Source of the DNA: Erysipelotrichaceae bacterium
GTDB taxonomy: Bacteria > Bacillota_I > Bacilli_A > ML615J-28 > CAG-313
Assembly: GCA_015059015.1 (NCBI GenBank)
Contig: SVBG01000003.1
Span: 1 to 64,000, forward strand
Direction: 5' to 3'
DNA length: 64,000 nt
Both the position numbers and the translations under genes were made by a program. Under the pieces are notes generated by a model that saw only the letters and a program-made list of their open reading frames with translations, did not search any database and was not told the origin of the DNA. Positions 1 through 64,000 of this stretch are shown here, one piece after another (the stretch's first letter is position 1; each line of letters begins with the position of its first letter).

Positions 1-1
1 A

Positions 2-89
2 AATCGTTAAAAGGTTAGTAATCGTTAAAAAGTAAGGGTAATCGTTAAATTGTTAAAAAAGTCCGTACCCCTAACCTAGTAATCGTTAA
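2..89. repeat. Four short direct repeats, about 20-bp phase
   Basis: The 9-mer AATCGTTAA occurs at 2, 20, 40 and 81, that is at steps of 18, 20 and 41 bp, close to multiples of two helical turns. Inside the array, AGGTTAG (12-18) is complementary to CTAACCT (71-77), and GGGTA (36-40) to TACCC (66-70), so the block can also fold into a nested hairpin. No reading frame or known RNA fits. It could be a protein-binding array or the edge of a repeat that continues outside the window. Function unknown. Confidence 0.55.
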
Positions 90-146
90 AAAGTTAAAAC
101 TTTAAACGTGTTCGCTTATTATTTTTCTCTTGAAAAAGTGTCCCTT

Positions 147-171
147 AAAAAGAAAAAAGCCCACATAGGGC
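147..171 (-). terminator. Probable terminator of the tRNA unit
   Basis: Read on the minus strand, a short GCCC/GGGC hairpin with a 5-nt loop is followed by a T-rich run of about 12 nt. It lies downstream of the tRNA-Leu and the tRNA fragment, so it probably ends that transcript. The stem is only 4 bp. Confidence 0.55.
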
Positions 172-178
172 AAATAAA

Positions 179-205
179 AGGTGTAACGGTGGGACTTGAA
201 CCCCT
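179..205 (-). pseudogene. 3' fragment of a tRNA (T-arm and acceptor end)
   Basis: On the minus strand this stretch reads like the last third of a tRNA: a GGTTCAAGTCCC T-loop, then an acceptor-like CGTTACACC. It aligns with the 3' end of the intact tRNA-Leu upstream. No D-arm or anticodon arm is present on its 5' side, the T-stem is imperfect and CCA is degraded to CCT. It sits between the tRNA-Leu and a terminator, so it is probably what is left of a second tRNA gene in a two-tRNA operon. An old integration scar is an alternative. Confidence 0.55.
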
Positions 206-259
206 TAAAAAAGAAAAAATCTCGATACTTTATATTGTATCAAGATTAGTAATCTTATA

Positions 260-345
260 TGGTGCCAGTGGTGGGACTCGAACCCACACGGTATTGCTAC
301 CAAAGGATTTTGAGTCCTTCGCGTCTACCATTTCACCACACTGGC
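260..345 (-). tRNA. tRNA-Leu (anticodon CAA)
   Basis: An 86-nt type II tRNA on the minus strand. The acceptor strands GCCAGTG and CACTGGC pair, and CCA is encoded at 260-262. The D-arm region contains TGGTAGACGCG. The anticodon loop is CTCAAAA in a GGA/TCC stem, giving anticodon CAA. There is a long variable arm (TTGGTAGCAATACC) and a GGTTCGAGTCC T-arm. Length, variable arm and anticodon all fit leucine. A promoter lies just upstream at 356-384. Confidence 0.95.
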
Positions 346-355
346 ATATGTAGGT

Positions 356-384
356 ATTATATCAAATTGTAAAGTTTTTTGCAA
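356..384 (-). promoter_or_regulatory. Promoter of tRNA-Leu
   Basis: On the minus strand: TTGCAA, a 17-nt spacer, then TATAAT preceded by TGA (extended -10). The predicted start of transcription is a few bases before the mature 5' end at 345. Confidence 0.8.
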
Positions 385-423
385 GTTAATTAAACTGATT
401 AATTACTTTATATAATCATTTGT

Positions 424-452
424 TTGAAAAAAATATCTAAAAATGATAAAAT
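424..452 (+). promoter_or_regulatory. SigA-type promoter
   Basis: TTGAAA, 17-nt spacer and TAAAAT with a TGA extension, positioned about 20 bp before the start codon at 471. Probably transcribes the 471-3452 gene run. Confidence 0.65.
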
Positions 453-470
453 AAACTAGAGGTGATATTT

Positions 471-878
471 GTGAAATGTAGTGATTATATTAATAGTATT
501 AAAAGTGCATTTAATTCTTTAGGGGTAAGTGATGTATTAATTAAAGATGGTACATTAATTATCCCGATTGAAAAAGAAGATATAATGCCTAGTTATAAGA
601 TTGCTGTTACGATGATTGAAGAAGGGTATTTATCTATTTATACTTCATTTAAACATAGTGCAGTGTTAAAAAAAGAGTTAGTTGAATTATTAAAAGTTGT
701 TAATACTTTTAATGAACAATCTTTTTTAAAGTTTATTGTTAAAAATAAGTTTATAAAAGTAGAATATAATATGCCTGAGTTAAATATTGAAGATATTGAT
801 AAAGTTATTAGTATTATTACAATAATTCCTAATATTTTATTTGATTTTTATAAAGATTTAAAACAATATTTGTCCTAA
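471..878 (+). CDS. Hypothetical protein, weakly YbjN-like
   Basis: A 135-residue soluble acidic protein with no signal peptide or membrane segment. I chose the GTG at 471 because AGAGGTG at 458-464 is correctly spaced from it; the in-frame GTG at 462 lies inside that ribosome site. An alternating strand/helix pattern with a central LKKELVELLKVVNTFNEQ-type helix, then a strand and a C-terminal helix, loosely resembles YbjN/type III chaperone-fold proteins, but no signature residue proves this. It leads a close run with the acyltransferase 14 bp downstream. Function unknown; the fold suggestion is inference. Confidence 0.7.
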   Translation: MKCSDYINSIKSAFNSLGVSDVLIKDGTLIIPIEKEDIMPSYKIAVTMIEEGYLSIYTSFKHSAVLKKELVELLKVVNTFNEQSFLKFIVKNKFIKVEYNMPELNIEDIDKVISIITIIPNILFDFYKDLKQYLS

Positions 879-892
879 CAATTGGAGTATAT

Positions 893-2125
893 ATGAAAAA
901 GAAGAAAAAAGAAAATTTAAAACCAAATGCTTTTGCATGGTTAATATATAGAATATATTCTAGTATTTTAATGAAATTAAAGTTTAATGTAAAATATGAT
1001 AGAACAGAGTTTAATAGTCGTAATAAAAAAGAAGGTTGTGTAGTTTTATATAATCACGCATGTAATTATGATCATTATATTTCTACTGCTTTTTTTAAAC
1101 GCACAAAAGTTAATTATGTTGTTTCTAATAGATTCATGTTTAATCCATTAATTAAGGTTGTATTAAATTTAGTTCATGCAATACATCGTGATCAATTTAA
1201 AAATGATACTGCTTCAATTCTTAAAATGAAAAGAGTAATTGAACGTCGTGGTGTTATCGCTATTGCACCTGCAGGTCAAGTAACAATTCATGGAGATATG
1301 CCTTATATTAATCCAGTCATTGTAAAACTTCTTAAAATGTGTAAAGCTGATGTTTATACTCTACAAACAACTGGATCATATTTAGCGGCTCCTAAGTGGA
1401 GTTTATCTAAAAGAAAGTATCCAATTTCTGTTAAGTGTGTAAAGACATTATCAAAAGAAGAAATTAAGTCATTAGATACTGATACTTTATATAATAAAAT
1501 AATTAATGATTTAAATGTTAATGATAGAGTAATTCAAAAAAATAAAAATATTGAAATTAAAGGTAAAAATTTAGCTTGTGGACTTGAAAATATTTTATTT
1601 ATGTGTCCTAAATGCAAGAATAAATATACTTTTATATCAAATGATAATACATTAAAATGTAAGTGTTGTGGTAATACTGTTATTTATAATAAATATGGTT
1701 TCTTAGAAAAATCATCAGATTTTGATGTTTTATTAGAAAATGAATCATTATGGTGTGAATATCAAAAACAACAAATTATGGGCCAAATTAAGGCTAAAAC
1801 ATACTATAAAGAATCAAATGTATCTTTTTATTCAAATCCTAATAAAGAGTTCAAATTAGAACTTGTAGGGTGTGGTAAGTTAATATATGAAAATGATTCT
1901 TTAAAATATATTGGAACATACCTAGGTAGTGATATTATAAAAGAGTTTAACTTAAATATTTTAACACAGTTTCCTTTTTCACCAAATGTAAGATTTAATA
2001 TCCCAGATGATAGTGGGATGTTAGAATTTGTTCCTGATAATAAACAAGAAGTGTTTGAATGGGCTACTTTAATAGATGCTTATCACACACTTTTAATTGA
2101 GGTAAAAGAAGATGCCGCTAGTTAA
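893..2125 (+). CDS. PlsC-like acyltransferase with C-terminal zinc ribbon
   Basis: A 410-residue protein. The N-terminal part (about 40-220) is a glycerophospholipid acyltransferase domain: the HX4D catalytic motif is visible in NHACNYDH near residue 55, followed by an IHRDQF block and an APAGQ segment matching later family motifs. Such enzymes acylate lysophosphatidic acid or related lipids at the inner membrane face. The second half is unusual: CPKC and CKCC (around 237-258) form a four-Cys zinc ribbon, followed by a beta-rich tail of about 150 residues. PlsC proteins are normally about 200-250 residues, so this is a fusion. The last 14 nt overlap rlmD. The acyltransferase class is confident; the substrate and the role of the ribbon are not known. 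Confidence 0.8.
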   Translation: MKKKKKENLKPNAFAWLIYRIYSSILMKLKFNVKYDRTEFNSRNKKEGCVVLYNHACNYDHYISTAFFKRTKVNYVVSNRFMFNPLIKVVLNLVHAIHRDQFKNDTASILKMKRVIERRGVIAIAPAGQVTIHGDMPYINPVIVKLLKMCKADVYTLQTTGSYLAAPKWSLSKRKYPISVKCVKTLSKEEIKSLDTDTLYNKIINDLNVNDRVIQKNKNIEIKGKNLACGLENILFMCPKCKNKYTFISNDNTLKCKCCGNTVIYNKYGFLEKSSDFDVLLENESLWCEYQKQQIMGQIKAKTYYKESNVSFYSNPNKEFKLELVGCGKLIYENDSLKYIGTYLGSDIIKEFNLNILTQFPFSPNVRFNIPDDSGMLEFVPDNKQEVFEWATLIDAYHTLLIEVKEDAAS

Positions 2126-3452
2126 GACTAAAGTAGAAAAATATAATAGTGATTTAAAAGGTGTTGTTACTTATAATAATAAAGAATATGCACTAGATAA
2201 TTTAATTATTAACGAAGAAGTAGAAATAGAAATTTCAAAAGATTCAAATAAAGTAACATTAAAAAGGATTTTAAAAGAATCACCTAATAGAATAAAACCT
2301 AAGTGTGAAATTTATAATAAATGTGGTGGTTGTAGTTTACTTCATATGAATTATAACGAGCAACTTAATATGAAAACTTATTTTGTTGAAAATTTATTTT
2401 TTGAAACTTTTAATAAGTATTACAAAGTTAATCCAACTCTTGGGATGAAAAATCCATATCATTATCGAAATAAAAATCAAATTGCTTTTAGAAATGTGAA
2501 AGGCGGGAAATCTCGTATCGCAAGTGGTTTTTATGAAGCTAACTCTCACAAGTTAGTAGAGTTTGATACATGTTTAGTACAAGATGAATTAAGTGATAAA
2601 ATTGTTGGAATTATTAAAGAATTAATGATTAAAATGAGATATAACGCATTTGATGAAGACCGCATGACTGGTTTAATTAGACATGTTTTAATTAAAAGAA
2701 GTGCATCTACTAAAGAAGTAATGGTTGTAATTGTAACAGGCAGCGAAATATTTCCAGGGTGTCAAAATTTTGTTAAAGCACTTACTTCAAGATGTAAAGA
2801 TATTACGACAGTTATTCAAAATGTAAATAATCGTAAAACAAGTGCAGTGCTTGGTGATAAAGAAAAAGTTTTATATGGAAAAGGATTTATCACAGATATT
2901 CTACTTGGAAAAAAATTTAAAATATCTTCTAAATCTTTTTATCAAATTAACTCATCACAATGTGAAGTTTTATACACTAAAGCATTAGAACTTGCAAACT
3001 TATCAAAAAATGATATTTTATTTGATGCATACTGTGGTGTTGGAACAATAGGTCTTATCGCAAGTGATAAAGTAGCTAAAGTAATTAGTGTTGAACTTGT
3101 AAAAGATGCAGTAAGTGATGCCATCCAAAATGCTAAGATGAATAATATTAAAAATGTTCATTTCTTTTGTGATGATGCGTCAAATTTCATGAAAAATATG
3201 GCAGTTAAAAAAGAAAAAGTTGATGTCTTGATTATGGATCCACCAAGAAAAGGATCTGATGAAAGATTCTTAAATGCAGCTGTTAAACTTTCTCCTAAAA
3301 AGATTGTTTATATTTCTTGTGATCCAAGAACTCAAGTTATTGATTTAAAAACACTCCTTGAGAATGGATATCAAATTACTGCAATTCAACCTGTTGACAT
3401 GTTCCCGCATACTTCTCATATAGAAAATATAGTGTGTTTAATAAGAAAATAG
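2112..3452 (+). CDS. rlmD: 23S rRNA (uracil-C5)-methyltransferase, RlmD/TrmA family
   Basis: A 446-residue SAM-dependent RNA methyltransferase. It has an N-terminal TRAM-like segment, then an iron-sulfur cysteine set (PKCEIYNKCGGC, residues about 70-80, plus a later Cys), a SAM motif DAYCGVGTIGL near 305, a DPPRKG motif near 376 and the nucleophile Cys in YISCDPRTQ near 398. Family members form m5U in 23S rRNA (U1939 or U747) or in tRNA; Firmicutes often carry paralogues, so the exact target is inferred. The start ATG overlaps the acyltransferase and is served by GAGGT at 2099. Confidence 0.88.
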   Translation: MPLVKTKVEKYNSDLKGVVTYNNKEYALDNLIINEEVEIEISKDSNKVTLKRILKESPNRIKPKCEIYNKCGGCSLLHMNYNEQLNMKTYFVENLFFETFNKYYKVNPTLGMKNPYHYRNKNQIAFRNVKGGKSRIASGFYEANSHKLVEFDTCLVQDELSDKIVGIIKELMIKMRYNAFDEDRMTGLIRHVLIKRSASTKEVMVVIVTGSEIFPGCQNFVKALTSRCKDITTVIQNVNNRKTSAVLGDKEKVLYGKGFITDILLGKKFKISSKSFYQINSSQCEVLYTKALELANLSKNDILFDAYCGVGTIGLIASDKVAKVISVELVKDAVSDAIQNAKMNNIKNVHFFCDDASNFMKNMAVKKEKVDVLIMDPPRKGSDERFLNAAVKLSPKKIVYISCDPRTQVIDLKTLLENGYQITAIQPVDMFPHTSHIENIVCLIRK

Positions 3453-3475
3453 TTTTTAATTATTAGGTGGAATCT

Positions 3476-4060
3476 ATGCAAAAAAAGATTAATTTGTTTT
3501 TTATTATTATTTTTTTTATTTTTTTACTTAGTAGTTGTAATACTATTTTAGGTACAAAATATGTAACTAATCCAAAAAAATATGGGAAATGGGAAACATA
3601 TTTAGATGTACCTACATATTTACCATCTGATATAGATGATTATCATGTAAATAGTTATTCATATACTTTGTACGCTTATATGGATATTTGTTATGAAATA
3701 TTTTTGGATATAACAGTCTCTGAAGAACAATTTAATGAAATTCTATCTGATGCAAGAAATTATTCTGAATATCAATATGAACAAAATGCTTATTATGATG
3801 ATAGATATATAGAAATAGTATATAAAGATTATTATTCTATTTACCCTTATCCAGATGAAGGTGAAAGGGGAGTCGGTTCTGCGTACATTAAAAAGATAAT
3901 TTATAATAAAGAAACATTAAATGTGATTTATGTTTGTTTTCATGCTATTGATACAAATGTTTATGATTTAGCTGATGTGGCATATTTTAGGAGGTTTTTA
4001 ATCTCTGAAGAAGAATATGTTGAAAACATAAATAAAGAGAATAAAACTGAGATATTATAA
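3476..4060 (+). CDS. Small lipoprotein of unknown function
   Basis: A 194-residue secreted lipoprotein. The N-terminus has KK, a long Phe/Ile-rich hydrophobic core and a lipobox LLSSC, so it should be lipidated and anchored outside the membrane. The mature part is rich in Tyr and Asp with no recognised motif. The ATG at 3476 is preferred to the upstream in-frame GTG at 3467 because AGGTGG (3465-3470) is its ribosome site. It lies between rlmD and a membrane-anchored GNAT-like protein. No function is proposed. Confidence 0.75.
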   Translation: MQKKINLFFIIIFFIFLLSSCNTILGTKYVTNPKKYGKWETYLDVPTYLPSDIDDYHVNSYSYTLYAYMDICYEIFLDITVSEEQFNEILSDARNYSEYQYEQNAYYDDRYIEIVYKDYYSIYPYPDEGERGVGSAYIKKIIYNKETLNVIYVCFHAIDTNVYDLADVAYFRRFLISEEEYVENINKENKTEIL

Positions 4061-4085
4061 ATTTATGATGAATAGGAAGTATTTC

Positions 4086-4715
4086 ATGAATTATTTTGTT
4101 AGACCAATCGATGAAAAAGATAATTTAAATGAAATTTTTGATGTTTATTGTGAGCCAAAAACCGCTTATTATGTTGTAGAAGATAAAGACGGAAATATTA
4201 TCGCAGGGCTTGGTGTTTATAAAATAGAAGGAAATGAAAACACTTGTGAGTTAAAAGATTACTTTATTGTAGATTCTTTTAGAGATTTAAAAATAATTGA
4301 AGATTTAGTTAATATGTGTATATTGTTTTCTAAAAAGTATTATAATTCTATTTGCATTAAGGTATCTGATGATGATATAATTTTAATGAATGTTTTAATA
4401 AATAAAAAGTTTAAATTTGTAAATGAAAAAATAGATAATTTAGATGTGTTAGACAATCAAAAATTATATTTGTTAAAATATAAGACTATTGGTTGGAAAA
4501 AAGAAGTTTTTTGTGAACTTATTGGGGTTATGTTTGCTTTTATACTTTTTATGGGTCTTGGTTTAATAGTTTCGCTATTTTTACCAGATAAATGTCAAGA
4601 AAAACTTGATTTTGAATGGATGATGGTTTTAGGTGGATTTGTTTTTATTATGTTACCATGCTTATTATTTGTATTAATACGTATGGTATTTGAAAGAAAG
4701 GACAAGAAAAAATGA
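4086..4715 (+). CDS. GNAT-like domain fused to two membrane helices
   Basis: A 209-residue protein. Residues 1-135 look like a divergent acetyltransferase fold: strand-rich DGNIIAGLGVY, an ELKDYFIVDSFRDLKI turn in the place of the acetyl-CoA segment, then a KKFKFVNEK end typical of GNATs. A canonical Q/RxxGxG/A loop is not evident, so activity is uncertain. Two hydrophobic segments follow (about 148-170 and 182-203) and the tail is basic. The ATG at 4086 is chosen because AGGAAG at 4074-4079 is six bases before it; an earlier in-frame ATG at 4065 has no ribosome site. The stop overlaps the next gene in ATGA. Confidence 0.6.
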   Translation: MNYFVRPIDEKDNLNEIFDVYCEPKTAYYVVEDKDGNIIAGLGVYKIEGNENTCELKDYFIVDSFRDLKIIEDLVNMCILFSKKYYNSICIKVSDDDIILMNVLINKKFKFVNEKIDNLDVLDNQKLYLLKYKTIGWKKEVFCELIGVMFAFILFMGLGLIVSLFLPDKCQEKLDFEWMMVLGGFVFIMLPCLLFVLIRMVFERKDKKK

Positions 4716-7645
4716 AAAAATTATTTGTATTATTTTTAATGATAACTTCGTTATTAATGATAACTTCGTGTAAACCAAAAGAATATACGATTACGCTTAA
4801 GTTTGAAGATGGTACTGTTTTTGAAACTTTAGTAGTTGAAAAAGAGACATCTGTTAATTTAAATACTCCTACAAAAGATGGTTATACATTTAAAGGTTGG
4901 TACGAGGGGGATATATTAGTAGATGGAAAAAATGGATTTGATAAAGATACCACTTTAATTTGCAAATTTAATATAAATTCATATACTTATAAATTTATAG
5001 TTGATGGTGTTATTATTAAAGAAGAAACTGCAGTATATAATTCTAATATTGTATATCCGGAAAACCCTGTAAAAGAATCAACACAACAATATTCGTACTT
5101 ATTTAAAGAATGGGATAATACGGCAATTGTTCTTTTAAAAGATGAAGTATTTAATGCAGTATTTGAAAGTACAACTAATCAATATACTTATAAGTTTGTA
5201 GATACTGATGGTACAGTATTAAAAGAAACAACAGCTGACTATGGAACAGAAATTGTTGCACCAAACGATCCTTTAAAAGAAGGCAATGCAGAATTTTCTT
5301 ATACATTTGCAGGTTGGGATAAAGATGTAACAATTTTAACAGAAGATGTTACTTTTACTGCAACTTATACTGAAACTAAGAATAAGTATACTTATAAGTT
5401 TGTAGATGAAAATGGTACTGTATTAAAAGAAGAAACTGCTGATTATGGAACAGAAATTGTTGCACCAAGTGATCCTGTAAAAGAAGGTAATGCAGAATTT
5501 TCTTATGCATTTGCAGGATGGGATAAAGATGTTACTATTTTAACAGAAGATGTTACATTTACTGCAACTTATACTGAAACTAAGAATAAGTATACTTATA
5601 AATTTGTAGACGTTGATGGAACAGTATTAAAAGAAGAAACTTGTGATTATGGAACAAAAATTGTTGCTCCAAGTGATCCTACAAAAGTAGGAAATGCAGA
5701 ATTTTCTTATACATTTGCAGGATGGGATAAAGATGCTACTATTTTAATAGAAGATGTTACATTTACTGCAACTTATACTGAAACTATAAATCAATATACA
5801 TATAAATTTGTAGATGATAATGGTAAAGTTTTAAAACAAGAAAAAGTTGATTATGGAACTGAAATTATTGCTCCAACTAATCCTGAAAAAGCACCAACTG
5901 CTGAATATACTTATACATTTACTGGTTGGGATAAAGAATTTACAATTGTTACTGGAAATATCACTATTACTGCTGTTTATTCTAAAGTTAAAAATCAATA
6001 TACTTATAAGTTTGTAGATGAAGATGGAACGATATTAAAAGAAGAAACAGTTGATTACGGAACAATGCCTATTGCACCAGAAAATCCTAAAAAAGAAGCA
6101 ACAGATGAGTATGAATATAAATTTGTTGGTTGGGATAAGAATATTTCTAAAGTTATTGCAGATGTTGTTTATACTGCAGTTTATGAAGAAAAAGAGATTA
6201 AAGGTGAAATTACATCACTAGAAGGACTTAAAATTTCATTCTTAGGTGATAGTATTTCTACATTCTATGCAGAAGGTTCAGAAATGAATAGTTACTATGG
6301 CGGAGAAAATGAATTTTTCTATCCTAGATATTCTCATTCAATTAAAACAGTTGATCTAACTTGGTGGTGTAAACTTATTAAGAATAATAATATGGTTCTT
6401 GGTGTTAATAACTCATGGAGTGGTTCTCAAGCATGTGGATCAGGTAATTCTGCTGGTCAATCTGATTATCGTATCAATACAATTAATGAAAATGGTAATC
6501 CTGATATTGTTATTGTATATTTAGGAACTAACGACCTAGGAAGTAGTAGAACTATTTCAGATTTAGAAAGTGCTATTACAAATATTATTAATAAAATCAA
6601 TGCTAAATGTGATACTCAAATTTTCTTAACTACTCTTGGATATAGTGCTTATTCAGGTGGCTCTTATACAGATGCTAATCGTGTTTTATATAATGCAAAA
6701 TTAAGAGAACTTGCAGCTAAATTTGAATGTGGTATTGTTCCTCTCGATGAATATGTTGTTGATGATAACTATATGATTTATTTAGAAGATTCGCTTCATT
6801 ATAATGCAAAAGGTGCTAATTTATTATCATTGATTGCAGAAAAAGCATTAAAAGATTATTATAATATTTCATTTGATAAAGAAATTGTTGTAGAACATCA
6901 AGAACCACTTCCAGAAGGTGCAGTAGGAGTTATTACTGCAACATCTAATTCAAATTTCTGGGGTACATATGCAACTGATGTATTCTTAGGTGATTCTTCG
7001 TTTACTAATGCTCCTTATAGTCATCGTATTGAGATTACTAAGAATACTGAAAATGGAAAGTATTATGTTTCAAAAATTACAAAATCTGGTGAATCTACTA
7101 CATTTAATTGTGATTTTGTATTAGTAATTTCAGAAGCAAATGAAGAGTATAGAGCATTATTAGCTCAAATAAGTAATGTTCAAGTTGGAAATATTGTTGA
7201 ATTTGACGAATCACTTAATTTCCCTATTGAAATTATCTTTAAAGAAGGTGACGGAAATACACCTAGTACTCCAGTTGTTCCAGAGCCTGATCCAGAAGTA
7301 AATCCTCCTGTTGAAGGACAACTTCATATAGCTGCATACAACACGGGTGTTTGGACTGATTATGATAAAACGGCAATACTTTATACTAATGATGCAATTG
7401 ATAAAGCAAGCACTTATATTAACTTCTATATAATTAAACTTACTTATGACGAGACAAAAGATAAATATCAAATTACCGGTTTAAAAACAATTGATATTGC
7501 TTGTACATTTGATGATTGTGACTTATACGTTTTAATTTATCGTGATTTTGCTGATAAGACATATTTTGAAACCGCACAAGAAGGAAATTATGTTGTTATT
7601 AATGGAGATATGACAACAGGTAGTTGTAACATTTTATTTGAATAA
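4712..7645 (+). CDS. Repeat-rich SGNH-hydrolase lipoprotein
   Basis: A 977-residue surface lipoprotein. The signal peptide ends in lipobox LMITSC. The next module (about 25-88) is an InlB-type repeat with GYTFKGWYE. Residues about 89-495 hold six tandem repeats of about 68 residues ending in a GWDK-containing block. Then comes an SGNH/GDSL hydrolase domain: block I FLGDSIST (about 512), block III YLGTND (about 603) and block V DSLHYNAKGA (about 693) supply Ser, Gly/Asn and Asp-x-x-His. The C-terminus has two similar domains of about 100 residues separated by a Pro-rich linker. SGNH enzymes at the surface usually de-esterify polysaccharides or lipids; the substrate here is unknown. Four nearby proteins are also predicted to be exported or membrane-anchored. 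Confidence 0.85.
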   Translation: MKKLFVLFLMITSLLMITSCKPKEYTITLKFEDGTVFETLVVEKETSVNLNTPTKDGYTFKGWYEGDILVDGKNGFDKDTTLICKFNINSYTYKFIVDGVIIKEETAVYNSNIVYPENPVKESTQQYSYLFKEWDNTAIVLLKDEVFNAVFESTTNQYTYKFVDTDGTVLKETTADYGTEIVAPNDPLKEGNAEFSYTFAGWDKDVTILTEDVTFTATYTETKNKYTYKFVDENGTVLKEETADYGTEIVAPSDPVKEGNAEFSYAFAGWDKDVTILTEDVTFTATYTETKNKYTYKFVDVDGTVLKEETCDYGTKIVAPSDPTKVGNAEFSYTFAGWDKDATILIEDVTFTATYTETINQYTYKFVDDNGKVLKQEKVDYGTEIIAPTNPEKAPTAEYTYTFTGWDKEFTIVTGNITITAVYSKVKNQYTYKFVDEDGTILKEETVDYGTMPIAPENPKKEATDEYEYKFVGWDKNISKVIADVVYTAVYEEKEIKGEITSLEGLKISFLGDSISTFYAEGSEMNSYYGGENEFFYPRYSHSIKTVDLTWWCKLIKNNNMVLGVNNSWSGSQACGSGNSAGQSDYRINTINENGNPDIVIVYLGTNDLGSSRTISDLESAITNIINKINAKCDTQIFLTTLGYSAYSGGSYTDANRVLYNAKLRELAAKFECGIVPLDEYVVDDNYMIYLEDSLHYNAKGANLLSLIAEKALKDYYNISFDKEIVVEHQEPLPEGAVGVITATSNSNFWGTYATDVFLGDSSFTNAPYSHRIEITKNTENGKYYVSKITKSGESTTFNCDFVLVISEANEEYRALLAQISNVQVGNIVEFDESLNFPIEIIFKEGDGNTPSTPVVPEPDPEVNPPVEGQLHIAAYNTGVWTDYDKTAILYTNDAIDKASTYINFYIIKLTYDETKDKYQITGLKTIDIACTFDDCDLYVLIYRDFADKTYFETAQEGNYVVINGDMTTGSCNILFE
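4976..6196 (+). repeat. Six tandem about 204-bp repeats within the SGNH lipoprotein gene
   Basis: Units begin at 4976, 5177, 5381, 5585, 5789 and 5993; the last five are exactly 204 bp apart. The copies at 5177, 5381 and 5585 are nearly identical even at silent positions, which points to recent duplication or gene conversion. Copies at both ends are more diverged. Copy number is likely to vary among strains. Confidence 0.9.
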
Positions 7646-7692
7646 AAGTGACAAAGTTATTGACATAAAATAATATATAAAGCATAGAGTTT

Positions 7693-7969
7693 ATGAATAA
7701 AAGTTATTTATAATTATATTATTGTTTTTATATTATTAGTACGTTGTACTGAAAGCAATAATGAACTTATAAATAATGATAATACAAATATTCATGCATA
7801 ACCTATATTATTTAATAAAATTGATGATACAGTAAATTCTATAATATTAAAAAATGTGGAAAGACATTTAATATAAGTTCAAAATGTATATATTGAATCA
7901 ATCTATATATTCACTTCATATGGTTATATTGTTAAAAACTTGTTAAAAATAAGATTAACTAAAAGTTAA
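7693..7969 (+). pseudogene. Decayed small lipoprotein gene
   Basis: An ATG at 7693 opens a short frame that stops at 7711, but the next frame reads a lipoprotein-like leader (YIIVFILLVRC, lipobox LLVRC, Cys codon at 7745) followed by TESNNELINNDN. It then continues to 7969 with two in-frame TAA codons (7799 and one near 7874). One frameshift plus two stops indicate a decayed gene. This accounts for most of the 536-bp space between the two large lipoprotein genes; the rest is a terminator and AT-rich promoter DNA. Confidence 0.5.
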
Positions 7970-7982
7970 TCTTATTTTTTAT
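7946..7982 (+). terminator. Strong intrinsic terminator
   Basis: A 15-bp perfect inverted repeat (AAAATAAGATTAACT, 7946-7960, and its complement, 7964-7978) with a 3-nt loop and a T run. It terminates the transcript coming from the SGNH lipoprotein gene and the decayed gene. Confidence 0.9.
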
Positions 7983-8142
7983 TATAATACTTTTTTAATA
8001 TATGAAATAAATTTATTAATATTAAACAAACATTCATTACCACAAATTTATACCATTTTTTTTAATAATATTATAATATATTAATAATTGTGACTCAAAT
8101 GATTAAAAATAAAATATAATTAATGAATAAAAAATCTTTTTA

Positions 8143-8151
8143 TGTTATAAT
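8143..8151 (+). promoter_or_regulatory. Extended -10 promoter of the NlpC/P60 lipoprotein
   Basis: TGTTATAAT: a perfect -10 with the TGn extension, 30 bp before the ATG at 8182. No convincing -35 is seen at 17 bp. Confidence 0.65.
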
Positions 8152-8181
8152 GTAAATGAATAATTATGAAAGAGAGTTAAT

Positions 8182-10875
8182 ATGAAAAAAGTTTATTATT
8201 TTATTATACTATTACTATTTACAGTGCTTGTAAGTTGTTCAGAAACTACATATCAAGTCAAATTTATTGGTTTTGATGATATGATTTTAAAAGCAGAAGT
8301 AGTAAATAAAAATGCTTATTTAGAGTATCCTGACGTTCCAACAGTAGATGGTTATACATTTGTTGAGTGGGATCAAGATATTGAAAAAGTAACATCTGAT
8401 TTAGTTATAAAAGCGATATACAGAAAAAATCAATTTAGAGTCGTTTTCTATAATGAACTTGATGAAATCATTAGTGAACAAATAGTTGATTATGGAAAAA
8501 GTGCTGAAAATGTAACACTTCCATCAAAGGAAGGATATAATTTTATTGGTTGGGATAAAGAATTTATTAAAGTAACATCTGATTTATACATTAAACCAAT
8601 ATTTGAACAAAAAGAGTTTACAGTTAATTTTTATGATGAAGAAAGTAATGTTATTAAAACTGAAACTGTAAAATATGGTGAATCAGCAATAGGAATAACT
8701 TTACAAGATAAAGTTGGTTATAAGTTTGTTGGTTGGGATAAAAGCATTACAAATATTACTAGTGATTTAGAATTTTATCCAGTTTATGAAGTAATTACAT
8801 TCACAGTTAAATTTTATGATGAAAATAATAATGTTCTAAAAACTGAGATAGTTAATTATGGAGAAAGTGCTTCTTATAATAAAATTCCAGAAAAATCAGG
8901 TTATAAATTCGTTGGTTGGGACAAAGACTTAACAAATGTTTTAAGCGATTTAGAAGTATACCCAGTTTATGAAATAATGACATATACAGTTAAATTCTAT
9001 GATTTTGATAAAAATGTGGTTAAAACTGAAACTGTGGAATCTGGAAAATCAGCAACCTCTGCAACTTTAAAAGAATTAGAAGGTTATAATTTTATTGGTT
9101 GGGATAAAGAATTTACTAATGTTATAAGTGATTTAGATGTTTATCCTGTATATGAAATTATTACATTGACTGTTAAATTTTATGACTTTGATAAAAATCT
9201 AATTAAAACTGAAACTGTTAATTATGGTAGTAATGCAGTAGGTATTTATAATCTTACAAAAGAAGGTTATGAATTTATTGGTTGGGATAAATCTTTAACT
9301 AATGTTATAAGTGATTTAGATGTTTATCCTGTTTTTGAACAAATTATTTATGTAGTTAATTTCTATGATATTGAAGGTAATATTATAAAAACTGAAGAAG
9401 TTGCACATGGTGAAAGTGCTGAAGGTATTACTGCACCTAATGTATATGGTTATAAATTTGTAAGATGGGATGAAAATATTGAACAAGTTACTACTGATTT
9501 AGATGTATTCCCTATTTATGAAGAAGAAGTATATACAGTAACATTTGTTGATTTTTATGGAAATATATTAAAAACTGAAACTGTAAAATATAAAGAAAGT
9601 GCAACAGCTCCTAATGCTCCAACAGTAGAATATCATACATTTAGTAAATGGAGTTTAGATTTTAGTGAGGTTAAGAATAATATGACTGTTAAAGCTGTAT
9701 ATAATAGTAATTTTAATTCATATCAAATATCTAATGTTAATTATTGGTTACAAATTTTATCTAAAAAATATGATATTAATCAAACAATTTTAAAACAAAC
9801 TGAGATTAGTTCTTATAATGCTAAAATTACAAGTAATTATTCAAAAACAAAAGTTGTAGATGTATTAAATATTACTGGTAGCAAAACTTCATCATATGTA
9901 TCTGAACTAATTAATAAATATTCAAATATTAATAAATACACAATTTATGATAAAGATACGAATCAAAGTATTTCTTCAACTGTAAAAGAAAATATTTTAA
10001 GTAACAGAAATTTAAATAATATTCCAAGTAGCGTTACAGTAAAATATGGTATTATAACTGATTTTGCATGGATGAGAAGTTATCCAACAAATCATTATTC
10101 ACAAACATATGATATGGATAGATTCCAAGAAACTTCCCTTAATGTTGGTGAAGGAGTAGCAATTTACCACGAAAGTAATGATAAAGAGTGGTACTTTGTT
10201 CAAGCTGAAAACTATAATGGATGGGTAGAAAAGAAGTATATCGCAGAATGTAGCTATGATGTGTTAGAATCATTCTTAAAACCAAGTAAAAATTTAGTCG
10301 TTATTAGTGATTATGTAACACTTCAATCTGCACATGTCCGTATGGGACAATCATTCCCATTATTAAGTATTAGTTCTGATAGTTATGTAATTAGTTTCCC
10401 AACTAGAACTAGTGATGGTAAACTTAGTTTAATAGAACTTGCTGTTGCAAAATCTAATGATTATCATGAAGGATATCTTGAATACACTTATAAAAATGTT
10501 TTTGTTCAAGCATTTAAATTACTTGGAATTGACTACAGTTGGGGAGATAAAAGTAACCTTGGTCGTGACTGTTCATCTACGATGAATGCAATATATAAGA
10601 GTTTTGGTTTTATGATGCCAAGAAATACATCTAATCAAGTTGCTATACCAACATATGGTTCAAGTGTTAGTGGCTTATCTAACACTAGTATTCAATCTTA
10701 TAAACCAGGAACAATGATTTTTACTAGTAGTCATGTTATGCTATATATTGGTGAAGATTTAAATGGAACAGCTTATTTATTACATAATACTACATCAGGA
10801 GATGGTGCATGTATCTTACAATCACTGAACTCTTATGGTGGTAGTAAGATTAATGGTGTATTAAAATTACAATAA
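8182..10875 (+). CDS. InlB-repeat, SH3 and NlpC/P60 peptidoglycan hydrolase lipoprotein
   Basis: An 897-residue surface lipoprotein. The signal peptide has lipobox VLVSC. Residues about 24-511 are eight tandem 61-residue repeats containing GWDK. After a linker, an SH3-like domain (about 625-685) ends in NYNGWVEKKYI, followed by an NlpC/P60 domain (about 770-895). Its catalytic Cys is in GRDCSST (Cys797), His in SSHVMLYIG (His851), and a third polar residue in LLHNTT (His868). NlpC/P60 enzymes cleave peptide stems of peptidoglycan. The repeats resemble those of the upstream SGNH lipoprotein but have a different period. It has its own promoter and terminator, so it is probably monocistronic. 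Confidence 0.88.
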   Translation: MKKVYYFIILLLFTVLVSCSETTYQVKFIGFDDMILKAEVVNKNAYLEYPDVPTVDGYTFVEWDQDIEKVTSDLVIKAIYRKNQFRVVFYNELDEIISEQIVDYGKSAENVTLPSKEGYNFIGWDKEFIKVTSDLYIKPIFEQKEFTVNFYDEESNVIKTETVKYGESAIGITLQDKVGYKFVGWDKSITNITSDLEFYPVYEVITFTVKFYDENNNVLKTEIVNYGESASYNKIPEKSGYKFVGWDKDLTNVLSDLEVYPVYEIMTYTVKFYDFDKNVVKTETVESGKSATSATLKELEGYNFIGWDKEFTNVISDLDVYPVYEIITLTVKFYDFDKNLIKTETVNYGSNAVGIYNLTKEGYEFIGWDKSLTNVISDLDVYPVFEQIIYVVNFYDIEGNIIKTEEVAHGESAEGITAPNVYGYKFVRWDENIEQVTTDLDVFPIYEEEVYTVTFVDFYGNILKTETVKYKESATAPNAPTVEYHTFSKWSLDFSEVKNNMTVKAVYNSNFNSYQISNVNYWLQILSKKYDINQTILKQTEISSYNAKITSNYSKTKVVDVLNITGSKTSSYVSELINKYSNINKYTIYDKDTNQSISSTVKENILSNRNLNNIPSSVTVKYGIITDFAWMRSYPTNHYSQTYDMDRFQETSLNVGEGVAIYHESNDKEWYFVQAENYNGWVEKKYIAECSYDVLESFLKPSKNLVVISDYVTLQSAHVRMGQSFPLLSISSDSYVISFPTRTSDGKLSLIELAVAKSNDYHEGYLEYTYKNVFVQAFKLLGIDYSWGDKSNLGRDCSSTMNAIYKSFGFMMPRNTSNQVAIPTYGSSVSGLSNTSIQSYKPGTMIFTSSHVMLYIGEDLNGTAYLLHNTTSGDGACILQSLNSYGGSKINGVLKLQ
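8251..9714 (+). repeat. Eight tandem 183-bp repeats in the NlpC/P60 gene
   Basis: Each unit encodes 61 residues with the pattern xVxFYDxxxNxxKTExVxYGxSA then GYxFxGWDK, and ends SDLxVYPVYE. Copies are more diverged than in the SGNH gene. They are InlB B-repeat-like stalk modules that hold the catalytic domain away from the membrane. Confidence 0.85.
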
Positions 10876-10881
10876 AAAATT

Positions 10882-10917
10882 AAGCATTAAGTATTTTTTA
10901 AATATTTAATGCTTTTT
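10882..10917 (+). terminator. Terminator after the NlpC/P60 gene
   Basis: AGCATTAA and TTAATGCT form the base of an AT-rich hairpin followed by TTTTTA. Confidence 0.8.
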
Positions 10918-10948
10918 ACTTTACAAATAAAATAAAATAATGTATCAT

Positions 10949-10968
10949 TGTATTAGTTAAATAATACA
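10949..10968 (+). promoter_or_regulatory. Palindromic operator for the YtrA-like repressor
   Basis: TGTATTAGTTAAATAATACA is an inverted repeat with 9 of 10 positions paired, ending 13 bp before the GntR-type regulator start. YtrA-subfamily repressors bind TGTA...TACA palindromes in front of their own operons, so autoregulation is likely. The site is seen directly; its role is inferred. Confidence 0.65.
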
Positions 10969-10981
10969 GTAGGAGGAAATT

Positions 10982-11341
10982 ATGAATTATAACTTTGATA
11001 GTGAACGTCCAATTTATTTACAAATTATCGAAATTATTAAAAACGATATTACAAGTGGAAAATATAATTTAGGAGATAAAATACCTTCAGTAAGAGAACT
11101 TGCGATGACGTTTAAAGTGAATCCCAATACAATTGTAAAGTCATTATACTTTTTAGAATTAGAAGGCTTAATTTATACTGATAGAACAAATGGTAAATTT
11201 ATTACAAAAGATTTAGAGTTAATAAAAAAATATAAAGAAAATTATTTAAAACAAAAAGTAAATAGTTTTTTAAAAGATTTAAAATCTATGGGATATAATA
11301 AAGAAGAAGTTATTGAAATTTTAATTAAGGAGTGTAATTAA
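10982..11341 (+). CDS. GntR-family regulator, YtrA subfamily
   Basis: A 119-residue repressor made of a GntR winged helix-turn-helix (about 8-75: IYLQIIEIIKNDI, then KIPSVRELAMTFKVNPNT and a LELEGLIYT wing) plus a short helical tail of about 40 residues. The short C-terminus is the mark of the YtrA subfamily, which controls ABC exporter operons. A strong AGGAGG precedes the ATG, and the stop overlaps the ABC ATPase start by one base. The palindrome at 10949 is a probable operator. The inducer is unknown; in relatives it is often cell-wall-active peptides. Confidence 0.9.
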   Translation: MNYNFDSERPIYLQIIEIIKNDITSGKYNLGDKIPSVRELAMTFKVNPNTIVKSLYFLELEGLIYTDRTNGKFITKDLELIKKYKENYLKQKVNSFLKDLKSMGYNKEEVIEILIKECN

Positions 11342-12051
11342 TGGAACAATATAAAAATGGATTAGTTGAGTTTAAAAATGTTTACAAATCATTTGATGAT
11401 AAAGTTATTTTGACTGATGTTTCATTTAGAATAAATAAGGGAAAAATAATCGGACTACTAGGAAAAAATGGAATGGGTAAATCAACAATTATTAAGTTGT
11501 TGAACGGTTTACTTACTCCAACAAGCGGAGAAATATTGATAAATGATTTAGCACCTGGTGTTGAAAGTAAAAAAATAATTTCATATTTACCTGAAAGATC
11601 ATATTTAGATAAATCTATGAATGTAAATCAGATATTAACATTTTTTAGTGAGTTTTATGAAAACTTTAATATTGATAAAGCAAGAAAAATTTTATATGAT
11701 TTAAACCTTTCTGAAACTGATAATCTTAATAAAATGTCAAAAGGGATGTTAGAAAAATTACAACTTGTTCTTGTAATGTCAAGAGAAGCTGATTTATATG
11801 TCCTAGATGAACCCCTTGGTGGTGTTGATCCTGCAACAAGAGATTATATTTTGGATACAATATTAACAAATTTTAAAGATGGTGCAAGTATTCTAATATC
11901 AACACATTTAATATCTGATATCGAAAGAATTTTAGATGATGTTATTTTTATTGATCATGGCAAGATTATTTTAAGTAAAAGTGCTGATGAATTAAGAGTA
12001 GAATATAATGAAAGTATTGATGAAATATTTAGGAGGATGTTTAAATGCTAA
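11341..12051 (+). CDS. ABC transporter ATP-binding protein
   Basis: A 236-residue ABC ATPase. Walker A GLLGKNGMGKST (about 38-49), an atypical signature MSKGM (about 137), Walker B LYVLDEPLGG (about 154) and switch His in STHLI are visible. The SKGM-type signature is usual for the YtrB/NatA exporter group. It powers the permease encoded next, which overlaps by 7 bp. Control by the YtrA-like repressor suggests induction by envelope stress or an antimicrobial; the cargo is not known. Confidence 0.9.
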   Translation: MEQYKNGLVEFKNVYKSFDDKVILTDVSFRINKGKIIGLLGKNGMGKSTIIKLLNGLLTPTSGEILINDLAPGVESKKIISYLPERSYLDKSMNVNQILTFFSEFYENFNIDKARKILYDLNLSETDNLNKMSKGMLEKLQLVLVMSREADLYVLDEPLGGVDPATRDYILDTILTNFKDGASILISTHLISDIERILDDVIFIDHGKIILSKSADELRVEYNESIDEIFRRMFKC

Positions 12052-12839
12052 AAAAATTATTTAAATATGATATGAAATGGTGCCTAAAGGTAGTAAGTAT
12101 TTATATTATTATTGGATTAGTCTTAGCAGTTTTAGGACGTTTAATTGATCTATTTCCACAATCAGTATTTTTCTCAGTTGTTGGAGGAATATGTAAAGGA
12201 GCATCCATTAGTTTTGGCATTACTGCAATTGTCAACGCAATAATTAGAGCTTGGGTTAGAATGATTACGAATATGTATAAAGATGAATCATATCTTACAC
12301 ATACACTTCCAATAAAAACAGATAAAATTTATTTATCAAAAATAATTTCTTCAATTACTTTAGTTATTATTTGTATTATCACACTTTTAATTTCATTAAT
12401 AGTTATGTATTTAAATGATAATACAATTGAACTAATTAAAACTTCACTAAATATAATATCTAATAATTTAGAACTTTCAATTACAGGTTTAGTTATATTG
12501 TTAACATTACTAATAATATTACAAATTATTAATATTATTCTTTGTGGATTTGTAGGTATTATTTTTGGACATAGTTATAATAATAAAAAAGTTCCGATGA
12601 TGCTTTTATATGGGTTTGGTTCTTATGTTGTAATACAAATTATTAATGTATTAATATTAATACTTGGTTCATTATTTAATAGCGATTTATATAATATCTT
12701 ATTTAATGGAGTTGAAACTGTTGAATTTTCTTTATTAAAAGGAATTACAATTTTTTGTATAATTATATATTCAATAATAAGTTTTGTTTTATATTATTTT
12801 TCAAACAAAAAATTACTAAAAGGTATAAATATTGATTAA
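12045..12839 (+). CDS. ABC transporter permease
   Basis: A 264-residue membrane protein with about six hydrophobic segments (near 18-35, 45-70, 102-125, 145-175, 185-215 and 232-255). The loop MYKDESYLTHTLPIKTDKIYLSK is typical of ABC-2-type permeases that partner YtrB-like ATPases. It starts inside the ATPase gene with AGGAGG at 12032. Forms the membrane part of the exporter; the cargo is unknown. Confidence 0.82.
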   Translation: MLKKLFKYDMKWCLKVVSIYIIIGLVLAVLGRLIDLFPQSVFFSVVGGICKGASISFGITAIVNAIIRAWVRMITNMYKDESYLTHTLPIKTDKIYLSKIISSITLVIICIITLLISLIVMYLNDNTIELIKTSLNIISNNLELSITGLVILLTLLIILQIINIILCGFVGIIFGHSYNNKKVPMMLLYGFGSYVVIQIINVLILILGSLFNSDLYNILFNGVETVEFSLLKGITIFCIIIYSIISFVLYYFSNKKLLKGINID

Positions 12840-12868
12840 ACTAGCTATTTATTTAGCTAGTTTTTGTT
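12838..12868 (+). terminator. Terminator of the YtrA-like operon
   Basis: AACTAGCTA and its complement TAGCTAGTT form a hairpin directly after the permease stop, followed by TTTTTGTTT. Confidence 0.88.
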
Positions 12869-12965
12869 TATATTTAGTTTATAATAAAAATATATAATAT
12901 TAATAATTAAATAATATACAAATATTTTTTATAAACAATTATATATTATAAAGAGGAAGAATAAA

Positions 12966-13436
12966 ATGAAGGTTATATTTTGTTTGTTATATTTATTAAT
13001 AATATCAGTTGTAATATTTTTAATAGGAAGAATAATTCCGAGAAACTGGATTAAAGAAAATAAATTTCCATTTAAAATATATAGATGGGAAAAAAATGGA
13101 AAAATTTATGAAAAGTTAAAAATAAAAAAATGGAAGACAAAGCTTCCTGATGCAAGTTTAATATTAAATAAAGTAATTCCATCGCTTTATCCAACTAAGA
13201 GAATGAAAAATAAAGAGATATCTAAAGCAAAAGTTTTAGTAAAAGAATCATGCATTGCGGAAGGTACTCATAAAACAGTAAGTATTTTAGGGATTTTTTG
13301 TATTTATATTTGGAAATCAATTGGTGGTGTAATTATTGCAATTATGTTTTATTTATTTAATGTCCCTTTTATTTTAATTCAAAGGTATAATAGGCCAAGA
13401 TTAGAAAAATTAAGTAATAAAATTAAAGATTGTTAA
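12966..13436 (+). CDS. CrtO-like acyltransferase (glycosyl-diaponeurosporenoate acyltransferase family)
   Basis: A 156-residue protein with an N-terminal membrane segment (about 3-21) and a second near 103-132. The core FKIYRWEKNGKIYEKL, then KKWKTKLPD, and the ending FNVPFILIQRYNRPRL match the small membrane family typified by CrtO, which adds a fatty acyl chain in the last step of staphyloxanthin synthesis. No carotenoid genes (crtM/N/P/Q) are in the window, so the acceptor may be different. GAGGAAG lies 6 bp before the ATG. It stands alone between two terminators. Confidence 0.7.
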   Translation: MKVIFCLLYLLIISVVIFLIGRIIPRNWIKENKFPFKIYRWEKNGKIYEKLKIKKWKTKLPDASLILNKVIPSLYPTKRMKNKEISKAKVLVKESCIAEGTHKTVSILGIFCIYIWKSIGGVIIAIMFYLFNVPFILIQRYNRPRLEKLSNKIKDC

Positions 13437-13467
13437 AAATAAGTAGATAATTTACTTATTTTTTTAT
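13435..13467 (+). terminator. Terminator after the CrtO-like gene
   Basis: AAAAATAAGTA pairs with TACTTATTTTT around a 7-nt loop and runs into T7. The stem begins inside the stop codon. Confidence 0.85.
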
Positions 13468-13471
13468 TTTA

Positions 13472-13500
13472 TTGCTGAAATGAAGCAAATATGGTATAAT
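13472..13500 (+). promoter_or_regulatory. Promoter of the MATE to HD-kinase gene run
   Basis: TTGCTG, 17-nt spacer, TATAAT preceded by TGG. No other promoter or terminator is evident before 18054, so it may serve all five downstream genes. Confidence 0.75.
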
Positions 13501-13526
13501 GGTTAAGAATTTATAGGTAAATAAGT

Positions 13527-14858
13527 ATGAAAAAAGATAAAAAACAACAAATAAATAATGTAATAAAATTAAGTATACCTGCAATTCTTACGCAACTTGC
13601 GACTATCGCCATGCAGTATATTGATTCTGCAATGGTTGGTCGCTTAGGTGAAAATGCTTCAGCTGCAATTGGGCTAGTTTCAACTACTACCTGGTTATTT
13701 AGTGGTATATTATCAGCACTTGCTGTTGGGTTTAGTGTTCAAATTGCTCATCATTTTGGGGCTAAAGAATTTAAAGAAGGGAGAATTGTATTAAGACACG
13801 GTTTAGTTTTTTCATTTATAATATCTTTTATTTTACTAGTAATAGGTTGTAGTATTGCATATCCACTTCCGATCTTGCTTCGAGCAGATCCATCAATATG
13901 GAATGACGCAACACTTTATTTTGTAGTCTTTACGCTTAGTTTACCTTTTATGATGTTAAACAATATTTGTGCATCAAGCCTACAATGTAGTGGTAATATG
14001 GTTGTACCAAGTATATTAAATGCAGTTATGTGTTTATTAGATGTAATATTTAATATAATTTTTATACCACTATATGGTGTATTAGGTGCCTCAATTGGTA
14101 CTGCTTTATCTGTTATAGTAACTTCTTTAATTATGTTTATAATTTGTTGTTTTATTGATAAAAAATTAAGAATTACCGTTAGTGATAATACGAAATATAA
14201 TAAAATTATTATTCATAAAGCAATTAAAATATGTATACCGATTGCATTAGAACAAGTAGCAAGAAGTGGTGCAATGATAGTTTCTACTGGTATAATAGCT
14301 CCACTAGGCAATACTGCCATTGCAGCTAATTCATTTGCTGTAACTGTTGAAAGTATATGTTATATGCCTGGATTTGGTGTTCAGTCTGCTGCTACTACAC
14401 TTGTTGGTCAAGAAATGGGAGCAGGAAATTATAAAAAAGCAAAACAATATGGAAATATTTCAATTTGGCTTGGAAGTTTAATAATGACAGTGATGGCTAT
14501 TATGATCTTTGTTCTTTGTCCATACATTTTTAAACTATTAACTCCAGTAGAAGAAGTTCAAGCACTTGCAGTAACAGTTCTTAGAATCGGGTGTTTTGCA
14601 GAACCATTATATGGAGTATCAATTGTTTCATCAGGTGCATTAAGAGGTGCAGAAGATACTTTAGTTCCAAGTATTTTAAATCTTTTATCTATTTGGGTTG
14701 TTAGAATTACTTTGGCTATTATATTAGTAGTTCCACTTGGACTTGTTGGTGTATGGCTTGCTAATACGATTGAATTATGTGTAAGAGGTATTTTGCTTCT
14801 TATTAGACAAGTAACTTCAAAATATTATTTTAGAAAAGAAGTAAAAATTATTGATTAA
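13527..14858 (+). CDS. MATE-family efflux transporter
   Basis: A 443-residue, 12-helix membrane protein in two homologous halves. The N-terminal signature IPAILTQLATIAMQYIDSAMVGRLG and the second-half PIALEQVARSGAMIVSTG are characteristic. MATE proteins export drugs or metabolites in exchange for sodium or protons. AGGT precedes the ATG; a clear promoter lies at 13472. First gene of a run followed 27 bp later by a GNAT enzyme. The substrate cannot be read from the sequence. Confidence 0.92.
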   Translation: MKKDKKQQINNVIKLSIPAILTQLATIAMQYIDSAMVGRLGENASAAIGLVSTTTWLFSGILSALAVGFSVQIAHHFGAKEFKEGRIVLRHGLVFSFIISFILLVIGCSIAYPLPILLRADPSIWNDATLYFVVFTLSLPFMMLNNICASSLQCSGNMVVPSILNAVMCLLDVIFNIIFIPLYGVLGASIGTALSVIVTSLIMFIICCFIDKKLRITVSDNTKYNKIIIHKAIKICIPIALEQVARSGAMIVSTGIIAPLGNTAIAANSFAVTVESICYMPGFGVQSAATTLVGQEMGAGNYKKAKQYGNISIWLGSLIMTVMAIMIFVLCPYIFKLLTPVEEVQALAVTVLRIGCFAEPLYGVSIVSSGALRGAEDTLVPSILNLLSIWVVRITLAIILVVPLGLVGVWLANTIELCVRGILLLIRQVTSKYYFRKEVKIID

Positions 14859-14885
14859 ATATAGTAATGAGGAGGTGAAAATAAT

Positions 14886-15377
14886 ATGAAATTAAGTCTT
14901 GCTGAAAAAAAAGATTTAGATAGTGTTTTAGAATTATATGAAATTGCTAAGAAAACTAAATATTGTGTATGGGATGATGAATATCCAACAATTGAAAATA
15001 TTAATTTTGATTTTAAACACGATTGTTTATATGTGTTAAAAGATGATGACAAAGTTATAGGTGCAATATCAATAAATTATGAAAATGAATTTGATGATTA
15101 TCCAGATTTATGGCTTTATACTAAAGATCCATGTGAAATAGCAAGATTAGTAGTAAATCCTGAATATCAAAATAAAGGATTTGGTGAATTTATAATAAAA
15201 GAAATTAGCAAAATACTTAGTGAGAAAGGTTATTATTGTATTCATTTAGCGGTTGCAGTTAATAATTTACCTGCAGTTAGGTTATATGATAAATGTGGTT
15301 TTCTTCAAGATTGTACTACTTATATGTTTGATAATTATTACTATTTCTATGAGCAAAGAATTGATAGAATTAAATAA
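14886..15377 (+). CDS. GNAT-family N-acetyltransferase
   Basis: A 163-residue acetyltransferase. The acetyl-CoA-binding strand and loop are clear: ARLVVNPEYQNKGFGEFII (about 89-107, Q/RxxGxG variant NKGFGE), followed by the ending AVNNLPAVRLYDKCGF. AGGAGGTG lies 8 bp before the ATG. It is placed between the MATE exporter and the methyltransferase in the same direction, with gaps of 27 and 39 bp, so co-transcription is likely. The substrate is unknown; a link to the RNA repair genes is not evident. Confidence 0.88.
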   Translation: MKLSLAEKKDLDSVLELYEIAKKTKYCVWDDEYPTIENINFDFKHDCLYVLKDDDKVIGAISINYENEFDDYPDLWLYTKDPCEIARLVVNPEYQNKGFGEFIIKEISKILSEKGYYCIHLAVAVNNLPAVRLYDKCGFLQDCTTYMFDNYYYFYEQRIDRIK

Positions 15378-15416
15378 TTTTGTTTTTTCAAAAATTTCCT
15401 TATAGGAGGTTATGAG

Positions 15417-16091
15417 ATGTTAGACTTAAAATCATTAAAATATGCTTATATAAAAGGTTTTATAATAAGTAATAATCTTAATGAATATATGGATATTGCT
15501 AATAAGCAACTAGATTTGTTAACTGATAGAGATTTAGATATACTAGATAATGTTGTTAAAGAATATAATCTTAAAACATATTATTTTAAAGAAAAAGAAG
15601 TTCTTTCAAGGGTAAAAATAGTGCTAAGTTTTTTAAGAGCAATAAATCCTACAAGTATCCTTGATGTTGGAAGTGGTAGAGGTGTATTTTTATTCCCATT
15701 CTTATGTGAATTTATTGATTGTAAAGTTACTTCTATTGATATTCTTGAAAGAAGAGTAGAACTTTTAAATAATATAAGTTTAGGTGGAGTTGTTAATTTA
15801 AATGCAGTGTATGGTGATTTAACTAAGTTTGATTCAAGTGAGTCGTATGATTGTGTAACGTTATTAGAAGTTTTAGAACATATTCCAGATGTTAAAAGTG
15901 CAATAAAAAATGCCATAAATTTAAGTAAACAGTATATTGTTGTAACTGTTCCTTCAAAAGAAGATGATAATCCAGAACATATTCACTTTTTAACAAAAGT
16001 TGTCTTAACCAAATATTTTAACGATTTTGGGGTGACTAATTTAAAATTTAGCGGAGTAAATGGTCATTTATTCCTAATTGCTAGAAAGTAG
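15417..16091 (+). CDS. Class I SAM methyltransferase, possibly Hen1-like
   Basis: A 224-residue enzyme. SAM motif I ILDVGSGRG is at 81-89, the acidic end of strand 2 at SIDI (106-109) and motif IV at YDCVTLLEVLEH (144-155). E151, E154 and H155 plus H188/H190 reproduce the ExxEH...H arrangement that holds the metal in Hen1 RNA 3'-terminal 2'-O-methyltransferases, but EVLEH also occurs in ordinary UbiG-like enzymes. It is only 8 bp from an RNA ligase gene, which favours an RNA substrate. AGGAGGT is 6 bp from the ATG. The methyltransferase fold is certain; the Hen1-like role is inference. Confidence 0.8.
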   Translation: MLDLKSLKYAYIKGFIISNNLNEYMDIANKQLDLLTDRDLDILDNVVKEYNLKTYYFKEKEVLSRVKIVLSFLRAINPTSILDVGSGRGVFLFPFLCEFIDCKVTSIDILERRVELLNNISLGGVVNLNAVYGDLTKFDSSESYDCVTLLEVLEHIPDVKSAIKNAINLSKQYIVVTVPSKEDDNPEHIHFLTKVVLTKYFNDFGVTNLKFSGVNGHLFLIARK

Positions 16092-16099
16092 GTGATATA

Positions 16100-16888
16100 A
16101 TGTATAATCAAATATTTAAATATCCAAGAACTAAACATTTAGAAGGTTCACGTCTTCAAAAAGGTGATGAAGATTTAAGTCAAGTTCCTTTTAAAGATAT
16201 TTTTGGTAAATATATTGTAATTGAAGAAAAAGTAGATGGAGCTAATGCGGCAATATCATTTTCTGATAGTGGGGAACTATTACTTCAAAGTAGAGGACAT
16301 TATCTAACAGGAGGATATCGAGAACGCCATTTTAATTTATTTAAACAATGGGCAAGTATTCATCAAAATGAATTTTATAAAGTACTTGGGAATAGATATG
16401 TTATGTATGGTGAATGGCTTTACGCAAAACATTCTGTATATTATGATGCATTACCTCATTATTTTATGGAGTTTGATATTTATGATAAAGTTGAAAATGT
16501 TTTTTTAAGTACTAAAAAAAGACATGAACTATTAAAAGATTTACCTGTTGAAAGTGTTAAAGTTCTTGCTGAGGGTAAGTTTTTTAAAGAAAAAGATATA
16601 TTAAAATATATTGGAACTTCTAACTTTATTTCAAAGAATCATCTTGATAATTTAACTAAAACATGTGAAAGTTTAGGAATTGATAAAGATAAATGTTTGA
16701 AAGAAACAGACAATTCAAGACTTATGGAAGGATTGTATATAAAAGTTGAAGAAAATGGAATTGTTAGTGATAGATTAAAATATGTAAGATATTCATTTTT
16801 ACAAACAGTTGTCGAATCAGGTACTCATTGGTTAGACCGTCCAATTGTTCCAAATAAGTTAGATAAAGATATTAATGAATTATTTTAG
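16100..16888 (+). CDS. ATP-dependent RNA ligase
   Basis: A 262-residue ligase of the covalent nucleotidyltransferase superfamily. The AMP-accepting Lys44 is in motif I (EEKVDGAN). Other motifs follow in order: LLQSRG (Ia-like), YVMYGEWLYAKH (III), YFMEFDIYD (IIIa), LMEGLYIK (IV) and RLKYVR (V). All are intact, so it should be active. Rnl-type enzymes seal 3'-OH and 5'-phosphate RNA ends. It is followed 8 bp later by an HD-polynucleotide kinase gene that could prepare such ends, and preceded 8 bp by a methyltransferase. No DNA ligase C-terminal domains are present. The substrate, perhaps cleaved tRNA, is not visible. Confidence 0.9.
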   Translation: MYNQIFKYPRTKHLEGSRLQKGDEDLSQVPFKDIFGKYIVIEEKVDGANAAISFSDSGELLLQSRGHYLTGGYRERHFNLFKQWASIHQNEFYKVLGNRYVMYGEWLYAKHSVYYDALPHYFMEFDIYDKVENVFLSTKKRHELLKDLPVESVKVLAEGKFFKEKDILKYIGTSNFISKNHLDNLTKTCESLGIDKDKCLKETDNSRLMEGLYIKVEENGIVSDRLKYVRYSFLQTVVESGTHWLDRPIVPNKLDKDINELF

Positions 16889-16896
16889 GTGATATG

Positions 16897-18054
16897 ATGA
16901 TTAATAAGTTATTAGAATTACTACCTAAAGATAAAACTTGCAATTTTAACTATATAATTAATGGCATTTTAGCTCCGTTTAAAATAGAATTAAAAAATAC
17001 CCACCAAGAACTATCATGGCATGGTGAAGATGATGTTTTGACGCACACTTTAATGGTACTAAAAGAATTGGTTAACTTAGATGATTATAATAATTTATCT
17101 GATATTGAAAAACTAACTGTATTTCTTGCTGCGACGTTTCATGATGTAGGTAAAATAGTTTGTACAAAAGTTATTGATGGTAAGATTAGATCTTATAACC
17201 ACGGAAAAGTTGGAGCTAGAATGGTAAGAAATTATTTTTATAAAGAACTTGGATTTGGTGGAAATAAAGAACTTTTAAATTTAAGAGAAGCAGTTTGTTT
17301 ATTAATTAAATATCACTCTAACCCTGTATATAGCGCCTTTGATGATGATGCTGAAAGAAAAATATTAACAATAGCTGCAAATAGTGAATTAACACCTCTT
17401 TTTAGTATAAAATTATTAAGTATTTTGTCTACTGCTGATGTACTAAGTAGAATAGGTTGTGAAAAAGAAGAACAAGTCGAAAAAATTAATTATTTTACTT
17501 TATTAGCTAATGAATTAGGCGTTTATGAATCTTATTATCGATTTAGTAATTGTCATACTAAGTTTAAATTTTTAAATAAAGAAACTAATTTTTATAATGA
17601 TACAATATATGATAGTTCCAAATGTGAAGTCCTTTTATTTGCAGGTCTACCTGGAACCGGAAAAGATACTTATATAAAAAATAATTTAAGTTATTTACCT
17701 GTTATTTGTTTAGATGATATTAGAGATGAAATAAAAGTTAAACCAGGTGAAGATGAATCTAAAGTAATTATGATTGCAAAAAATCGTGCAAAAGAGTTTT
17801 TAAGAAAAAATATTTCATTTGTATGGAATGCAACTAATGTTTCTAATATGACTAGAAATGGTTTAATTTCTTTATTTCACGATTATCATGCGAGTGTAAA
17901 AATAATTTATTTAGAAACCTCTTATAATGAATGTCTAATAAGAAACAAAGGTAGAATTAAAGAAGTTCCTTTAAAAATTATTGAAAAAATGCTTAATTCA
18001 CTTGTGATTCCAGAAAGTTTTGAGGCTGAAATTGTAGAGTGGGTTGTGGTTTAG
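16897..18054 (+). CDS. HD-domain phosphohydrolase fused to polynucleotide kinase-like P-loop
   Basis: A 385-residue two-domain protein. Residues about 40-200 are an HD domain (WHGEDDVLTHTLM, then ATFHDVGK and YNHGKVGARM, HSNP), like the HD part of tRNA nucleotidyltransferase. Residues about 240-385 are an AAA_33/T4 Pnkp-type kinase: P-loop GLPGTGKD, CLDDIRDE and VWNATNVSN, lid arginines near the end. The HD part could remove 2',3'-cyclic or 3' phosphates and the kinase could phosphorylate 5'-OH, preparing ends for the ligase upstream. Two adjacent ATGs exist (16894, 16897); the second has the usual 7-nt spacing to AGG. Domains are confident, substrates inferred. Confidence 0.85.
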   Translation: MINKLLELLPKDKTCNFNYIINGILAPFKIELKNTHQELSWHGEDDVLTHTLMVLKELVNLDDYNNLSDIEKLTVFLAATFHDVGKIVCTKVIDGKIRSYNHGKVGARMVRNYFYKELGFGGNKELLNLREAVCLLIKYHSNPVYSAFDDDAERKILTIAANSELTPLFSIKLLSILSTADVLSRIGCEKEEQVEKINYFTLLANELGVYESYYRFSNCHTKFKFLNKETNFYNDTIYDSSKCEVLLFAGLPGTGKDTYIKNNLSYLPVICLDDIRDEIKVKPGEDESKVIMIAKNRAKEFLRKNISFVWNATNVSNMTRNGLISLFHDYHASVKIIYLETSYNECLIRNKGRIKEVPLKIIEKMLNSLVIPESFEAEIVEWVVV

Positions 18055-18076
18055 AAAAAAAATATGTGAATATTTG

Positions 18077-18105
18077 TTGATTTTTATTTTAAGTTTTGAT
18101 ATACT
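18077..18105 (+). promoter_or_regulatory. Promoter of the pyrimidine operon
   Basis: TTGATT, 17-nt spacer, TATACT with TGA extension. Transcription should start near 18112, giving a leader of about 108 nt before pyrB. Confidence 0.85.
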
Positions 18106-18111
18106 AATGAA

Positions 18112-18187
18112 AGAAAAAATTGGACTTAAGTTAAAAGGTCAACATAATAATATTGTATTTGAGGCCTGTAAAAGGGCCTTTTTTTCT
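18112..18187 (+). promoter_or_regulatory. Attenuator leader of the pyr operon
   Basis: A terminator hairpin AGGCC (18162-18166)/GGCCT (18175-18179) with T7 lies within the 5' leader. An alternative hairpin can form earlier: AGGTCAA (18136-18142) with TTGA (18159-18162) and CCT (18165-18167), leaving two bulged G residues. This uses the 5' arm of the terminator, so the two structures exclude each other. Pyrimidine operons of Firmicutes are classically controlled this way by PyrR and UMP. No pyrR gene is in the window, so the sensor is inferred. Confidence 0.65.
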
Positions 18188-18219
18188 AAAAATATATATG
18201 GACATAAAAGGAGTTTAAC

Positions 18220-19083
18220 ATGAAGAATTTATTTACTTTAGATGAACTTACAAATCAAGAAATTCTTGATATTCTTAATGATGCTATTGATTTTTCTAAT
18301 GGCAAAACTTTTTCACTTTCTGGTAAAATTGTTGCTAATCTATTTTTTGAACCTTCAACAAGGACGGAGTATTCCTTTGTTACTGCGGAACATCTTCTTA
18401 ATATGAAGCCTATTTCGTTTAACAAAGCATCTTCGTCTTTTTCTAATAAAGGGGAAACTTTTTTAGATACTGTTAAATGTTTTGAAGCATTTGGTGTTGA
18501 TGCATTTGTAATTAGACATTCTGAAAATGAATATTATAAAAATTTAAACCTAAGTGTTCCACTACTTAATGCAGGAGATGGTACTCATGCACATCCTACA
18601 CAATGTTTACTTGATTTACTTACAATTTATCAAGAATTTGGATCATTTGAAGGTTTAAAGGTTTGTTTTGTTGGTGATATTAAATTCTCTCGTGTTGCTC
18701 ATGAAGGTATAAAAACTATGGAACGTCTTGGTATGGAATGTTTTGTAAGTGGACCTAACATTTATATGGAAGATGATTATAAGTTTGTTGAACTTGATGA
18801 AGCTGTTAAAGTTATGGATGTTATCGTTTTACTACGTGTGCAAAATGAACGTCATGGTGAAGGAGATCAAGTTGAAAAGTCTTCATATTTAGAGTTATAT
18901 GGAATGACTAAAGAACGTGCACTTAATATGAAAAAAGGTGCAATTATCATGCATCCTGCACCATTTAATCGTGGAATTGAAATTGAAGATGCAGTATTAG
19001 ACCTTCCACAATGTAGAATTTTTAAACAAATGAAAAATGGAGTGTTTGTTCGTCAAGCAGTTTTAAAAAGGAGTTTTGAATAA
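18220..19083 (+). CDS. pyrB: Aspartate carbamoyltransferase catalytic chain
   Basis: A 287-residue enzyme condensing carbamoyl phosphate with aspartate, the first committed UMP step. The carbamoyl phosphate loop FFEPSTRT (about 43-50), the SSSFSNKGET loop, HAHPTQCLLD (about 125) and the ending PAPFNRGIEIED are present. It is a little shorter than the usual 300-310 residues. No pyrI regulatory chain follows, as is normal in Firmicutes. AAAGGAG precedes the ATG, and the stop shares a base with pyrC. First gene of an eight-gene operon behind an attenuator. Confidence 0.95.
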   Translation: MKNLFTLDELTNQEILDILNDAIDFSNGKTFSLSGKIVANLFFEPSTRTEYSFVTAEHLLNMKPISFNKASSSFSNKGETFLDTVKCFEAFGVDAFVIRHSENEYYKNLNLSVPLLNAGDGTHAHPTQCLLDLLTIYQEFGSFEGLKVCFVGDIKFSRVAHEGIKTMERLGMECFVSGPNIYMEDDYKFVELDEAVKVMDVIVLLRVQNERHGEGDQVEKSSYLELYGMTKERALNMKKGAIIMHPAPFNRGIEIEDAVLDLPQCRIFKQMKNGVFVRQAVLKRSFE

Positions 19084-20330
19084 TGCTTTATACTTTAAAG
19101 GGTGGTTATGTATACACTAATAAACAAATAGTAAAAACTAATGTAATTGTTGAAAATAATAAAATTGTTGAAATTAGTAATAATGTTTTAGGTGAAGTAA
19201 TTGATGTTACTGGATTATACGTAGCACCTAGTTTCATAGATCCACATGTTCATATGCGTGAACCAGGATTTACGGAATCTGAAACAATTAAAACAGGATC
19301 TCTTGCAGCAGCTAAAGGTGGTTATACAAAAGTATTTTTAATGCCAAATACTAATCCTGTTATTTCAAGTATTGAAGCTTATAATGATTTATTAAATATA
19401 ATTAAAACTGATTCTTGTATTGAATGTTTACCGCTTGTTGCGATAACAAAAGATGAATTGGGAAAAGAATTAGTTGATTTTGAAAAGTTTGACTGCGTTG
19501 GATTTTCAGATGATGGTAAACCTGTATCAAATTCATATTTAATGTACCTTGCAATGTTAAAATTAAAAGAACTAAATAAACCAGTATTATGTCACTGTGA
19601 AGATTTAGAACTTGTTAATAAAGGAACATTTAATAATTCTTTTAAACAAGAAAATAGTGTTGCTTTACCTAATCTTGATATTTCAGAAACAACAAACGTT
19701 GCAAGAGATTTAGTTATTGCTAACAAAACTGGATGTCATTATCACGTTTGTCATTTAGCAACAAAAGAATCGCTTGATATCGTTAAATTTTATAAATCAA
19801 TTGGATGTAATTGTACAGTAGAAGTTACTCCTCATCATATTGTATTAAACGATGAAATGATTGAAATTACGCCAAATTATAAAATGAATCCACCGATTCG
19901 TGGTATTAAAGATCAAGAAGCGTTAATTAATGGCATTATAAATGGGGATGTAGATATGATTTCAACTGATCATGCGCCTCACTCTTTTGAAAAGAAGAAT
20001 AAAGATATAAATAGTGCCGCATTTGGTATAGTAGGCCTTGAAACATCATTTCCACTTTTATATACTCGTCTTGTAAAGACTGGATTAATTAAAGTAGAAA
20101 AATTATTTGATTTGATGAGTTATAATGTAGCAAATGCATTTAACCTTGATAATCATGAGATTAAAGTTGGTAACAATTTATCAGCTGTTATATTAGATTT
20201 AGATAATGAATTTGTAATTGATAAAACTAATTTTGCATCAAAATCAAATAATACACCATTTGGTGGATGGAAATGTTATGGAAAAGTAATAAAAACAATA
20301 TGTAAAGGAGAAATTGTCTATGAAGCCTAA
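19083..20330 (+). CDS. pyrC: Dihydroorotase
   Basis: A 415-residue zinc amidohydrolase that cyclises carbamoyl aspartate. Metal motif DPHVHMREPG (about 53-62), a second-metal region CHCEDLELV, CHLATKES, and the STDHAPH block (about 300) are seen, typical of type I PyrC of Firmicutes. It starts at the pyrB stop. The last 11 bases overlap carA. Confidence 0.95.
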   Translation: MLYTLKGGYVYTNKQIVKTNVIVENNKIVEISNNVLGEVIDVTGLYVAPSFIDPHVHMREPGFTESETIKTGSLAAAKGGYTKVFLMPNTNPVISSIEAYNDLLNIIKTDSCIECLPLVAITKDELGKELVDFEKFDCVGFSDDGKPVSNSYLMYLAMLKLKELNKPVLCHCEDLELVNKGTFNNSFKQENSVALPNLDISETTNVARDLVIANKTGCHYHVCHLATKESLDIVKFYKSIGCNCTVEVTPHHIVLNDEMIEITPNYKMNPPIRGIKDQEALINGIINGDVDMISTDHAPHSFEKKNKDINSAAFGIVGLETSFPLLYTRLVKTGLIKVEKLFDLMSYNVANAFNLDNHEIKVGNNLSAVILDLDNEFVIDKTNFASKSNNTPFGGWKCYGKVIKTICKGEIVYEA

Positions 20331-21411
20331 AAAGTTAGTATTACAGAATGGTTTAGAATTTGTAGGTTTAGGAAGTGGTGTAGAAAAAGTAGCTGAAGTT
20401 GTATTTCATACAGGGATGATTGGTTACTTTGATATCGTTAATAATCCGTATTATGCAGGAAAATTTGTATGTATGACTTATCCATTAATTGGTAACTATG
20501 GTGCTAGCGATGATGAATTTGGTTCAAAAGATTTTCATGTAGAAGGTTTCATAGTTAAAGATATAGATTTTATTTCATCTAATATGAGATATATGGATTC
20601 TATGGATGATTTTGCAGAAGCAAATGATTTACCATTTTTATGTGGCATAGATACAAGAATGCTTGCAAAAGTAATTCGAGATGAAGGTAGTATGTTAGGG
20701 ATTATTACAGATGTAGAAACTAGTGTTGAAGAAGCACTTGAAAAAATTAATGCTTATAATCCTATTAAAGGAATGGTTAAGAAATTATCTACAAAACGTC
20801 CTAATATGATTAAAGCAAATAAACCAAAATATACAGTTGTTTGTCTAGATTTAGGTTGTAAAAATAACATTATCAAAGAGTTATCTTTAAGGAAATGTAA
20901 TGTTGTAGTATTACCATATAATACAGATGCTACAAAGATTTTATCATATCGTCCTAATGCTGTAATAGTAAGTGATGGGCCAGATAATCCAAATGAATTA
21001 GAAGTTGTAGTAAATAACTTAAAAGAACTTGTAGGTAGTCTTCCAATTGCTGGTATTGGTCTTGGACATTTACTTGTTGCAGAGTCTTGTGGTGCAAAAG
21101 TTAAAAAGATGAAATTTGGTCACCATGGTGCTAATCAATCTGTTAAAAATTTAATAACTAAGAAAATACTTATTACATTACAAGCTCATAACTATGAAGT
21201 TGATAAAGAATCACTTAGTAATACAAATTTAAATGTTTCACTTGAAAATTTAAGTGATTCATCAATTGAAGGGTTATATTCTACAAAAGATCTAATTGTA
21301 ACTTCAGAATTTGATTCTGTTGATGCAAGTGCTTCACCTGTAGTAAAATCAATTTATGATGAACTAATTGATTTAATGAAATCTTCAAAAGGAGGTAGCA
21401 ATAATGCCTAA
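20320..21411 (+). CDS. carA: Carbamoyl-phosphate synthase small chain lacking the glutaminase triad
   Basis: A 363-residue CarA homologue. The N-terminal domain is normal (VVFHTGMIGYFDI, TYPLIGNYG, GIDTRML). The C-terminal class I amidotransferase domain has the family pattern but not its catalytic residues: the usual GICLGHQ reads GIGLGHLL, so the nucleophile Cys is Gly247 (codon GGT at 21058), and the usual HPEASPGP ending reads DSVDASASP, losing the His and Glu. It probably keeps a structural role while CarB uses free ammonia, as in vertebrate CPS1. The ATG at 20320 is preferred to a TTG at 20314 because AAAGGAG lies at 20304-20310. Overlaps carB by 8 bp. Confidence 0.93.
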   Translation: MKPKKLVLQNGLEFVGLGSGVEKVAEVVFHTGMIGYFDIVNNPYYAGKFVCMTYPLIGNYGASDDEFGSKDFHVEGFIVKDIDFISSNMRYMDSMDDFAEANDLPFLCGIDTRMLAKVIRDEGSMLGIITDVETSVEEALEKINAYNPIKGMVKKLSTKRPNMIKANKPKYTVVCLDLGCKNNIIKELSLRKCNVVVLPYNTDATKILSYRPNAVIVSDGPDNPNELEVVVNNLKELVGSLPIAGIGLGHLLVAESCGAKVKKMKFGHHGANQSVKNLITKKILITLQAHNYEVDKESLSNTNLNVSLENLSDSSIEGLYSTKDLIVTSEFDSVDASASPVVKSIYDELIDLMKSSKGGSNNA

Positions 21412-24400
21412 ACGTACAGACATTCATAAGATATTAATTATTGGTTCAGGTCCAATTGTTATTGGTCAAGCTGCTGAATTTGACTATGCAGGTACTCAGG
21501 CTTGTCTTGCGTTAAAAGAAGAAGGATATGAAGTTGTTTTAATTAACTCAAATCCTGCAACAATTATGACAGATAAACTTGTTGCAGATAAAGTATACAT
21601 GGAACCACTAGATTTAGAGTTTACGTCAAGAATTATTAGATACGAACGTCCAGATGCAATTCTTTGTGCACTTGGTGGACAAACAGGTCTTAATCTTTGT
21701 GTAAGTTTATCTAAAAAAGGTGTTTTAGAAGAATGTGGTGTTAAAGTACTTGGTACTAGTATTGCTGCAATTGAAGAAGCAGAAGATAGAGAAAAATTTA
21801 AAAACTTATGTCAAAGAATTGGTGAACCAATTATCGAATCAGATATTGCTAATACAGTATCACAAGCTTTAGAAATAGCTGATAGAATTGGTTATCCAAT
21901 TGTTGTTCGTCCTGCATTTACACTAGGTGGTACTGGTGGTGGTTTTGCAAATAATGAAGAAGAACTACGTAGTCTTGCTGATTATGCAATTAGTCTTTCG
22001 CCAGTTAATCAAATCTTAATTGAAAAAAGTGTAAAAGGATATAAAGAAATTGAATTTGAAGTAATGCGTGATGGTAACGATACTGCAATTTGTATTTGTA
22101 GTATGGAAAATATTGACCCTGTTGGTGTTCATACAGGGGATTCAATGGTTGTTGCACCTTGTCAAACATTAACAACTAAAGAGTTTAGCATGCTAAAGAA
22201 TGCTTCTATTAAAATTATTAGAGCATTAGGTATTAAAGGTGGTTGTAATGTTCAATTTGCACTAGATCCAGAATCATATGATTACTATGTAATTGAAGTT
22301 AACCCTCGTGTAAGTAGATCAAGTGCCCTTGCATCTAAAGCAAGTGGGTTCCCCATTGCTAGAGTTACTGCAAAAATTGCATGTGGATTAAATTTAGAAG
22401 AAATTGAAATTGCATCTGGTCAAGCTGCATTCGAACCTACTCTTGATTATGTTGTATGTAAATTTGCAAGATTCCCATTTGATAAGTTTAATGATGTTAC
22501 AAAGACACTTTCTACTCAAATGAAAGCAACAGGTGAAGTAATGAGTCTAGGCCGTACTTTTGAAGAAGCTTTCTTAAAAGGTATCAGATCACTTGAAACT
22601 AAAGTTGACCATGTTTATATGGAAAAATTTGATAATGCTGAGACATCTGAATTATTAAAACAAATTGAAATTCCAACAGATGAAAGAATTTTCATGATTG
22701 CAGAATTATTAAGAAGAGATGTAACTTGTGAAGAAATTAATGAAATTACAAAGATTGATTTATTCTTTTTAAGAAAAATTGAAAATATTATTTTATTTGA
22801 AAAAGAATTAAAAGAAGATTGTAGCTTAGAAAAATTTATTAAAGCTAAAAAACTTGGTTTTTCAGATCAATACTTAGCAAAAGTTATGAATATTTCTGAA
22901 CTTGATGTTTATAAGTATCGTAAAGAAAATAATATTTATCCAGTTTATAAAATGATTGACACATGTGCTGCAGAACTTGATACTTATACACCATATTTCT
23001 ATTCAACATATGACACTGAAAATGAATCAATTGTGTCAAATAAAGAAAAAATCATTGTTTTAGGATCTGGTCCAATTAGAATTGGACAAGGTGTTGAATT
23101 TGACTATTCAACTGTTCATGCAATTTGGGCAATTAAAGAAAAAGGTTATGAAGCTATTGTAATTAATAATAACCCAGAAACTGTTTCTACTGACTATTTA
23201 GTAACTGATAAATTATATTTTGAACCTCTAACAGTAGAAGATATCATGAACATTATTGATTTAGAAAAACCTAAAGGTGTAATTGTTTCACTAGGTGGTC
23301 AAACTGCAATTAACCTTGCAGAAAGATTAGATGCTTTAGGTGTTCCAATTATTGGTACTGATTGTGAAGCTATTGCAAAAGCAGAAAATAGAAAATTATT
23401 TGAAGCATTAATGCACGAATTAAATATTCCTGAACCAGAAGGAAAAACTGTATTTAATTTAAGCGATGGTCTAGATGCAGCTCATAAGATTACATATCCA
23501 GTATTAGTTCGTCCATCATATGTTTTAGGTGGTCGTGCTATGGAAATAGTTTATAGTGATGAGCATCTTGAAAAATATTTAAATAAAGCATTTGCCCTTG
23601 ACCCTAATCAACCTGTATTAATCGATAAATATGTAATTGGTCGTGAAATCGAAGTAGATGCAATTAGTGATGGCGAAGATGTATTTATGCCTGGTATCAT
23701 GCAACATATTGAAGGTACTGGTATTCACTCAGGTGACTCAATTAGTGTGTATCCTGCATATAGCCTATCTAAAAAAGTAGAAGAAACAATTAAAGACTAT
23801 ACTAAGAGACTTGGTATTGCTATTGGTATTAAAGGTTTATTTAATATCCAATACATCGTAGATTCAAATGATTTTGTATATATTATTGAAGTAAATCCAA
23901 GATCTAGTAGAACTATTCCGTATTTATCTAAATCAAGTAAAATTAATCTTGCTAAAATTGCAACATTTGTTATGCTTGGTGATAAGTTAAAAGATATGAA
24001 TCTAGTAGAACCTACACCAAATATGTATTATGTAAAAGTTCCTTGCTTCTCATTCTCTAAAATTAGAGGATTAGATACAGTACTTTCTCCTGAAATGAAG
24101 TCAACTGGTGAAGCAATTGGTTATGATCAATCATTAAATAGAGCTTTATATAAAGCATTAAAAGCTGCCAATATGAGAGTTATTAACTATGGTACTGTAT
24201 TTGTTACTTTATCGGATCAAACTAAAGAAAAAGCTCTACCTTTAATTAGAAGATTCTATAATTTAGGATTTAATATTGAAGCTACTAAAGGTACTGGTAA
24301 GTTCTTAAAAGAACATGGTATTAAAACAAGAATTAAGAAAAAATTATCTGAAGGTAGTGAAGAAATCTTAGATTCATTAAGAAAAGGACATGTATCATAT

Positions 24401-24559
24401 GTAATTAATACTGTAAGTCATGTTAGAACTAATAATGATGGATTCTTAATTAGAAGAGTAGCTGCAGAAAATAATATTACTTGTTTTACAAGTTTAGATA
24501 CTGTTAATGCATTGCTTGATGTTCTTGATGAAATCACAATTAAGGTAGGTACAATTTAA
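21404..24559 (+). CDS. carB: Carbamoyl-phosphate synthase large chain
   Basis: A 1051-residue CarB, near the usual 1060-1070. Two homologous ATP-grasp halves are visible: KILIIGSGPIVIGQAAEFDYAG at the N-terminus and IIVLGSGPIRIGQGVEFDYS near 548, each followed by an ALGGQT or SLGGQTA block and ATP-binding motifs (RPAFTLGGTGGG; RPSYVLGGRAM). The ending is an MGS-like allosteric domain. It makes carbamoyl phosphate from bicarbonate, ATP and nitrogen. The partner CarA appears unable to supply ammonia from glutamine, so CarB here probably takes ammonia directly. Confidence 0.97.
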   Translation: MPKRTDIHKILIIGSGPIVIGQAAEFDYAGTQACLALKEEGYEVVLINSNPATIMTDKLVADKVYMEPLDLEFTSRIIRYERPDAILCALGGQTGLNLCVSLSKKGVLEECGVKVLGTSIAAIEEAEDREKFKNLCQRIGEPIIESDIANTVSQALEIADRIGYPIVVRPAFTLGGTGGGFANNEEELRSLADYAISLSPVNQILIEKSVKGYKEIEFEVMRDGNDTAICICSMENIDPVGVHTGDSMVVAPCQTLTTKEFSMLKNASIKIIRALGIKGGCNVQFALDPESYDYYVIEVNPRVSRSSALASKASGFPIARVTAKIACGLNLEEIEIASGQAAFEPTLDYVVCKFARFPFDKFNDVTKTLSTQMKATGEVMSLGRTFEEAFLKGIRSLETKVDHVYMEKFDNAETSELLKQIEIPTDERIFMIAELLRRDVTCEEINEITKIDLFFLRKIENIILFEKELKEDCSLEKFIKAKKLGFSDQYLAKVMNISELDVYKYRKENNIYPVYKMIDTCAAELDTYTPYFYSTYDTENESIVSNKEKIIVLGSGPIRIGQGVEFDYSTVHAIWAIKEKGYEAIVINNNPETVSTDYLVTDKLYFEPLTVEDIMNIIDLEKPKGVIVSLGGQTAINLAERLDALGVPIIGTDCEAIAKAENRKLFEALMHELNIPEPEGKTVFNLSDGLDAAHKITYPVLVRPSYVLGGRAMEIVYSDEHLEKYLNKAFALDPNQPVLIDKYVIGREIEVDAISDGEDVFMPGIMQHIEGTGIHSGDSISVYPAYSLSKKVEETIKDYTKRLGIAIGIKGLFNIQYIVDSNDFVYIIEVNPRSSRTIPYLSKSSKINLAKIATFVMLGDKLKDMNLVEPTPNMYYVKVPCFSFSKIRGLDTVLSPEMKSTGEAIGYDQSLNRALYKALKAANMRVINYGTVFVTLSDQTKEKALPLIRRFYNLGFNIEATKGTGKFLKEHGIKTRIKKKLSEGSEEILDSLRKGHVSYVINTVSHVRTNNDGFLIRRVAAENNITCFTSLDTVNALLDVLDEITIKVGTI

Positions 24560-25302
24560 TGGTTAAAGAGAATTTAAAAGTTGTTTATAATAAACAAATT
24601 GCTCTTGATACATTTGAAATGAAATTAGAAACTTCCAATATGGCAAGTTTTGCAAAACCTGGTATGTTTATAAATATTTCATTAAAAGATGAATCTAAAC
24701 TATTAAAACGTCCAATATCTATTTGTCAAATTGATGGTAATAATTTAGTTATTACATATAAAATTAATGGCGAAGGTACTAAACAAATGGCTACTTATGA
24801 AAGTGGAACTATTTTAGAAACAATAGGACCACTTGGTAATGGCTTTACACTTGTAGAAAATAAAAAAGCACTAGTAGTGGGTGGAGGAATTGGTGTTCCA
24901 CCACTACTAGAGTTATCAAGAAAATTAAAAGAATTAGGTAATGAACTTATTATTATTCTTGCATTTAGAAATAAAGAATCAATGATTTATCTAGAAGAAT
25001 TTGAAACTTTAGGAAAAGTAATAGTTACTACTGATGATGGATCATATGGTTTTAAAGGCAATGCAATTGAATATTTAAATAACAATGAAGTTAAATTTGA
25101 TACATTATATAGTTGTGGACCTGAAATTTTGCTAAAAAAATTAGAAGAAAAGTATGTAGGATATGAAGGTTATTTATCTTATGAAGCGAGAATGGCATGT
25201 GGCGTTGGTCTTTGTCATGGTTGTGTAAAAGGAGAAAAACATTACTGTGTATGTACAGATGGACCAGTATTCAAGTTAGGAGTTATTTATGGCGAATGTT
25301 AG
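24559..25302 (+). CDS. pyrK: Dihydroorotate dehydrogenase electron-transfer subunit
   Basis: A 247-residue iron-sulfur flavoprotein that passes electrons from PyrD to NAD. The FAD site ([10 protein letters not shown], about 50), the NAD/FAD reductase core [14 protein letters not shown], and the 2Fe-2S cysteines in [10 protein letters not shown] with a later VCTDGP (Cx4Cx2C...C) are complete. It starts on the last base of carB and overlaps pyrD by 14 bp. The pair marks the class 1B NAD-linked enzyme. Confidence 0.95.
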
Positions 25303-26203
25303 AGTAAAATTACCAGGACTTGATTTAAAAAATCCTATTATTCCTGCAAGTGGTACTGCTGGATTTGGCGAAGAACTTGCTAATATTTATGATTTAAGCT
25401 TACTTGGTGGTATTATGATTAAAGCAACAAGTGTTAACCCTAAACGTGGTAATAAAACACCACGAGTTGCAGAAACATATGGTGGAATGCTTAACTCTAT
25501 AGGGCTTGAAAATCCAGGTTTAGATGTAGTAATCAAAGAAAAATTACCTTTTTTAAGTAAGTATGATACTTGTGTTATCGCAAACATTTGTGGTGATTCA
25601 ATTGATGAATATGTAAAAGTTGCATATGTTATTAGCAGAATTGATAATGTTGCAGCACTTGAACTTAATATTAGTTGTCCGAATGTGCATGGTGGAGGTA
25701 TTCCATTTGGTGCTGATGAAGATACTGTTTATGAAATTACAAAAAAAGTAAAAGACGCATCAATCAAACCAGTATATGTAAAACTAAGTCCAAATGTTAC
25801 TGATATTGTAAAGATGGCTAAAGCTGCAGAACGTGGTGGTGCTGATGGACTTTCTTTAATCAATACACTTCTTGGTATGCGTATTGATTTAAAAACAGGA
25901 CGACCTATTTTATATAATAAAAAAGGTGGTTTCTCTGGACCTGCAATTAAACCTGTTGCAATAAGAATGATTTATGATGTATATGAAGCAGTATCTATTC
26001 CAATTATTGGTATGGGTGGTATCTCAAATGCTGATGATTGTATTGAATTCTTAATGGCAGGAGCTAGTGCTCTTGGTGTTGGGACAATGAATTTAGTAAA
26101 TCCATATATTTGTAAAGAATTAGTAGAAGAACTACCTAATGCTTTAGAAAAATATGGCTTTAAAGATATTAATGAGTGCATTGGTTATGCACATAGAAAA
26201 TAG
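25289..26203 (+). CDS. pyrD: Dihydroorotate dehydrogenase, catalytic subunit (class 1B)
   Basis: A 304-residue FMN TIM barrel oxidising dihydroorotate. Visible: [13 protein letters not shown], the NSIGLENPG substrate loop, [13 protein letters not shown] with the catalytic Cys of class 1 enzymes, and the [10 protein letters not shown] phosphate site. Works with PyrK in front. TTAGGAG precedes its ATG within pyrK. Confidence 0.96.
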
Positions 26204-26215
26204 GAGAGAAAGATA

Positions 26216-26911
26216 ATGGTTATTATTGCACTAGATTTTAAAGATATGGAAACATCATTAAATTTTTTAGATAAATTTAATGAATCTTTATATGTTAAAG
26301 TTGGTATGGAATTGTTTTATGGTTCAGGACTTGAAATCGTAAAAGAAATTAAAAAACGTGGTCATAAAATCTTCTTAGATTTAAAACTACATGACATTCC
26401 AAATACAGTTAAAAAAGCAATGACTAATCTTGCAAGACTTGGTGTTGATATTATCAACTTACATGCTGCAGGTGGATCTAAAATGATGGCTGCTGCACTT
26501 GAGGGTTTAACTGAAGGTTCAACTGGTGCGCGTCCAATATTAATTGCAGTTACTCAACTTACATCAACATCAAAAGAAATGATGAATACTGAACAACTTA
26601 TTCCTGGTGAAGTTATTGATTCAGTAGTAAATTACGCAAAAGTTGCAAAAGAATCAGGTCTTGATGGTATTGTATGTTCTCCACTTGAAGTTGAAAAAGT
26701 AAAAGAAGCATGCGGTAAAGAATTTGTAACTGTTACACCTGGTATTAGACTTGCATCAAATAATGCTGATGACCAAGTAAGAATTACAACACCAGCAAAA
26801 GCAAGAGAAATAGGATCTGATTATATTGTAGTAGGTCGTCCTATTACTCAAGCAGAAGATCCAGTAGAAGCATATCATTTAATTTTAAAGGAGTTTTTAG
26901 GAAATGAGTAG
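26216..26911 (+). CDS. pyrF: Orotidine 5'-phosphate decarboxylase
   Basis: A 231-residue TIM barrel that makes UMP from OMP. The catalytic Lys/Asp array is in [13 protein letters not shown] (about 55-67), with VTPGIR and YIVVGRPIT phosphate-binding loops near the end. GGAGAG precedes the ATG; its end overlaps pyrE by 8 bp. Confidence 0.96.
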
Positions 26912-27524
26912 TGTAGAAAAGAATTTACTTAAGATTAAAGCTGTATTTTTAAGTCCAAAAGCACCATTTACATGGGCTAGTGGTATTAAATCACCTATTT
27001 ATTGTGATAATAGATTAGTTTTATCATACCCTGAAGTAAGAGGCGAAATTGAACATGCACTTGCTGATTTAGTAAAAGAAAAGTTCCCTGAATGTGAAAT
27101 TCTTATGGGTACTGCAACAGCTGGTATTCCTCATGCTGCTTATGTATCTGAATATTTAGGTTTACCTATGGGATATGTAAGAAGTGGTAATAAAGATCAT
27201 GGACGTCAAAATAAAATTGAAGGTCACTACGAAAAAGGTGATAAAGTAGTTGTAATTGAAGACTTAATTTCAACTGGTAAATCATCTATTGAAGTTGTTA
27301 ATTCATTAATTGAAGCAGGTGTAGAAGTAATTGGCTGTGTATCAATCTTCTCATATGGTTTTGATGAAGCAAAAGCTGCTTTCGATGCTGTAAATGTTCC
27401 ATATTATTCACTTGCTAATTTTAATAACTTAGTTAAAGTTGCGGTAGAAGAAGGTTACATTGAAAGTGAAGATTTAAATGATGTACTTGAATGGAGAAAA
27501 TCACCTCGTACTTGGAGAGCATAA
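26904..27524 (+). CDS. pyrE: Orotate phosphoribosyltransferase
   Basis: A 206-residue transferase joining orotate to PRPP. The PRPP motif [14 protein letters not shown] (about 115-128) and the flexible loop [15 protein letters not shown] are clear. Last gene of the UMP operon, directly before a bidirectional terminator. Confidence 0.96.
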
Positions 27525-27530
27525 AAAAAT

Positions 27531-27565
27531 AATAAGTAGTTTATCTAAACGATAAACTACTTATT
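27531..27565. terminator. Bidirectional terminator between pyrE and the VTT gene
   Basis: A 15-bp perfect inverted repeat (27531-27545 and 27551-27565) with a 5-nt loop, flanked by A7 on the left and T-rich DNA on the right. Its right arm also encodes the last codons of the minus-strand gene. Confidence 0.92.
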
Positions 27566-28318
27566 TTCATTTTTTTTAAATAAATTTTTAAACCAATTTC
27601 CTACTTTAGTATATAAATTAACAAACCATTCTTGAATTTGATCGGCAAGTTTATAAGAAATTATGAAGGCAATAATACCAAGTATTGATAATCCAGCAAT
27701 TACCCAAATACCCCAACTAGAGTCCAGTGGAATTAAACTTCCACCATAAACTAGAATGGTGCATCCAATTGAAGTGATTCTTGTTACAAATTGAATGATG
27801 CTAAATGTACTAAATTTAATTTTTGATATTCCTGCAACACTGCATAGTAAATCATCTGGGAAAAATGGGAATAGGAACATAAAGAAAAGTAATACTGTTT
27901 CACGACCTTTTATTTTTTCCAAATAGTCATCAACTTTTTGTTTATCTCCCGCTACCCAGTATACAAATTTTTTACCTAATACTCTTCCTAGGTAGAAACC
28001 TACTGATCCACCAATAAACATTCCTATAAGTGAATATAAAAAAGCTTCCCAAGGTTCAAAAAGAAGTGTTCCTGCAAGAATAGACACCATTCCTGGAATT
28101 GGTATAAATGTTACTTGTAAGAATGAGACTGCGATATATGCAAGTGGAGCCCAAATACCAGCTTTGCTAACAATATCTCTAATTTCTTCCTTAGAAATAT
28201 CAGTTAATCCAAATGCTTTTAATAAAAAATAAATTCCAATTACAAAAGCAATTATTACTAATAATGAGATAACTAGTTTTAAAATTGACTTTTTAGCCTC
28301 TTTACTAAGTTGTTTGAT
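27557..28318 (-). CDS. VTT/DedA (TVP38-TMEM64) membrane protein with non-canonical start
   Basis: A multi-helix membrane protein of about 253 residues; the family takes part in lipid or undecaprenyl-phosphate movement. The core reads GSVGFYLGRVLGKK and FPFFPDDLLCSVAG. The first in-frame ATG (28090) would remove a conserved first part, GIWAPLAYIAVSFLQVTF then PIPG, and the first membrane helix (near VISLLVIIAFVIGIYFLL). The frame stays open to 28330, where AAAGGGAGTGATATT is a good ribosome site, yet the codons following it are ATT and ATC, not ATG, GTG or TTG. I set the start at ATC (28318), 7 nt from GGAG. Either rare initiation or a mutated start codon. Confidence 0.75.
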   Translation of the reverse strand: MKQLSKEAKKSILKLVISLLVIIAFVIGIYFLLKAFGLTDISKEEIRDIVSKAGIWAPLAYIAVSFLQVTFIPIPGMVSILAGTLLFEPWEAFLYSLIGMFIGGSVGFYLGRVLGKKFVYWVAGDKQKVDDYLEKIKGRETVLLFFMFLFPFFPDDLLCSVAGISKIKFSTFSIIQFVTRITSIGCTILVYGGSLIPLDSSWGIWVIAGLSILGIIAFIISYKLADQIQEWFVNLYTKVGNWFKNLFKKNENK

Positions 28319-28477
28319 AATATCACTCCCTTTAAACTTGTATATAGTATATAATTTTTTTGTTAACTTTATGTTAATTTTGCTTAAATTATTTTATTTT
28401 ATTATTTTTTGTCAATTTCTTAAAAATTTATATCTTTATATATTTTATTTTGTTTTATTTAAATTATGTTAGAAATA

Positions 28478-28515
28478 TAAAAAATAAAAGAGACTGTTAA
28501 AATACAGACTCTTTT
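28478..28515 (-). terminator. Terminator of the sigma/RsgI-like operon
   Basis: AAAAGAGACTGT (28486-28497) pairs with ACAGACTCTTTT (28504-28515) with a single A-A mismatch. On the minus strand it is followed by a T-rich tail. Located 20 bp past the stop of the RsgI-like gene. Confidence 0.85.
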
Positions 28516-28535
28516 AGAGAAAGAAATATAGATAA

Positions 28536-29924
28536 TTAATTTTGTTCTTTTAATTTTGCAACTAAATTAGCTTTTTGTTCAACTAATTGATTATATTTTG
28601 CTTCAATTTGATCTTTATATTCAGTTTCAAATTTTGTTATAAATTCTTTCTTTTGAGTATTTAATTCATTACTAATTTCATTTGCTTTTTCATTCATTAG
28701 AATACTTAAATCATTATTTTCTAAAATATAATTTTCAAGTGAAGCCAAAGCTTCATTTAATGACGTAGTTGCAAGGTTTAAAGCAGAATTAGCAGCGTCT
28801 TTAGCAAATTGTAAAGTAGCTTCTGCAGTTAATAAAGCTGTTTCTTGGGCTGATAATTGTGCTAATTTAATTGTTTTTTCTAATCCTTCTTCTAGTTTTT
28901 CAATTTCAGTTTTTAATATTAAAATTTCATTTTTTAGTTTATTAACTTCATTTAATGCTTTAATATACATAGAGTCTTCTGCAATAAACATTTCATTATA
29001 AGTTTGTTTTAGAAGAGTTAATCCATTTTCAACAGATAATTGTAGTTTACTATAATTTTGAATAATTTCATTACTAAGGTTAGAAGAAGTAGTTACAAAG
29101 TTTTTAAAAATCTTTGATTCTGCAATATCAACTTCATATTCTTTGAAGTTATTATACATTTCCTCAATTGCAGTAGTTGGTAGATTTATTCTTTCAATAT
29201 GATATGCAGCAATTAAATTAATTAATTCTTTATGAGATAATTCATTTAATTCTTCTATATTAAGTGTAGAATCTAAACTTAGAAGTTTGTTTATTAAAGA
29301 TTCTTTAGTGTTATTTTTAATAGTTGTTATTTTATCTTCAACTTTAATTCCAAGTTCAGTTAATTTTTCTTCAACATGAGCTTTAAGTTCAGTTTCTATT
29401 TCTGAAATTTTATTTTGTGTTGCTTCTGCATCAATAGTAATTGTTAAGTTATTATATTCATCTGATGTTGTATATTTTACAAAGAAACCACAATCAGTTT
29501 CTATTACTAAAATTTTATCAATAGCTTCATCATAAGTTTTACCTATAATTTCATCTTCAACATCTACAATAATCATTTTACCATCATCATTTGCACCATA
29601 AACAGAGGCAACAATACCTTTTTCATCAACAGTTAGTTGAATACTAGGGTTTAAGTCTAATGTAATAACTGCATTTGTTACAATTGGTTCATTTTGTTGA
29701 TTTGTTTGATTTGAATTTAATGTGCATCCAATAACAATTGCAGATACTGTAATAATAAATAAAGCTGTTGAGATAATTGCTAATTTTTTAGTTTTCATAA
29801 ATAGTAGTAATCCTTTCTTTTTATTGTTATTTATATTAGCTTTTTCTTTAATTAAATCAATATTATCATCATGATCATAGTTTTTATTGTAATATTCTTT
29901 AATAATTGTTCTTACATTTTTCAT
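28536..29924 (-). CDS. RsgI-like anti-sigma factor with long coiled-coil exterior
   Basis: A 462-residue membrane protein. A cytoplasmic basic part (1-45) precedes one membrane helix (about 48-68). Outside, residues about 80-170 match the RsgI middle domain: ITLDLNPSIQLTVDEKGIV, then GKTYDEAIDKIL. The remaining 290 residues are Glu/Lys/Leu-rich and predicted helical or coiled-coil, perhaps a sensor. The gene overlaps the sigma factor gene by one base (TAATG), which supports a sigma/anti-sigma pair. The N-terminal cytosolic segment would bind the sigma factor. The signal sensed is unknown. Confidence 0.8.
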   Translation of the reverse strand: MKNVRTIIKEYYNKNYDHDDNIDLIKEKANINNNKKKGLLLFMKTKKLAIISTALFIITVSAIVIGCTLNSNQTNQQNEPIVTNAVITLDLNPSIQLTVDEKGIVASVYGANDDGKMIIVDVEDEIIGKTYDEAIDKILVIETDCGFFVKYTTSDEYNNLTITIDAEATQNKISEIETELKAHVEEKLTELGIKVEDKITTIKNNTKESLINKLLSLDSTLNIEELNELSHKELINLIAAYHIERINLPTTAIEEMYNNFKEYEVDIAESKIFKNFVTTSSNLSNEIIQNYSKLQLSVENGLTLLKQTYNEMFIAEDSMYIKALNEVNKLKNEILILKTEIEKLEEGLEKTIKLAQLSAQETALLTAEATLQFAKDAANSALNLATTSLNEALASLENYILENNDLSILMNEKANEISNELNTQKKEFITKFETEYKDQIEAKYNQLVEQKANLVAKLKEQN

Positions 29925-30430
29925 TAAATCAACTCCTTTCTAAGGATTTTTATGGCTGTATAATATTCAGATTGTACTTTACTAGCAGGAATATTTAAGT
30001 ATTCTGCTATTACTCGAAATTTTAGTTTATGTACAATTTTTAATATTACTATCTCTGTTTGTAATTCAGTTAAATAATTTTTAATATCATAGATTAATAA
30101 ATTATTATTAGAATACTCTTTAACATTATAGATTTCTTCATCACTATAGATTGGTTTTTTATTTGCAACTCGAGTAACATAATTTTTTGATAGGTTTCTT
30201 GCGATCATCATGACATATTGCTTAAATTTACCTGTTTCAGTATAACTATCTAATGATGTTAAAAGTTTCAAAAATGTATCTTGTGTGAGGTCTTCACTTG
30301 CATTCTTATCTTTAGTAATACTATAACAGATGTAATAAACTAAGTTAGAGTATTCATAGTATACTTGTTCAAAGGCGAATTCGTCTTTTACTTTTAGTTG
30401 TTCAATTAGTTTTTTAGTTACTATTAACAT
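29924..30430 (-). CDS. RNA polymerase sigma factor, ECF type
   Basis: A 168-residue sigma factor with region 2 (about 15-85: FEQVYYEYSNLVYYICYSITKD, EDLTQDTFLKLL) and region 4 (about 115-165: TEIVILKIVHKLKFRVIAEYLNIPASKVQS). No region 1 or 3, as in ECF sigmas. Co-transcribed with the RsgI-like membrane protein that probably holds it inactive. No obvious autoregulatory promoter was found in the 150 bp upstream, which is shared with the divergent thioredoxin gene. Confidence 0.9.
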   Translation of the reverse strand: MLIVTKKLIEQLKVKDEFAFEQVYYEYSNLVYYICYSITKDKNASEDLTQDTFLKLLTSLDSYTETGKFKQYVMMIARNLSKNYVTRVANKKPIYSDEEIYNVKEYSNNNLLIYDIKNYLTELQTEIVILKIVHKLKFRVIAEYLNIPASKVQSEYYTAIKILRKELI

Positions 30431-30542
30431 AAGTTTCTTTCCCTTTCATTAAACATAACACAAAAAATATTGTTTTTTTTAAAAAATTTTATTATTTATT
30501 TTAACATAATTTTTATTTTTTTAATATTAAAATGTAATCTTT

Positions 30543-30571
30543 TTGAAAAAACAAATTTTTTATGGTATTTT
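30543..30571 (+). promoter_or_regulatory. Promoter of the thioredoxin/AsnA run
   Basis: TTGAAA, 17-nt spacer, TATTTT with TGG extension, about 50 bp before the chosen thioredoxin start. Confidence 0.6.
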
Positions 30572-30621
30572 ATTAAAAAATAATGATAAATAATAATAGT
30601 ATAAACTTTGGAGGACATTTT

Positions 30622-30924
30622 ATGTTATATATTACAAAAGATAATTTTAAAGAATGTATTGAAAAATACGATACATTAATCATTGACTTTTATGCTGATT
30701 GGTGTAATCCATGTACAGCACTTAGTGTAATTATTGAACGTGTTGCAAAAAATTATCCGAATGTTACATTTGGTAAAGTAAATATTGACGAGGAAGAAGA
30801 ACTAGCAATGGGATTCGAGGTAAGAAGTATTCCATTTGTTGTAAAAATAAAAAATGGTAAAATTGTTGATTCATTTATAGGACTTCATCCTGAAAAATTT
30901 GTTGAGGAGTTTTTCGCAAAATAA
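30622..30924 (+). CDS. Thioredoxin with a CNPC active site
   Basis: A 100-residue single-domain thioredoxin. The active site is DWCNPC instead of the usual WCGPC, which is expected to change its redox potential. FYADW, the cis-Pro segment VRSIPFVVKIKNG and the C-terminal helix are normal. GGAGGA sits 6 bp before the ATG at 30622; the longer reading frame from 30583 has no ribosome site. One-base overlap with the reductase gene shows they act together. Confidence 0.9.
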   Translation: MLYITKDNFKECIEKYDTLIIDFYADWCNPCTALSVIIERVAKNYPNVTFGKVNIDEEEELAMGFEVRSIPFVVKIKNGKIVDSFIGLHPEKFVEEFFAK

Positions 30925-31763
30925 TGTTTGACACGGTAATTATTGGTAGTGGTCCTTGTGGTATAAGTGCTGCTATTTATTTAAAAAGATTTGGCTTTCA
31001 TGTATTAGTAATTGGTAAAGACTATGGAACATTAAGTATTAATACATTAATTGAAAATTATTATGGTATTGAATCTATAAATGGTATTGATTTAATAAAA
31101 AAAGGAATAAATCAAGCTAAAAATTTAGGAATTAATGTGTTAACTGAAGAAGTTGTTAAAATTGAAATGGGAAATGAATTTACTGTTTCAACAAATAAGA
31201 CTGTTTATGCTTGTAAAACTGTACTTATTGCAACAGGAATGAAAAGAACAACTCTAAAAATTGAAGGTTTAAAAGACTTTGAAGGACGTGGTGTTTCATA
31301 TTGTGCTGTTTGTGATGGATTTCTATATCGTAAGAAACGTATTGGAATACTAGGTACTGGTGAATATATGAAATCAGAACTTGAAGTATTAAAACGATTT
31401 AGTAATGATATTACTGTGTTTACAAACGGTGAAGATGTTGATCTTGATGAAAATGTTGTGACTGAAAAAATTATTAAATTAGAAGGAAATGATCATTTAG
31501 AAAGTGTTGTTTGTGAGAATAATACTTATAACTTGGATTGTTTATTCGTTGCAGTAGGTGTCGCAAATGGATCATCATTTGCTCGTCATTTAGGAATATT
31601 AATGGATGATAAAGAACATTTAATTGTTGATAATTATATGACAAATATTCCAGGAATATTTGCAGGTGGTGATATTATAGGTGGTATAAAACAAATAATT
31701 ACTGCTGCTAGTGATGGATGCTCTTGTGCATATAAAATAAAAGATTATTTAAAGGAAAAATAA
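30924..31763 (+). CDS. Thioredoxin reductase-like flavoprotein, atypical NADPH domain
   Basis: A 279-residue FAD protein, shorter than NADPH thioredoxin reductases (about 310). FAD motif GSGPCG is at 8-13, the redox pair is Cys127/Cys130 in CAVCDG, and the closing FAD motif is GIFAGGDIIGG. The NADPH side is changed: the second GxGxxA reads GTGEYM (144-149) and the HRRxxxR 2'-phosphate site is replaced by FTNGEDV. Ferredoxin-dependent flavin thioredoxin reductases of clostridia also lack these motifs, so the electron donor may not be NADPH. Placed directly after the thioredoxin gene. Confidence 0.88.
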   Translation: MFDTVIIGSGPCGISAAIYLKRFGFHVLVIGKDYGTLSINTLIENYYGIESINGIDLIKKGINQAKNLGINVLTEEVVKIEMGNEFTVSTNKTVYACKTVLIATGMKRTTLKIEGLKDFEGRGVSYCAVCDGFLYRKKRIGILGTGEYMKSELEVLKRFSNDITVFTNGEDVDLDENVVTEKIIKLEGNDHLESVVCENNTYNLDCLFVAVGVANGSSFARHLGILMDDKEHLIVDNYMTNIPGIFAGGDIIGGIKQIITAASDGCSCAYKIKDYLKEK

Positions 31764-31764
31764 T

Positions 31765-32772
31765 ATGAAAAATTTAATATTACTAGATAATTATAAATCT
31801 AAACTTAATTTATTAGAAACAGAAATTGCAATAAAATATGTAAAAGATATCTTTGAAAGAGAACTTGCACTTGCACTGGATTTAACGCGTGTTTCAGCAC
31901 CCCTTTTTGTTGAATGTGAAACTGGGTTAAATGACCATTTAAATGGATATGAACGTCCAGTTAGTTTTGATGTCCTAGATGTACAAAAAAATGTTGAAAT
32001 TGTTCAATCACTTGCAAAATGGAAACGTTATGCATTATCTAAATATCAGTTTGTTCAAGAAACAGGTCTTTATACTGATATGAATGCCATTCGTCGTGAT
32101 GAAGATTTAGATAATATTCATTCAGTTTATGTTGACCAATGGGACTGGGAAAGAATAATTAATAAAGAAGAAAGAACAATTGATTATTTAAAATATATTG
32201 TTAGAAAGATTTTTAATGTTTTAAAAACAGTTGAAGAAAAAGTATGTACTAAATATAATGTATTTACAAAAAAACTTCCTGATGATATTTACTTTATATC
32301 ATCAAATGAACTTCTTAATATGTATCCAAATTTAACATCTAAAGAACGTGAAAATGAAATAACTAAACTTCATAAATCTGTATTTATCTATCAAATCGGT
32401 TGGCCACTTGATAATGATATGCCACATGATGGTAGAGCAAGTGACTATGATGACTGGAATCTAAACGGTGACATCTTAGTATGGTTTGATACACTTGGGA
32501 TAGCGTTAGAACTTTCTAGTATGGGAATAAGAGTAGATAGTGATTCACTTGTTAGACAAGTTAAACATAAAAAAGAAGAATCTAAGTTAAATACACCATA
32601 CTGTAAAGCATTATTAAATAATGAACTTCCCCTTACTATTGGTGGAGGTATTGGACAATCACGTCTTTGTATGTATTTCTTAGAAAAAGCCCACATTGGT
32701 GAAGTTCAAGCGTCAATTTGGAGTGAAGATGATATTAAAATTTTAAAAAGACATAATATTCATTTATTATAG
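31765..32772 (+). CDS. asnA: Aspartate-ammonia ligase
   Basis: A 335-residue class II synthetase-like enzyme making asparagine from aspartate, ammonia and ATP. Family blocks RVSAPLFVE, FDVLDVQKNVEIVQSLAKWKR, YTDMNAIRRDE, VDQWDWE and GGGIGQSRLCMYFLEKAHIGE are all present. It uses free ammonia, not glutamine. One base after the reductase gene, so in the same transcript. Confidence 0.96.
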   Translation: MKNLILLDNYKSKLNLLETEIAIKYVKDIFERELALALDLTRVSAPLFVECETGLNDHLNGYERPVSFDVLDVQKNVEIVQSLAKWKRYALSKYQFVQETGLYTDMNAIRRDEDLDNIHSVYVDQWDWERIINKEERTIDYLKYIVRKIFNVLKTVEEKVCTKYNVFTKKLPDDIYFISSNELLNMYPNLTSKERENEITKLHKSVFIYQIGWPLDNDMPHDGRASDYDDWNLNGDILVWFDTLGIALELSSMGIRVDSDSLVRQVKHKKEESKLNTPYCKALLNNELPLTIGGGIGQSRLCMYFLEKAHIGEVQASIWSEDDIKILKRHNIHLL

Positions 32773-32780
32773 GAGTAGTT

Positions 32781-33299
32781 ATGAAAAAATTATTAATTAT
32801 TGTTGATTTTCAAAATGATTTTATTGATGGTGCACTAGGCTTTAAAAAAGCAGAAACTTTAGTAGATGTTATAAATAAAAGAATTAATGAATATTTAAAT
32901 AATAACGATGATATTATATTTACTCTTGATACTCATGATAATAATTATTTAAATACTTACGAAGGTGAAAATTTACCTGTACCACATTGTATAGATGGAA
33001 CTTTTGGTCATAAAGTAAACAATAAGTGTGACTATTTGGATAAAGCAATTAAAGTATTTAAAAAAAAGACTTTTCCTAGTTTAGAACTTGCAAAATATTT
33101 AGAAAATACTAATTATGAATATGTTGAATTATGTGGATTAGTTTCAAACATTTGTGTGTTATCTAATGCTATTATGGTAAAATCAGCACTTCCTAATGCG
33201 TTAATTGTTATTGATAAAACTGCTACTGCATCATTTGATGAAGAATTAGAAAACAAAGCCTTTGATGTTTTAAAAGGATTGCATATAGTTATTAAATAA
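32781..33299 (+). CDS. Isochorismatase-family cysteine hydrolase
   Basis: A 172-residue hydrolase. The catalytic Asp is in IVDFQNDFI (about 9), Lys in FKKKTF (about 95) and the nucleophile Cys in CGLVSNICVLSNA (Cys about 119). The family includes nicotinamidase (PncA). The metal ligands Dx(H)..H of true nicotinamidases are not clear here (TLDTHDNNYL), so the nicotinamide substrate is only possible. It follows asnA by 8 bp with GGAG in front. Confidence 0.82.
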   Translation: MKKLLIIVDFQNDFIDGALGFKKAETLVDVINKRINEYLNNNDDIIFTLDTHDNNYLNTYEGENLPVPHCIDGTFGHKVNNKCDYLDKAIKVFKKKTFPSLELAKYLENTNYEYVELCGLVSNICVLSNAIMVKSALPNALIVIDKTATASFDEELENKAFDVLKGLHIVIK

Positions 33300-33305
33300 T
33301 AATTT

Positions 33306-33346
33306 AAAAGAGTTATTAACCTATAATGATTAATAACTCTTTTTAT
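33306..33346 (+). terminator. Strong terminator after the hydrolase
   Basis: A 14-bp perfect stem (33306-33319 with 33330-33343), 10-nt loop, then T-rich DNA. Confidence 0.92.
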
Positions 33347-33351
33347 TAATA

Positions 33352-33420
33352 TTGGTCAGTTTTATTGCAAAATGTCGGTCAGTTTTGTTTCAAAATATTG
33401 GTCAGTTTACTTGATTAAAA
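33352..33420. repeat. Three 23-bp direct repeats, IS21-end-like
   Basis: Units at 33352, 33375 and 33398, exactly 23 bp apart, share TNGGTCAGTTT followed by an AT-rich half ending in AAAAT. Closely spaced copies of a GGTCAGTTT-type motif are usual at the ends of IS21-family elements, where transposase binds. No transposase or second end is present within the window, so this would be a solo end. The repeat is certain; the IS origin is inferred. Confidence 0.6.
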
Positions 33421-33527
33421 TATATTTGTTTGTTAAAATAATAATACTTGTATGATAATTAATATAAGTAGTGCAATGCATAATATTAAAAAAATTTAGA
33501 ATTAGTAGAATTAAAAAAGAGGTAAGT

Positions 33528-34646
33528 ATGACTTTACAACAAAGAGTAAATAAAATAAAAGAATTATTAATTAAAGGAAATAATTTAAAGTGTTCATCAA
33601 GAACTTTTAAAGCATTTGGTTATCAATTTAATTATTATACTGAATGTTTTGGTGATTTAAATGCATATTATTTTAATAAACATGAAGTAATTGATAGAAT
33701 TGTATCACTTGATATGGATAATAGACCTGGCACTATTAAGGAAAAAACACTTTATGTTTGTGTTCATGATACTGCAAGTGCAGCAGAAACTGCTGGAAGT
33801 TTAGCACATGCTAATTATGTTTGTAATGGTGGTGGAGGCACTAGTTGGCACTATAGTTGTGGTGATGATGCAATTTACCATCATATTCCAGATAATGAAG
33901 TTGCATATCATGCAGGTGATGGTTTAAAGGTTAGTTATCATACAATTGATACTGGAGTTTTAGCTACAACGAAAGTTCCTTGTATTGAGATTATTGATGG
34001 ATATTTTTATTTAAATGGGATTAAATCATTAATTAAAATTCCTGATTTAACAATTGTTGATGTTGATGGTACATTATATTATTCATCTTGTGGTGTAATT
34101 CAAACTAAAGTTAAAGATCAATCTTTAGCTTTAGGTGAAGTAATTCTTAATTTATCAACTAAAGATATTAATGATGCAGGAATTAATACATTAATTATTA
34201 ATGGCAATTATCATTTTACACCTATTTATTATAATAAATCATATGGATATGTTGCAAATAGACTTGGGAATTTATATAGCATTGGTATTGAAACAATGGT
34301 TAATAAAGGCTCTAATTTACTTGTTACATGGCATAAATGTGCTAAACTTGTTGCACATTTATTAAAAGATAATAATTTATCACTTGATGCTGTTAAACCA
34401 CATCATTTTTTTAGTGGTAAACCATGTCCAATGACTTTAAGATATAATAATATGTGGAACTATTTTTTAAGTATGGTAGAAATAGAATATGAAATGTTAA
34501 AGTATTTGTCTGATGATATAGAAGTTATTTTAAATGTTAATAAATTAAATAATGGTGGAGTATTATTAGAAGAATTAAACCAATTAGTTTCTTATGAAAT
34601 TGTTATAAAAACTAAAGAATTTGAAGAAAAGTTTATACTTAATTAA
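33528..34646 (+). CDS. N-acetylmuramoyl-L-alanine amidase (Amidase_2)
   Basis: A 372-residue zinc amidase. Zinc ligand motifs: CVHDTAS near 80, SWHYSCGDD near 105, and KPHHFFSGKPCP near 310, as in Amidase_2/PGRP proteins that cut MurNAc-L-Ala. An insertion of about 120 residues splits the domain between the AYHAGDG and IGIETM parts. No signal peptide or membrane segment is visible, which is odd for a wall enzyme; it may act in lysis, recycling or be exported by other means. ATG at 33528 has AGAGGT in front; an upstream in-frame ATG at 33471 lacks one. Confidence 0.86.
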   Translation: MTLQQRVNKIKELLIKGNNLKCSSRTFKAFGYQFNYYTECFGDLNAYYFNKHEVIDRIVSLDMDNRPGTIKEKTLYVCVHDTASAAETAGSLAHANYVCNGGGGTSWHYSCGDDAIYHHIPDNEVAYHAGDGLKVSYHTIDTGVLATTKVPCIEIIDGYFYLNGIKSLIKIPDLTIVDVDGTLYYSSCGVIQTKVKDQSLALGEVILNLSTKDINDAGINTLIINGNYHFTPIYYNKSYGYVANRLGNLYSIGIETMVNKGSNLLVTWHKCAKLVAHLLKDNNLSLDAVKPHHFFSGKPCPMTLRYNNMWNYFLSMVEIEYEMLKYLSDDIEVILNVNKLNNGGVLLEELNQLVSYEIVIKTKEFEEKFILN

Positions 34647-34667
34647 ATATCAATTTATATAATTTAT

Positions 34668-34696
34668 TTGAATATAATATTAAAATATGGTATACT
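34668..34696 (+). promoter_or_regulatory. Promoter of the 5'-nucleotidase lipoprotein
   Basis: TTGAAT, 17-nt spacer, TATACT with TGG extension, 27 bp before the start codon. Confidence 0.8.
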
Positions 34697-34722
34697 ATAA
34701 ATGTAATTAGGAGTGTTATAAA

Positions 34723-36213
34723 ATGAAAAAATATAAAAAAATAATCGTTTTAGTATTAATATTGTGTTTAGGTTTTTTAACTAGTTGTGATAACATTGAT
34801 ATTAATAATAAAGATAATAATGATGATAAAACTCCTGAAAAATTATTAATATATACAATTAATGATTTTCATGGTGCAATAGAAGAAACTGATGGAGCAT
34901 ATGGTGCTGCAAGAGTTAGTGGTTATATTAAAGATTCTATTAAAGAAAATTCTGATGCTGCAACACTTGTAATTTCTGCCGGTGATATGTTTCAAGGTTC
35001 AGCTATTTCTAATCATACACGTGGTGAAATAGTTGTAGATATTATGGATGAGATTGGTTTTGATGCAATGACAATTGGTAATCACGAATTTGACTGGGGA
35101 TTATCTACTGTGTTAGCATATCGTGATGGTGATTTATCTAATGGTGAAGCTAATTTTCCATTTTTAGGATGTAATATTATCGAAAAATCAACATCAAGTA
35201 TTCCTGAATATGTTGATCCATATGAAATTGTTGAAACTAAAGGGTTAAAAATTGGTATTATAGGATATATTGGTTTAGGGTTAGAATCTGACATTGCAAC
35301 ACAAATGATTGAAAATTATTACTTTAGTGATCCTGTAGAAGCTGTTGCAAATTATGCAAAAGAGTTAAGAATAGAACATGATTGTGATATTGTTATTGCA
35401 AGTGGTCACGATGGTGATAGTTTTACTAATAAACAATTATCTAAATTAAATAATGATGAAAAAATTGATGCTATTATCAATGGACATACTCATGCTACAT
35501 ATACAGAAAACTATAGAAGAGAAGATGGTGTAACAATTCCATCTGTTCAGTCTGGGACTGCAGGTAAAAATGTTGGTGTAATTTCACTAACAATTGATCC
35601 TGAAACTAAAACTGTTACTGGTGGTTCAAGTTTTAACAAACAAATGAATAAAAATGTTAATACTGATAGCGTTGTTAAAAAAATGGTTGATGATATTGTT
35701 TTGGAAACTGCTCCAATATTTAAGCGTGTATTATGCAAAGCAGGTACAGATATTTATCAAGTTAATGGAGCTAAATGGGCTGCTAATTCGGTAAGTAATT
35801 ATATTGATTGTGATGTTGCATTTATTAATAATGGTGGAATAAGAAATAGTGCTTTCCCAATTTATTATGGTCAAGATGTAACGGTTGCTAAAGTGTATGA
35901 AATTATGCCTTTTGACAATACTATTAAAACTGTTGATTTAAAAGGTAAATACATTAAGGGGTTAATTTTAAGTAGTGGTATTATTTATAGTGATAATATT
36001 ACTGGCGATCAATATACTGGTTTTTATATTAATGGTGAATTAATTGATGATAACAAAGTATATAAAGTTGCAGCAGTTGATTATATTTTTGACCAAAGTA
36101 GTTATCCATTTGGAAATGGTGATAATGCTTTTGCAACTGGTATTTTATTTAGAGATATTCTAATTGAAACTCTAGAAGAAATAAATAATAAAGGCCTTAC
36201 ATGGCTTGGATAG
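34723..36213 (+). CDS. 5'-nucleotidase/cyclic phosphodiesterase lipoprotein
   Basis: A 496-residue surface enzyme. The signal peptide ends in lipobox FLTSC, followed by an Asn/Asp-rich spacer. The calcineurin-like metallophosphatase domain has NDFHG (about 47), GDMFQG (about 87), GNHEFDWG (about 125) and NGHTHA (about 254). The C-terminal 5'-nucleotidase domain has NNGGIRNS and IMPFDNT. UshA-type enzymes release phosphate and nucleosides from extracellular nucleotides. Followed closely by degV. Confidence 0.92.
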   Translation: MKKYKKIIVLVLILCLGFLTSCDNIDINNKDNNDDKTPEKLLIYTINDFHGAIEETDGAYGAARVSGYIKDSIKENSDAATLVISAGDMFQGSAISNHTRGEIVVDIMDEIGFDAMTIGNHEFDWGLSTVLAYRDGDLSNGEANFPFLGCNIIEKSTSSIPEYVDPYEIVETKGLKIGIIGYIGLGLESDIATQMIENYYFSDPVEAVANYAKELRIEHDCDIVIASGHDGDSFTNKQLSKLNNDEKIDAIINGHTHATYTENYRREDGVTIPSVQSGTAGKNVGVISLTIDPETKTVTGGSSFNKQMNKNVNTDSVVKKMVDDIVLETAPIFKRVLCKAGTDIYQVNGAKWAANSVSNYIDCDVAFINNGGIRNSAFPIYYGQDVTVAKVYEIMPFDNTIKTVDLKGKYIKGLILSSGIIYSDNITGDQYTGFYINGELIDDNKVYKVAAVDYIFDQSSYPFGNGDNAFATGILFRDILIETLEEINNKGLTWLG

Positions 36214-36221
36214 GAGATTAA

Positions 36222-37121
36222 ATGAATAAAGTTTTAATTTTTACGGATAGTACTTGTGATTTAACACAAGAAATAATTAAAGAGTATAATATAAAAGTTA
36301 TACCTCTGCATATTAATTTTGGTGAAGAATCATTTAATGATGGTGTTGATATTAGACTACCTGAACTTTATGAACGAGTTGAAAGTGAAAATGTTATGCC
36401 TAAAACTGCTGCTTGTGCGCCAGGTGAATTTATTGAGTATTTAGAACCATATATTGAAGAAGGATATGATATTTTCTATGTAGGTATTGGCGGAAAGTTA
36501 TCTACAACTTATAATAGTTTTCAAATTGCTGCTGAAGAATTTGATGAAGGTAGATGCTACTCAGTTGATGGCTCAAATCTTTCGACAGGTACTGGTTTAC
36601 TTATTTTAAAGGCATGTAAATATCGTGATAGTGGTATGAGTGCAAAAGAAATTAAAGAACGTTTAGAAAGAAGAGTGCCACGTGTAAAATCACAATTTGT
36701 TGTAAAAAGTTTAGATTATTTACATAAAGGTGGAAGATGTTCATCTGTTGTAAAAATTTTAGGTGGTGCGCTTAGACTTAGACCTATGATTGTTGTACGT
36801 GAAGGAAAACTAAAAGTTGGTAAAAAGATTATTGGTTTAATGAAAAAAGCTGTTGGTGTTATGGTTGATATGTTTGCTAAGGATTTACCAAATATTGATC
36901 CTGAGTTTGTATTTATTACTCATACTACAGAATGTGAACAAAGTTATGCAGAAATAGATGCAAAATTTAAAGAATTAGGTGTTTATGATAAAGTTAAACA
37001 CGTATATGAAACAGAAGCTGGTTGTGTAATTGGATCTCACTGTGGACCTGGTACAATTGGGATTTTATATCTAATGAAAGATGAATTAGATGAAGAAGAA
37101 TTTGATGATGATAAATTATAA
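36222..37121 (+). CDS. DegV-family fatty-acid-binding protein
   Basis: A 299-residue DegV protein. N-terminal IFTDSTCDLT, then LHINFG and the second-domain DYLHKGGRCSS and GGALRLRPMI blocks are typical. DegV/FakB proteins bind a fatty acid and present it to the FakA kinase; no fakA is in the window. Co-directional with the 5'-nucleotidase gene 8 bp upstream and ended by a terminator. Confidence 0.9.
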   Translation: MNKVLIFTDSTCDLTQEIIKEYNIKVIPLHINFGEESFNDGVDIRLPELYERVESENVMPKTAACAPGEFIEYLEPYIEEGYDIFYVGIGGKLSTTYNSFQIAAEEFDEGRCYSVDGSNLSTGTGLLILKACKYRDSGMSAKEIKERLERRVPRVKSQFVVKSLDYLHKGGRCSSVVKILGGALRLRPMIVVREGKLKVGKKIIGLMKKAVGVMVDMFAKDLPNIDPEFVFITHTTECEQSYAEIDAKFKELGVYDKVKHVYETEAGCVIGSHCGPGTIGILYLMKDELDEEEFDDDKL

Positions 37122-37147
37122 AAAAAAGCCTTTTTTAGGCTTTTTTT
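37121..37147 (+). terminator. Terminator after the DegV gene
   Basis: AAAAAGCCT/AGGCTTTTT hairpin with T7, beginning at the stop codon. Confidence 0.85.
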
Positions 37148-37160
37148 AGTAGGAGGCATT

Positions 37161-39398
37161 ATGCAAAAAGTTGAATTATTATCACCTGCAGGTAATTATG
37201 AATGTATGGTTGCAGCAGTGCAAGCAGGATGTAATGCAGTATATTTAAGTGGTAAGGCTTTTGGTGCAAGAAGTTTTGCAGGCAATTTTGATAATGAAGA
37301 ATTACTTAAAGCAGTAAATTATTGTCATTTACATCAAGTAAAAGTATATGTAACTGTAAATACAATTGTTTTGGAAAGTGAATTTAAAGAATTAAATAAC
37401 TATTTAAAGTTATTAAGCGATATTAATGTTGATGCGGTAATAGTTCAAGATTTAGGAGTTCTTAGATTTATTAAGAAAAATTATTCTACTTTAGAAGTAC
37501 ATGCCTCTACCCAAATGAATGTTTTTAACAAAAATGGGGCACTTATATTAAAACAATTAGGAGTATCACGTGTTGTTCTTGCAAGAGAAACTGATATTGA
37601 AACAGTTAAAGAAATTTCTAATACTGGAATTGAAATAGAAATATTTATTCATGGTGCTCTTTGCTTTTCATCTAGTGGAAACTGTTTGATGAGCTCAGTT
37701 ATTGGTAGAAGAAGTGGTAATCGTGGTAAATGTGCTCAACCTTGCAGAAAACTTTATTCTATTTATGAAGATGATTATTTAATTGAAGAAAATAAATCTA
37801 TTTTATCTACTAAAGATTTAATGACATTAGATCATTTAAATGTTATTTTAGAAAGTGAAGTCCGTTCTTTAAAAATAGAAGGTAGAATGAAAAGTCCAGA
37901 ATATGTTTACACTGTAACTAAAGCATATCGTGATGCGATTGATGAATATTATAAACATCATAAATATGTGATTTCTAATAAAACTAATGATAATATTTTA
38001 GTAACATTTAATAGATCGTTTACAAAAGGTTATTTACTTGGAGATGATAACTTTAATATTGTTAATAAAGAGTATGTTAATCATAGAGGAATAGTTATTG
38101 GTAAAGTTATTAACGCAAGAAATGATTTTATTGAAATAAAATTAAGAAACGATATTAGTCTTCATGATGGGTTAAGAGTACTATCTAACGAGGAATATGG
38201 TGTTTATTTAACAAATATTTTGGTAAATAATAATAGTGTTAAAAAAGCTACTAAAAATCAAGTAATTAAATTATTTATTAAAAATAATAGTAAAATTGGT
38301 GATCTTGTTGTTAAAACATCTAGTAGTAATTTAACAAGTGAAATTAAAGAAATATTAAAAAAAGAAAATGTTAAATTTAAAATTAATTTAGATGTATCAA
38401 TTTTTTGTGGGAAGAAACTTTCTATAAGAGTATTTATTGATAATTATTCATTTATTGTTTATGGTGATTATTTAGAATATGGTGAACAAGTATTATCTAT
38501 TGATAGAATAAAAGAACAACTTTCTAAACTTTCTTCAACAGTTTATGAAGTGGATAAAATAAATATAAAAACAGATAATATTTCTTTTGTTAAAGTATCA
38601 GAGTTAAATGAACTTAGAAGAAGCTTTGTAAATGTTTTAAATGAGTATTTATTATCCAAAAAAGATAAAGTAAATCCTAAATATTTACTTAATAATAATT
38701 TAAAAGAATTTATCAAAAAACCACTTAAAATTGAATGTGTTACAAGTACGAATAATCAAAAAGAAGTTTGTGAAAAATTCAATATTGAGGCTGTTTTCGC
38801 CTTAAATCGCGAATATGGAGGAAGAATTAACTCTAATAATTTAATATTTACACATAATATTGGAAATATTACAGATAAATCAATAATCTCTCCATATTTT
38901 AATATTGTTAATAAAGAAGCACTTAATACTTTAATAGATTTAGGTATTAAAGATTGTTATTTATCACCAGAAATAGATTTTAATACAATTAATGATTTAG
39001 ATTTAAATAATTTAAATATTAATGTAGGAATGATTGTTTATGGTAGAATAGATTTAATGGTTAGTAAACACTGTGTTATCGGAAATATAAAAGGTGCTAA
39101 AAATAAAAACTGTAATGCTTGTAAAAAACATTCATATAAAATAAAAGACGATTATGGAAATAATTATCCATTATTATTAGAAAAAGAAAATGATTGTACA
39201 ATGAGAATACTTGATAATCATAAATTAAATTTAATAAATTATTTGGATAAGTTAAAAGAACTTGGAATAAATAAATTTTTATTAGTATTTACTGATGAAA
39301 ATGAATTAGAAGTTATGGATATATTAGAAACATTTATTAATGGAAAAAAAATAAATGGTAAATTATATACAGGTTTTATTAATGAGAAAATAATGTAG
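37161..39398 (+). CDS. U32-family protein, RlhA/TrhP-like RNA hydroxylation factor
   Basis: A 745-residue protein with the U32 signature: VELLSPAGNYECMVAAVQAGCNAVYLSG at the start, HASTQMNVFN near 115, FIHGALCFSSSGNCLMSS then GNRGKCAQPCR near 167-195, and SLKIEGRMKSPEYV near 240. Once called peptidases, characterised relatives (RlhA, TrhP) hydroxylate a cytidine in 23S rRNA or U34 of tRNA with iron-sulfur Cys residues. The length and a C-terminal CNAC pair resemble long RlhA-type members. Which RNA is modified is not clear. AGGAGG precedes the ATG. Confidence 0.85.
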   Translation: MQKVELLSPAGNYECMVAAVQAGCNAVYLSGKAFGARSFAGNFDNEELLKAVNYCHLHQVKVYVTVNTIVLESEFKELNNYLKLLSDINVDAVIVQDLGVLRFIKKNYSTLEVHASTQMNVFNKNGALILKQLGVSRVVLARETDIETVKEISNTGIEIEIFIHGALCFSSSGNCLMSSVIGRRSGNRGKCAQPCRKLYSIYEDDYLIEENKSILSTKDLMTLDHLNVILESEVRSLKIEGRMKSPEYVYTVTKAYRDAIDEYYKHHKYVISNKTNDNILVTFNRSFTKGYLLGDDNFNIVNKEYVNHRGIVIGKVINARNDFIEIKLRNDISLHDGLRVLSNEEYGVYLTNILVNNNSVKKATKNQVIKLFIKNNSKIGDLVVKTSSSNLTSEIKEILKKENVKFKINLDVSIFCGKKLSIRVFIDNYSFIVYGDYLEYGEQVLSIDRIKEQLSKLSSTVYEVDKINIKTDNISFVKVSELNELRRSFVNVLNEYLLSKKDKVNPKYLLNNNLKEFIKKPLKIECVTSTNNQKEVCEKFNIEAVFALNREYGGRINSNNLIFTHNIGNITDKSIISPYFNIVNKEALNTLIDLGIKDCYLSPEIDFNTINDLDLNNLNINVGMIVYGRIDLMVSKHCVIGNIKGAKNKNCNACKKHSYKIKDDYGNNYPLLLEKENDCTMRILDNHKLNLINYLDKLKELGINKFLLVFTDENELEVMDILETFINGKKINGKLYTGFINEKIM

Positions 39399-39437
39399 AT
39401 TTAAATATACTTATTTTTATAAAATCAATTTAAAATA

Positions 39438-39446
39438 TGATATAAT
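39438..39446 (+). promoter_or_regulatory. Extended -10 promoter of trkA
   Basis: TGATATAAT, 35 bp before the ATG. No good -35. Confidence 0.6.
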
Positions 39447-39480
39447 ATGTTCAAAGAAAATATACGAGGAGACTAACAAT

Positions 39481-40836
39481 ATGAAAATAGTAGTTATCGG
39501 TGACGGAAAAGTAGGACATGCTATAACAGAACATACTTGTAAAGAAGGACACGAAGTTATAGTAATAGATAAAAATGCTAAAGTAATTGAAGAGTTAGTA
39601 AATTTATATGATGTTGGTGGAATCTGTGGAAATGGAGCAAGTATTGAAATTCAAGAGAATGCTGGTGTTTCAAAGGCCGATTTAGTTGTTGCAGCTACAT
39701 CAAGAGATGAAGTTAATATGCTTGCATGTTTAATTGCAAAAAAACTTGGTGCAAAAGCTACTATTGCTCGTGTTAGAAGTTATGAATATAATAGTCGTAT
39801 TGAACAATTAAAAGAAACATTAGGTATTCAAATGACAATTAATCCTGAACTTGAAGCTGCCAATGAAATTATGAACATTATAAATTTCCCTGAAGCTAAT
39901 CGTGTAGATACTTTTGCAAATGGTAATGTAGATCTTGTAGAATTATTTATTCCAGAAAATAGTCCATTAATAGGTCTATCACTTGCTAGTATTTCTTCAA
40001 AATATCAAGTTAAAATTCTAGTTTGTGCTGTACAACGTGGTGATGAAGTATTTATTCCAACAGGGAACTTTACTTTCCAAGCAAAAGATAAAATCCATAT
40101 TACAGCAAATCGTTTAGATGTAAAAGATTTTTTGAAAAAATTAGGATTAATTGAAACTAAAATTAAAGATGTACTTGTAATTGGCGGAGGTAAGATATCT
40201 ACATATCTTGCGGAAGAATTAATTAAGGGTAAATATAACGTAAAGATTATTGAAAAAGATTATAATCGTTGTTTAGAACTAAGTGAATTATTACCTAATG
40301 CTTCAATTATTTATGGTGATGGATCTGATCAATTACTACTTGAAGAAGAAGGGATTGATAGCTGTGATGCTATTGTATGTTTAACTAATCTTGATGAAGA
40401 AAATATTATTATTTCATTGTATGCGCAGAAAAAAGAAGTTACCAAAATTATTACAAAAGTTAATAAATCATCTTTTGCTGGACTTGTTGAATCAATTGGT
40501 GTAGCAAGTGTTATTTCTCCTAAAGATATTACAGCTTCACGTATTATTAGTTATGTAAGAGCAACTTCAAATATTCACGGTAGTAATATTATTAAACTTT
40601 ATAAACTTGTTAATAATCGTGTAGAGGCAATTGAATTTGTTGCAAAATCTAATAGTAAACTATTGAATAAGTGTTTAAAGGATTTAAAACTAAAGAAAAA
40701 TGTCTTAATAGCTTCTATAATTAGAGATTCTGAATTAATAATTCCTAGTGGTATGAGTCAAATTCAATCAAACGATAGTGTTATTGTTGTTACAACAACA
40801 CAATTGTTAGATGATTTAGATGATATTTTGGAGTAA
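39481..40836 (+). CDS. trkA: TrkA potassium uptake regulatory protein
   Basis: A 451-residue cytosolic regulator with two RCK_N/RCK_C units. The first NAD-binding loop is VIGDGKVGHAI at the start; the second is VLVIGGGKISTYLAEEL near 230. GNGASIEIQENAGV and GDGSDQLLLEEEGI are the usual nucleotide-contact segments. It gates the TrkH channel encoded 3 bp downstream. ACGAGGAG ribosome site. Confidence 0.94.
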   Translation: MKIVVIGDGKVGHAITEHTCKEGHEVIVIDKNAKVIEELVNLYDVGGICGNGASIEIQENAGVSKADLVVAATSRDEVNMLACLIAKKLGAKATIARVRSYEYNSRIEQLKETLGIQMTINPELEAANEIMNIINFPEANRVDTFANGNVDLVELFIPENSPLIGLSLASISSKYQVKILVCAVQRGDEVFIPTGNFTFQAKDKIHITANRLDVKDFLKKLGLIETKIKDVLVIGGGKISTYLAEELIKGKYNVKIIEKDYNRCLELSELLPNASIIYGDGSDQLLLEEEGIDSCDAIVCLTNLDEENIIISLYAQKKEVTKIITKVNKSSFAGLVESIGVASVISPKDITASRIISYVRATSNIHGSNIIKLYKLVNNRVEAIEFVAKSNSKLLNKCLKDLKLKKNVLIASIIRDSELIIPSGMSQIQSNDSVIVVTTTQLLDDLDDILE

Positions 40837-40839
40837 AAT

Positions 40840-42324
40840 ATGAATTATCAAATTATTAGAAATATTATTGGTAAAATTATGATTCTTCTTGCTACATTGA
40901 TGTTCTTACCATTAATTGTGTGTATTATTTATCAAGAGGAATTAATAAATTATGTTGCTTTTTTAATTCCCATAGGTTTATTATTAATTATAGGTGTATT
41001 ATTTAATCTAAAAAAAGCTACTAATAAAAAAATGTTGGCTCGTGAAGGTTTTATTATTGTTGGTGTTTCTTGGCTTGTAATGTCATTATTTGGTTGTTTA
41101 CCATTTATAATTTCAGGCATACTTCCTAATCCATTTGATGCTTTTTTTGAAATTTCGTCAGGATTTTCAACAACTGGTGCAACAGTAATGGGAGCACTTA
41201 ATACTCCAACTCCAGAACAAGCACTTGAAATGAGTCATAGTGTTATGTTTTGGCGTAGTTTTGCTCACTGGATTGGTGGAATGGGAGTTCTAGTCTTTAT
41301 ATTAATGATAATTCCTGAAAGTGATGAAGGTAGTGCAGTACACATTTTAAGAGCAGAAAGTCCTGGACCACAAGTAGGTCGTTTGGTTACTAAGATGAAA
41401 GCAAGCTCAAGAATATTGTATTTAATTTATATTGTTTTAACTCTTTTATTAACAGTTATTTTATGGATTGGTCCAGATATGAATTTGTACGAAAGTTTGA
41501 TATATGCTTTTGGCACTGCTGGTACTGGTGGTTTTGGAATAACTAGCAATAGTATAGCTGCATATTCAGCCTATTCACAGTATGTAATAGCAATTTTTAT
41601 GATTGTTTTTGGCGTGAATTTTACTATTTATTATTTAATTCTAATTGGTAATGTTAAAGAAGTATTAAAAAATGATGAATTTAAATGGTATTTTTGTATT
41701 ATATTTGTGAGTGTGTTACTAGTATTTATAAATACAATTAATATTTATAACAATATTGAAGAAACATTTAGACATTCCTTTTTCCAAGTTGCAAGTATCA
41801 TATCTACATCAGGTTTTACAACCGCAAATTATATAACATGGCCTACATTAGCTCTAATGGTTATTTTCATTCTTATGCTTATTGGTTCATGTGCAGGTTC
41901 AACTGCAGGTGGAATGAAGTGTTCGCGTATTGTTATTCTTGCTAAATCTACAATAAAGAAGATTAAATTAATGATTAATCCAAGAAAAGTAGAAACAATT
42001 AAAATTGATGGTAAACCTATTACTGATGATATGGTATTTTCGGTTAATAGTTTTATATCTGTTTATATAATAGTATTATTATTAGGAGCACTTGTAATTT
42101 CCTTTGATTCAATTGCAAATAATAGTTTTGAGACTTGTCTAACATTATCACTTTCATGTATAAGTAATGTTGGACCTGGATTTGGTTTTTCATTTAATAC
42201 ATGTGGTGACTTAAATAATTTTACAAAATTTTATTTATCGCTGCAAATGATTTGTGGTCGTCTTGAATTATTTCCTTTAATAATTCTTTTTAGTCCAAAA
42301 ACATGGAGAGTTAAACGAATTTAA
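40840..42324 (+). CDS. trkH: TrkH potassium uptake channel
   Basis: A 494-residue membrane protein of the Trk/Ktr family with four selectivity segments: STTGATVM, GTAGTGGFG, ISTSGFTTA and ISNVGPGFG, plus FWRSFAHWIGGMGVLVF. Imports potassium with TrkA encoded immediately before it. A strong terminator follows. Confidence 0.94.
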   Translation: MNYQIIRNIIGKIMILLATLMFLPLIVCIIYQEELINYVAFLIPIGLLLIIGVLFNLKKATNKKMLAREGFIIVGVSWLVMSLFGCLPFIISGILPNPFDAFFEISSGFSTTGATVMGALNTPTPEQALEMSHSVMFWRSFAHWIGGMGVLVFILMIIPESDEGSAVHILRAESPGPQVGRLVTKMKASSRILYLIYIVLTLLLTVILWIGPDMNLYESLIYAFGTAGTGGFGITSNSIAAYSAYSQYVIAIFMIVFGVNFTIYYLILIGNVKEVLKNDEFKWYFCIIFVSVLLVFINTINIYNNIEETFRHSFFQVASIISTSGFTTANYITWPTLALMVIFILMLIGSCAGSTAGGMKCSRIVILAKSTIKKIKLMINPRKVETIKIDGKPITDDMVFSVNSFISVYIIVLLLGALVISFDSIANNSFETCLTLSLSCISNVGPGFGFSFNTCGDLNNFTKFYLSLQMICGRLELFPLIILFSPKTWRVKRI

Positions 42325-42344
42325 AAGTATAAAATTAATAAATA

Positions 42345-42373
42345 AAAGTTGCCTATTTATTGGCAACTTTTTA
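42345..42373 (+). terminator. Terminator of trkAH
   Basis: AAAGTTGCC (42345-42353) and GGCAACTTT (42362-42370) around an 8-nt loop, then T-rich DNA. It separates the two potassium systems. Confidence 0.9.
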
Positions 42374-42447
42374 TTTATTAATAGACTAAAATAAATTATT
42401 ATTCTAATACTATTTAGATATTCATTTTAGAAAATTTAACAAAAATG

Positions 42448-42476
42448 TTGTTTTGAATATAAAAATATGATAAAAT
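42448..42476 (+). promoter_or_regulatory. Promoter of ktrBA
   Basis: TTGTTT, 17-nt spacer, TAAAAT with TGA extension. The leader of about 45 nt is too short for a ydaO/c-di-AMP riboswitch. Confidence 0.6.
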
Positions 42477-42524
42477 AATCTAAAATAAATAAAGAGTTAG
42501 ATTTTTAAAACTTAAGGTGGAATT

Positions 42525-43883
42525 ATGATATCCAAGAAAAAAGGCTTTTCAACTACACAAATTATTTTACTTAGTTTTTTTATTGTTATTTTAATTGGGA
42601 GTTTTTTACTTTTTTTACCGATTAGTTCAAGTAATGGAGTTGCAGTAAATTATCTAGATGCGTTATTTACTGCAACAACATCAACATGTGTTACTGGTTT
42701 GGTTACAGTACCTACATATTCAACTTGGAGTACTTTTGGTAAAATTGTAATATTAATTTTAATTCAAATTGGTGGCCTGGGTGTTGTTGCATTTATGGCT
42801 GGTTTTATGATTATTATTAATAAAAAGCTTAAACTTAAAGATTACCAATTAATTCAAGATGCTTTTAATCTAAATACACTATCTGGTTTAAAAAAATTTG
42901 TTAAATATGTTTTTCTTGGTACGCTTATTGTAGAAACTATTGGTGCTTTGCTTTATATGATAGTATTTATTCCTGAATTTGGTGAAAAAGGTATTTTTAT
43001 TGCGTTTTTTAATTCAGTTTCTGCTTTTTGTAATGCAGGGATTGACATCATTGGAGAAACTAGTCTTTGTAATTATGCAACTAATCCATTAATTAATTTC
43101 ACTACTTCATTTTTAATTGTTTTAGGTGGTTTGGGTTTTATTGTTTGGTGGGATGTATTAAGAGTTTTAAAGGAATTCAAACAAAAAAGATTTAAATGTT
43201 TAAATTCTTTAACTTTACATAGTAAAATTGTATTAAGTTCAACTTGTTTATTAATAGTACTTGGTGCTTTATTAATCTTTATCTTTGAATATAATAATCC
43301 GATAACAATTGGAAATGAAAGTTTATTTAATAAGATTCAAATTTCATTTTTTCAATCTATAACAACTAGAACAGCAGGTTTTGCAACAATACCACAAGAG
43401 AATTTAACTATACCTTCAACTTTGATTTGCTTAGTTTTAATGTTTATTGGTGGATCACCTGTTGGGACTGCTGGTGGTATAAAAACTATTACGATTGTTT
43501 CACTTGTTGCTATAGCAATTGCTTCTATAAAAAATAAAAAAGAAGTACATTTATTCAATCGTAATTTATCAAGTGAAATTACTAGAAAAGCTGTTGCGGT
43601 AACAACCATGTCATTTTTAATAATGTTTATTTCAACAATTTTTTTAAGTTTATCTAGCGATGCTAATTTAGTTGATATGTTATATGAAACCGTAAGTGCA
43701 ACTGCAACTGTAGGATTATCAAGAAATTTAACTTCAACGTTAAATAGTTTTAGTAAGATTGTAATAATTCTAACTATGTATTTAGGTAGAGTTGGTCCTA
43801 TTTCTTTAGCAATTGCGTTTAAATCAAAAAAAGAAACTATAAATTTAATTACTAATCCAACAGAAGATGTTAGTGTAGGATAG
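42525..43883 (+). CDS. ktrB: KtrB-type potassium uptake channel
   Basis: A 452-residue channel of the Trk/Ktr superfamily, shorter than TrkH and lacking its two extra N-terminal helices, as in KtrB. Filter segments include TSTCVTGLV, AFCNAGIDI, TRTAGFATI and SATATVGLS. Sodium-dependent potassium import with KtrA, encoded 10 bp downstream. Confidence 0.92.
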   Translation: MISKKKGFSTTQIILLSFFIVILIGSFLLFLPISSSNGVAVNYLDALFTATTSTCVTGLVTVPTYSTWSTFGKIVILILIQIGGLGVVAFMAGFMIIINKKLKLKDYQLIQDAFNLNTLSGLKKFVKYVFLGTLIVETIGALLYMIVFIPEFGEKGIFIAFFNSVSAFCNAGIDIIGETSLCNYATNPLINFTTSFLIVLGGLGFIVWWDVLRVLKEFKQKRFKCLNSLTLHSKIVLSSTCLLIVLGALLIFIFEYNNPITIGNESLFNKIQISFFQSITTRTAGFATIPQENLTIPSTLICLVLMFIGGSPVGTAGGIKTITIVSLVAIAIASIKNKKEVHLFNRNLSSEITRKAVAVTTMSFLIMFISTIFLSLSSDANLVDMLYETVSATATVGLSRNLTSTLNSFSKIVIILTMYLGRVGPISLAIAFKSKKETINLITNPTEDVSVG

Positions 43884-43893
43884 GAGGAAAAAG

Positions 43894-44544
43894 ATGAGTA
43901 TTAATAAAACATATGCAATTTTTGGACTAGGAAGATATGGTATATCTGTTGCAACAGAATTAGTAAATAATGGAGCTGAAGTTATTGCTGTAGATTCTGA
44001 TGAAAGCGTCGTTAATACTGTTGCTACTTTATTACCTTTTTGTAAATGTGCTGATACAACAGATGTTGAAGTATTAAAAAGACTAGGTATTTCTAATGTT
44101 GATGTTGTTATTGTTGCAATGGCTGGTAATATAGAAGCAAGTGTAATGACAGTAATGCTTTGTAAAGAATTAGGTGTACCTCATGTTATTGCAAAATGCT
44201 CTAGTGAAATGCATTATAAAATATTAGTAAAAGTTGGAGCTGATAAAGTAGTATTTCCTGAAAAAGATTCTGGTATAAGAATGGCAAGAAATTTATTAAG
44301 TTCTGGATTTGTTGATATGATTTCATTATCAGATGAGGTATCAATGATCGAACTAGATGTAAAAAAAGATTGGGTTGGAAAATCTTTAATTGAATTAAAA
44401 TTTAGAAAAAAATATGAACTTAATATTATTGCAATAAGAGATAATGAAGAAATTAATATTAATGTTGATCCAAATATTCCACTTAAGAATAGTATGAAGT
44501 TAATTGTTGTAGGAAATAAACAAAAATTAAAAAAAATAAAATAA
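43894..44544 (+). CDS. ktrA: KtrA-type RCK regulatory subunit
   Basis: A 216-residue single RCK protein: nucleotide-binding IFGLGRYGISVATEL at the start, VIAVDSDES, CADTTDVEVL, and a C-terminal RCK_C domain (about 135-216), the usual c-di-AMP-binding site of KtrA. An octameric ring would gate KtrB. AGGAGG before the ATG. A terminator follows. Confidence 0.93.
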   Translation: MSINKTYAIFGLGRYGISVATELVNNGAEVIAVDSDESVVNTVATLLPFCKCADTTDVEVLKRLGISNVDVVIVAMAGNIEASVMTVMLCKELGVPHVIAKCSSEMHYKILVKVGADKVVFPEKDSGIRMARNLLSSGFVDMISLSDEVSMIELDVKKDWVGKSLIELKFRKKYELNIIAIRDNEEININVDPNIPLKNSMKLIVVGNKQKLKKIK

Positions 44545-44583
44545 TTTAATGTTAATATGGCTTTTTAATTTATGATGATAAAC

Positions 44584-44626
44584 ATAAGATGAAGAATGAA
44601 TTTAATTTCATACTTCATCTTATTTG
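44584..44626 (+). terminator. Terminator of ktrBA
   Basis: ATAAGATGAAG pairs with CTTCATCTTAT; ATGAA and TTCAT extend the stem after one A-A mismatch. A T-rich tail follows. Confidence 0.85.
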
Positions 44627-44692
44627 TTTTAAATATTATCTATAATTATGAATTTGTATACATTATTTATAAAGATATTTATTTCATTTTTC

Positions 44693-44721
44693 TTGAAATA
44701 GTAATAAATTAATTATATAAT
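44693..44721 (+). promoter_or_regulatory. Promoter of the serine operon
   Basis: TTGAAA, 17-nt spacer, TATAAT, followed 30 bp later by serC. The best consensus promoter in the window. Confidence 0.88.
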
Positions 44722-44751
44722 AGTAAAAATATATGTTTAAGGAGTGATGAT

Positions 44752-45837
44752 ATGAATAAATATAATCGTATATTTAATTTTGCTGCAGGACCTGCAATGT
44801 TACCAGAAGAAGTATTAGAAATAGCGAAAAATGAAATGATGAATTATAAAAATTCTGGTATGTCTGTAATGGAACTTAGTCATAGATCCTCCTTATTTAA
44901 TGACATTATCACTGAAGCTGAAGACAATCTACGTAAATTATTAAATATTCCTTCTAATTATAAAGTGTTATTTTTACAAGGTGGTGCTACAACACAGTTT
45001 TCTAGTGTAGCTTTACATTTATTAAAGAATAAGGCTGCGTATATTAATACAGGGCACTGGAGTAATCGTGCAATTATTGATGCAAGAATTTTTGGTCAAG
45101 TTGATGTTATAGCAAGTAGTGAAAACGAGTCGTTTTCATATATTCCTGATTGCAGTAATTTAAATTTAGAAGGGTATGATTATTTATATTATTGTGATAA
45201 TAATACAATATATGGAACAAAATTTAAAGAAGTGCCTAATTCATTTGGAATTCCTCTTGTATGTGATATGTCATCTTGTATTTTATCTGAAGAAATTGAT
45301 GTATCAAAATATGGAATTATATTTGCTGGGGCACAAAAAAATATTGGACCATCAGGTGTTACTATTGTAATTATTAGAGAGGATTTAATTAATGAATCTA
45401 GTGTTTATACACCAAATATTTTAAAATATAAAATTCATAGTGAAAAAATGAGCTTATTTAATACACCTCCAACATATATAATTTATATGTGTGGACTTGT
45501 TTTTAAATATTTATTAAATAATGGTGGTATAAAGGTTCAAGAAAAGAAAAATATTGAAAAAGCTAATTATTTATATAATTATTTAGATAATTCTAAGTTT
45601 TATAAAACTATGGCAGATAAAAATAGTCGTTCAATTATGAATGTTGTTTTTACAACTGGCAATAAAGAACTTGATTTATTATTTGTTGAAGAAGCTAAAA
45701 AAGTAGGGTTAGAAAACTTAAAAGGCCATAAAGTAATTGGTGGACTACGTGCTAGTATTTATAATGCTATGCCACTTGAAGGCGTAGTTACGCTTGTTGA
45801 ATTTATGAAGAAGTTTGAGGTACAGTATAATGTATAA
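44752..45837 (+). CDS. serC: Phosphoserine aminotransferase
   Basis: A 361-residue PLP enzyme converting 3-phosphohydroxypyruvate to phosphoserine. Visible: NFAAGPAMLPEEVL, the substrate loop MSVMELSHRS, LQGGATTQFS, and the PLP Lys in FAGAQKNIGPSG (about 197). Its end overlaps serA by 8 bp. Confidence 0.96.
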   Translation: MNKYNRIFNFAAGPAMLPEEVLEIAKNEMMNYKNSGMSVMELSHRSSLFNDIITEAEDNLRKLLNIPSNYKVLFLQGGATTQFSSVALHLLKNKAAYINTGHWSNRAIIDARIFGQVDVIASSENESFSYIPDCSNLNLEGYDYLYYCDNNTIYGTKFKEVPNSFGIPLVCDMSSCILSEEIDVSKYGIIFAGAQKNIGPSGVTIVIIREDLINESSVYTPNILKYKIHSEKMSLFNTPPTYIIYMCGLVFKYLLNNGGIKVQEKKNIEKANYLYNYLDNSKFYKTMADKNSRSIMNVVFTTGNKELDLLFVEEAKKVGLENLKGHKVIGGLRASIYNAMPLEGVVTLVEFMKKFEVQYNV

Positions 45838-46999
45838 AATTAATTGTTATAATGTTATTAAAGAAGAAGCAAAAAAATTATTTACAAGTGAATATGTTGA
45901 AACGTCACTTGAAGAAGCAGATGGTGTATTAATTCGTTCTACGAATATTCATAATGTTGAAATGCCTAAAAGTGTATGTTGTATTGCTCGTGCTGGAATT
46001 GGGGTAAACACTATTCCCTATGAAAAATATGCTAAGGAGGGTATTGTTGTTTTTAATACTCCAGGTGCAAATGCTAATGGTGTAAAAGAAATGACCATTT
46101 TAGGTTTAATACTTTCGCAACGTGATATTATTGGAAGTATTAATTGGGTAAAATCAATTAAAGATGATCCAAATATTGTTGAAAAAGTTGAACTTGAAAA
46201 AAGTAAATATGCAGGGTACGAATTAAAGGGTAAGAATCTTGGTATAATTGGACTAGGTGCTATAGGTGGTCTTGTAGCAAATACAGCTGTTGAACTTGGG
46301 ATGAATGTGTTTGGGTATGATCCATATATTTCAATAACTCATGCATGGGGGCTTTCTAAAAATATTACTCGTGTTACAACACTAGAGTCTTTATATGATG
46401 TTTCTGATGTAATTACTATTCATGTACCTTTAAAAGAAGATACGAAAAATATGATTAATAGAGATGCTATCAGTAAAATGAAAGATGGAGTTGTGATTAT
46501 CAACTTTGCTCGTGATGCTATTGTATCTGATGTTGATATGATAGAAGCACTAAATAATCATAAAGTTGCTAAATATATTACAGATTTTCCCAATCCACTT
46601 ACTGTTAAAATGGATAATACAATTGTTATTCCTCATTTAGGTGGATCTACAAAAGAATCAGAAAATAATTGCGCGATTTGTGCTGTTAGAGAACTAATGG
46701 ATTATTTAGAAAACGGAAATATTAATAACTCTGTTAATTATCCAACTTTAGATGCAGGAGTATGTAGAAGTGCAAAGCGTATTACAATTAATCATTATAA
46801 TGTTAGTGGTATGATTAGTAAATTTGCAAATATTTTAAGTGCTTCTAACATTAATATAGCAAGAATGTATAATAATAGCTTGGATAATTTTGCGTATACC
46901 ATATTAGATTTAGATAGCGATGTTGAAACTGATACATTAAATAAAATAAAAGAAATAGATGGTGTTTTAAGAGTTAGAGTATTAAAGGGGATCAAATAA
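45830..46999 (+). CDS. serA: D-3-phosphoglycerate dehydrogenase
   Basis: A 389-residue NAD-dependent dehydrogenase starting the serine pathway. NAD motif GLGAIGGLVA near 143, the catalytic Arg region INFARD, and the His in VIPHLGGST; a short ACT-like tail (about 320-389) may bind serine for feedback. The ATG at 45830 is chosen over an upstream TTG because GAGGT lies 8 bp before it. One-base overlap with the next gene. Confidence 0.94.
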   Translation: MYKINCYNVIKEEAKKLFTSEYVETSLEEADGVLIRSTNIHNVEMPKSVCCIARAGIGVNTIPYEKYAKEGIVVFNTPGANANGVKEMTILGLILSQRDIIGSINWVKSIKDDPNIVEKVELEKSKYAGYELKGKNLGIIGLGAIGGLVANTAVELGMNVFGYDPYISITHAWGLSKNITRVTTLESLYDVSDVITIHVPLKEDTKNMINRDAISKMKDGVVIINFARDAIVSDVDMIEALNNHKVAKYITDFPNPLTVKMDNTIVIPHLGGSTKESENNCAICAVRELMDYLENGNINNSVNYPTLDAGVCRSAKRITINHYNVSGMISKFANILSASNINIARMYNNSLDNFAYTILDLDSDVETDTLNKIKEIDGVLRVRVLKGIK

Positions 47000-47757
47000 T
47001 GAAACTGGGAATGCCGATTCTTTTTGAATATGATTCATTGATAGATAATGTAAAACTAGCAAAACAATTAGGATTTGAATTTATTGAACTTAATTTAAAT
47101 TTTAGTTGTTGTCGTGATGAACTCTCTAATAAAGAAATTATTGAATATTTAATTAATTCGGATCTTGAATTTACAATTCATTTCTTTGATGAATTTGATG
47201 CTGCAAGTTATGATGAAGTTGTTGAAGGATATATTAAAATATTGGAAAATTATTTAGAATTATCCAAAGACTTAAACATAAAACTTCTTAATATTCATTT
47301 AAATGAAGGGCCAATAGTTACTATTAGTGGTATCAAGAATTATTTATATGAAAAAGAATATAATTTGTATATTAGTAAATTAAAGAATAATTTATCTAAA
47401 ATTAAAAAATTATTAAATAAATATAATATAGAATTAGTTTTAGAAAATGTAAAAACTCCTAATTTTATTGTAAATACGTATATAGATTTAGTAAAAGAGG
47501 GATTTAGTTTTAATTATGATATTGGTCATGATTATATAGATAAAAATATAATTATTGATTTAATTGATAAACATAATTTAAAATTTAATGAATTTCATTT
47601 CCATGATGCTATGAATAAAAAATGTCACCTTGTATTAGGTGAAGGAAATATGAATTTAAGTTATTATAAATCATTAATAACTGATCAGTATGTGGTTTTA
47701 GAAGTAAAATCAAGTAATGATTTAATAAAATCTATAAAGAGATTTAATGAAATATAA
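46999..47757 (+). CDS. Xylose isomerase-like TIM-barrel protein
   Basis: A 252-residue AP endonuclease 2/sugar isomerase-type TIM barrel. Metal-ligand-like residues: ELNLN near 30, IHFFDEFD near 60, LNIHLNEG near 99, LVLENVK near 149, NYDIGHDY near 175 and FHFHDA near 201. These Glu/His/Asp positions suggest an active metal enzyme acting on a sugar or phosphate compound. It overlaps serA by one base as the last gene of the serine operon, in a place where serB (phosphatase) might be expected. No direct evidence for phosphatase activity; the function is unknown. Confidence 0.8.
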   Translation: MKLGMPILFEYDSLIDNVKLAKQLGFEFIELNLNFSCCRDELSNKEIIEYLINSDLEFTIHFFDEFDAASYDEVVEGYIKILENYLELSKDLNIKLLNIHLNEGPIVTISGIKNYLYEKEYNLYISKLKNNLSKIKKLLNKYNIELVLENVKTPNFIVNTYIDLVKEGFSFNYDIGHDYIDKNIIIDLIDKHNLKFNEFHFHDAMNKKCHLVLGEGNMNLSYYKSLITDQYVVLEVKSSNDLIKSIKRFNEI

Positions 47758-47795
47758 AAATGCTGTGATTTCAAATTTGAAATCACAGCATTTGT
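47758..47795. terminator. Bidirectional terminator between convergent genes
   Basis: A 15-bp perfect stem AAATGCTGTGATTTC and complement with a 6-nt loop, between the serine operon and the minus-strand MFS gene. Confidence 0.93.
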
Positions 47796-47797
47796 TC

Positions 47798-49165
47798 TTA
47801 ATCATCAACATCACCTAAATTTTCTAAAATACTTTTCTTTTCTTTCTTTTTATTTAAATCACGACGTTCTACAACAAAGATAAATACTAATAATGCAAGA
47901 ATCATTGTTATAAATGAATAAAGATATAGTAATTTTAATCCAGCTTGATTGAATGACATAATTAAACCTACTAAAATTGGTGTAGCGGTTTGTGCAATCA
48001 TTGATGCAGTATAATAATAACCTGTAAATTTACCAACATTTGTCTTGTTTGACATTTCAACAATCATTGGATATGAATTAATATTTACTAGTGCCCATCC
48101 GATACCAATTAAGACAGTGAATAGGTAAATTACCCATACATAACTTGTAATTACATCTTTTAAAATAAATGTTATAAGTGTCATTAGGCCAATACCTACA
48201 ATTAATAGAAGAAGTCCAATTACAATAGTCCATTTACGACCTATTTTATTCGCAACACTTGAAAATAAAATAAATGAAATAATCGAAGATACTGTTAAGA
48301 TGATTGTAAAAGTACCATGAATTCCTTCATCACCTAAAATTTTACGACAGAAGACACTATTAAATGTTTCTATTGCGTTAAATGCCATAAACCAGAAGAA
48401 TACTGCAATTAAAATAACAATTAGATTAGTAAAATCTTTTTTACTTAGTGGCTTGTCTTCTTTGATTTCTTCGATTGATTGAGATAGTTTTTCTCCAAGT
48501 TCAACATCGTCTTTAGTTTCAGCTAAAAGTTTTGGTTCATTAATTTTAATTTTTAAAATTATCATTGCAGCAAGCATACAAACTGATGAAATAATGAACG
48601 GCCATAAATAAACTAAATTATTAGGATTAGCATCATTTTTCTTAAACACCATCGCAAGTGCACCTGCTATAATAGCTCCAATATAACCAACTAAGTTAAT
48701 GATTCCATTAGCAGTACTACGAAGTGGTTTAGGTGTAACGTCTGGCATAAGAGCTACAGCAGGATTACGATACCCTTGCATAATTATTAGTACAAGTCCC
48801 ATAATGATAATAACACCAAGAAGTGAATCCATAATAAAGAACACTGCGATAAAAGGGAATACTAGTGCAGATGCAAGCATACCTATTAAGATATAAGGCA
48901 TTCTTTTTCCCCATCTAGTATTTGTTTTATCAGATAGAGTTCCAAAAATTGGCATAATTATTAATGCTACTAGATTATCCATTGCCATTATGATACCTAC
49001 AACATAAGTTAGTCTATCAGCATCATCACCAAATGTTGATGCTAAAAGGTCAGTTAAGATAAGTGGACAATAGGTATTATATACTTGCCAAAGCATTAAT
49101 ATTGCAAAAAATGCAAGTCCAATAAAAAATGTATTTTTATAATTTAATTTTAATTGTTTATTCAT
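47798..49165 (-). CDS. MFS transporter, sugar-type (GPH/SLC45-like)
   Basis: A 455-residue, 12-helix transporter. The loop GTLSDKTNTRWGKRMPYILIG between helices 2 and 3 is the hallmark of the sugar-cation symporter group; the second-half equivalent is VANKIGRKWTIVIG. A charged central loop (about 215-245) separates the halves. The ATG at 49165 is preferred to the one at 49195 because GAGGT lies just before it. The substrate is probably a sugar or glycoside but is not certain. Confidence 0.88.
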   Translation of the reverse strand: MNKQLKLNYKNTFFIGLAFFAILMLWQVYNTYCPLILTDLLASTFGDDADRLTYVVGIIMAMDNLVALIIMPIFGTLSDKTNTRWGKRMPYILIGMLASALVFPFIAVFFIMDSLLGVIIIMGLVLIIMQGYRNPAVALMPDVTPKPLRSTANGIINLVGYIGAIIAGALAMVFKKNDANPNNLVYLWPFIISSVCMLAAMIILKIKINEPKLLAETKDDVELGEKLSQSIEEIKEDKPLSKKDFTNLIVILIAVFFWFMAFNAIETFNSVFCRKILGDEGIHGTFTIILTVSSIISFILFSSVANKIGRKWTIVIGLLLLIVGIGLMTLITFILKDVITSYVWVIYLFTVLIGIGWALVNINSYPMIVEMSNKTNVGKFTGYYYTASMIAQTATPILVGLIMSFNQAGLKLLYLYSFITMILALLVFIFVVERRDLNKKKEKKSILENLGDVDD

Positions 49166-49254
49166 GTTTACCTCTATTCTATAAAATAGTTTCATACATA
49201 TTTTATCATATTTTAAATAATATTGCCTTTTATTAAATAAGAAAATGCAAAATA

Positions 49255-49263
49255 TGATATAAT
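49255..49263 (+). promoter_or_regulatory. Extended -10 promoter of trmL
   Basis: TGATATAAT; transcription would start near 49270, so the earlier in-frame ATG at 49269 would be at the transcript's 5' end. This supports the start at 49287. Confidence 0.6.
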
Positions 49264-49286
49264 AATCTATGAAAGAGGTACTAACT

Positions 49287-49817
49287 ATGGCTAAAAATAA
49301 TATTGTTTTATATCAACCTGAAATTCCCCAAAATACTGGTAATGTTATGAGAACTTGTGCTGGTACTGATACAACTCTTCATTTAATTAAGCCACTTGGT
49401 TTTTCTTTAGATGAAAAAAATATTAAAAGAAGTGCTGCAAATTATGTTCCAAATGTTCATTATATCGTATATGAAAATTGGGAAGAGTTTTTAGAAAAAA
49501 ATCCTGGTGGAAAAAAATATTACTTATCAAGATATGGTAAGAAAACTCCCCATCAATTAGAATTATCTGATCAAAGTGAAACTTATTATTTTGTTATTGG
49601 GAAAGAATCTACAGGAATTCCTAAAAGTATTTTAAGAGATAATTTAGAAAATTGTATTAGATTACCAATGAATGATAAAATAAGAGCTCTTAATATGAGT
49701 AATGTTTGTGCGATTTGTGTTTATGAAGCACTACGCCAACAAGATTATAATGATTTATTAACAGAAGAACCTGATTGTTTTAAAGGTAGCGATTGGTTAT
49801 TAAGTGATGATGAATAA
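49287..49817 (+). CDS. trmL: tRNA (cytidine/uridine-34-2'-O)-methyltransferase
   Basis: A 176-residue SPOUT enzyme that methylates the wobble ribose of some tRNA-Leu. Motifs: IVLYQPEIPQNTGNVMRTC, IKPLGFSLDEKNIKRSA, the knot region FVIGKESTGIPKSIL, and LPMNDKIRALNMSNVCAI. AGAGGT is 7 bp before this ATG. Confidence 0.94.
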   Translation: MAKNNIVLYQPEIPQNTGNVMRTCAGTDTTLHLIKPLGFSLDEKNIKRSAANYVPNVHYIVYENWEEFLEKNPGGKKYYLSRYGKKTPHQLELSDQSETYYFVIGKESTGIPKSILRDNLENCIRLPMNDKIRALNMSNVCAICVYEALRQQDYNDLLTEEPDCFKGSDWLLSDDE

Positions 49818-49846
49818 AAAATGTTCCAATTTTGGAACTTTTTTTA
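49817..49846 (+). terminator. Terminator after trmL
   Basis: GTTCC/GGAAC hairpin with A-rich 5' and T7 3' flanks. Confidence 0.8.
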
Positions 49847-49853
49847 ATTTTAA

Positions 49854-49879
49854 TGCAATAAAATTAAAAAAAGTTCGTC
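49854..49879 (+). promoter_or_regulatory. Possible ECF-type promoter
   Basis: TGCAAT, 16 nt, CGTC in front of a sigma factor gene. ECF sigmas often recognise an AAC-type -35 and a CGTC -10 at their own promoters. The -35 match is weak. Confidence 0.3.
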
Positions 49880-49922
49880 TTATTAAGTGAAAGATATTTT
49901 TTAAATGAGGAGGTAAATTTTA

Positions 49923-50456
49923 GTGACATTAGAAAAGAAACTAAAACAGGCCATAAAATCTAATGACATTATTAAAATTCATAATATTTTTGAAGAAATT
50001 TATACTATGTATGGAAAATTAATATATTTTAAAATTTCACAATATATTGATAATAGTTTAGATGTTGAAGAATTAACACAAGATGTTTTTGTTAGTTTTT
50101 ATAATAATATTCTACATATTGAAGTATTAGATATAAAATATTATTTAGTGACAGCTGCAAAAAATAAAGCAATCGACTTTCTAAAAAAGAAAGAAATTTC
50201 AACGATTGTAGATGATAAATCACTATATGAAATAGAAGATTTTACTTCTAATAATTCTCAATTTAATGAAATCATTGATGCTATGAAGTGTTTTTTAAAT
50301 GATTTTGAAATAGAAATAATTCTTAAACATAATTTAGATGGTTATTCATTTAAGGAATTATCAAAAATGTATAAAAAACCTTTAAATACCATTTTATCAA
50401 TTTACCATCGCTCATTAAAAAAATTTAAGAAAGGAAATGAAGATAATGAAAGATAA
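49923..50456 (+). CDS. RNA polymerase sigma factor, ECF type
   Basis: A 177-residue sigma factor: region 2 with DVEELTQDVFVSFYNN (about 43-58) and AAKNKAIDFLKK, region 4 with DFEIEIILKHNLDGYSFKELSKMYKK (about 122-150). The start is GTG at 49923, 8 bp after GAGGAGGT. It overlaps the next gene, a small membrane protein, by 11 bp, in the usual sigma/anti-sigma order. The target promoters are unknown. Confidence 0.88.
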   Translation: MTLEKKLKQAIKSNDIIKIHNIFEEIYTMYGKLIYFKISQYIDNSLDVEELTQDVFVSFYNNILHIEVLDIKYYLVTAAKNKAIDFLKKKEISTIVDDKSLYEIEDFTSNNSQFNEIIDAMKCFLNDFEIEIILKHNLDGYSFKELSKMYKKPLNTILSIYHRSLKKFKKGNEDNER

Positions 50457-51177
50457 TAATGAATTTATGTCGTTTTTGAATTCTTCTATAGCATTTTTTC
50501 CTGATTATAATGAATTAAAAAGACAAATTAATACAAATCAATTTAAAAATAAAAAAATTAATAATTATAATCTATATAAATTTTTTAAACTATCAATCTA
50601 TGCAATTATAATATGTTTAATTTCAGTATTTACAACTGTTATAGTAAAGGACAATATAAATTCTGGAGTTTCTGGTGATGTATCTCCTGGAAAAGAAGAT
50701 ATACAATTCTTAGAAGAACAGTTTGATGAATTTTTTGCGTTTGGTGCAGGAAGTCCGGCTAATTTGTTTACTTTAGATATAATTATCAATTCTAATTTAA
50801 TAAATGAAAATTCTAAAGGAGAATTGTTAAGTTATAAAAATGAATATTATAAAGAAAGAAATTACGAATATTTTAATATTTATTTAGGAAAAAAAGATGA
50901 TAAGGATATAGTATATTTATTTCCTTTAGGAGAACCTAATATTTCTTTTATATTTGAATCAAAATTAGATTATAAATTTAAAGATATAATTAATGAATTT
51001 GAAATTTTATGTGGAGACAATTTAAACAAAGATTTTTTATATGGTAAAGAATTTGATAATGCTTTACGAAAAGAAACTATGGGAATTATATTATCATTTA
51101 AAAGAGTTGATGATAAATATATTCCATATTATACAATGGAATTAAAAGATAAAGTATATGTTGTTGATAAATCATAA
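50446..51177 (+). CDS. Single-pass membrane protein, candidate anti-sigma factor
   Basis: A 243-residue protein with about 45 cytoplasmic residues, one membrane helix (about 48-68: LSIYAIIICLISVFTTVIV) and an acidic exterior domain of about 175 residues. No ZAS zinc motif (HxxxCxxC) is seen. Position and overlap with the sigma gene suggest an anti-sigma role, not proven by sequence. ATG 50446 is used because AAGGAA lies 9 bp before it; the ATG at 50437 abuts that site. Confidence 0.7.
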   Translation: MKDNNEFMSFLNSSIAFFPDYNELKRQINTNQFKNKKINNYNLYKFFKLSIYAIIICLISVFTTVIVKDNINSGVSGDVSPGKEDIQFLEEQFDEFFAFGAGSPANLFTLDIIINSNLINENSKGELLSYKNEYYKERNYEYFNIYLGKKDDKDIVYLFPLGEPNISFIFESKLDYKFKDIINEFEILCGDNLNKDFLYGKEFDNALRKETMGIILSFKRVDDKYIPYYTMELKDKVYVVDKS

Positions 51178-51207
51178 AATTATATGTTTTTTAGAAATAG
51201 CAAAATT

Positions 51208-51238
51208 AGTACTACAAGTAATTGTAGTGCTTTTTTCA
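51208..51238 (+). terminator. Terminator of the sigma pair
   Basis: AGTACTACAA pairs with TTGTAGTGCT (one G-T) around a 4-nt loop; T6 follows. Confidence 0.85.
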
Positions 51239-51246
51239 TTTTTTGT

Positions 51247-51275
51247 TTGCAAAAAGTATTAAATTATAGTATACT
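51247..51275 (+). promoter_or_regulatory. Promoter of nusB operon
   Basis: TTGCAA, 17-nt spacer, TATACT. About 50 bp before nusB. Confidence 0.78.
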
Positions 51276-51326
51276 ATAAGATGAGAAATTATGGTTATAT
51301 ACTGAATGAAAGAAATGGAGATTAAT

Positions 51327-51758
51327 ATGAAAAGACATAATGGTAGAATTATTGCAGTTTTAACTTTATATAATATGGATTTAAGCAAATTAACTGATAT
51401 TGAAACACTTAATGCACTTAATGATTTAATTATTATGGAACAAGAAGAAGAATATCCTGTAGAAATTGATACTTTATATGCTCATAACCTAGTTGATGGA
51501 GTTGTTAATAATTTAAATGCTGTAGATAATATTATTATTAAAGCATTAGTTAAATATACAATCGACAGACTTTCTTATGTTGATAGGGCATTAATTAGAG
51601 TTGCAACATATGAAATGAAGTTTATGGATGTTGATCCTAAGATTGCGATTAATGAAGCAGTTGAGATTACAAAAGATTATTCTGCTGTTGAAAACGATAA
51701 ACAAGTTAAATTTAATAATAAATTATTAGATAATATTGCAAAGGTAATTTATGAATAA
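51327..51758 (+). CDS. nusB: Transcription antitermination factor NusB
   Basis: A 143-residue all-helical protein of the rRNA antitermination complex. IKALVKYTIDRLSYVDRALIRVATYEM and the ending PKIAINEAVEITKDYSAVENDKQVKFNNKLLDNIA are typical. The ATG at 51327 has GGAG 6 bp before it. It overlaps xseA by 8 bp. Confidence 0.93.
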   Translation: MKRHNGRIIAVLTLYNMDLSKLTDIETLNALNDLIIMEQEEEYPVEIDTLYAHNLVDGVVNNLNAVDNIIIKALVKYTIDRLSYVDRALIRVATYEMKFMDVDPKIAINEAVEITKDYSAVENDKQVKFNNKLLDNIAKVIYE

Positions 51759-53169
51759 TAAAATAGAATATTCTAGTGTATCAGAGGTAAATAGATATTT
51801 AAGCTATAAATTTGAAACTGATGCATTATTACAAAAGGTTTTTATTGAGGGAGAAATATCAAACTTTAAAAAATCAGGAAGTCATTATTACTTTTCTTTA
51901 AAAGATGAATTTTCTGAAATATCAGCAATGTTTTTCTATCCCGCAAATTTATCACTTTCATTTAAACCAAGTGATGGTATGAAGGTGCAAGCTGTAGGTA
52001 AAGTTCAAATTTATCAAAAAAGAGGAACATATTCAATAATTGTATCTAATATGCAACAAGTTGGTATTGGACTTTTATATGAAAAATATTTAGAGTTAAA
52101 AAATAAACTTGAGCAAGAAGGATTATTTTTAGAAAGTCATAAAATGGCTATTCCTGAATATCCTGAAGTTGTTGGTGTTATCACTGCTTTAACTGGTGAG
52201 GCTATTAATGATATTATTTCAACTTTTAATAGAAGACTTCCGCTTGCTAAAATTAAACTTTTCCCTGCGATAGTACAAGGAAGTGATGCTCCAAAATCAC
52301 TTATTAATGCACTTGATCTTGCTTATAAGGATTTATCGATTGATTGTTTAATTATTGGTCGTGGTGGTGGTAGTTTTGAAGATTTGAACTGTTTCAATGA
52401 TGAAGCGCTTGCTCGTAAACTTTATGAAGCACCGTTTCCAACAATTAGTGCAGTTGGACATGAAGGCGATTATACAATTTGTGACTTTATATGTTCTTTT
52501 AGAGCACCTACTCCTACTGGTGCTGCAATGAAACTTACTAAGGAGAAAAAAGATGTTAATGAGCTTATTTTAAATTATTCAAAACGACTTACAATAAGTA
52601 TTAAAAATAAATTAATAACTGGTTTTAATAATTGGAATGCTTTAAATAGTTCTTATGGACTTTCTAAGTTTGATGAAATTATTAATGTTAAAGAACAACA
52701 ATTAATTGATCTTAATAATAGACTTAATTTATTATCACCAGAAACCCTCGCTAAGAAATTAGATGATAAAATTTATGATTTAACAAGCCGTTTAGATGGT
52801 GGAATTAATAATTATATTGATAATAAATTTTTATTGTTAGATAGTTTAAATAAACGATTAAGAAGTGAACTTGTTATTGATTATATTAATAATCAGTATA
52901 AAGATATTAATAATATTAATAAAAAAATGGATTTAATTATAAATCAAAGAATTAATGATTATGATAAAATATTTAATCATTTGATTGAAAAATGCACAAT
53001 TTTAAATCCTTTAAATATCATAAAAAAAGGATATACAATTGTATATAAAGATAATGACATTGTGTATAATGTTAAAGAGTTAGAAATTAATGATCAAATC
53101 AATATTAAATTTAGTGATGGTGTTGCAACAGCAACAATTAATAAAATAATAAATAATGAGGAAATTTAA
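51751..53169 (+). CDS. xseA: Exodeoxyribonuclease VII large subunit
   Basis: A 472-residue nuclease subunit. N-terminal OB fold (VFIEGEISNFKKSGSHYYFSLKD), the catalytic core GVITALTGEAINDIISTFNRR, IIGRGGGSFEDLNCFNDE, SAVGHEGDYTICDF and RAPTPTGAA, then a coiled-coil arm and a GYTIVYKDN tail. The complex degrades single-stranded DNA. xseB starts one base after its stop. Confidence 0.95.
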   Translation: MNNKIEYSSVSEVNRYLSYKFETDALLQKVFIEGEISNFKKSGSHYYFSLKDEFSEISAMFFYPANLSLSFKPSDGMKVQAVGKVQIYQKRGTYSIIVSNMQQVGIGLLYEKYLELKNKLEQEGLFLESHKMAIPEYPEVVGVITALTGEAINDIISTFNRRLPLAKIKLFPAIVQGSDAPKSLINALDLAYKDLSIDCLIIGRGGGSFEDLNCFNDEALARKLYEAPFPTISAVGHEGDYTICDFICSFRAPTPTGAAMKLTKEKKDVNELILNYSKRLTISIKNKLITGFNNWNALNSSYGLSKFDEIINVKEQQLIDLNNRLNLLSPETLAKKLDDKIYDLTSRLDGGINNYIDNKFLLLDSLNKRLRSELVIDYINNQYKDINNINKKMDLIINQRINDYDKIFNHLIEKCTILNPLNIIKKGYTIVYKDNDIVYNVKELEINDQINIKFSDGVATATINKIINNEEI

Positions 53170-53170
53170 A

Positions 53171-53377
53171 ATGGAAAATATGACATTTGAACAACTATTA
53201 GCTGAACTTAATAATGTTGTTGAATTATTAGAAAGTGGTAAATTATCGCTAGAAGAAAGCGTAGAAGTTTATCAAAAAGGTATGGCATTAAGTATTGAAT
53301 GTAAGAAAAGACTTGATGCTGCAAAAGAAGTTATTGTAAAAAAAGTAACTAGTGAGGGTGAAACTAATGTAAAATAA
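53171..53377 (+). CDS. xseB: Exodeoxyribonuclease VII small subunit
   Basis: A 68-residue helical subunit: MTFEQLLAELNNVVELLESG, then LSLEESVEVYQKGMAL. The ATG at 53171 is favoured because GAGGAA is 8 bp upstream; a longer frame starts in xseA. Confidence 0.93.
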   Translation: MENMTFEQLLAELNNVVELLESGKLSLEESVEVYQKGMALSIECKKRLDAAKEVIVKKVTSEGETNVK

Positions 53378-53401
53378 TTTTTTAAAGAAGGAGGAACAAA
53401 T

Positions 53402-55195
53402 ATGCTAAAAGATTTTAAACTTAGTGACTTAAAACAAATGAATAATTCTGACTTGATTGAACTTGCAAAAGAAATAAGAACTAAAATTATTGATGTTACT
53501 AGTAAAAATGGTGGTCATTTAGCTTCTAATTTGGGTGTTGTTGAATTAACAATTGCTTTACATAAAGTATTTGATTCTCCAAAAGATAAAATTATTTTTG
53601 ATGTTTCACATCAAACATATACTCATAAGTTATTAACTGGTAGATATGAAAATTTTGATGCTTTGAGAAAAATGGATGGTATTAGTGGATTTGCAAAAAT
53701 GTCTGAAAGTGAACATGATGTTTTTGAGGCTGGGCATTCTTCAACTTCAATTTCTGCTGCACTTGGTTTTTTAGAAGCAAAAGATGCTAAGCAAAATGAA
53801 ATTGGTAATGTAATAGCAGTTGTAGGTGATGCATCAGTTACGAATGGACTTTGTTTTGAAGCTTTAAATTATTTAGCTGCTAAGACAAATCAAAAAATGA
53901 TTATTATTGTCAATGATAATAATATGAGCATTTCTAAAAATATTGGTTTTATTGCAAAGCGTTATAACTCTCTTCGTATAAAAAAATCAATGGGTGTTTT
54001 TAGAAAAATTACACCAATTAGAATCAAACATGCTTTACAATATTATGCATATCGAGTTGACTTATTTACAAGTTTAGGTTTTAAATATTTTGAAAATATT
54101 GATGGACATGATTTTAATGAACTTATTAAATATTTAAACGTTGCTAAAAATACATTTAAATCAATTGTATTACATGTAAAAACGAAAAAAGGTTTTGGAT
54201 ATAAACCTGCTGAAGAAGATAAATTAGGAAAATGGCATGGTGTACCTGCTTTTGATATTGATAGTGGTGAATTTAAAAATCAGTCTAAAAAGCCTATCTT
54301 TGGTGAAATAATCAGCAAGCAATTATGTGAATATGCAAAGAGTGAAAAAGGAAATTTATTGAGAGTAATTTGTCCTGCTATGGCTCTTGGAACAGGTATT
54401 GATGGATTCCAAGCAGAATATCCTAACCAATTTATAGATATTGGTATTGCTGAAGAAAATGGGGTAGTTATGGCTTCATCTATGGCTTTAATGGGGTTAA
54501 AACCTGTTTATTTTGTATATGCTACATTTTTACAAAGAGCTTATGATGAAATTATTCATGATATCGCAAGAATTAATGCCCATGTAGTTTTTTGCGTTGA
54601 CCATGCAGGAATTGTCCCATCTGATGGTGATACACATCAAGGAATTTATGATCTTGGCATGTATGCTTCTATTCCAGGTCTTACAATTTTAAATCCAACA
54701 TCTGCTATTGATGCAGAAAATATGATTAAATATGCACTAGATGAATTAGATGGTCCTGTGATTATTAGATATCCAAAAGGTGAAGTTTCTTTAGAGTTAG
54801 AAACATTTTCTAATGATTTATCTTGGAAAGTAATTAAAAAAGCAAAAAATTATATTATTTCATATACTCCAAATTTTGATGAAGTGTATCAAAGCGAAGA
54901 AATTCATAATTTAGAAGTAGGTATAGTTTGTGCACCTGTAATTAATCCAATTGATGTAAAATTCATTAATTCACTTGATGATGGTGCAATACTTTATGTA
55001 TACGAAGATGTAATCTATCATGGAAGTTTAGCAAGTAAAATATTACATTATATTAGTCAATTTGATTTAAATATAAAAGTAAAAAGTATTTGTATTGCTG
55101 ATACTTATATTTGTTGTGGAAAAGTAAATGAATTAAAAACAAAATATCATGTATCAGTAGATGATTTAATTAAAATAATAAAAGAAGGTAAATAA
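53402..55195 (+). CDS. dxs: 1-deoxy-D-xylulose-5-phosphate synthase
   Basis: A 597-residue thiamine-diphosphate enzyme starting the MEP isoprenoid pathway. DVSHQTYTHKLLTGR, SESEHDVFEAGHSSTSISAALG, the ThDP motif GDASVTNG...VNDNNMSIS (Ala in place of the usual GDG second Gly), DIGIAEENGV and DHAGIVPSDGDTHQGIYDLG are present. The last domain is diverged and the protein is a little shorter than usual (about 620). Follows xseB directly; ispA, often between them in Bacillus, is absent. Confidence 0.93.
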   Translation: MLKDFKLSDLKQMNNSDLIELAKEIRTKIIDVTSKNGGHLASNLGVVELTIALHKVFDSPKDKIIFDVSHQTYTHKLLTGRYENFDALRKMDGISGFAKMSESEHDVFEAGHSSTSISAALGFLEAKDAKQNEIGNVIAVVGDASVTNGLCFEALNYLAAKTNQKMIIIVNDNNMSISKNIGFIAKRYNSLRIKKSMGVFRKITPIRIKHALQYYAYRVDLFTSLGFKYFENIDGHDFNELIKYLNVAKNTFKSIVLHVKTKKGFGYKPAEEDKLGKWHGVPAFDIDSGEFKNQSKKPIFGEIISKQLCEYAKSEKGNLLRVICPAMALGTGIDGFQAEYPNQFIDIGIAEENGVVMASSMALMGLKPVYFVYATFLQRAYDEIIHDIARINAHVVFCVDHAGIVPSDGDTHQGIYDLGMYASIPGLTILNPTSAIDAENMIKYALDELDGPVIIRYPKGEVSLELETFSNDLSWKVIKKAKNYIISYTPNFDEVYQSEEIHNLEVGIVCAPVINPIDVKFINSLDDGAILYVYEDVIYHGSLASKILHYISQFDLNIKVKSICIADTYICCGKVNELKTKYHVSVDDLIKIIKEGK

Positions 55196-55196
55196 C

Positions 55197-56870
55197 ATGT
55201 TAACGAATTTACATGTCCAAAATTTTGCGATAATTGATAAAATTGATATTGATTTTAAAAATGGATTGACAGTTTTAACAGGTGAAACAGGTGCTGGCAA
55301 ATCTTTAATTATTGATGCAATAGGACTTTTAATTGGTGCTAGAGCAACACCAGGATTAGTAAGAGTAGGTTCAACTAAAGCAACAATTGAAGGTACATTT
55401 GATCAATTAAGTGATTCAGTTAAAAATTTTCTAATGGAACTAGAAATAGAAGATGAAGATGAATTAATTATAAGACGAGATATTCATGCAACAGGTAAAT
55501 CTACATTTAGAGTAAATGGTATAACTGTTACTCATTCACAAATTGAATTATTATGTGAAGATTTAATAGATATTCATGTTCAAAATGATACATTAAGATT
55601 ATTTAATCCAAAAAATTATTTATCATTCATCGATGATGCAGAAACTAAAGAAATGTTAAATGAATATAAAATTCTTTATCAAAATTATTCACAAATTTTA
55701 ATAGAATATAAAAAATTATTAAATTCTAAAAATGAGAGTGATCAAAATCTTGATTATATAAAATTTCAGTTGAATGAAATTAATCAAGCTAATTTAATCA
55801 TTGGGGAAGAAGAAAACTTATTAGAAGAATTTAAAGTTTTAAATAATTTTGAAAATATTTATCAAAATTTACAAAATATTAAAATATCATTATCTGATAA
55901 TAATATTAGTGACAATTTATATGAAGTTTTAGATAATTTAAAAAAATTAAAATTATTAAAACCAAGCTATTTACAATTTTTTACTGATGTTGAAAGTGCT
56001 TATTATGTTATTGAAGAACTTGGGACATTTGTAAAAAATGAACTAAATGGTTTGGAATTTGATGAAGACCATTTGAATGAAATAAACGACCGATTGAGTG
56101 TTATTACAAGACTTAAACGTAAATATCATCAAGATATTGAAGGAATTTTAAAACTTAAAGAAGAATTTGAAAAACAAATTGATAGTGTAGATAATTTTGA
56201 TTTTTTTGAAAAAGAATTAAATACTAAATTATTAAATGCATATGATAACTTAAAGAATCAAGCAATTAAATTAACTAATCTTCGTAAATCAAAAGCTGAA
56301 ATTTTAAAGAATAACATTTTATCTACATTAAAAGAATTAATGTTAGAAAAAGTTAAATTACAGTTTGTTTTTAACGAAGTTGAATATAAAGATTATTTAG
56401 ATAATTCCATTTTTACTAAAGATGGTGTAGATAAATGTGATATTTTAATTTCGTTTAATTTAGGAGAAGATTTAAAACCGCTATCAAAAGTAGCATCAGG
56501 TGGTGAAATGTCACGTGTTATGCTTGCATTAAAAGCTCATTTATTTATTAATAAAGATTTGTCAACTGTAATATTTGATGAAATTGATACAGGAATGAGT
56601 GGTAGCGTTGCAGAAGTTGTTGCGAAAAAATTAAAGGAAATGAGTGAAAAAATGCAAGTTTTTTCAATCACGCATTTACCAATTGTTGCATCTAATGCTG
56701 ATTATCATTTATATGTTAAGAAAAATTTTGTTGATGATAAAACTATTACAAATGTTGTAGAACTATCATTTGATGAAAGAATTGATGTACTTTCGGAAAT
56801 GATTTCACCAAATGATACAACTGGCAAAGCTAAAGAAGTTGCAAGATTGATGCTATTAAAAAATAAATAA
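55197..56870 (+). CDS. recN: DNA repair protein RecN
   Basis: A 557-residue SMC-like ATPase. N-terminal Walker A LTGETGAGKSLIIDAIGLLIG, a long coiled-coil middle (about 150-390), and a C-terminal signature VASGGEMSRVMLALK with Walker B VIFDEIDTGMSG. Acts in double-strand break repair. One base after dxs, then a strong terminator. Confidence 0.95.
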   Translation: MLTNLHVQNFAIIDKIDIDFKNGLTVLTGETGAGKSLIIDAIGLLIGARATPGLVRVGSTKATIEGTFDQLSDSVKNFLMELEIEDEDELIIRRDIHATGKSTFRVNGITVTHSQIELLCEDLIDIHVQNDTLRLFNPKNYLSFIDDAETKEMLNEYKILYQNYSQILIEYKKLLNSKNESDQNLDYIKFQLNEINQANLIIGEEENLLEEFKVLNNFENIYQNLQNIKISLSDNNISDNLYEVLDNLKKLKLLKPSYLQFFTDVESAYYVIEELGTFVKNELNGLEFDEDHLNEINDRLSVITRLKRKYHQDIEGILKLKEEFEKQIDSVDNFDFFEKELNTKLLNAYDNLKNQAIKLTNLRKSKAEILKNNILSTLKELMLEKVKLQFVFNEVEYKDYLDNSIFTKDGVDKCDILISFNLGEDLKPLSKVASGGEMSRVMLALKAHLFINKDLSTVIFDEIDTGMSGSVAEVVAKKLKEMSEKMQVFSITHLPIVASNADYHLYVKKNFVDDKTITNVVELSFDERIDVLSEMISPNDTTGKAKEVARLMLLKNK

Positions 56871-56875
56871 AATAA

Positions 56876-56929
56876 AAAAATGTAATAATTATGTATCCAT
56901 TAAATACAATGATTATTACATTTTTATTT
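56876..56929 (+). terminator. Terminator after recN
   Basis: ATGTAATAAT pairs with ATTATTACAT, with a second GTAT/ATAC stem above. T5 follows. Confidence 0.88.
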
Positions 56930-56961
56930 TGTAAATACTAAATTTTGAAAGGAGGAATAAA

Positions 56962-57942
56962 GTGAAAAAAATTATCTTTTTTATAATTTTTTTATGTTTT
57001 TGCTTAACATTAACTTTAAATGTTCATGCAAATAATGATGTTTATGTAATTCCAGGTGGCGAATCTATTGGTTTAAAAATTGAAACAGGAATTGAAGTTG
57101 TTGGAAAGTATACGGTTCAAACAAATAATGGTAAAAAGAATCCATGGTTAAATAGCAAAATAGATGTTGGAGATTATATAATAAAAATTAATGATATAAA
57201 TGTTTCAAATAATGAAATGTTGATAAAAACTTTAAAAGAATTGGAATCATCATCTTGTAAATTACAAATAAAAAGAGATAATAAATATTTTGATACAACA
57301 ATAGAAGTTGTTAAAACGGTTACCAATGAACCTTCAATTGGACTATATATAAAAGATAAAATGCTTGGGATTGGTACTTTATCTTTTGTTTATAATAATA
57401 AATTTGCATCATTAGGACATGGTATTTATGAAAATAATGAACTTATTAATCTAAATAATGGAGATTTAACTTACTCTAACGTTTTAAGTATACAAAAAGC
57501 AACCTTAAATAAAGCAGGAGAAAAAAGAGCAACATTAAATTCAGATACTATTGGAAAAATTAATAAAATAAAGGATACTGGTGTATATGGGACATTTAAT
57601 AAAACTATTTCAAAAAATAAAGTTAAACTTGCGGAAATTAATGAAGTAAAATGTGATGAAGCTGAAATTTACACAGTTATTAACGGTAATAATATTGAAA
57701 AATTTACTGTTGAAATAATTGAAACAAAAGCACAATCCACTATTCAAAGCAAAGGAATTAAAGTAAAAGTTACTGATTCTACTTTAATAAATGAAACTGG
57801 TGGAATTGTTCAAGGTATGAGTGGGAGTCCAATAATTCAAAACGGAAAACTTGTTGGTATAATTTCACATGTTACGTTAGATAATCCAACTATAGGTTAT
57901 GCTGTTTATGCTAAATGGATGTATGATGAACTAGTTAGCTAA
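56962..57942 (+). CDS. spoIVB: SpoIVB-like serine peptidase
   Basis: A 326-residue exported S55 peptidase. GTG start with AAAGGAGG in front. Signal peptide (about 1-23), PDZ-like domain (about 40-120: NSKIDVGDYIIKINDINV), then the peptidase domain with His153 in SLGHGI and Ser287 in GMSGSP. In Bacillus, SpoIVB cuts SpoIVFA and so releases SigK processing during sporulation. It is somewhat shorter than the Bacillus protein (about 425). It lies between recN and spo0A exactly as in B. subtilis. Confidence 0.92.
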   Translation: MKKIIFFIIFLCFCLTLTLNVHANNDVYVIPGGESIGLKIETGIEVVGKYTVQTNNGKKNPWLNSKIDVGDYIIKINDINVSNNEMLIKTLKELESSSCKLQIKRDNKYFDTTIEVVKTVTNEPSIGLYIKDKMLGIGTLSFVYNNKFASLGHGIYENNELINLNNGDLTYSNVLSIQKATLNKAGEKRATLNSDTIGKINKIKDTGVYGTFNKTISKNKVKLAEINEVKCDEAEIYTVINGNNIEKFTVEIIETKAQSTIQSKGIKVKVTDSTLINETGGIVQGMSGSPIIQNGKLVGIISHVTLDNPTIGYAVYAKWMYDELVS

Positions 57943-57997
57943 TTTTATTATGTGTTATATTCCCAAAATAATACATATTTCATGTAAAAAAAGTAAA

Positions 57998-58004
57998 TTT
58001 GACA
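57998..58004 (-). promoter_or_regulatory. Possible 0A box
   Basis: Minus strand TGTCAAA, one mismatch to the Spo0A box TGTCGAA. Paired with the perfect box 24 bp downstream. Confidence 0.45.
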
Positions 58005-58027
58005 AAATATTACAATTTATTTAAAAG

Positions 58028-58034
58028 TGTCGAA
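58028..58034 (+). promoter_or_regulatory. Perfect 0A box upstream of spo0A
   Basis: TGTCGAA, 7 of 7, about 20 bp upstream of the spo0A -35. The intact Spo0A DNA-binding domain makes autoregulation likely. Confidence 0.65.
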
Positions 58035-58053
58035 TAAAATATTAGCGTTTAAA

Positions 58054-58083
58054 TTGATTAAAAACGTTGAAATATGGTATTAT
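58054..58083 (+). promoter_or_regulatory. Promoter of spo0A
   Basis: TTGATT, 18-nt spacer, TATTAT with TGG extension. A SigA-type signal; no SigH-like sequence was recognised. Confidence 0.6.
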
Positions 58084-58112
58084 ATAAAAGCATTTGAAAG
58101 GGGGATATTATA

Positions 58113-58901
58113 ATGCATAATATAAAAATATTAATAGCTGAAGAATTAGAAAATAGTCAGCTAAAAATTTCAGAACAATTACAAAAAAATGGGGATTTTA
58201 ATGTTTTAGGGAGTTATGAAGAAGAAGTGAAAATATTAAATACATTAAAAATCGTTCAAGTTGATGTTTTAATTGTAACACTTTTTAAAGCAAAATTTGA
58301 TGGCGTTAAAATTATTGAAGAATTAAAGAATAATTCAAATGAATATTTAAAACCAAAACATATTGTAGCTGTAACTCATTTTATAAGTAACTACGTAAAT
58401 ACTAAACTGAATGAACTTGAGGTAGATTATTTAGCTGTTGAACCAATTTATTTTGATATGTTCATTGAAACTGTTAAAGAAATAGCATTGTCAAAGACAG
58501 ATTATGGTTCACAAAGTAATTATGACCCAAATTTAGATAGTGAAATTACTGATATTTTACATGAAGTCGGAGTTCCTGCACATATTAAAGGATATTTATA
58601 CTTAAGAGAAGCAATAACAATGGTATATCATAATATTGATATTTTAGGTGCTATCACAAAAGTTTTATATCCCGATGTTGCTAAAAAGTTTAATACTACA
58701 TCATCAAGAGTGGAAAGAGCTATTAGACATGCAATTGAAATTGCGTGGGTTAGAGGAAATGTAGAAGCTATTAGCGAAATATTTAGTTATACAATTAGTT
58801 ATAATAAATCTAAGCCTACTAATTCTGAGTTTATTGCAATGATTGCTGATCGTTTGAGACTTAACCACAGTAAAGAAAAAAGAATTAGGTATATTGCGTA
58901 A
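58113..58901 (+). CDS. spo0A: Spo0A master regulator with degenerate receiver
   Basis: A 262-residue protein. The C-terminal half (about 145-262) is an almost unchanged Spo0A effector: [39 protein letters not shown] and [24 protein letters not shown]. The N-terminal receiver is altered: the phospho-acceptor Asp is Thr56 ([14 protein letters not shown]), the acidic pair is Glu10-Glu11, and the conserved Lys of the LKP motif is Glu110 (AVEP). It should not be phosphorylated at the usual site. It may be constitutively active, controlled by level, or by a ligand. Own promoter with 0A boxes. Confidence 0.95.
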
Positions 58902-58907
58902 AAACAT

Positions 58908-58940
58908 AAAAAAAGTTAATTCAACCGAATTAACTTTTTT
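58908..58940. terminator. Bidirectional terminator after spo0A
   Basis: A near-perfect hairpin AAGTTAATTC/GAATTAACTT flanked by A and T runs; it also serves the minus-strand gene ending at 58948. Confidence 0.92.
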
Positions 58941-58947
58941 ATTTTAA

Positions 58948-59142
58948 TTAAAGTTGCATTAAAACTAAAACTAAAGCAATAACTGCACTTCCAGCTAATA
59001 ATAAAGCCAATGTAGCAATAATGATTTTACCACCTAATGTACTTTGAGGTGATTTTGTAACTACATATTCAGTAGAACCATCGGCACGTTTAGTTGTTTT
59101 AATAACTGGAGTTTTCTTTTGTTTTTTAACTTTTTTACTCAT
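58948..59142 (-). CDS. Small tail-anchored membrane protein
   Basis: A 64-residue protein: a Lys-rich N-terminus (11 Lys in the first 20 residues), a Gly/Thr linker, then one membrane helix (about 40-62). GAGGT and an extended -10 promoter lie upstream, and a terminator follows, so it is a real gene. No family recognised; the basic tail could bind nucleic acid, acidic lipid or a protein partner. Confidence 0.75.
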   Translation of the reverse strand: MSKKVKKQKKTPVIKTTKRADGSTEYVVTKSPQSTLGGKIIIATLALLLAGSAVIALVLVLMQL

Positions 59143-59182
59143 TTTTTAAACCTCTATTAATTAAACAATTTTATATGAGTTC

Positions 59183-59191
59183 ATTATATCA
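59183..59191 (-). promoter_or_regulatory. Extended -10 promoter of the small membrane protein
   Basis: On the minus strand TGATATAAT, about 40 bp before the start codon. No -35 at standard distance. Confidence 0.55.
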
Positions 59192-59276
59192 CAATTATTA
59201 TAAAAATGAAAGCAAAATAATCATTAATTTTTTTTAATAATTATTTAAACATTTTTTACCTAAAAAAATAAAAATA

Positions 59277-59285
59277 TGATATAAT
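59277..59285 (+). promoter_or_regulatory. Extended -10 promoter of murI
   Basis: TGATATAAT, 20 bp before the ATG; the ribosome site GAGGTGAT follows at once. Confidence 0.6.
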
Positions 59286-59305
59286 AAACTTTATGAGGTG
59301 ATGAT

Positions 59306-60076
59306 ATGAAAAATTCTTATATTGCAGTGTTTGATTCAGGAGTAGGTGGTCTACATATTTTAGAAACACTTGTTAAAGATTTTGCAAGTGAAAACTTTAT
59401 ATATTTAGCTGATGAAGAATTTTTTCCATATGGAGTTAAAACTAAAGAAGAACTTGAAAATAGAATGACATTGATTACCAAAAAGTTAGATTCCATGAAT
59501 GTTAAAGTTATTATTATTGCTTGTAATACTGCATCTGCTAATTCTCATCATTGTCATAAATTTATTAATACGAAAATTATTGAAATAATTAGCGCTACTG
59601 CAAATTATGCAAAATTGGTTACAAATAATAATAAAGTTGGTGTTTGGGCAACAGATGCTACGATAAAATCTAATAAATATCAAGAGGCATTAAGTGATAT
59701 TGAAATGTGTTATCCAGTTAAAGCAAGTGATTTAGTTGTTTTAATAGAAAAAAATTTAATTAACGATACAAAATCTTTAGTTAATACTCATTTAAATGAA
59801 ATTAAAGATGCAGATACATTAATTTTAGGATGTACACATTTTCCATTAGTAAGTGATGTTATTAGAGAATTTAATAAAGAGTTACAATTGGTTTGTTCTA
59901 ATGAACCTGTAAGTATTGCGTTAAAAGACTATTTAGATAAACATAATTTGAATAATACTACTAATGATAATCAAATTATTGATTTATATACAAGTAAAAT
60001 TGATGGTGAATTAAAAGAAAAAGCAAAAAGATTTAATATTAATGCAAATAAAGTAGAATATTTAGAAATTAAGTAG
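59306..60076 (+). CDS. murI: Glutamate racemase
   Basis: A 256-residue racemase supplying D-glutamate for peptidoglycan. FDSGVGGLHIL, ACNTASAN with the first catalytic Cys, and LGCTHFPLV with the second are intact. The ABC-F gene follows 7 bp later. Confidence 0.95.
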   Translation: MKNSYIAVFDSGVGGLHILETLVKDFASENFIYLADEEFFPYGVKTKEELENRMTLITKKLDSMNVKVIIIACNTASANSHHCHKFINTKIIEIISATANYAKLVTNNNKVGVWATDATIKSNKYQEALSDIEMCYPVKASDLVVLIEKNLINDTKSLVNTHLNEIKDADTLILGCTHFPLVSDVIREFNKELQLVCSNEPVSIALKDYLDKHNLNNTTNDNQIIDLYTSKIDGELKEKAKRFNINANKVEYLEIK

Positions 60077-60083
60077 AGGAAAT

Positions 60084-61640
60084 ATGCTATTAACTGTTGA
60101 AAACTTAAATCTTACATTTGACAAAAAACAACTTTTCAAAGATGCTTCATTTAGAATTTTAAATGGGGAAAAAATTGGCGTTGTTGGAAGTAATGGTGTT
60201 GGTAAAACAACATTAATTAATGTTTTATGTGGGAAAATTATTCCAGATAGTGGAAAAATAGAATTTGATAAGAAGATTAAAGTAGGTTATTTAGATCAAT
60301 ATATGAATGTTGACAAATCATTAAGTATTGATGAATATTTAAAACTTGCTTTTAAACACTTATATCAAAAAGAACAAGAAATGAATAAATTATTAGATGA
60401 AATTAAATCGACATCTAATAATGTGATAATAGATCGAAATGTACGAATAACTACAAGTATAAGAGAAGAACTAGAATTAAGTGAATTTTATGCGTTAAAT
60501 TCCAAAATTGCTCGTATTGCATCGGGACTTGGTATTGTAAACTTTGGAATGAATACGTTAATGAAAAATTTATCTGGTGGACAAAAAGTAAAAGTTATTC
60601 TTGCGAAGTTATTACTTGAAAAACCTGATTTATTAATTCTTGATGAACCGACTAACTTTTTAGACACTATTCATGTAGATTGGTTAGTTAAGTATTTAAA
60701 AGAATATAAAGGCAATTTTTTAATTGTTTCACATAATCAAGAATTTCTTAATGATGTTGTTAATGTAATATTTGAGATTGAATTTGGGAAAATTACTAAG
60801 TTTAAAGGTAATTATCAAAACTATTTAGTTAAAAAAGCTCAAATGATGGAAAATTATGAGAAAGCTTATGCTGCACAACAAAGAGAAATCAAAACATTAG
60901 AGGCTTATATTCAAAAAAATAAAGTAAAAACTTCAACTGCTCGTCAAGCAAAAAGTAGAGAAAAAATGCTTGATCGTATTGATGTATTAGATGCTCCTAA
61001 AAGTGGTGATATTAGATTAAATCTATATTTTAACTATTCACCTATCGCATCACACAAGTTTTTAGAAGTAAAGGATTTAGAAATAGGTTATGTATCTAGT
61101 TTACTACCGCCTATATCGTTCACAATTAAAAGTGGTACTAGACTTGCGATAACTGGTTTTAATGGAATAGGAAAATCTACTTTATTAAAAACGTTAATTG
61201 ATGAACTTAAACCAATTTGTGGAAGTTTTAAGTTTGTTGATAATGTTAAAATTGCCTATTTTGAACAAGAACATAATTTTGATAATCCTAATATTAGTGC
61301 TTTAGAAGAAATTCATAATATCTATCCAAAAATGGATCATAAGGAAATAAGAAGTTTACTTGCAAGATGTGGTTTACGAGGTGATATGGTGTTGCAACCA
61401 ATTAAAACTTTATCAGGTGGTGAACAATCTAAATTAAAATTATGTAAAGTTATGATGATTAAGTCTAATGTGTTAATATTAGATGAACCTACTAATCACT
61501 TAGATGTCAATGCAAAAAATGATTTACTTGATGCACTAAAAAAATATCAAGGTACAATTATTTTTGTTTCACATGAAAGAGATTTTATTGATAAACTATC
61601 TACTGAAGTTTATAGTTTTGAGGATTTATTATTATCGTAA
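60084..61640 (+). CDS. ABC-F family ATPase (Uup/YkpA-like)
   Basis: A 518-residue soluble protein with two ABC domains: Walker A GVVGSNGVGKTT and signature LSGGQKVKV with LLILDEPTNFLD in the first; AITGFNGIGKST, LSGGEQSKL and VLILDEPTNHLD in the second. A charged linker (about 245-305) joins them. No membrane part. ABC-F proteins act on ribosomes to relieve stalling or antibiotic block; the subgroup is uncertain. Confidence 0.93.
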   Translation: MLLTVENLNLTFDKKQLFKDASFRILNGEKIGVVGSNGVGKTTLINVLCGKIIPDSGKIEFDKKIKVGYLDQYMNVDKSLSIDEYLKLAFKHLYQKEQEMNKLLDEIKSTSNNVIIDRNVRITTSIREELELSEFYALNSKIARIASGLGIVNFGMNTLMKNLSGGQKVKVILAKLLLEKPDLLILDEPTNFLDTIHVDWLVKYLKEYKGNFLIVSHNQEFLNDVVNVIFEIEFGKITKFKGNYQNYLVKKAQMMENYEKAYAAQQREIKTLEAYIQKNKVKTSTARQAKSREKMLDRIDVLDAPKSGDIRLNLYFNYSPIASHKFLEVKDLEIGYVSSLLPPISFTIKSGTRLAITGFNGIGKSTLLKTLIDELKPICGSFKFVDNVKIAYFEQEHNFDNPNISALEEIHNIYPKMDHKEIRSLLARCGLRGDMVLQPIKTLSGGEQSKLKLCKVMMIKSNVLILDEPTNHLDVNAKNDLLDALKKYQGTIIFVSHERDFIDKLSTEVYSFEDLLLS

Positions 61641-61673
61641 AAGATAAAAAACTAAAAGAAGGAGTATTATGTT

Positions 61674-64000
61674 ATGACAAAAAATGAACGTTGGTTAAAT
61701 ATGTTAAAAATGATGAATATTGAAGTAACAGATGATATATTAACTGGTGAATTAGTGAATAGAGTATTATTAAGTGATAATAAAACATGGCGTATTACTC
61801 TAGAATTTGATGAATTACTAAGTGTTGAAAGAATTAATTTTTTAACAGAGAGTATAAGAAATTATTTAAAAGAAGAAATCGGAACTGAATTTTGTAAGTT
61901 TAGTGTGAGTTACAGGAAAAGTATTTTAAATGGTTTAAGTAATAATTTAATTAGTGAATATTATAATGAAGCTATTAAAGTTTTAGCTACAGTTAAAAGG
62001 GAAATATCCATTATAAGAAAGTATCAATATGAAATTATCGCTGATGAAATTGTTGTATATGTTGGTACAAAAATGGAAAAATCTGTAGTAGAAGCACAAT
62101 GTAAATTAATTAAGAAGTTTTTTGATAACTATGGGCTTGTAGAAATTAACTTTTTTGTTGATATTAATGATGATGGAACTGATTTTAAGGCAGAGCATGA
62201 GAAAGAATTACAAATTTTAGAAAATCATAATATTGCAGTAGGGATGGAAAATTATAAGCGTATTCAGCTAGATGCCGCAAGTAATACAACAGGTAGTACT
62301 TATACTGGATATTACAAAAATAAACCATTAGAAATAACGATTGATGAAATACCACTTACTAGTATAGAAATTCAAGAATTTAGTCAAATTAATGGTACTA
62401 CTAAAGTTATAGTTAATGGGGTGCTTGTAAAAGGTGAAGTTAAGCATTTAAAGAGTAAAAAGACTGGTAAAGAGCTAAATCTTTATACTGGTATAATTAC
62501 TAATTATAAAGATTCAATCATGTTTAAACGCTTTTATAAAGATGATGATGCAAACATTTTTGAAAAAGAATTAAAAACTGGTAAATATTTAGAAATTGCT
62601 GGTTCAATTGAGTGGGATGATTTTGCTAAATCAGTTGTAATCATGTGTAATAGTTTAAGTATTCAAGGAGTTGATTCATATCGTGTTAGATTTGATGGAC
62701 AGCCTGAAAAACGTATTGAACTTCATGCTCATACAAAAATGAGTGTTTTAGATAGTATTTTAAATGTTGATGAATATGTTGCTCAAGCTAGTAGATATGG
62801 TCATTCTGCCGTTGCTGTAACTGATCATGAAAATTGTCATGTTTTTCCAGAATTTTTTAATGCCTGTAAAAAACATAATATTAAACCAATTGCAGGATTA
62901 GAAGCAAATTATATCAACTTAGATGATATTAAAATTGCGTTAACAACTGAAGATATTAATTTAAATGATGCTACATTTGTTGTATTTGATATTGAAACCA
63001 CTGGTTTTTGTGCTAATTATCATGAAATTATTGAAATTGGTGGCGTAAAAATTAAAAGTGGAATGATAATTGATACATTTTCTGAATTTGTAAAACCTAC
63101 AAAACGTATTTCAGAGTCTATTTCTAAATTGACTTCCATTACTAATGATACTGTTTTTGATGCTTTACCAATTGAAGAAGTATTACCTGAATTTAAAAAG
63201 TTTATTGATGGATGTGTTTTAGTTGCTCACAATGCTCCATTTGATACTGATTTTATTTATACAAAAATGAAAGATTTAGGCATTTTTGAAAAAAAATACC
63301 CTTGTATTGATACAATTATTATTGCTCGTAGCTTATACCCAGAACAGGGACTTAAAAGATTTAATTTAGGAGCTTGTGCTAAGTTTTTAAAAGTTGAAAT
63401 TGAACAACAACACCGTGCTATTCATGATGCTAAGACTACTTCTAATGTATTTATGAAAATGCTAGGTGATATTGCAGAACTTGGTGTTACTAATTATAAG
63501 AATTTAAACTCTTTAATTGATTCAAAACAAATTTATAAACACTATATTCCAACACATCTTAATTTACTTGTTAAAAACAATGTTGGTTTAAAAAATTTAT
63601 ATAAAATTATTTCTGATTCACATACTAATCACTTTAGTCGTAATGCAAGAGTTATGCATCATGTATTAGAACAACATCGTGAGGGAATATTAGTTGGTAG
63701 TGGATGTGTAAATGGTGAAGTATTTAGAGCGGCTTTAGAAAAAACTGAAGATATTCTTCGTGAAAAAATTAGAAAATATGATTATATTGAAGTTCAACCT
63801 CCAAAATCATATCAATTCTTATTTGATGAAGAAGATTTAGGTGCTAATGATTATGTTTTAAATACAATTAAATTAATTATTAAAGTTGCAAAAGAAGAAG
63901 GTAAGATTGTAGTTGCTACTGGGGATGTCCATGAACTTATTCCTGAAGATTCTGAATTTAGAAAAATTTATTTATCAGTTGCTCGTCCTAATGGTGGTGG
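61674..64000 (+). CDS. polC: DNA polymerase III PolC-type alpha subunit (N-terminal part)
   Basis: At least 775 residues, cut by the window end. ATG 61674 is used; the ATG at 61669 meets a stop after two codons, and GGAG at 61661 serves both. An N-terminal region and OB fold (about 235-340) lead to the PHP domain (IELHAHTKMSVLDS near 348; VTDHEN), interrupted by a 3'-5' exonuclease domain (VFDIETTGF near 438, AHNAPFDTDF near 519, HDAKTT near 583), as in PolC of Firmicutes. The polymerase domain is outside the window. This is the leading replicative polymerase. Confidence 0.97.
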   Translation, partial: MTKNERWLNMLKMMNIEVTDDILTGELVNRVLLSDNKTWRITLEFDELLSVERINFLTESIRNYLKEEIGTEFCKFSVSYRKSILNGLSNNLISEYYNEAIKVLATVKREISIIRKYQYEIIADEIVVYVGTKMEKSVVEAQCKLIKKFFDNYGLVEINFFVDINDDGTDFKAEHEKELQILENHNIAVGMENYKRIQLDAASNTTGSTYTGYYKNKPLEITIDEIPLTSIEIQEFSQINGTTKVIVNGVLVKGEVKHLKSKKTGKELNLYTGIITNYKDSIMFKRFYKDDDANIFEKELKTGKYLEIAGSIEWDDFAKSVVIMCNSLSIQGVDSYRVRFDGQPEKRIELHAHTKMSVLDSILNVDEYVAQASRYGHSAVAVTDHENCHVFPEFFNACKKHNIKPIAGLEANYINLDDIKIALTTEDINLNDATFVVFDIETTGFCANYHEIIEIGGVKIKSGMIIDTFSEFVKPTKRISESISKLTSITNDTVFDALPIEEVLPEFKKFIDGCVLVAHNAPFDTDFIYTKMKDLGIFEKKYPCIDTIIIARSLYPEQGLKRFNLGACAKFLKVEIEQQHRAIHDAKTTSNVFMKMLGDIAELGVTNYKNLNSLIDSKQIYKHYIPTHLNLLVKNNVGLKNLYKIISDSHTNHFSRNARVMHHVLEQHREGILVGSGCVNGEVFRAALEKTEDILREKIRKYDYIEVQPPKSYQFLFDEEDLGANDYVLNTIKLIIKVAKEEGKIVVATGDVHELIPEDSEFRKIYLSVARPNGG

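Follow-up and report, generated by a model that had tools for sequence, protein, structure and literature searches.

Three consecutive genes in the window, the stretch of 64,000 nucleotides that was analysed as a whole, very probably form a cassette of the HD-Pnk/RNA-ligase kind that heals and seals nucleic-acid ends, with a methyltransferase as its lineage-specific third member. The host is a low-GC, Bacilli-like gut bacterium. The genes, referred to as MT, LIG and HD-Pnk, are listed with the accompanying signals in Table 1. The end-healing and sealing reading is well supported and represents an already known kind of system. Enzymatic activities, and RNA as the substrate, are predicted from relatives. 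What MT does within the cassette is a matter of conjecture, and it is the one interesting part of an otherwise known kind of repair cassette.

Table 1. Genes and signals of the cassette region, in window coordinates.
Feature	Coordinates	Strand	Domain match or remark
Shine-Dalgarno-like aggaggt, ahead of MT	15405..15411	+	
MT, class I SAM-dependent methyltransferase, 224 aa	15417..16091	+	PF13489 (Methyltransf_23), 1.6e-12
LIG, ATP-type RNA ligase, 262 aa	16100..16888	+	PF09414 (RNA_ligase), 4.5e-37
HD-Pnk, HD phosphohydrolase and P-loop kinase	16894..18054	+	HD, 2.6e-9; AAA_33, 7.1e-16; start may be 16897
Terminator-like hairpin, downstream of cassette	18161..18180	+	

The three open reading frames lay on the same strand, and ribosome-binding-like sequences preceded each of them, aggaggt ahead of MT and taggtgat ahead of both LIG and HD-Pnk. 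Gaps of 8 bp had been predicted between the genes. This was correct for MT and LIG, but the gap between LIG and HD-Pnk was 5 bp when counted from the first ATG at 16894 and 8 bp from the second at 16897. The start listed for HD-Pnk of the sister species corresponds to the second ATG. No Rfam elements were found in 14800-18400. The hairpin downstream of the cassette lies within sequence common to a cassette-free congener and therefore probably belongs to the pyrB leader rather than to the cassette. Two other regions of the window were conspicuous. Positions 4712-10875 encoded two large proteins, both repeat-rich and with Listeria-Bacteroides repeats; the first kind of domain complement was a GDSL lipase domain, in one of them, and the other had SH3 and NlpC/P60 domains. 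On the minus strand, at 28536-30430, a gene for an RsgI-like anti-sigma factor adjoined a sigma-70 region 2 gene, constituting a sigma/anti-sigma pair.

In two species, represented by the window genome and its sister, the cassette lay between a GNAT gene and pyrB. Congener G012 had the same MATE, GNAT and pyrB flanks, with msrA where the three genes would be, and its alignment with the window resumed homology at the HD-Pnk stop codon. MT, LIG and HD-Pnk are thus one unit between GNAT and pyrB, a discrete cassette as judged from one cassette-free relative. Comparison of window positions 14886-18220 with the corresponding locus of G012 (L116, contig C10) gave msrA in one congener and the repair cassette in two others, which suggests a variable spot adjoining pyrB. 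In family and order searches, full-length HD-Pnk was restricted to the window genome and its sister, as were MT and LIG in the class sample. A scan of genome contigs with the window HD-Pnk as sole query yielded few relatives. All three genes showed dN/dS values of 0.12-0.22 against the sister species, indicating purifying selection on genes that are not chance open reading frames. MT was the least constrained of the three. Its identity to the sister was 88% versus 97% for its neighbours, and its dS was 0.27 versus 0.08-0.11 for LIG and HD-Pnk. This higher silent-site divergence hints at a partly separate history of MT or at local recombination.

The original prediction of a fusion between an HD phosphohydrolase and a Pnkp-like kinase was borne out for the third gene. 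It encodes a single chain with an N-terminal HD domain, spanning about residues 40-190, and a C-terminal Pnk-type P-loop kinase, predicted as a 5'-OH polynucleotide kinase at about residues 243-375. Residues H43, H51, H83-D84, H103 and D182 of the HD domain and G256-K257-T259, D274, R277, R321 and R354 of the kinase were invariant across HD-Pnks, including that of Deinococcus radiodurans. The alignment with D. radiodurans DRB0098 (plasmid MP1) extended from end to end at 27% identity, against 24% in the search that retrieved it. By these sequence features, the protein is a member of the HD-Pnk family (DRB0098 type), and its enzymatic activity is predicted from relatives. The HD-Pnk of Runella slithyformis has reportedly been shown to heal RNA 2',3'-cyclic phosphates, and its gene is said to lie frequently next to that of a ligase. 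Matches of the kinase to other references were weak, with 24.5 bits for TIGR04075 (cut-off 750) and an E value of 0.001 for Capnocytophaga Pnkp1 (4xrp). A 2007 paper presented DRB0098 as an HD-hydrolase/polynucleotide kinase, demonstrated its kinase activity and placed a ligase-family gene in its operon; one study was unable to trace the HD phosphatase activity of DRB0098 to the HD residues (PMC1997131). The name HD-Pnk is used for this enzyme in later work.

LIG had likewise been predicted correctly, as an RNA ligase with all nucleotidyltransferase motifs. Motifs I, Ia, III, IV and V were present and a ligase fold was modelled. The nucleotidyl-acceptor lysine is K44, in EEKVDGAN. Among 19 homologues, K44-x-D46-G47, R65, E105, E210 and K227 were invariant or nearly so. 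The AlphaFold model of LIG had a pLDDT of 91, and its best PDB matches were RNA ligases, namely archaeal Rnl, trypanosome REL1, Naegleria Rnl and T4 Rnl2, with modest TM-scores near 0.5. Searching the PDB chains with the LIG sequence gave no match, so LIG is not close to Capnocytophaga Rnl. Homologues of LIG on phage-like contigs without HD-Pnk were often located near HAD-type PNKP or calcineurin-type phosphoesterases, which fits a ligase working with interchangeable healing enzymes.

Outside the genus, HD-Pnk often had a ligase as partner. At 20 of the 24 full-length loci examined there (L003, L004, L012, L014-L020, L022-L027 and L164-L167), an RNA ligase gene was located within about 3 kb of HD-Pnk, in most cases as its immediate neighbour in the same orientation. 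Loci L013, L028, L029 and L030 were without a nearby RNA ligase. The ligase-linked loci covered several phyla, plasmids and phage-like contigs, with Clostridium, Chitinophagales, a cyanobacterial plasmid, Variovorax, Pseudomonas, Bosea, Methylorubrum and Deinococcus among the hosts. The ligases beside HD-Pnks belonged to more than one subfamily. Adjacent genes for healing and sealing, a further part of the original prediction, are supported by family membership, by the catalytic residues, by the high confidence of the ligase model and by an adjacency conserved in many genomes. A gene for a TIGR02452/macro-like protein was located between ligase and HD-Pnk in D. radiodurans MP1 (L165, 6656-9359), indicating that the third gene of such cassettes differs by host. 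On the phage-like contig L030 (2725-7071), Thg1 and RlaP adjoined a divergent HD-Pnk, with no ligase within the stretch examined. Another phage-like contig, L022 (4400-7056), carried an HNH endonuclease gene between RNA ligase and HD-Pnk, possibly a homing insertion.

MT has ILDVGSGRG as motif I. The ExxEH...H set that had been noted in it was present as E151-x-x-E154-H155 and H188 and was conserved in the sister species. Membership of MT in Hen1, as suggested from this set, was not supported: MT scored weakly, is without the N-terminal domain of Hen1 and shares its metal-site motif with UbiG/COQ3. Profile scores were 60 bits for MftM, 41 for UbiG and 28.3 for bacterial Hen1 (TIGR04074), the last far under the curated cut-off of 340 and with a match beginning at position 220 of 462 of the model. 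The ligase-activating N-terminal domain of Hen1 was absent from MT, which has a short N-terminal stretch only and motif I near residue 80. Hen1 chains in the PDB matched at about 1e-3. A simple pattern test on 24 further class I methyltransferases of the family did not detect the ExxEH...H set in any of them. The same set occurs in Escherichia coli UbiG, as EMLEH followed further on by a His. For UbiG/COQ3, the histidines have been proposed to be metal ligands, homologous to those of HEN1 (PMC9774615), and the set is therefore not diagnostic of Hen1. In HENMT1, the residues are E132, E135, H136 and H181, and an FxPP motif is required (PMC10781085). MT is without FxPP, holding FKEK at 57-60, a similar distance ahead of motif I, and its H155-H188 spacing is 33 versus 45 for H136-H181 in HENMT1. 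The AlphaFold model of MT, with two homologues as input, had a pLDDT of 40.5, too poor to read metal-site geometry.

Searches at 1e-12 in plasmids, phages, viral contigs and 296 class genomes retrieved no relatives of MT outside the genus. Phylum matches at a relaxed threshold were weak and partial and were rejected as orthologues. Bacterial Hen1 was not found in 392 phylum genomes, and no related methyltransferase was present at the other HD-Pnk loci or the close LIG loci examined. A single neighbour gene flagged by the motif scan near other loci resembled a DNA methylase, not the MT kind. As MT had no detectable orthologue outside the genus, its linkage to a ligase was confined to the two sister species. 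As far as the searches reached, a condition set beforehand for refuting the Hen1 link, namely relatives of MT never lying near RNA ligases, was largely borne out. A defence-library match to mad2 (1.1e-12, methyltransferase region) was taken as the shared class I fold. MT is a lineage-specific methyltransferase that was not classed as Hen1, and a Hen1-like role is possible.

In the preferred reading, the HD domain would open and remove 2',3'-cyclic or 3'-phosphates, the kinase domain would phosphorylate the 5'-OH, and LIG would adenylate the 5'-phosphate and then join the ends. The likeliest substrate would be RNA, for example tRNA that a metal-independent ribonuclease has cleaved. The likeliest job of MT would be methylating the RNA handled by HD-Pnk and LIG, at or near the break. 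That the cassette repairs DNA, at breaks ending in 3'-phosphate and 5'-OH, in place of RNA appears unlikely. It would agree with the phosphorylation of DNA by the DRB0098 kinase (PMC1997131) and with the reported aid of D. radiodurans HD-Pnk to resistance against ionizing radiation and mitomycin C. However, LIG is of the RNA-ligase family with a model closest to RNA ligases, and the RNA-repair genes RlaP and Thg1 lie beside one phage-like HD-Pnk.

Two further alternatives concern MT. Its faster divergence than that of its neighbours and its absence beside all other HD-Pnk/ligase pairs examined suggest that it may be a passenger, which shares the same acquired segment by chance and acts on an unrelated substrate, either a UbiG/MftM-like small molecule or in general tRNA modification. 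MftM and UbiG as the best named profiles are in line with this. The 8-bp gap to LIG, the own ribosome site and the joint presence with LIG and HD-Pnk in both carrier species, whereas the same-flank congener has none of the three, speak against a passenger, which is considered rather unlikely. At the other extreme, MT could be a functional Hen1 that places a 2'-O-methyl group on the healed 3' end ahead of sealing by LIG, so that the repaired tRNA withstands the same toxin, in a third 'repair with immunity' system. An ExxEH...H set correctly ordered relative to motif I, conserved in the sister and absent from the 24 other methyltransferases, the 8-bp spacing, the presence as a unit and the weak profile and PDB matches to Hen1 favour such a function. 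It is nevertheless quite improbable in view of a profile score below the cut-off and below MftM and UbiG, the same set in E. coli UbiG, the missing FxPP motif and N-terminal domain, the deviating His spacing and the absence of MT from every other HD-Pnk pair examined. Similarly doubtful is a third 'repair and methylate' system for RNA that would have been assembled independently, through recruitment by an HD-Pnk/RNA-ligase pair of a UbiG/Hen1-like metal-dependent methyltransferase that marks repaired RNA against a second cut. The end-healing and sealing cassette with MT as lineage-specific third member is retained as the best explanation.

If MT does methylate RNA mended by HD-Pnk and LIG, two unrelated repair lineages would have converged on protecting the repaired site, and the 'repair with immunity' idea would become testable outside Hen1. 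Regardless of MT, the HD-Pnk/ligase core is widespread in bacteria, plasmids and phage-like contigs. Its third genes vary by host: D. radiodurans has one for a macro-like protein, one viral HD-Pnk has RlaP and Thg1 nearby, and the cassette described here has the methyltransferase.

The cassette resembles several known systems in part. Like DRB0098-DRB0099-DRB0100 of D. radiodurans, it encodes a fusion of an HD domain, at the N-terminus, and a P-loop kinase, at the C-terminus, and has a gene of the RNA ligase family in the same operon, but the third gene is TIGR02452/macro-like there and a methyltransferase here, and the ligases belong to divergent subfamilies. The T4 Pnkp/Rnl1 system shares 5'-kinase, 3'-phosphatase and RNA ligase and mends cut tRNA in T4. 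The Pnk of phage RM378 is of the HD type (PMC1997131). Both differ from the cassette in being without a methyltransferase, and in T4 the domain order and phosphatase fold differ as well. Bacterial Pnkp-Hen1 of Clostridium thermocellum and Anabaena likewise encodes a methyltransferase in the same operon as the healing and sealing functions, whereas its Pnkp is a single polypeptide of kinase, calcineurin-type phosphatase and ligase. The different arrangement that had been predicted relative to Pnkp/Hen1 is present, but it is not unprecedented, considering the HD-Pnk family (PMC1997131) and Pnkp1-Rnl-Hen1 (PMC4411300). The Capnocytophaga Pnkp1-Rnl-Hen1 is a complex of three separate proteins, a kinase/phosphatase, an RNA ligase and a methyltransferase (PMC4411300), so separate ligase and methyltransferase subunits have a precedent. 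In the text consulted, its phosphatase is not described as an HD domain, and its Hen1 has the N-terminal ligase-activating domain that MT is without (PMC4411300). Homology of the trio to this complex was limited to the weak kinase match. The novel element may be that a methyltransferase accompanies HD-Pnk and LIG.
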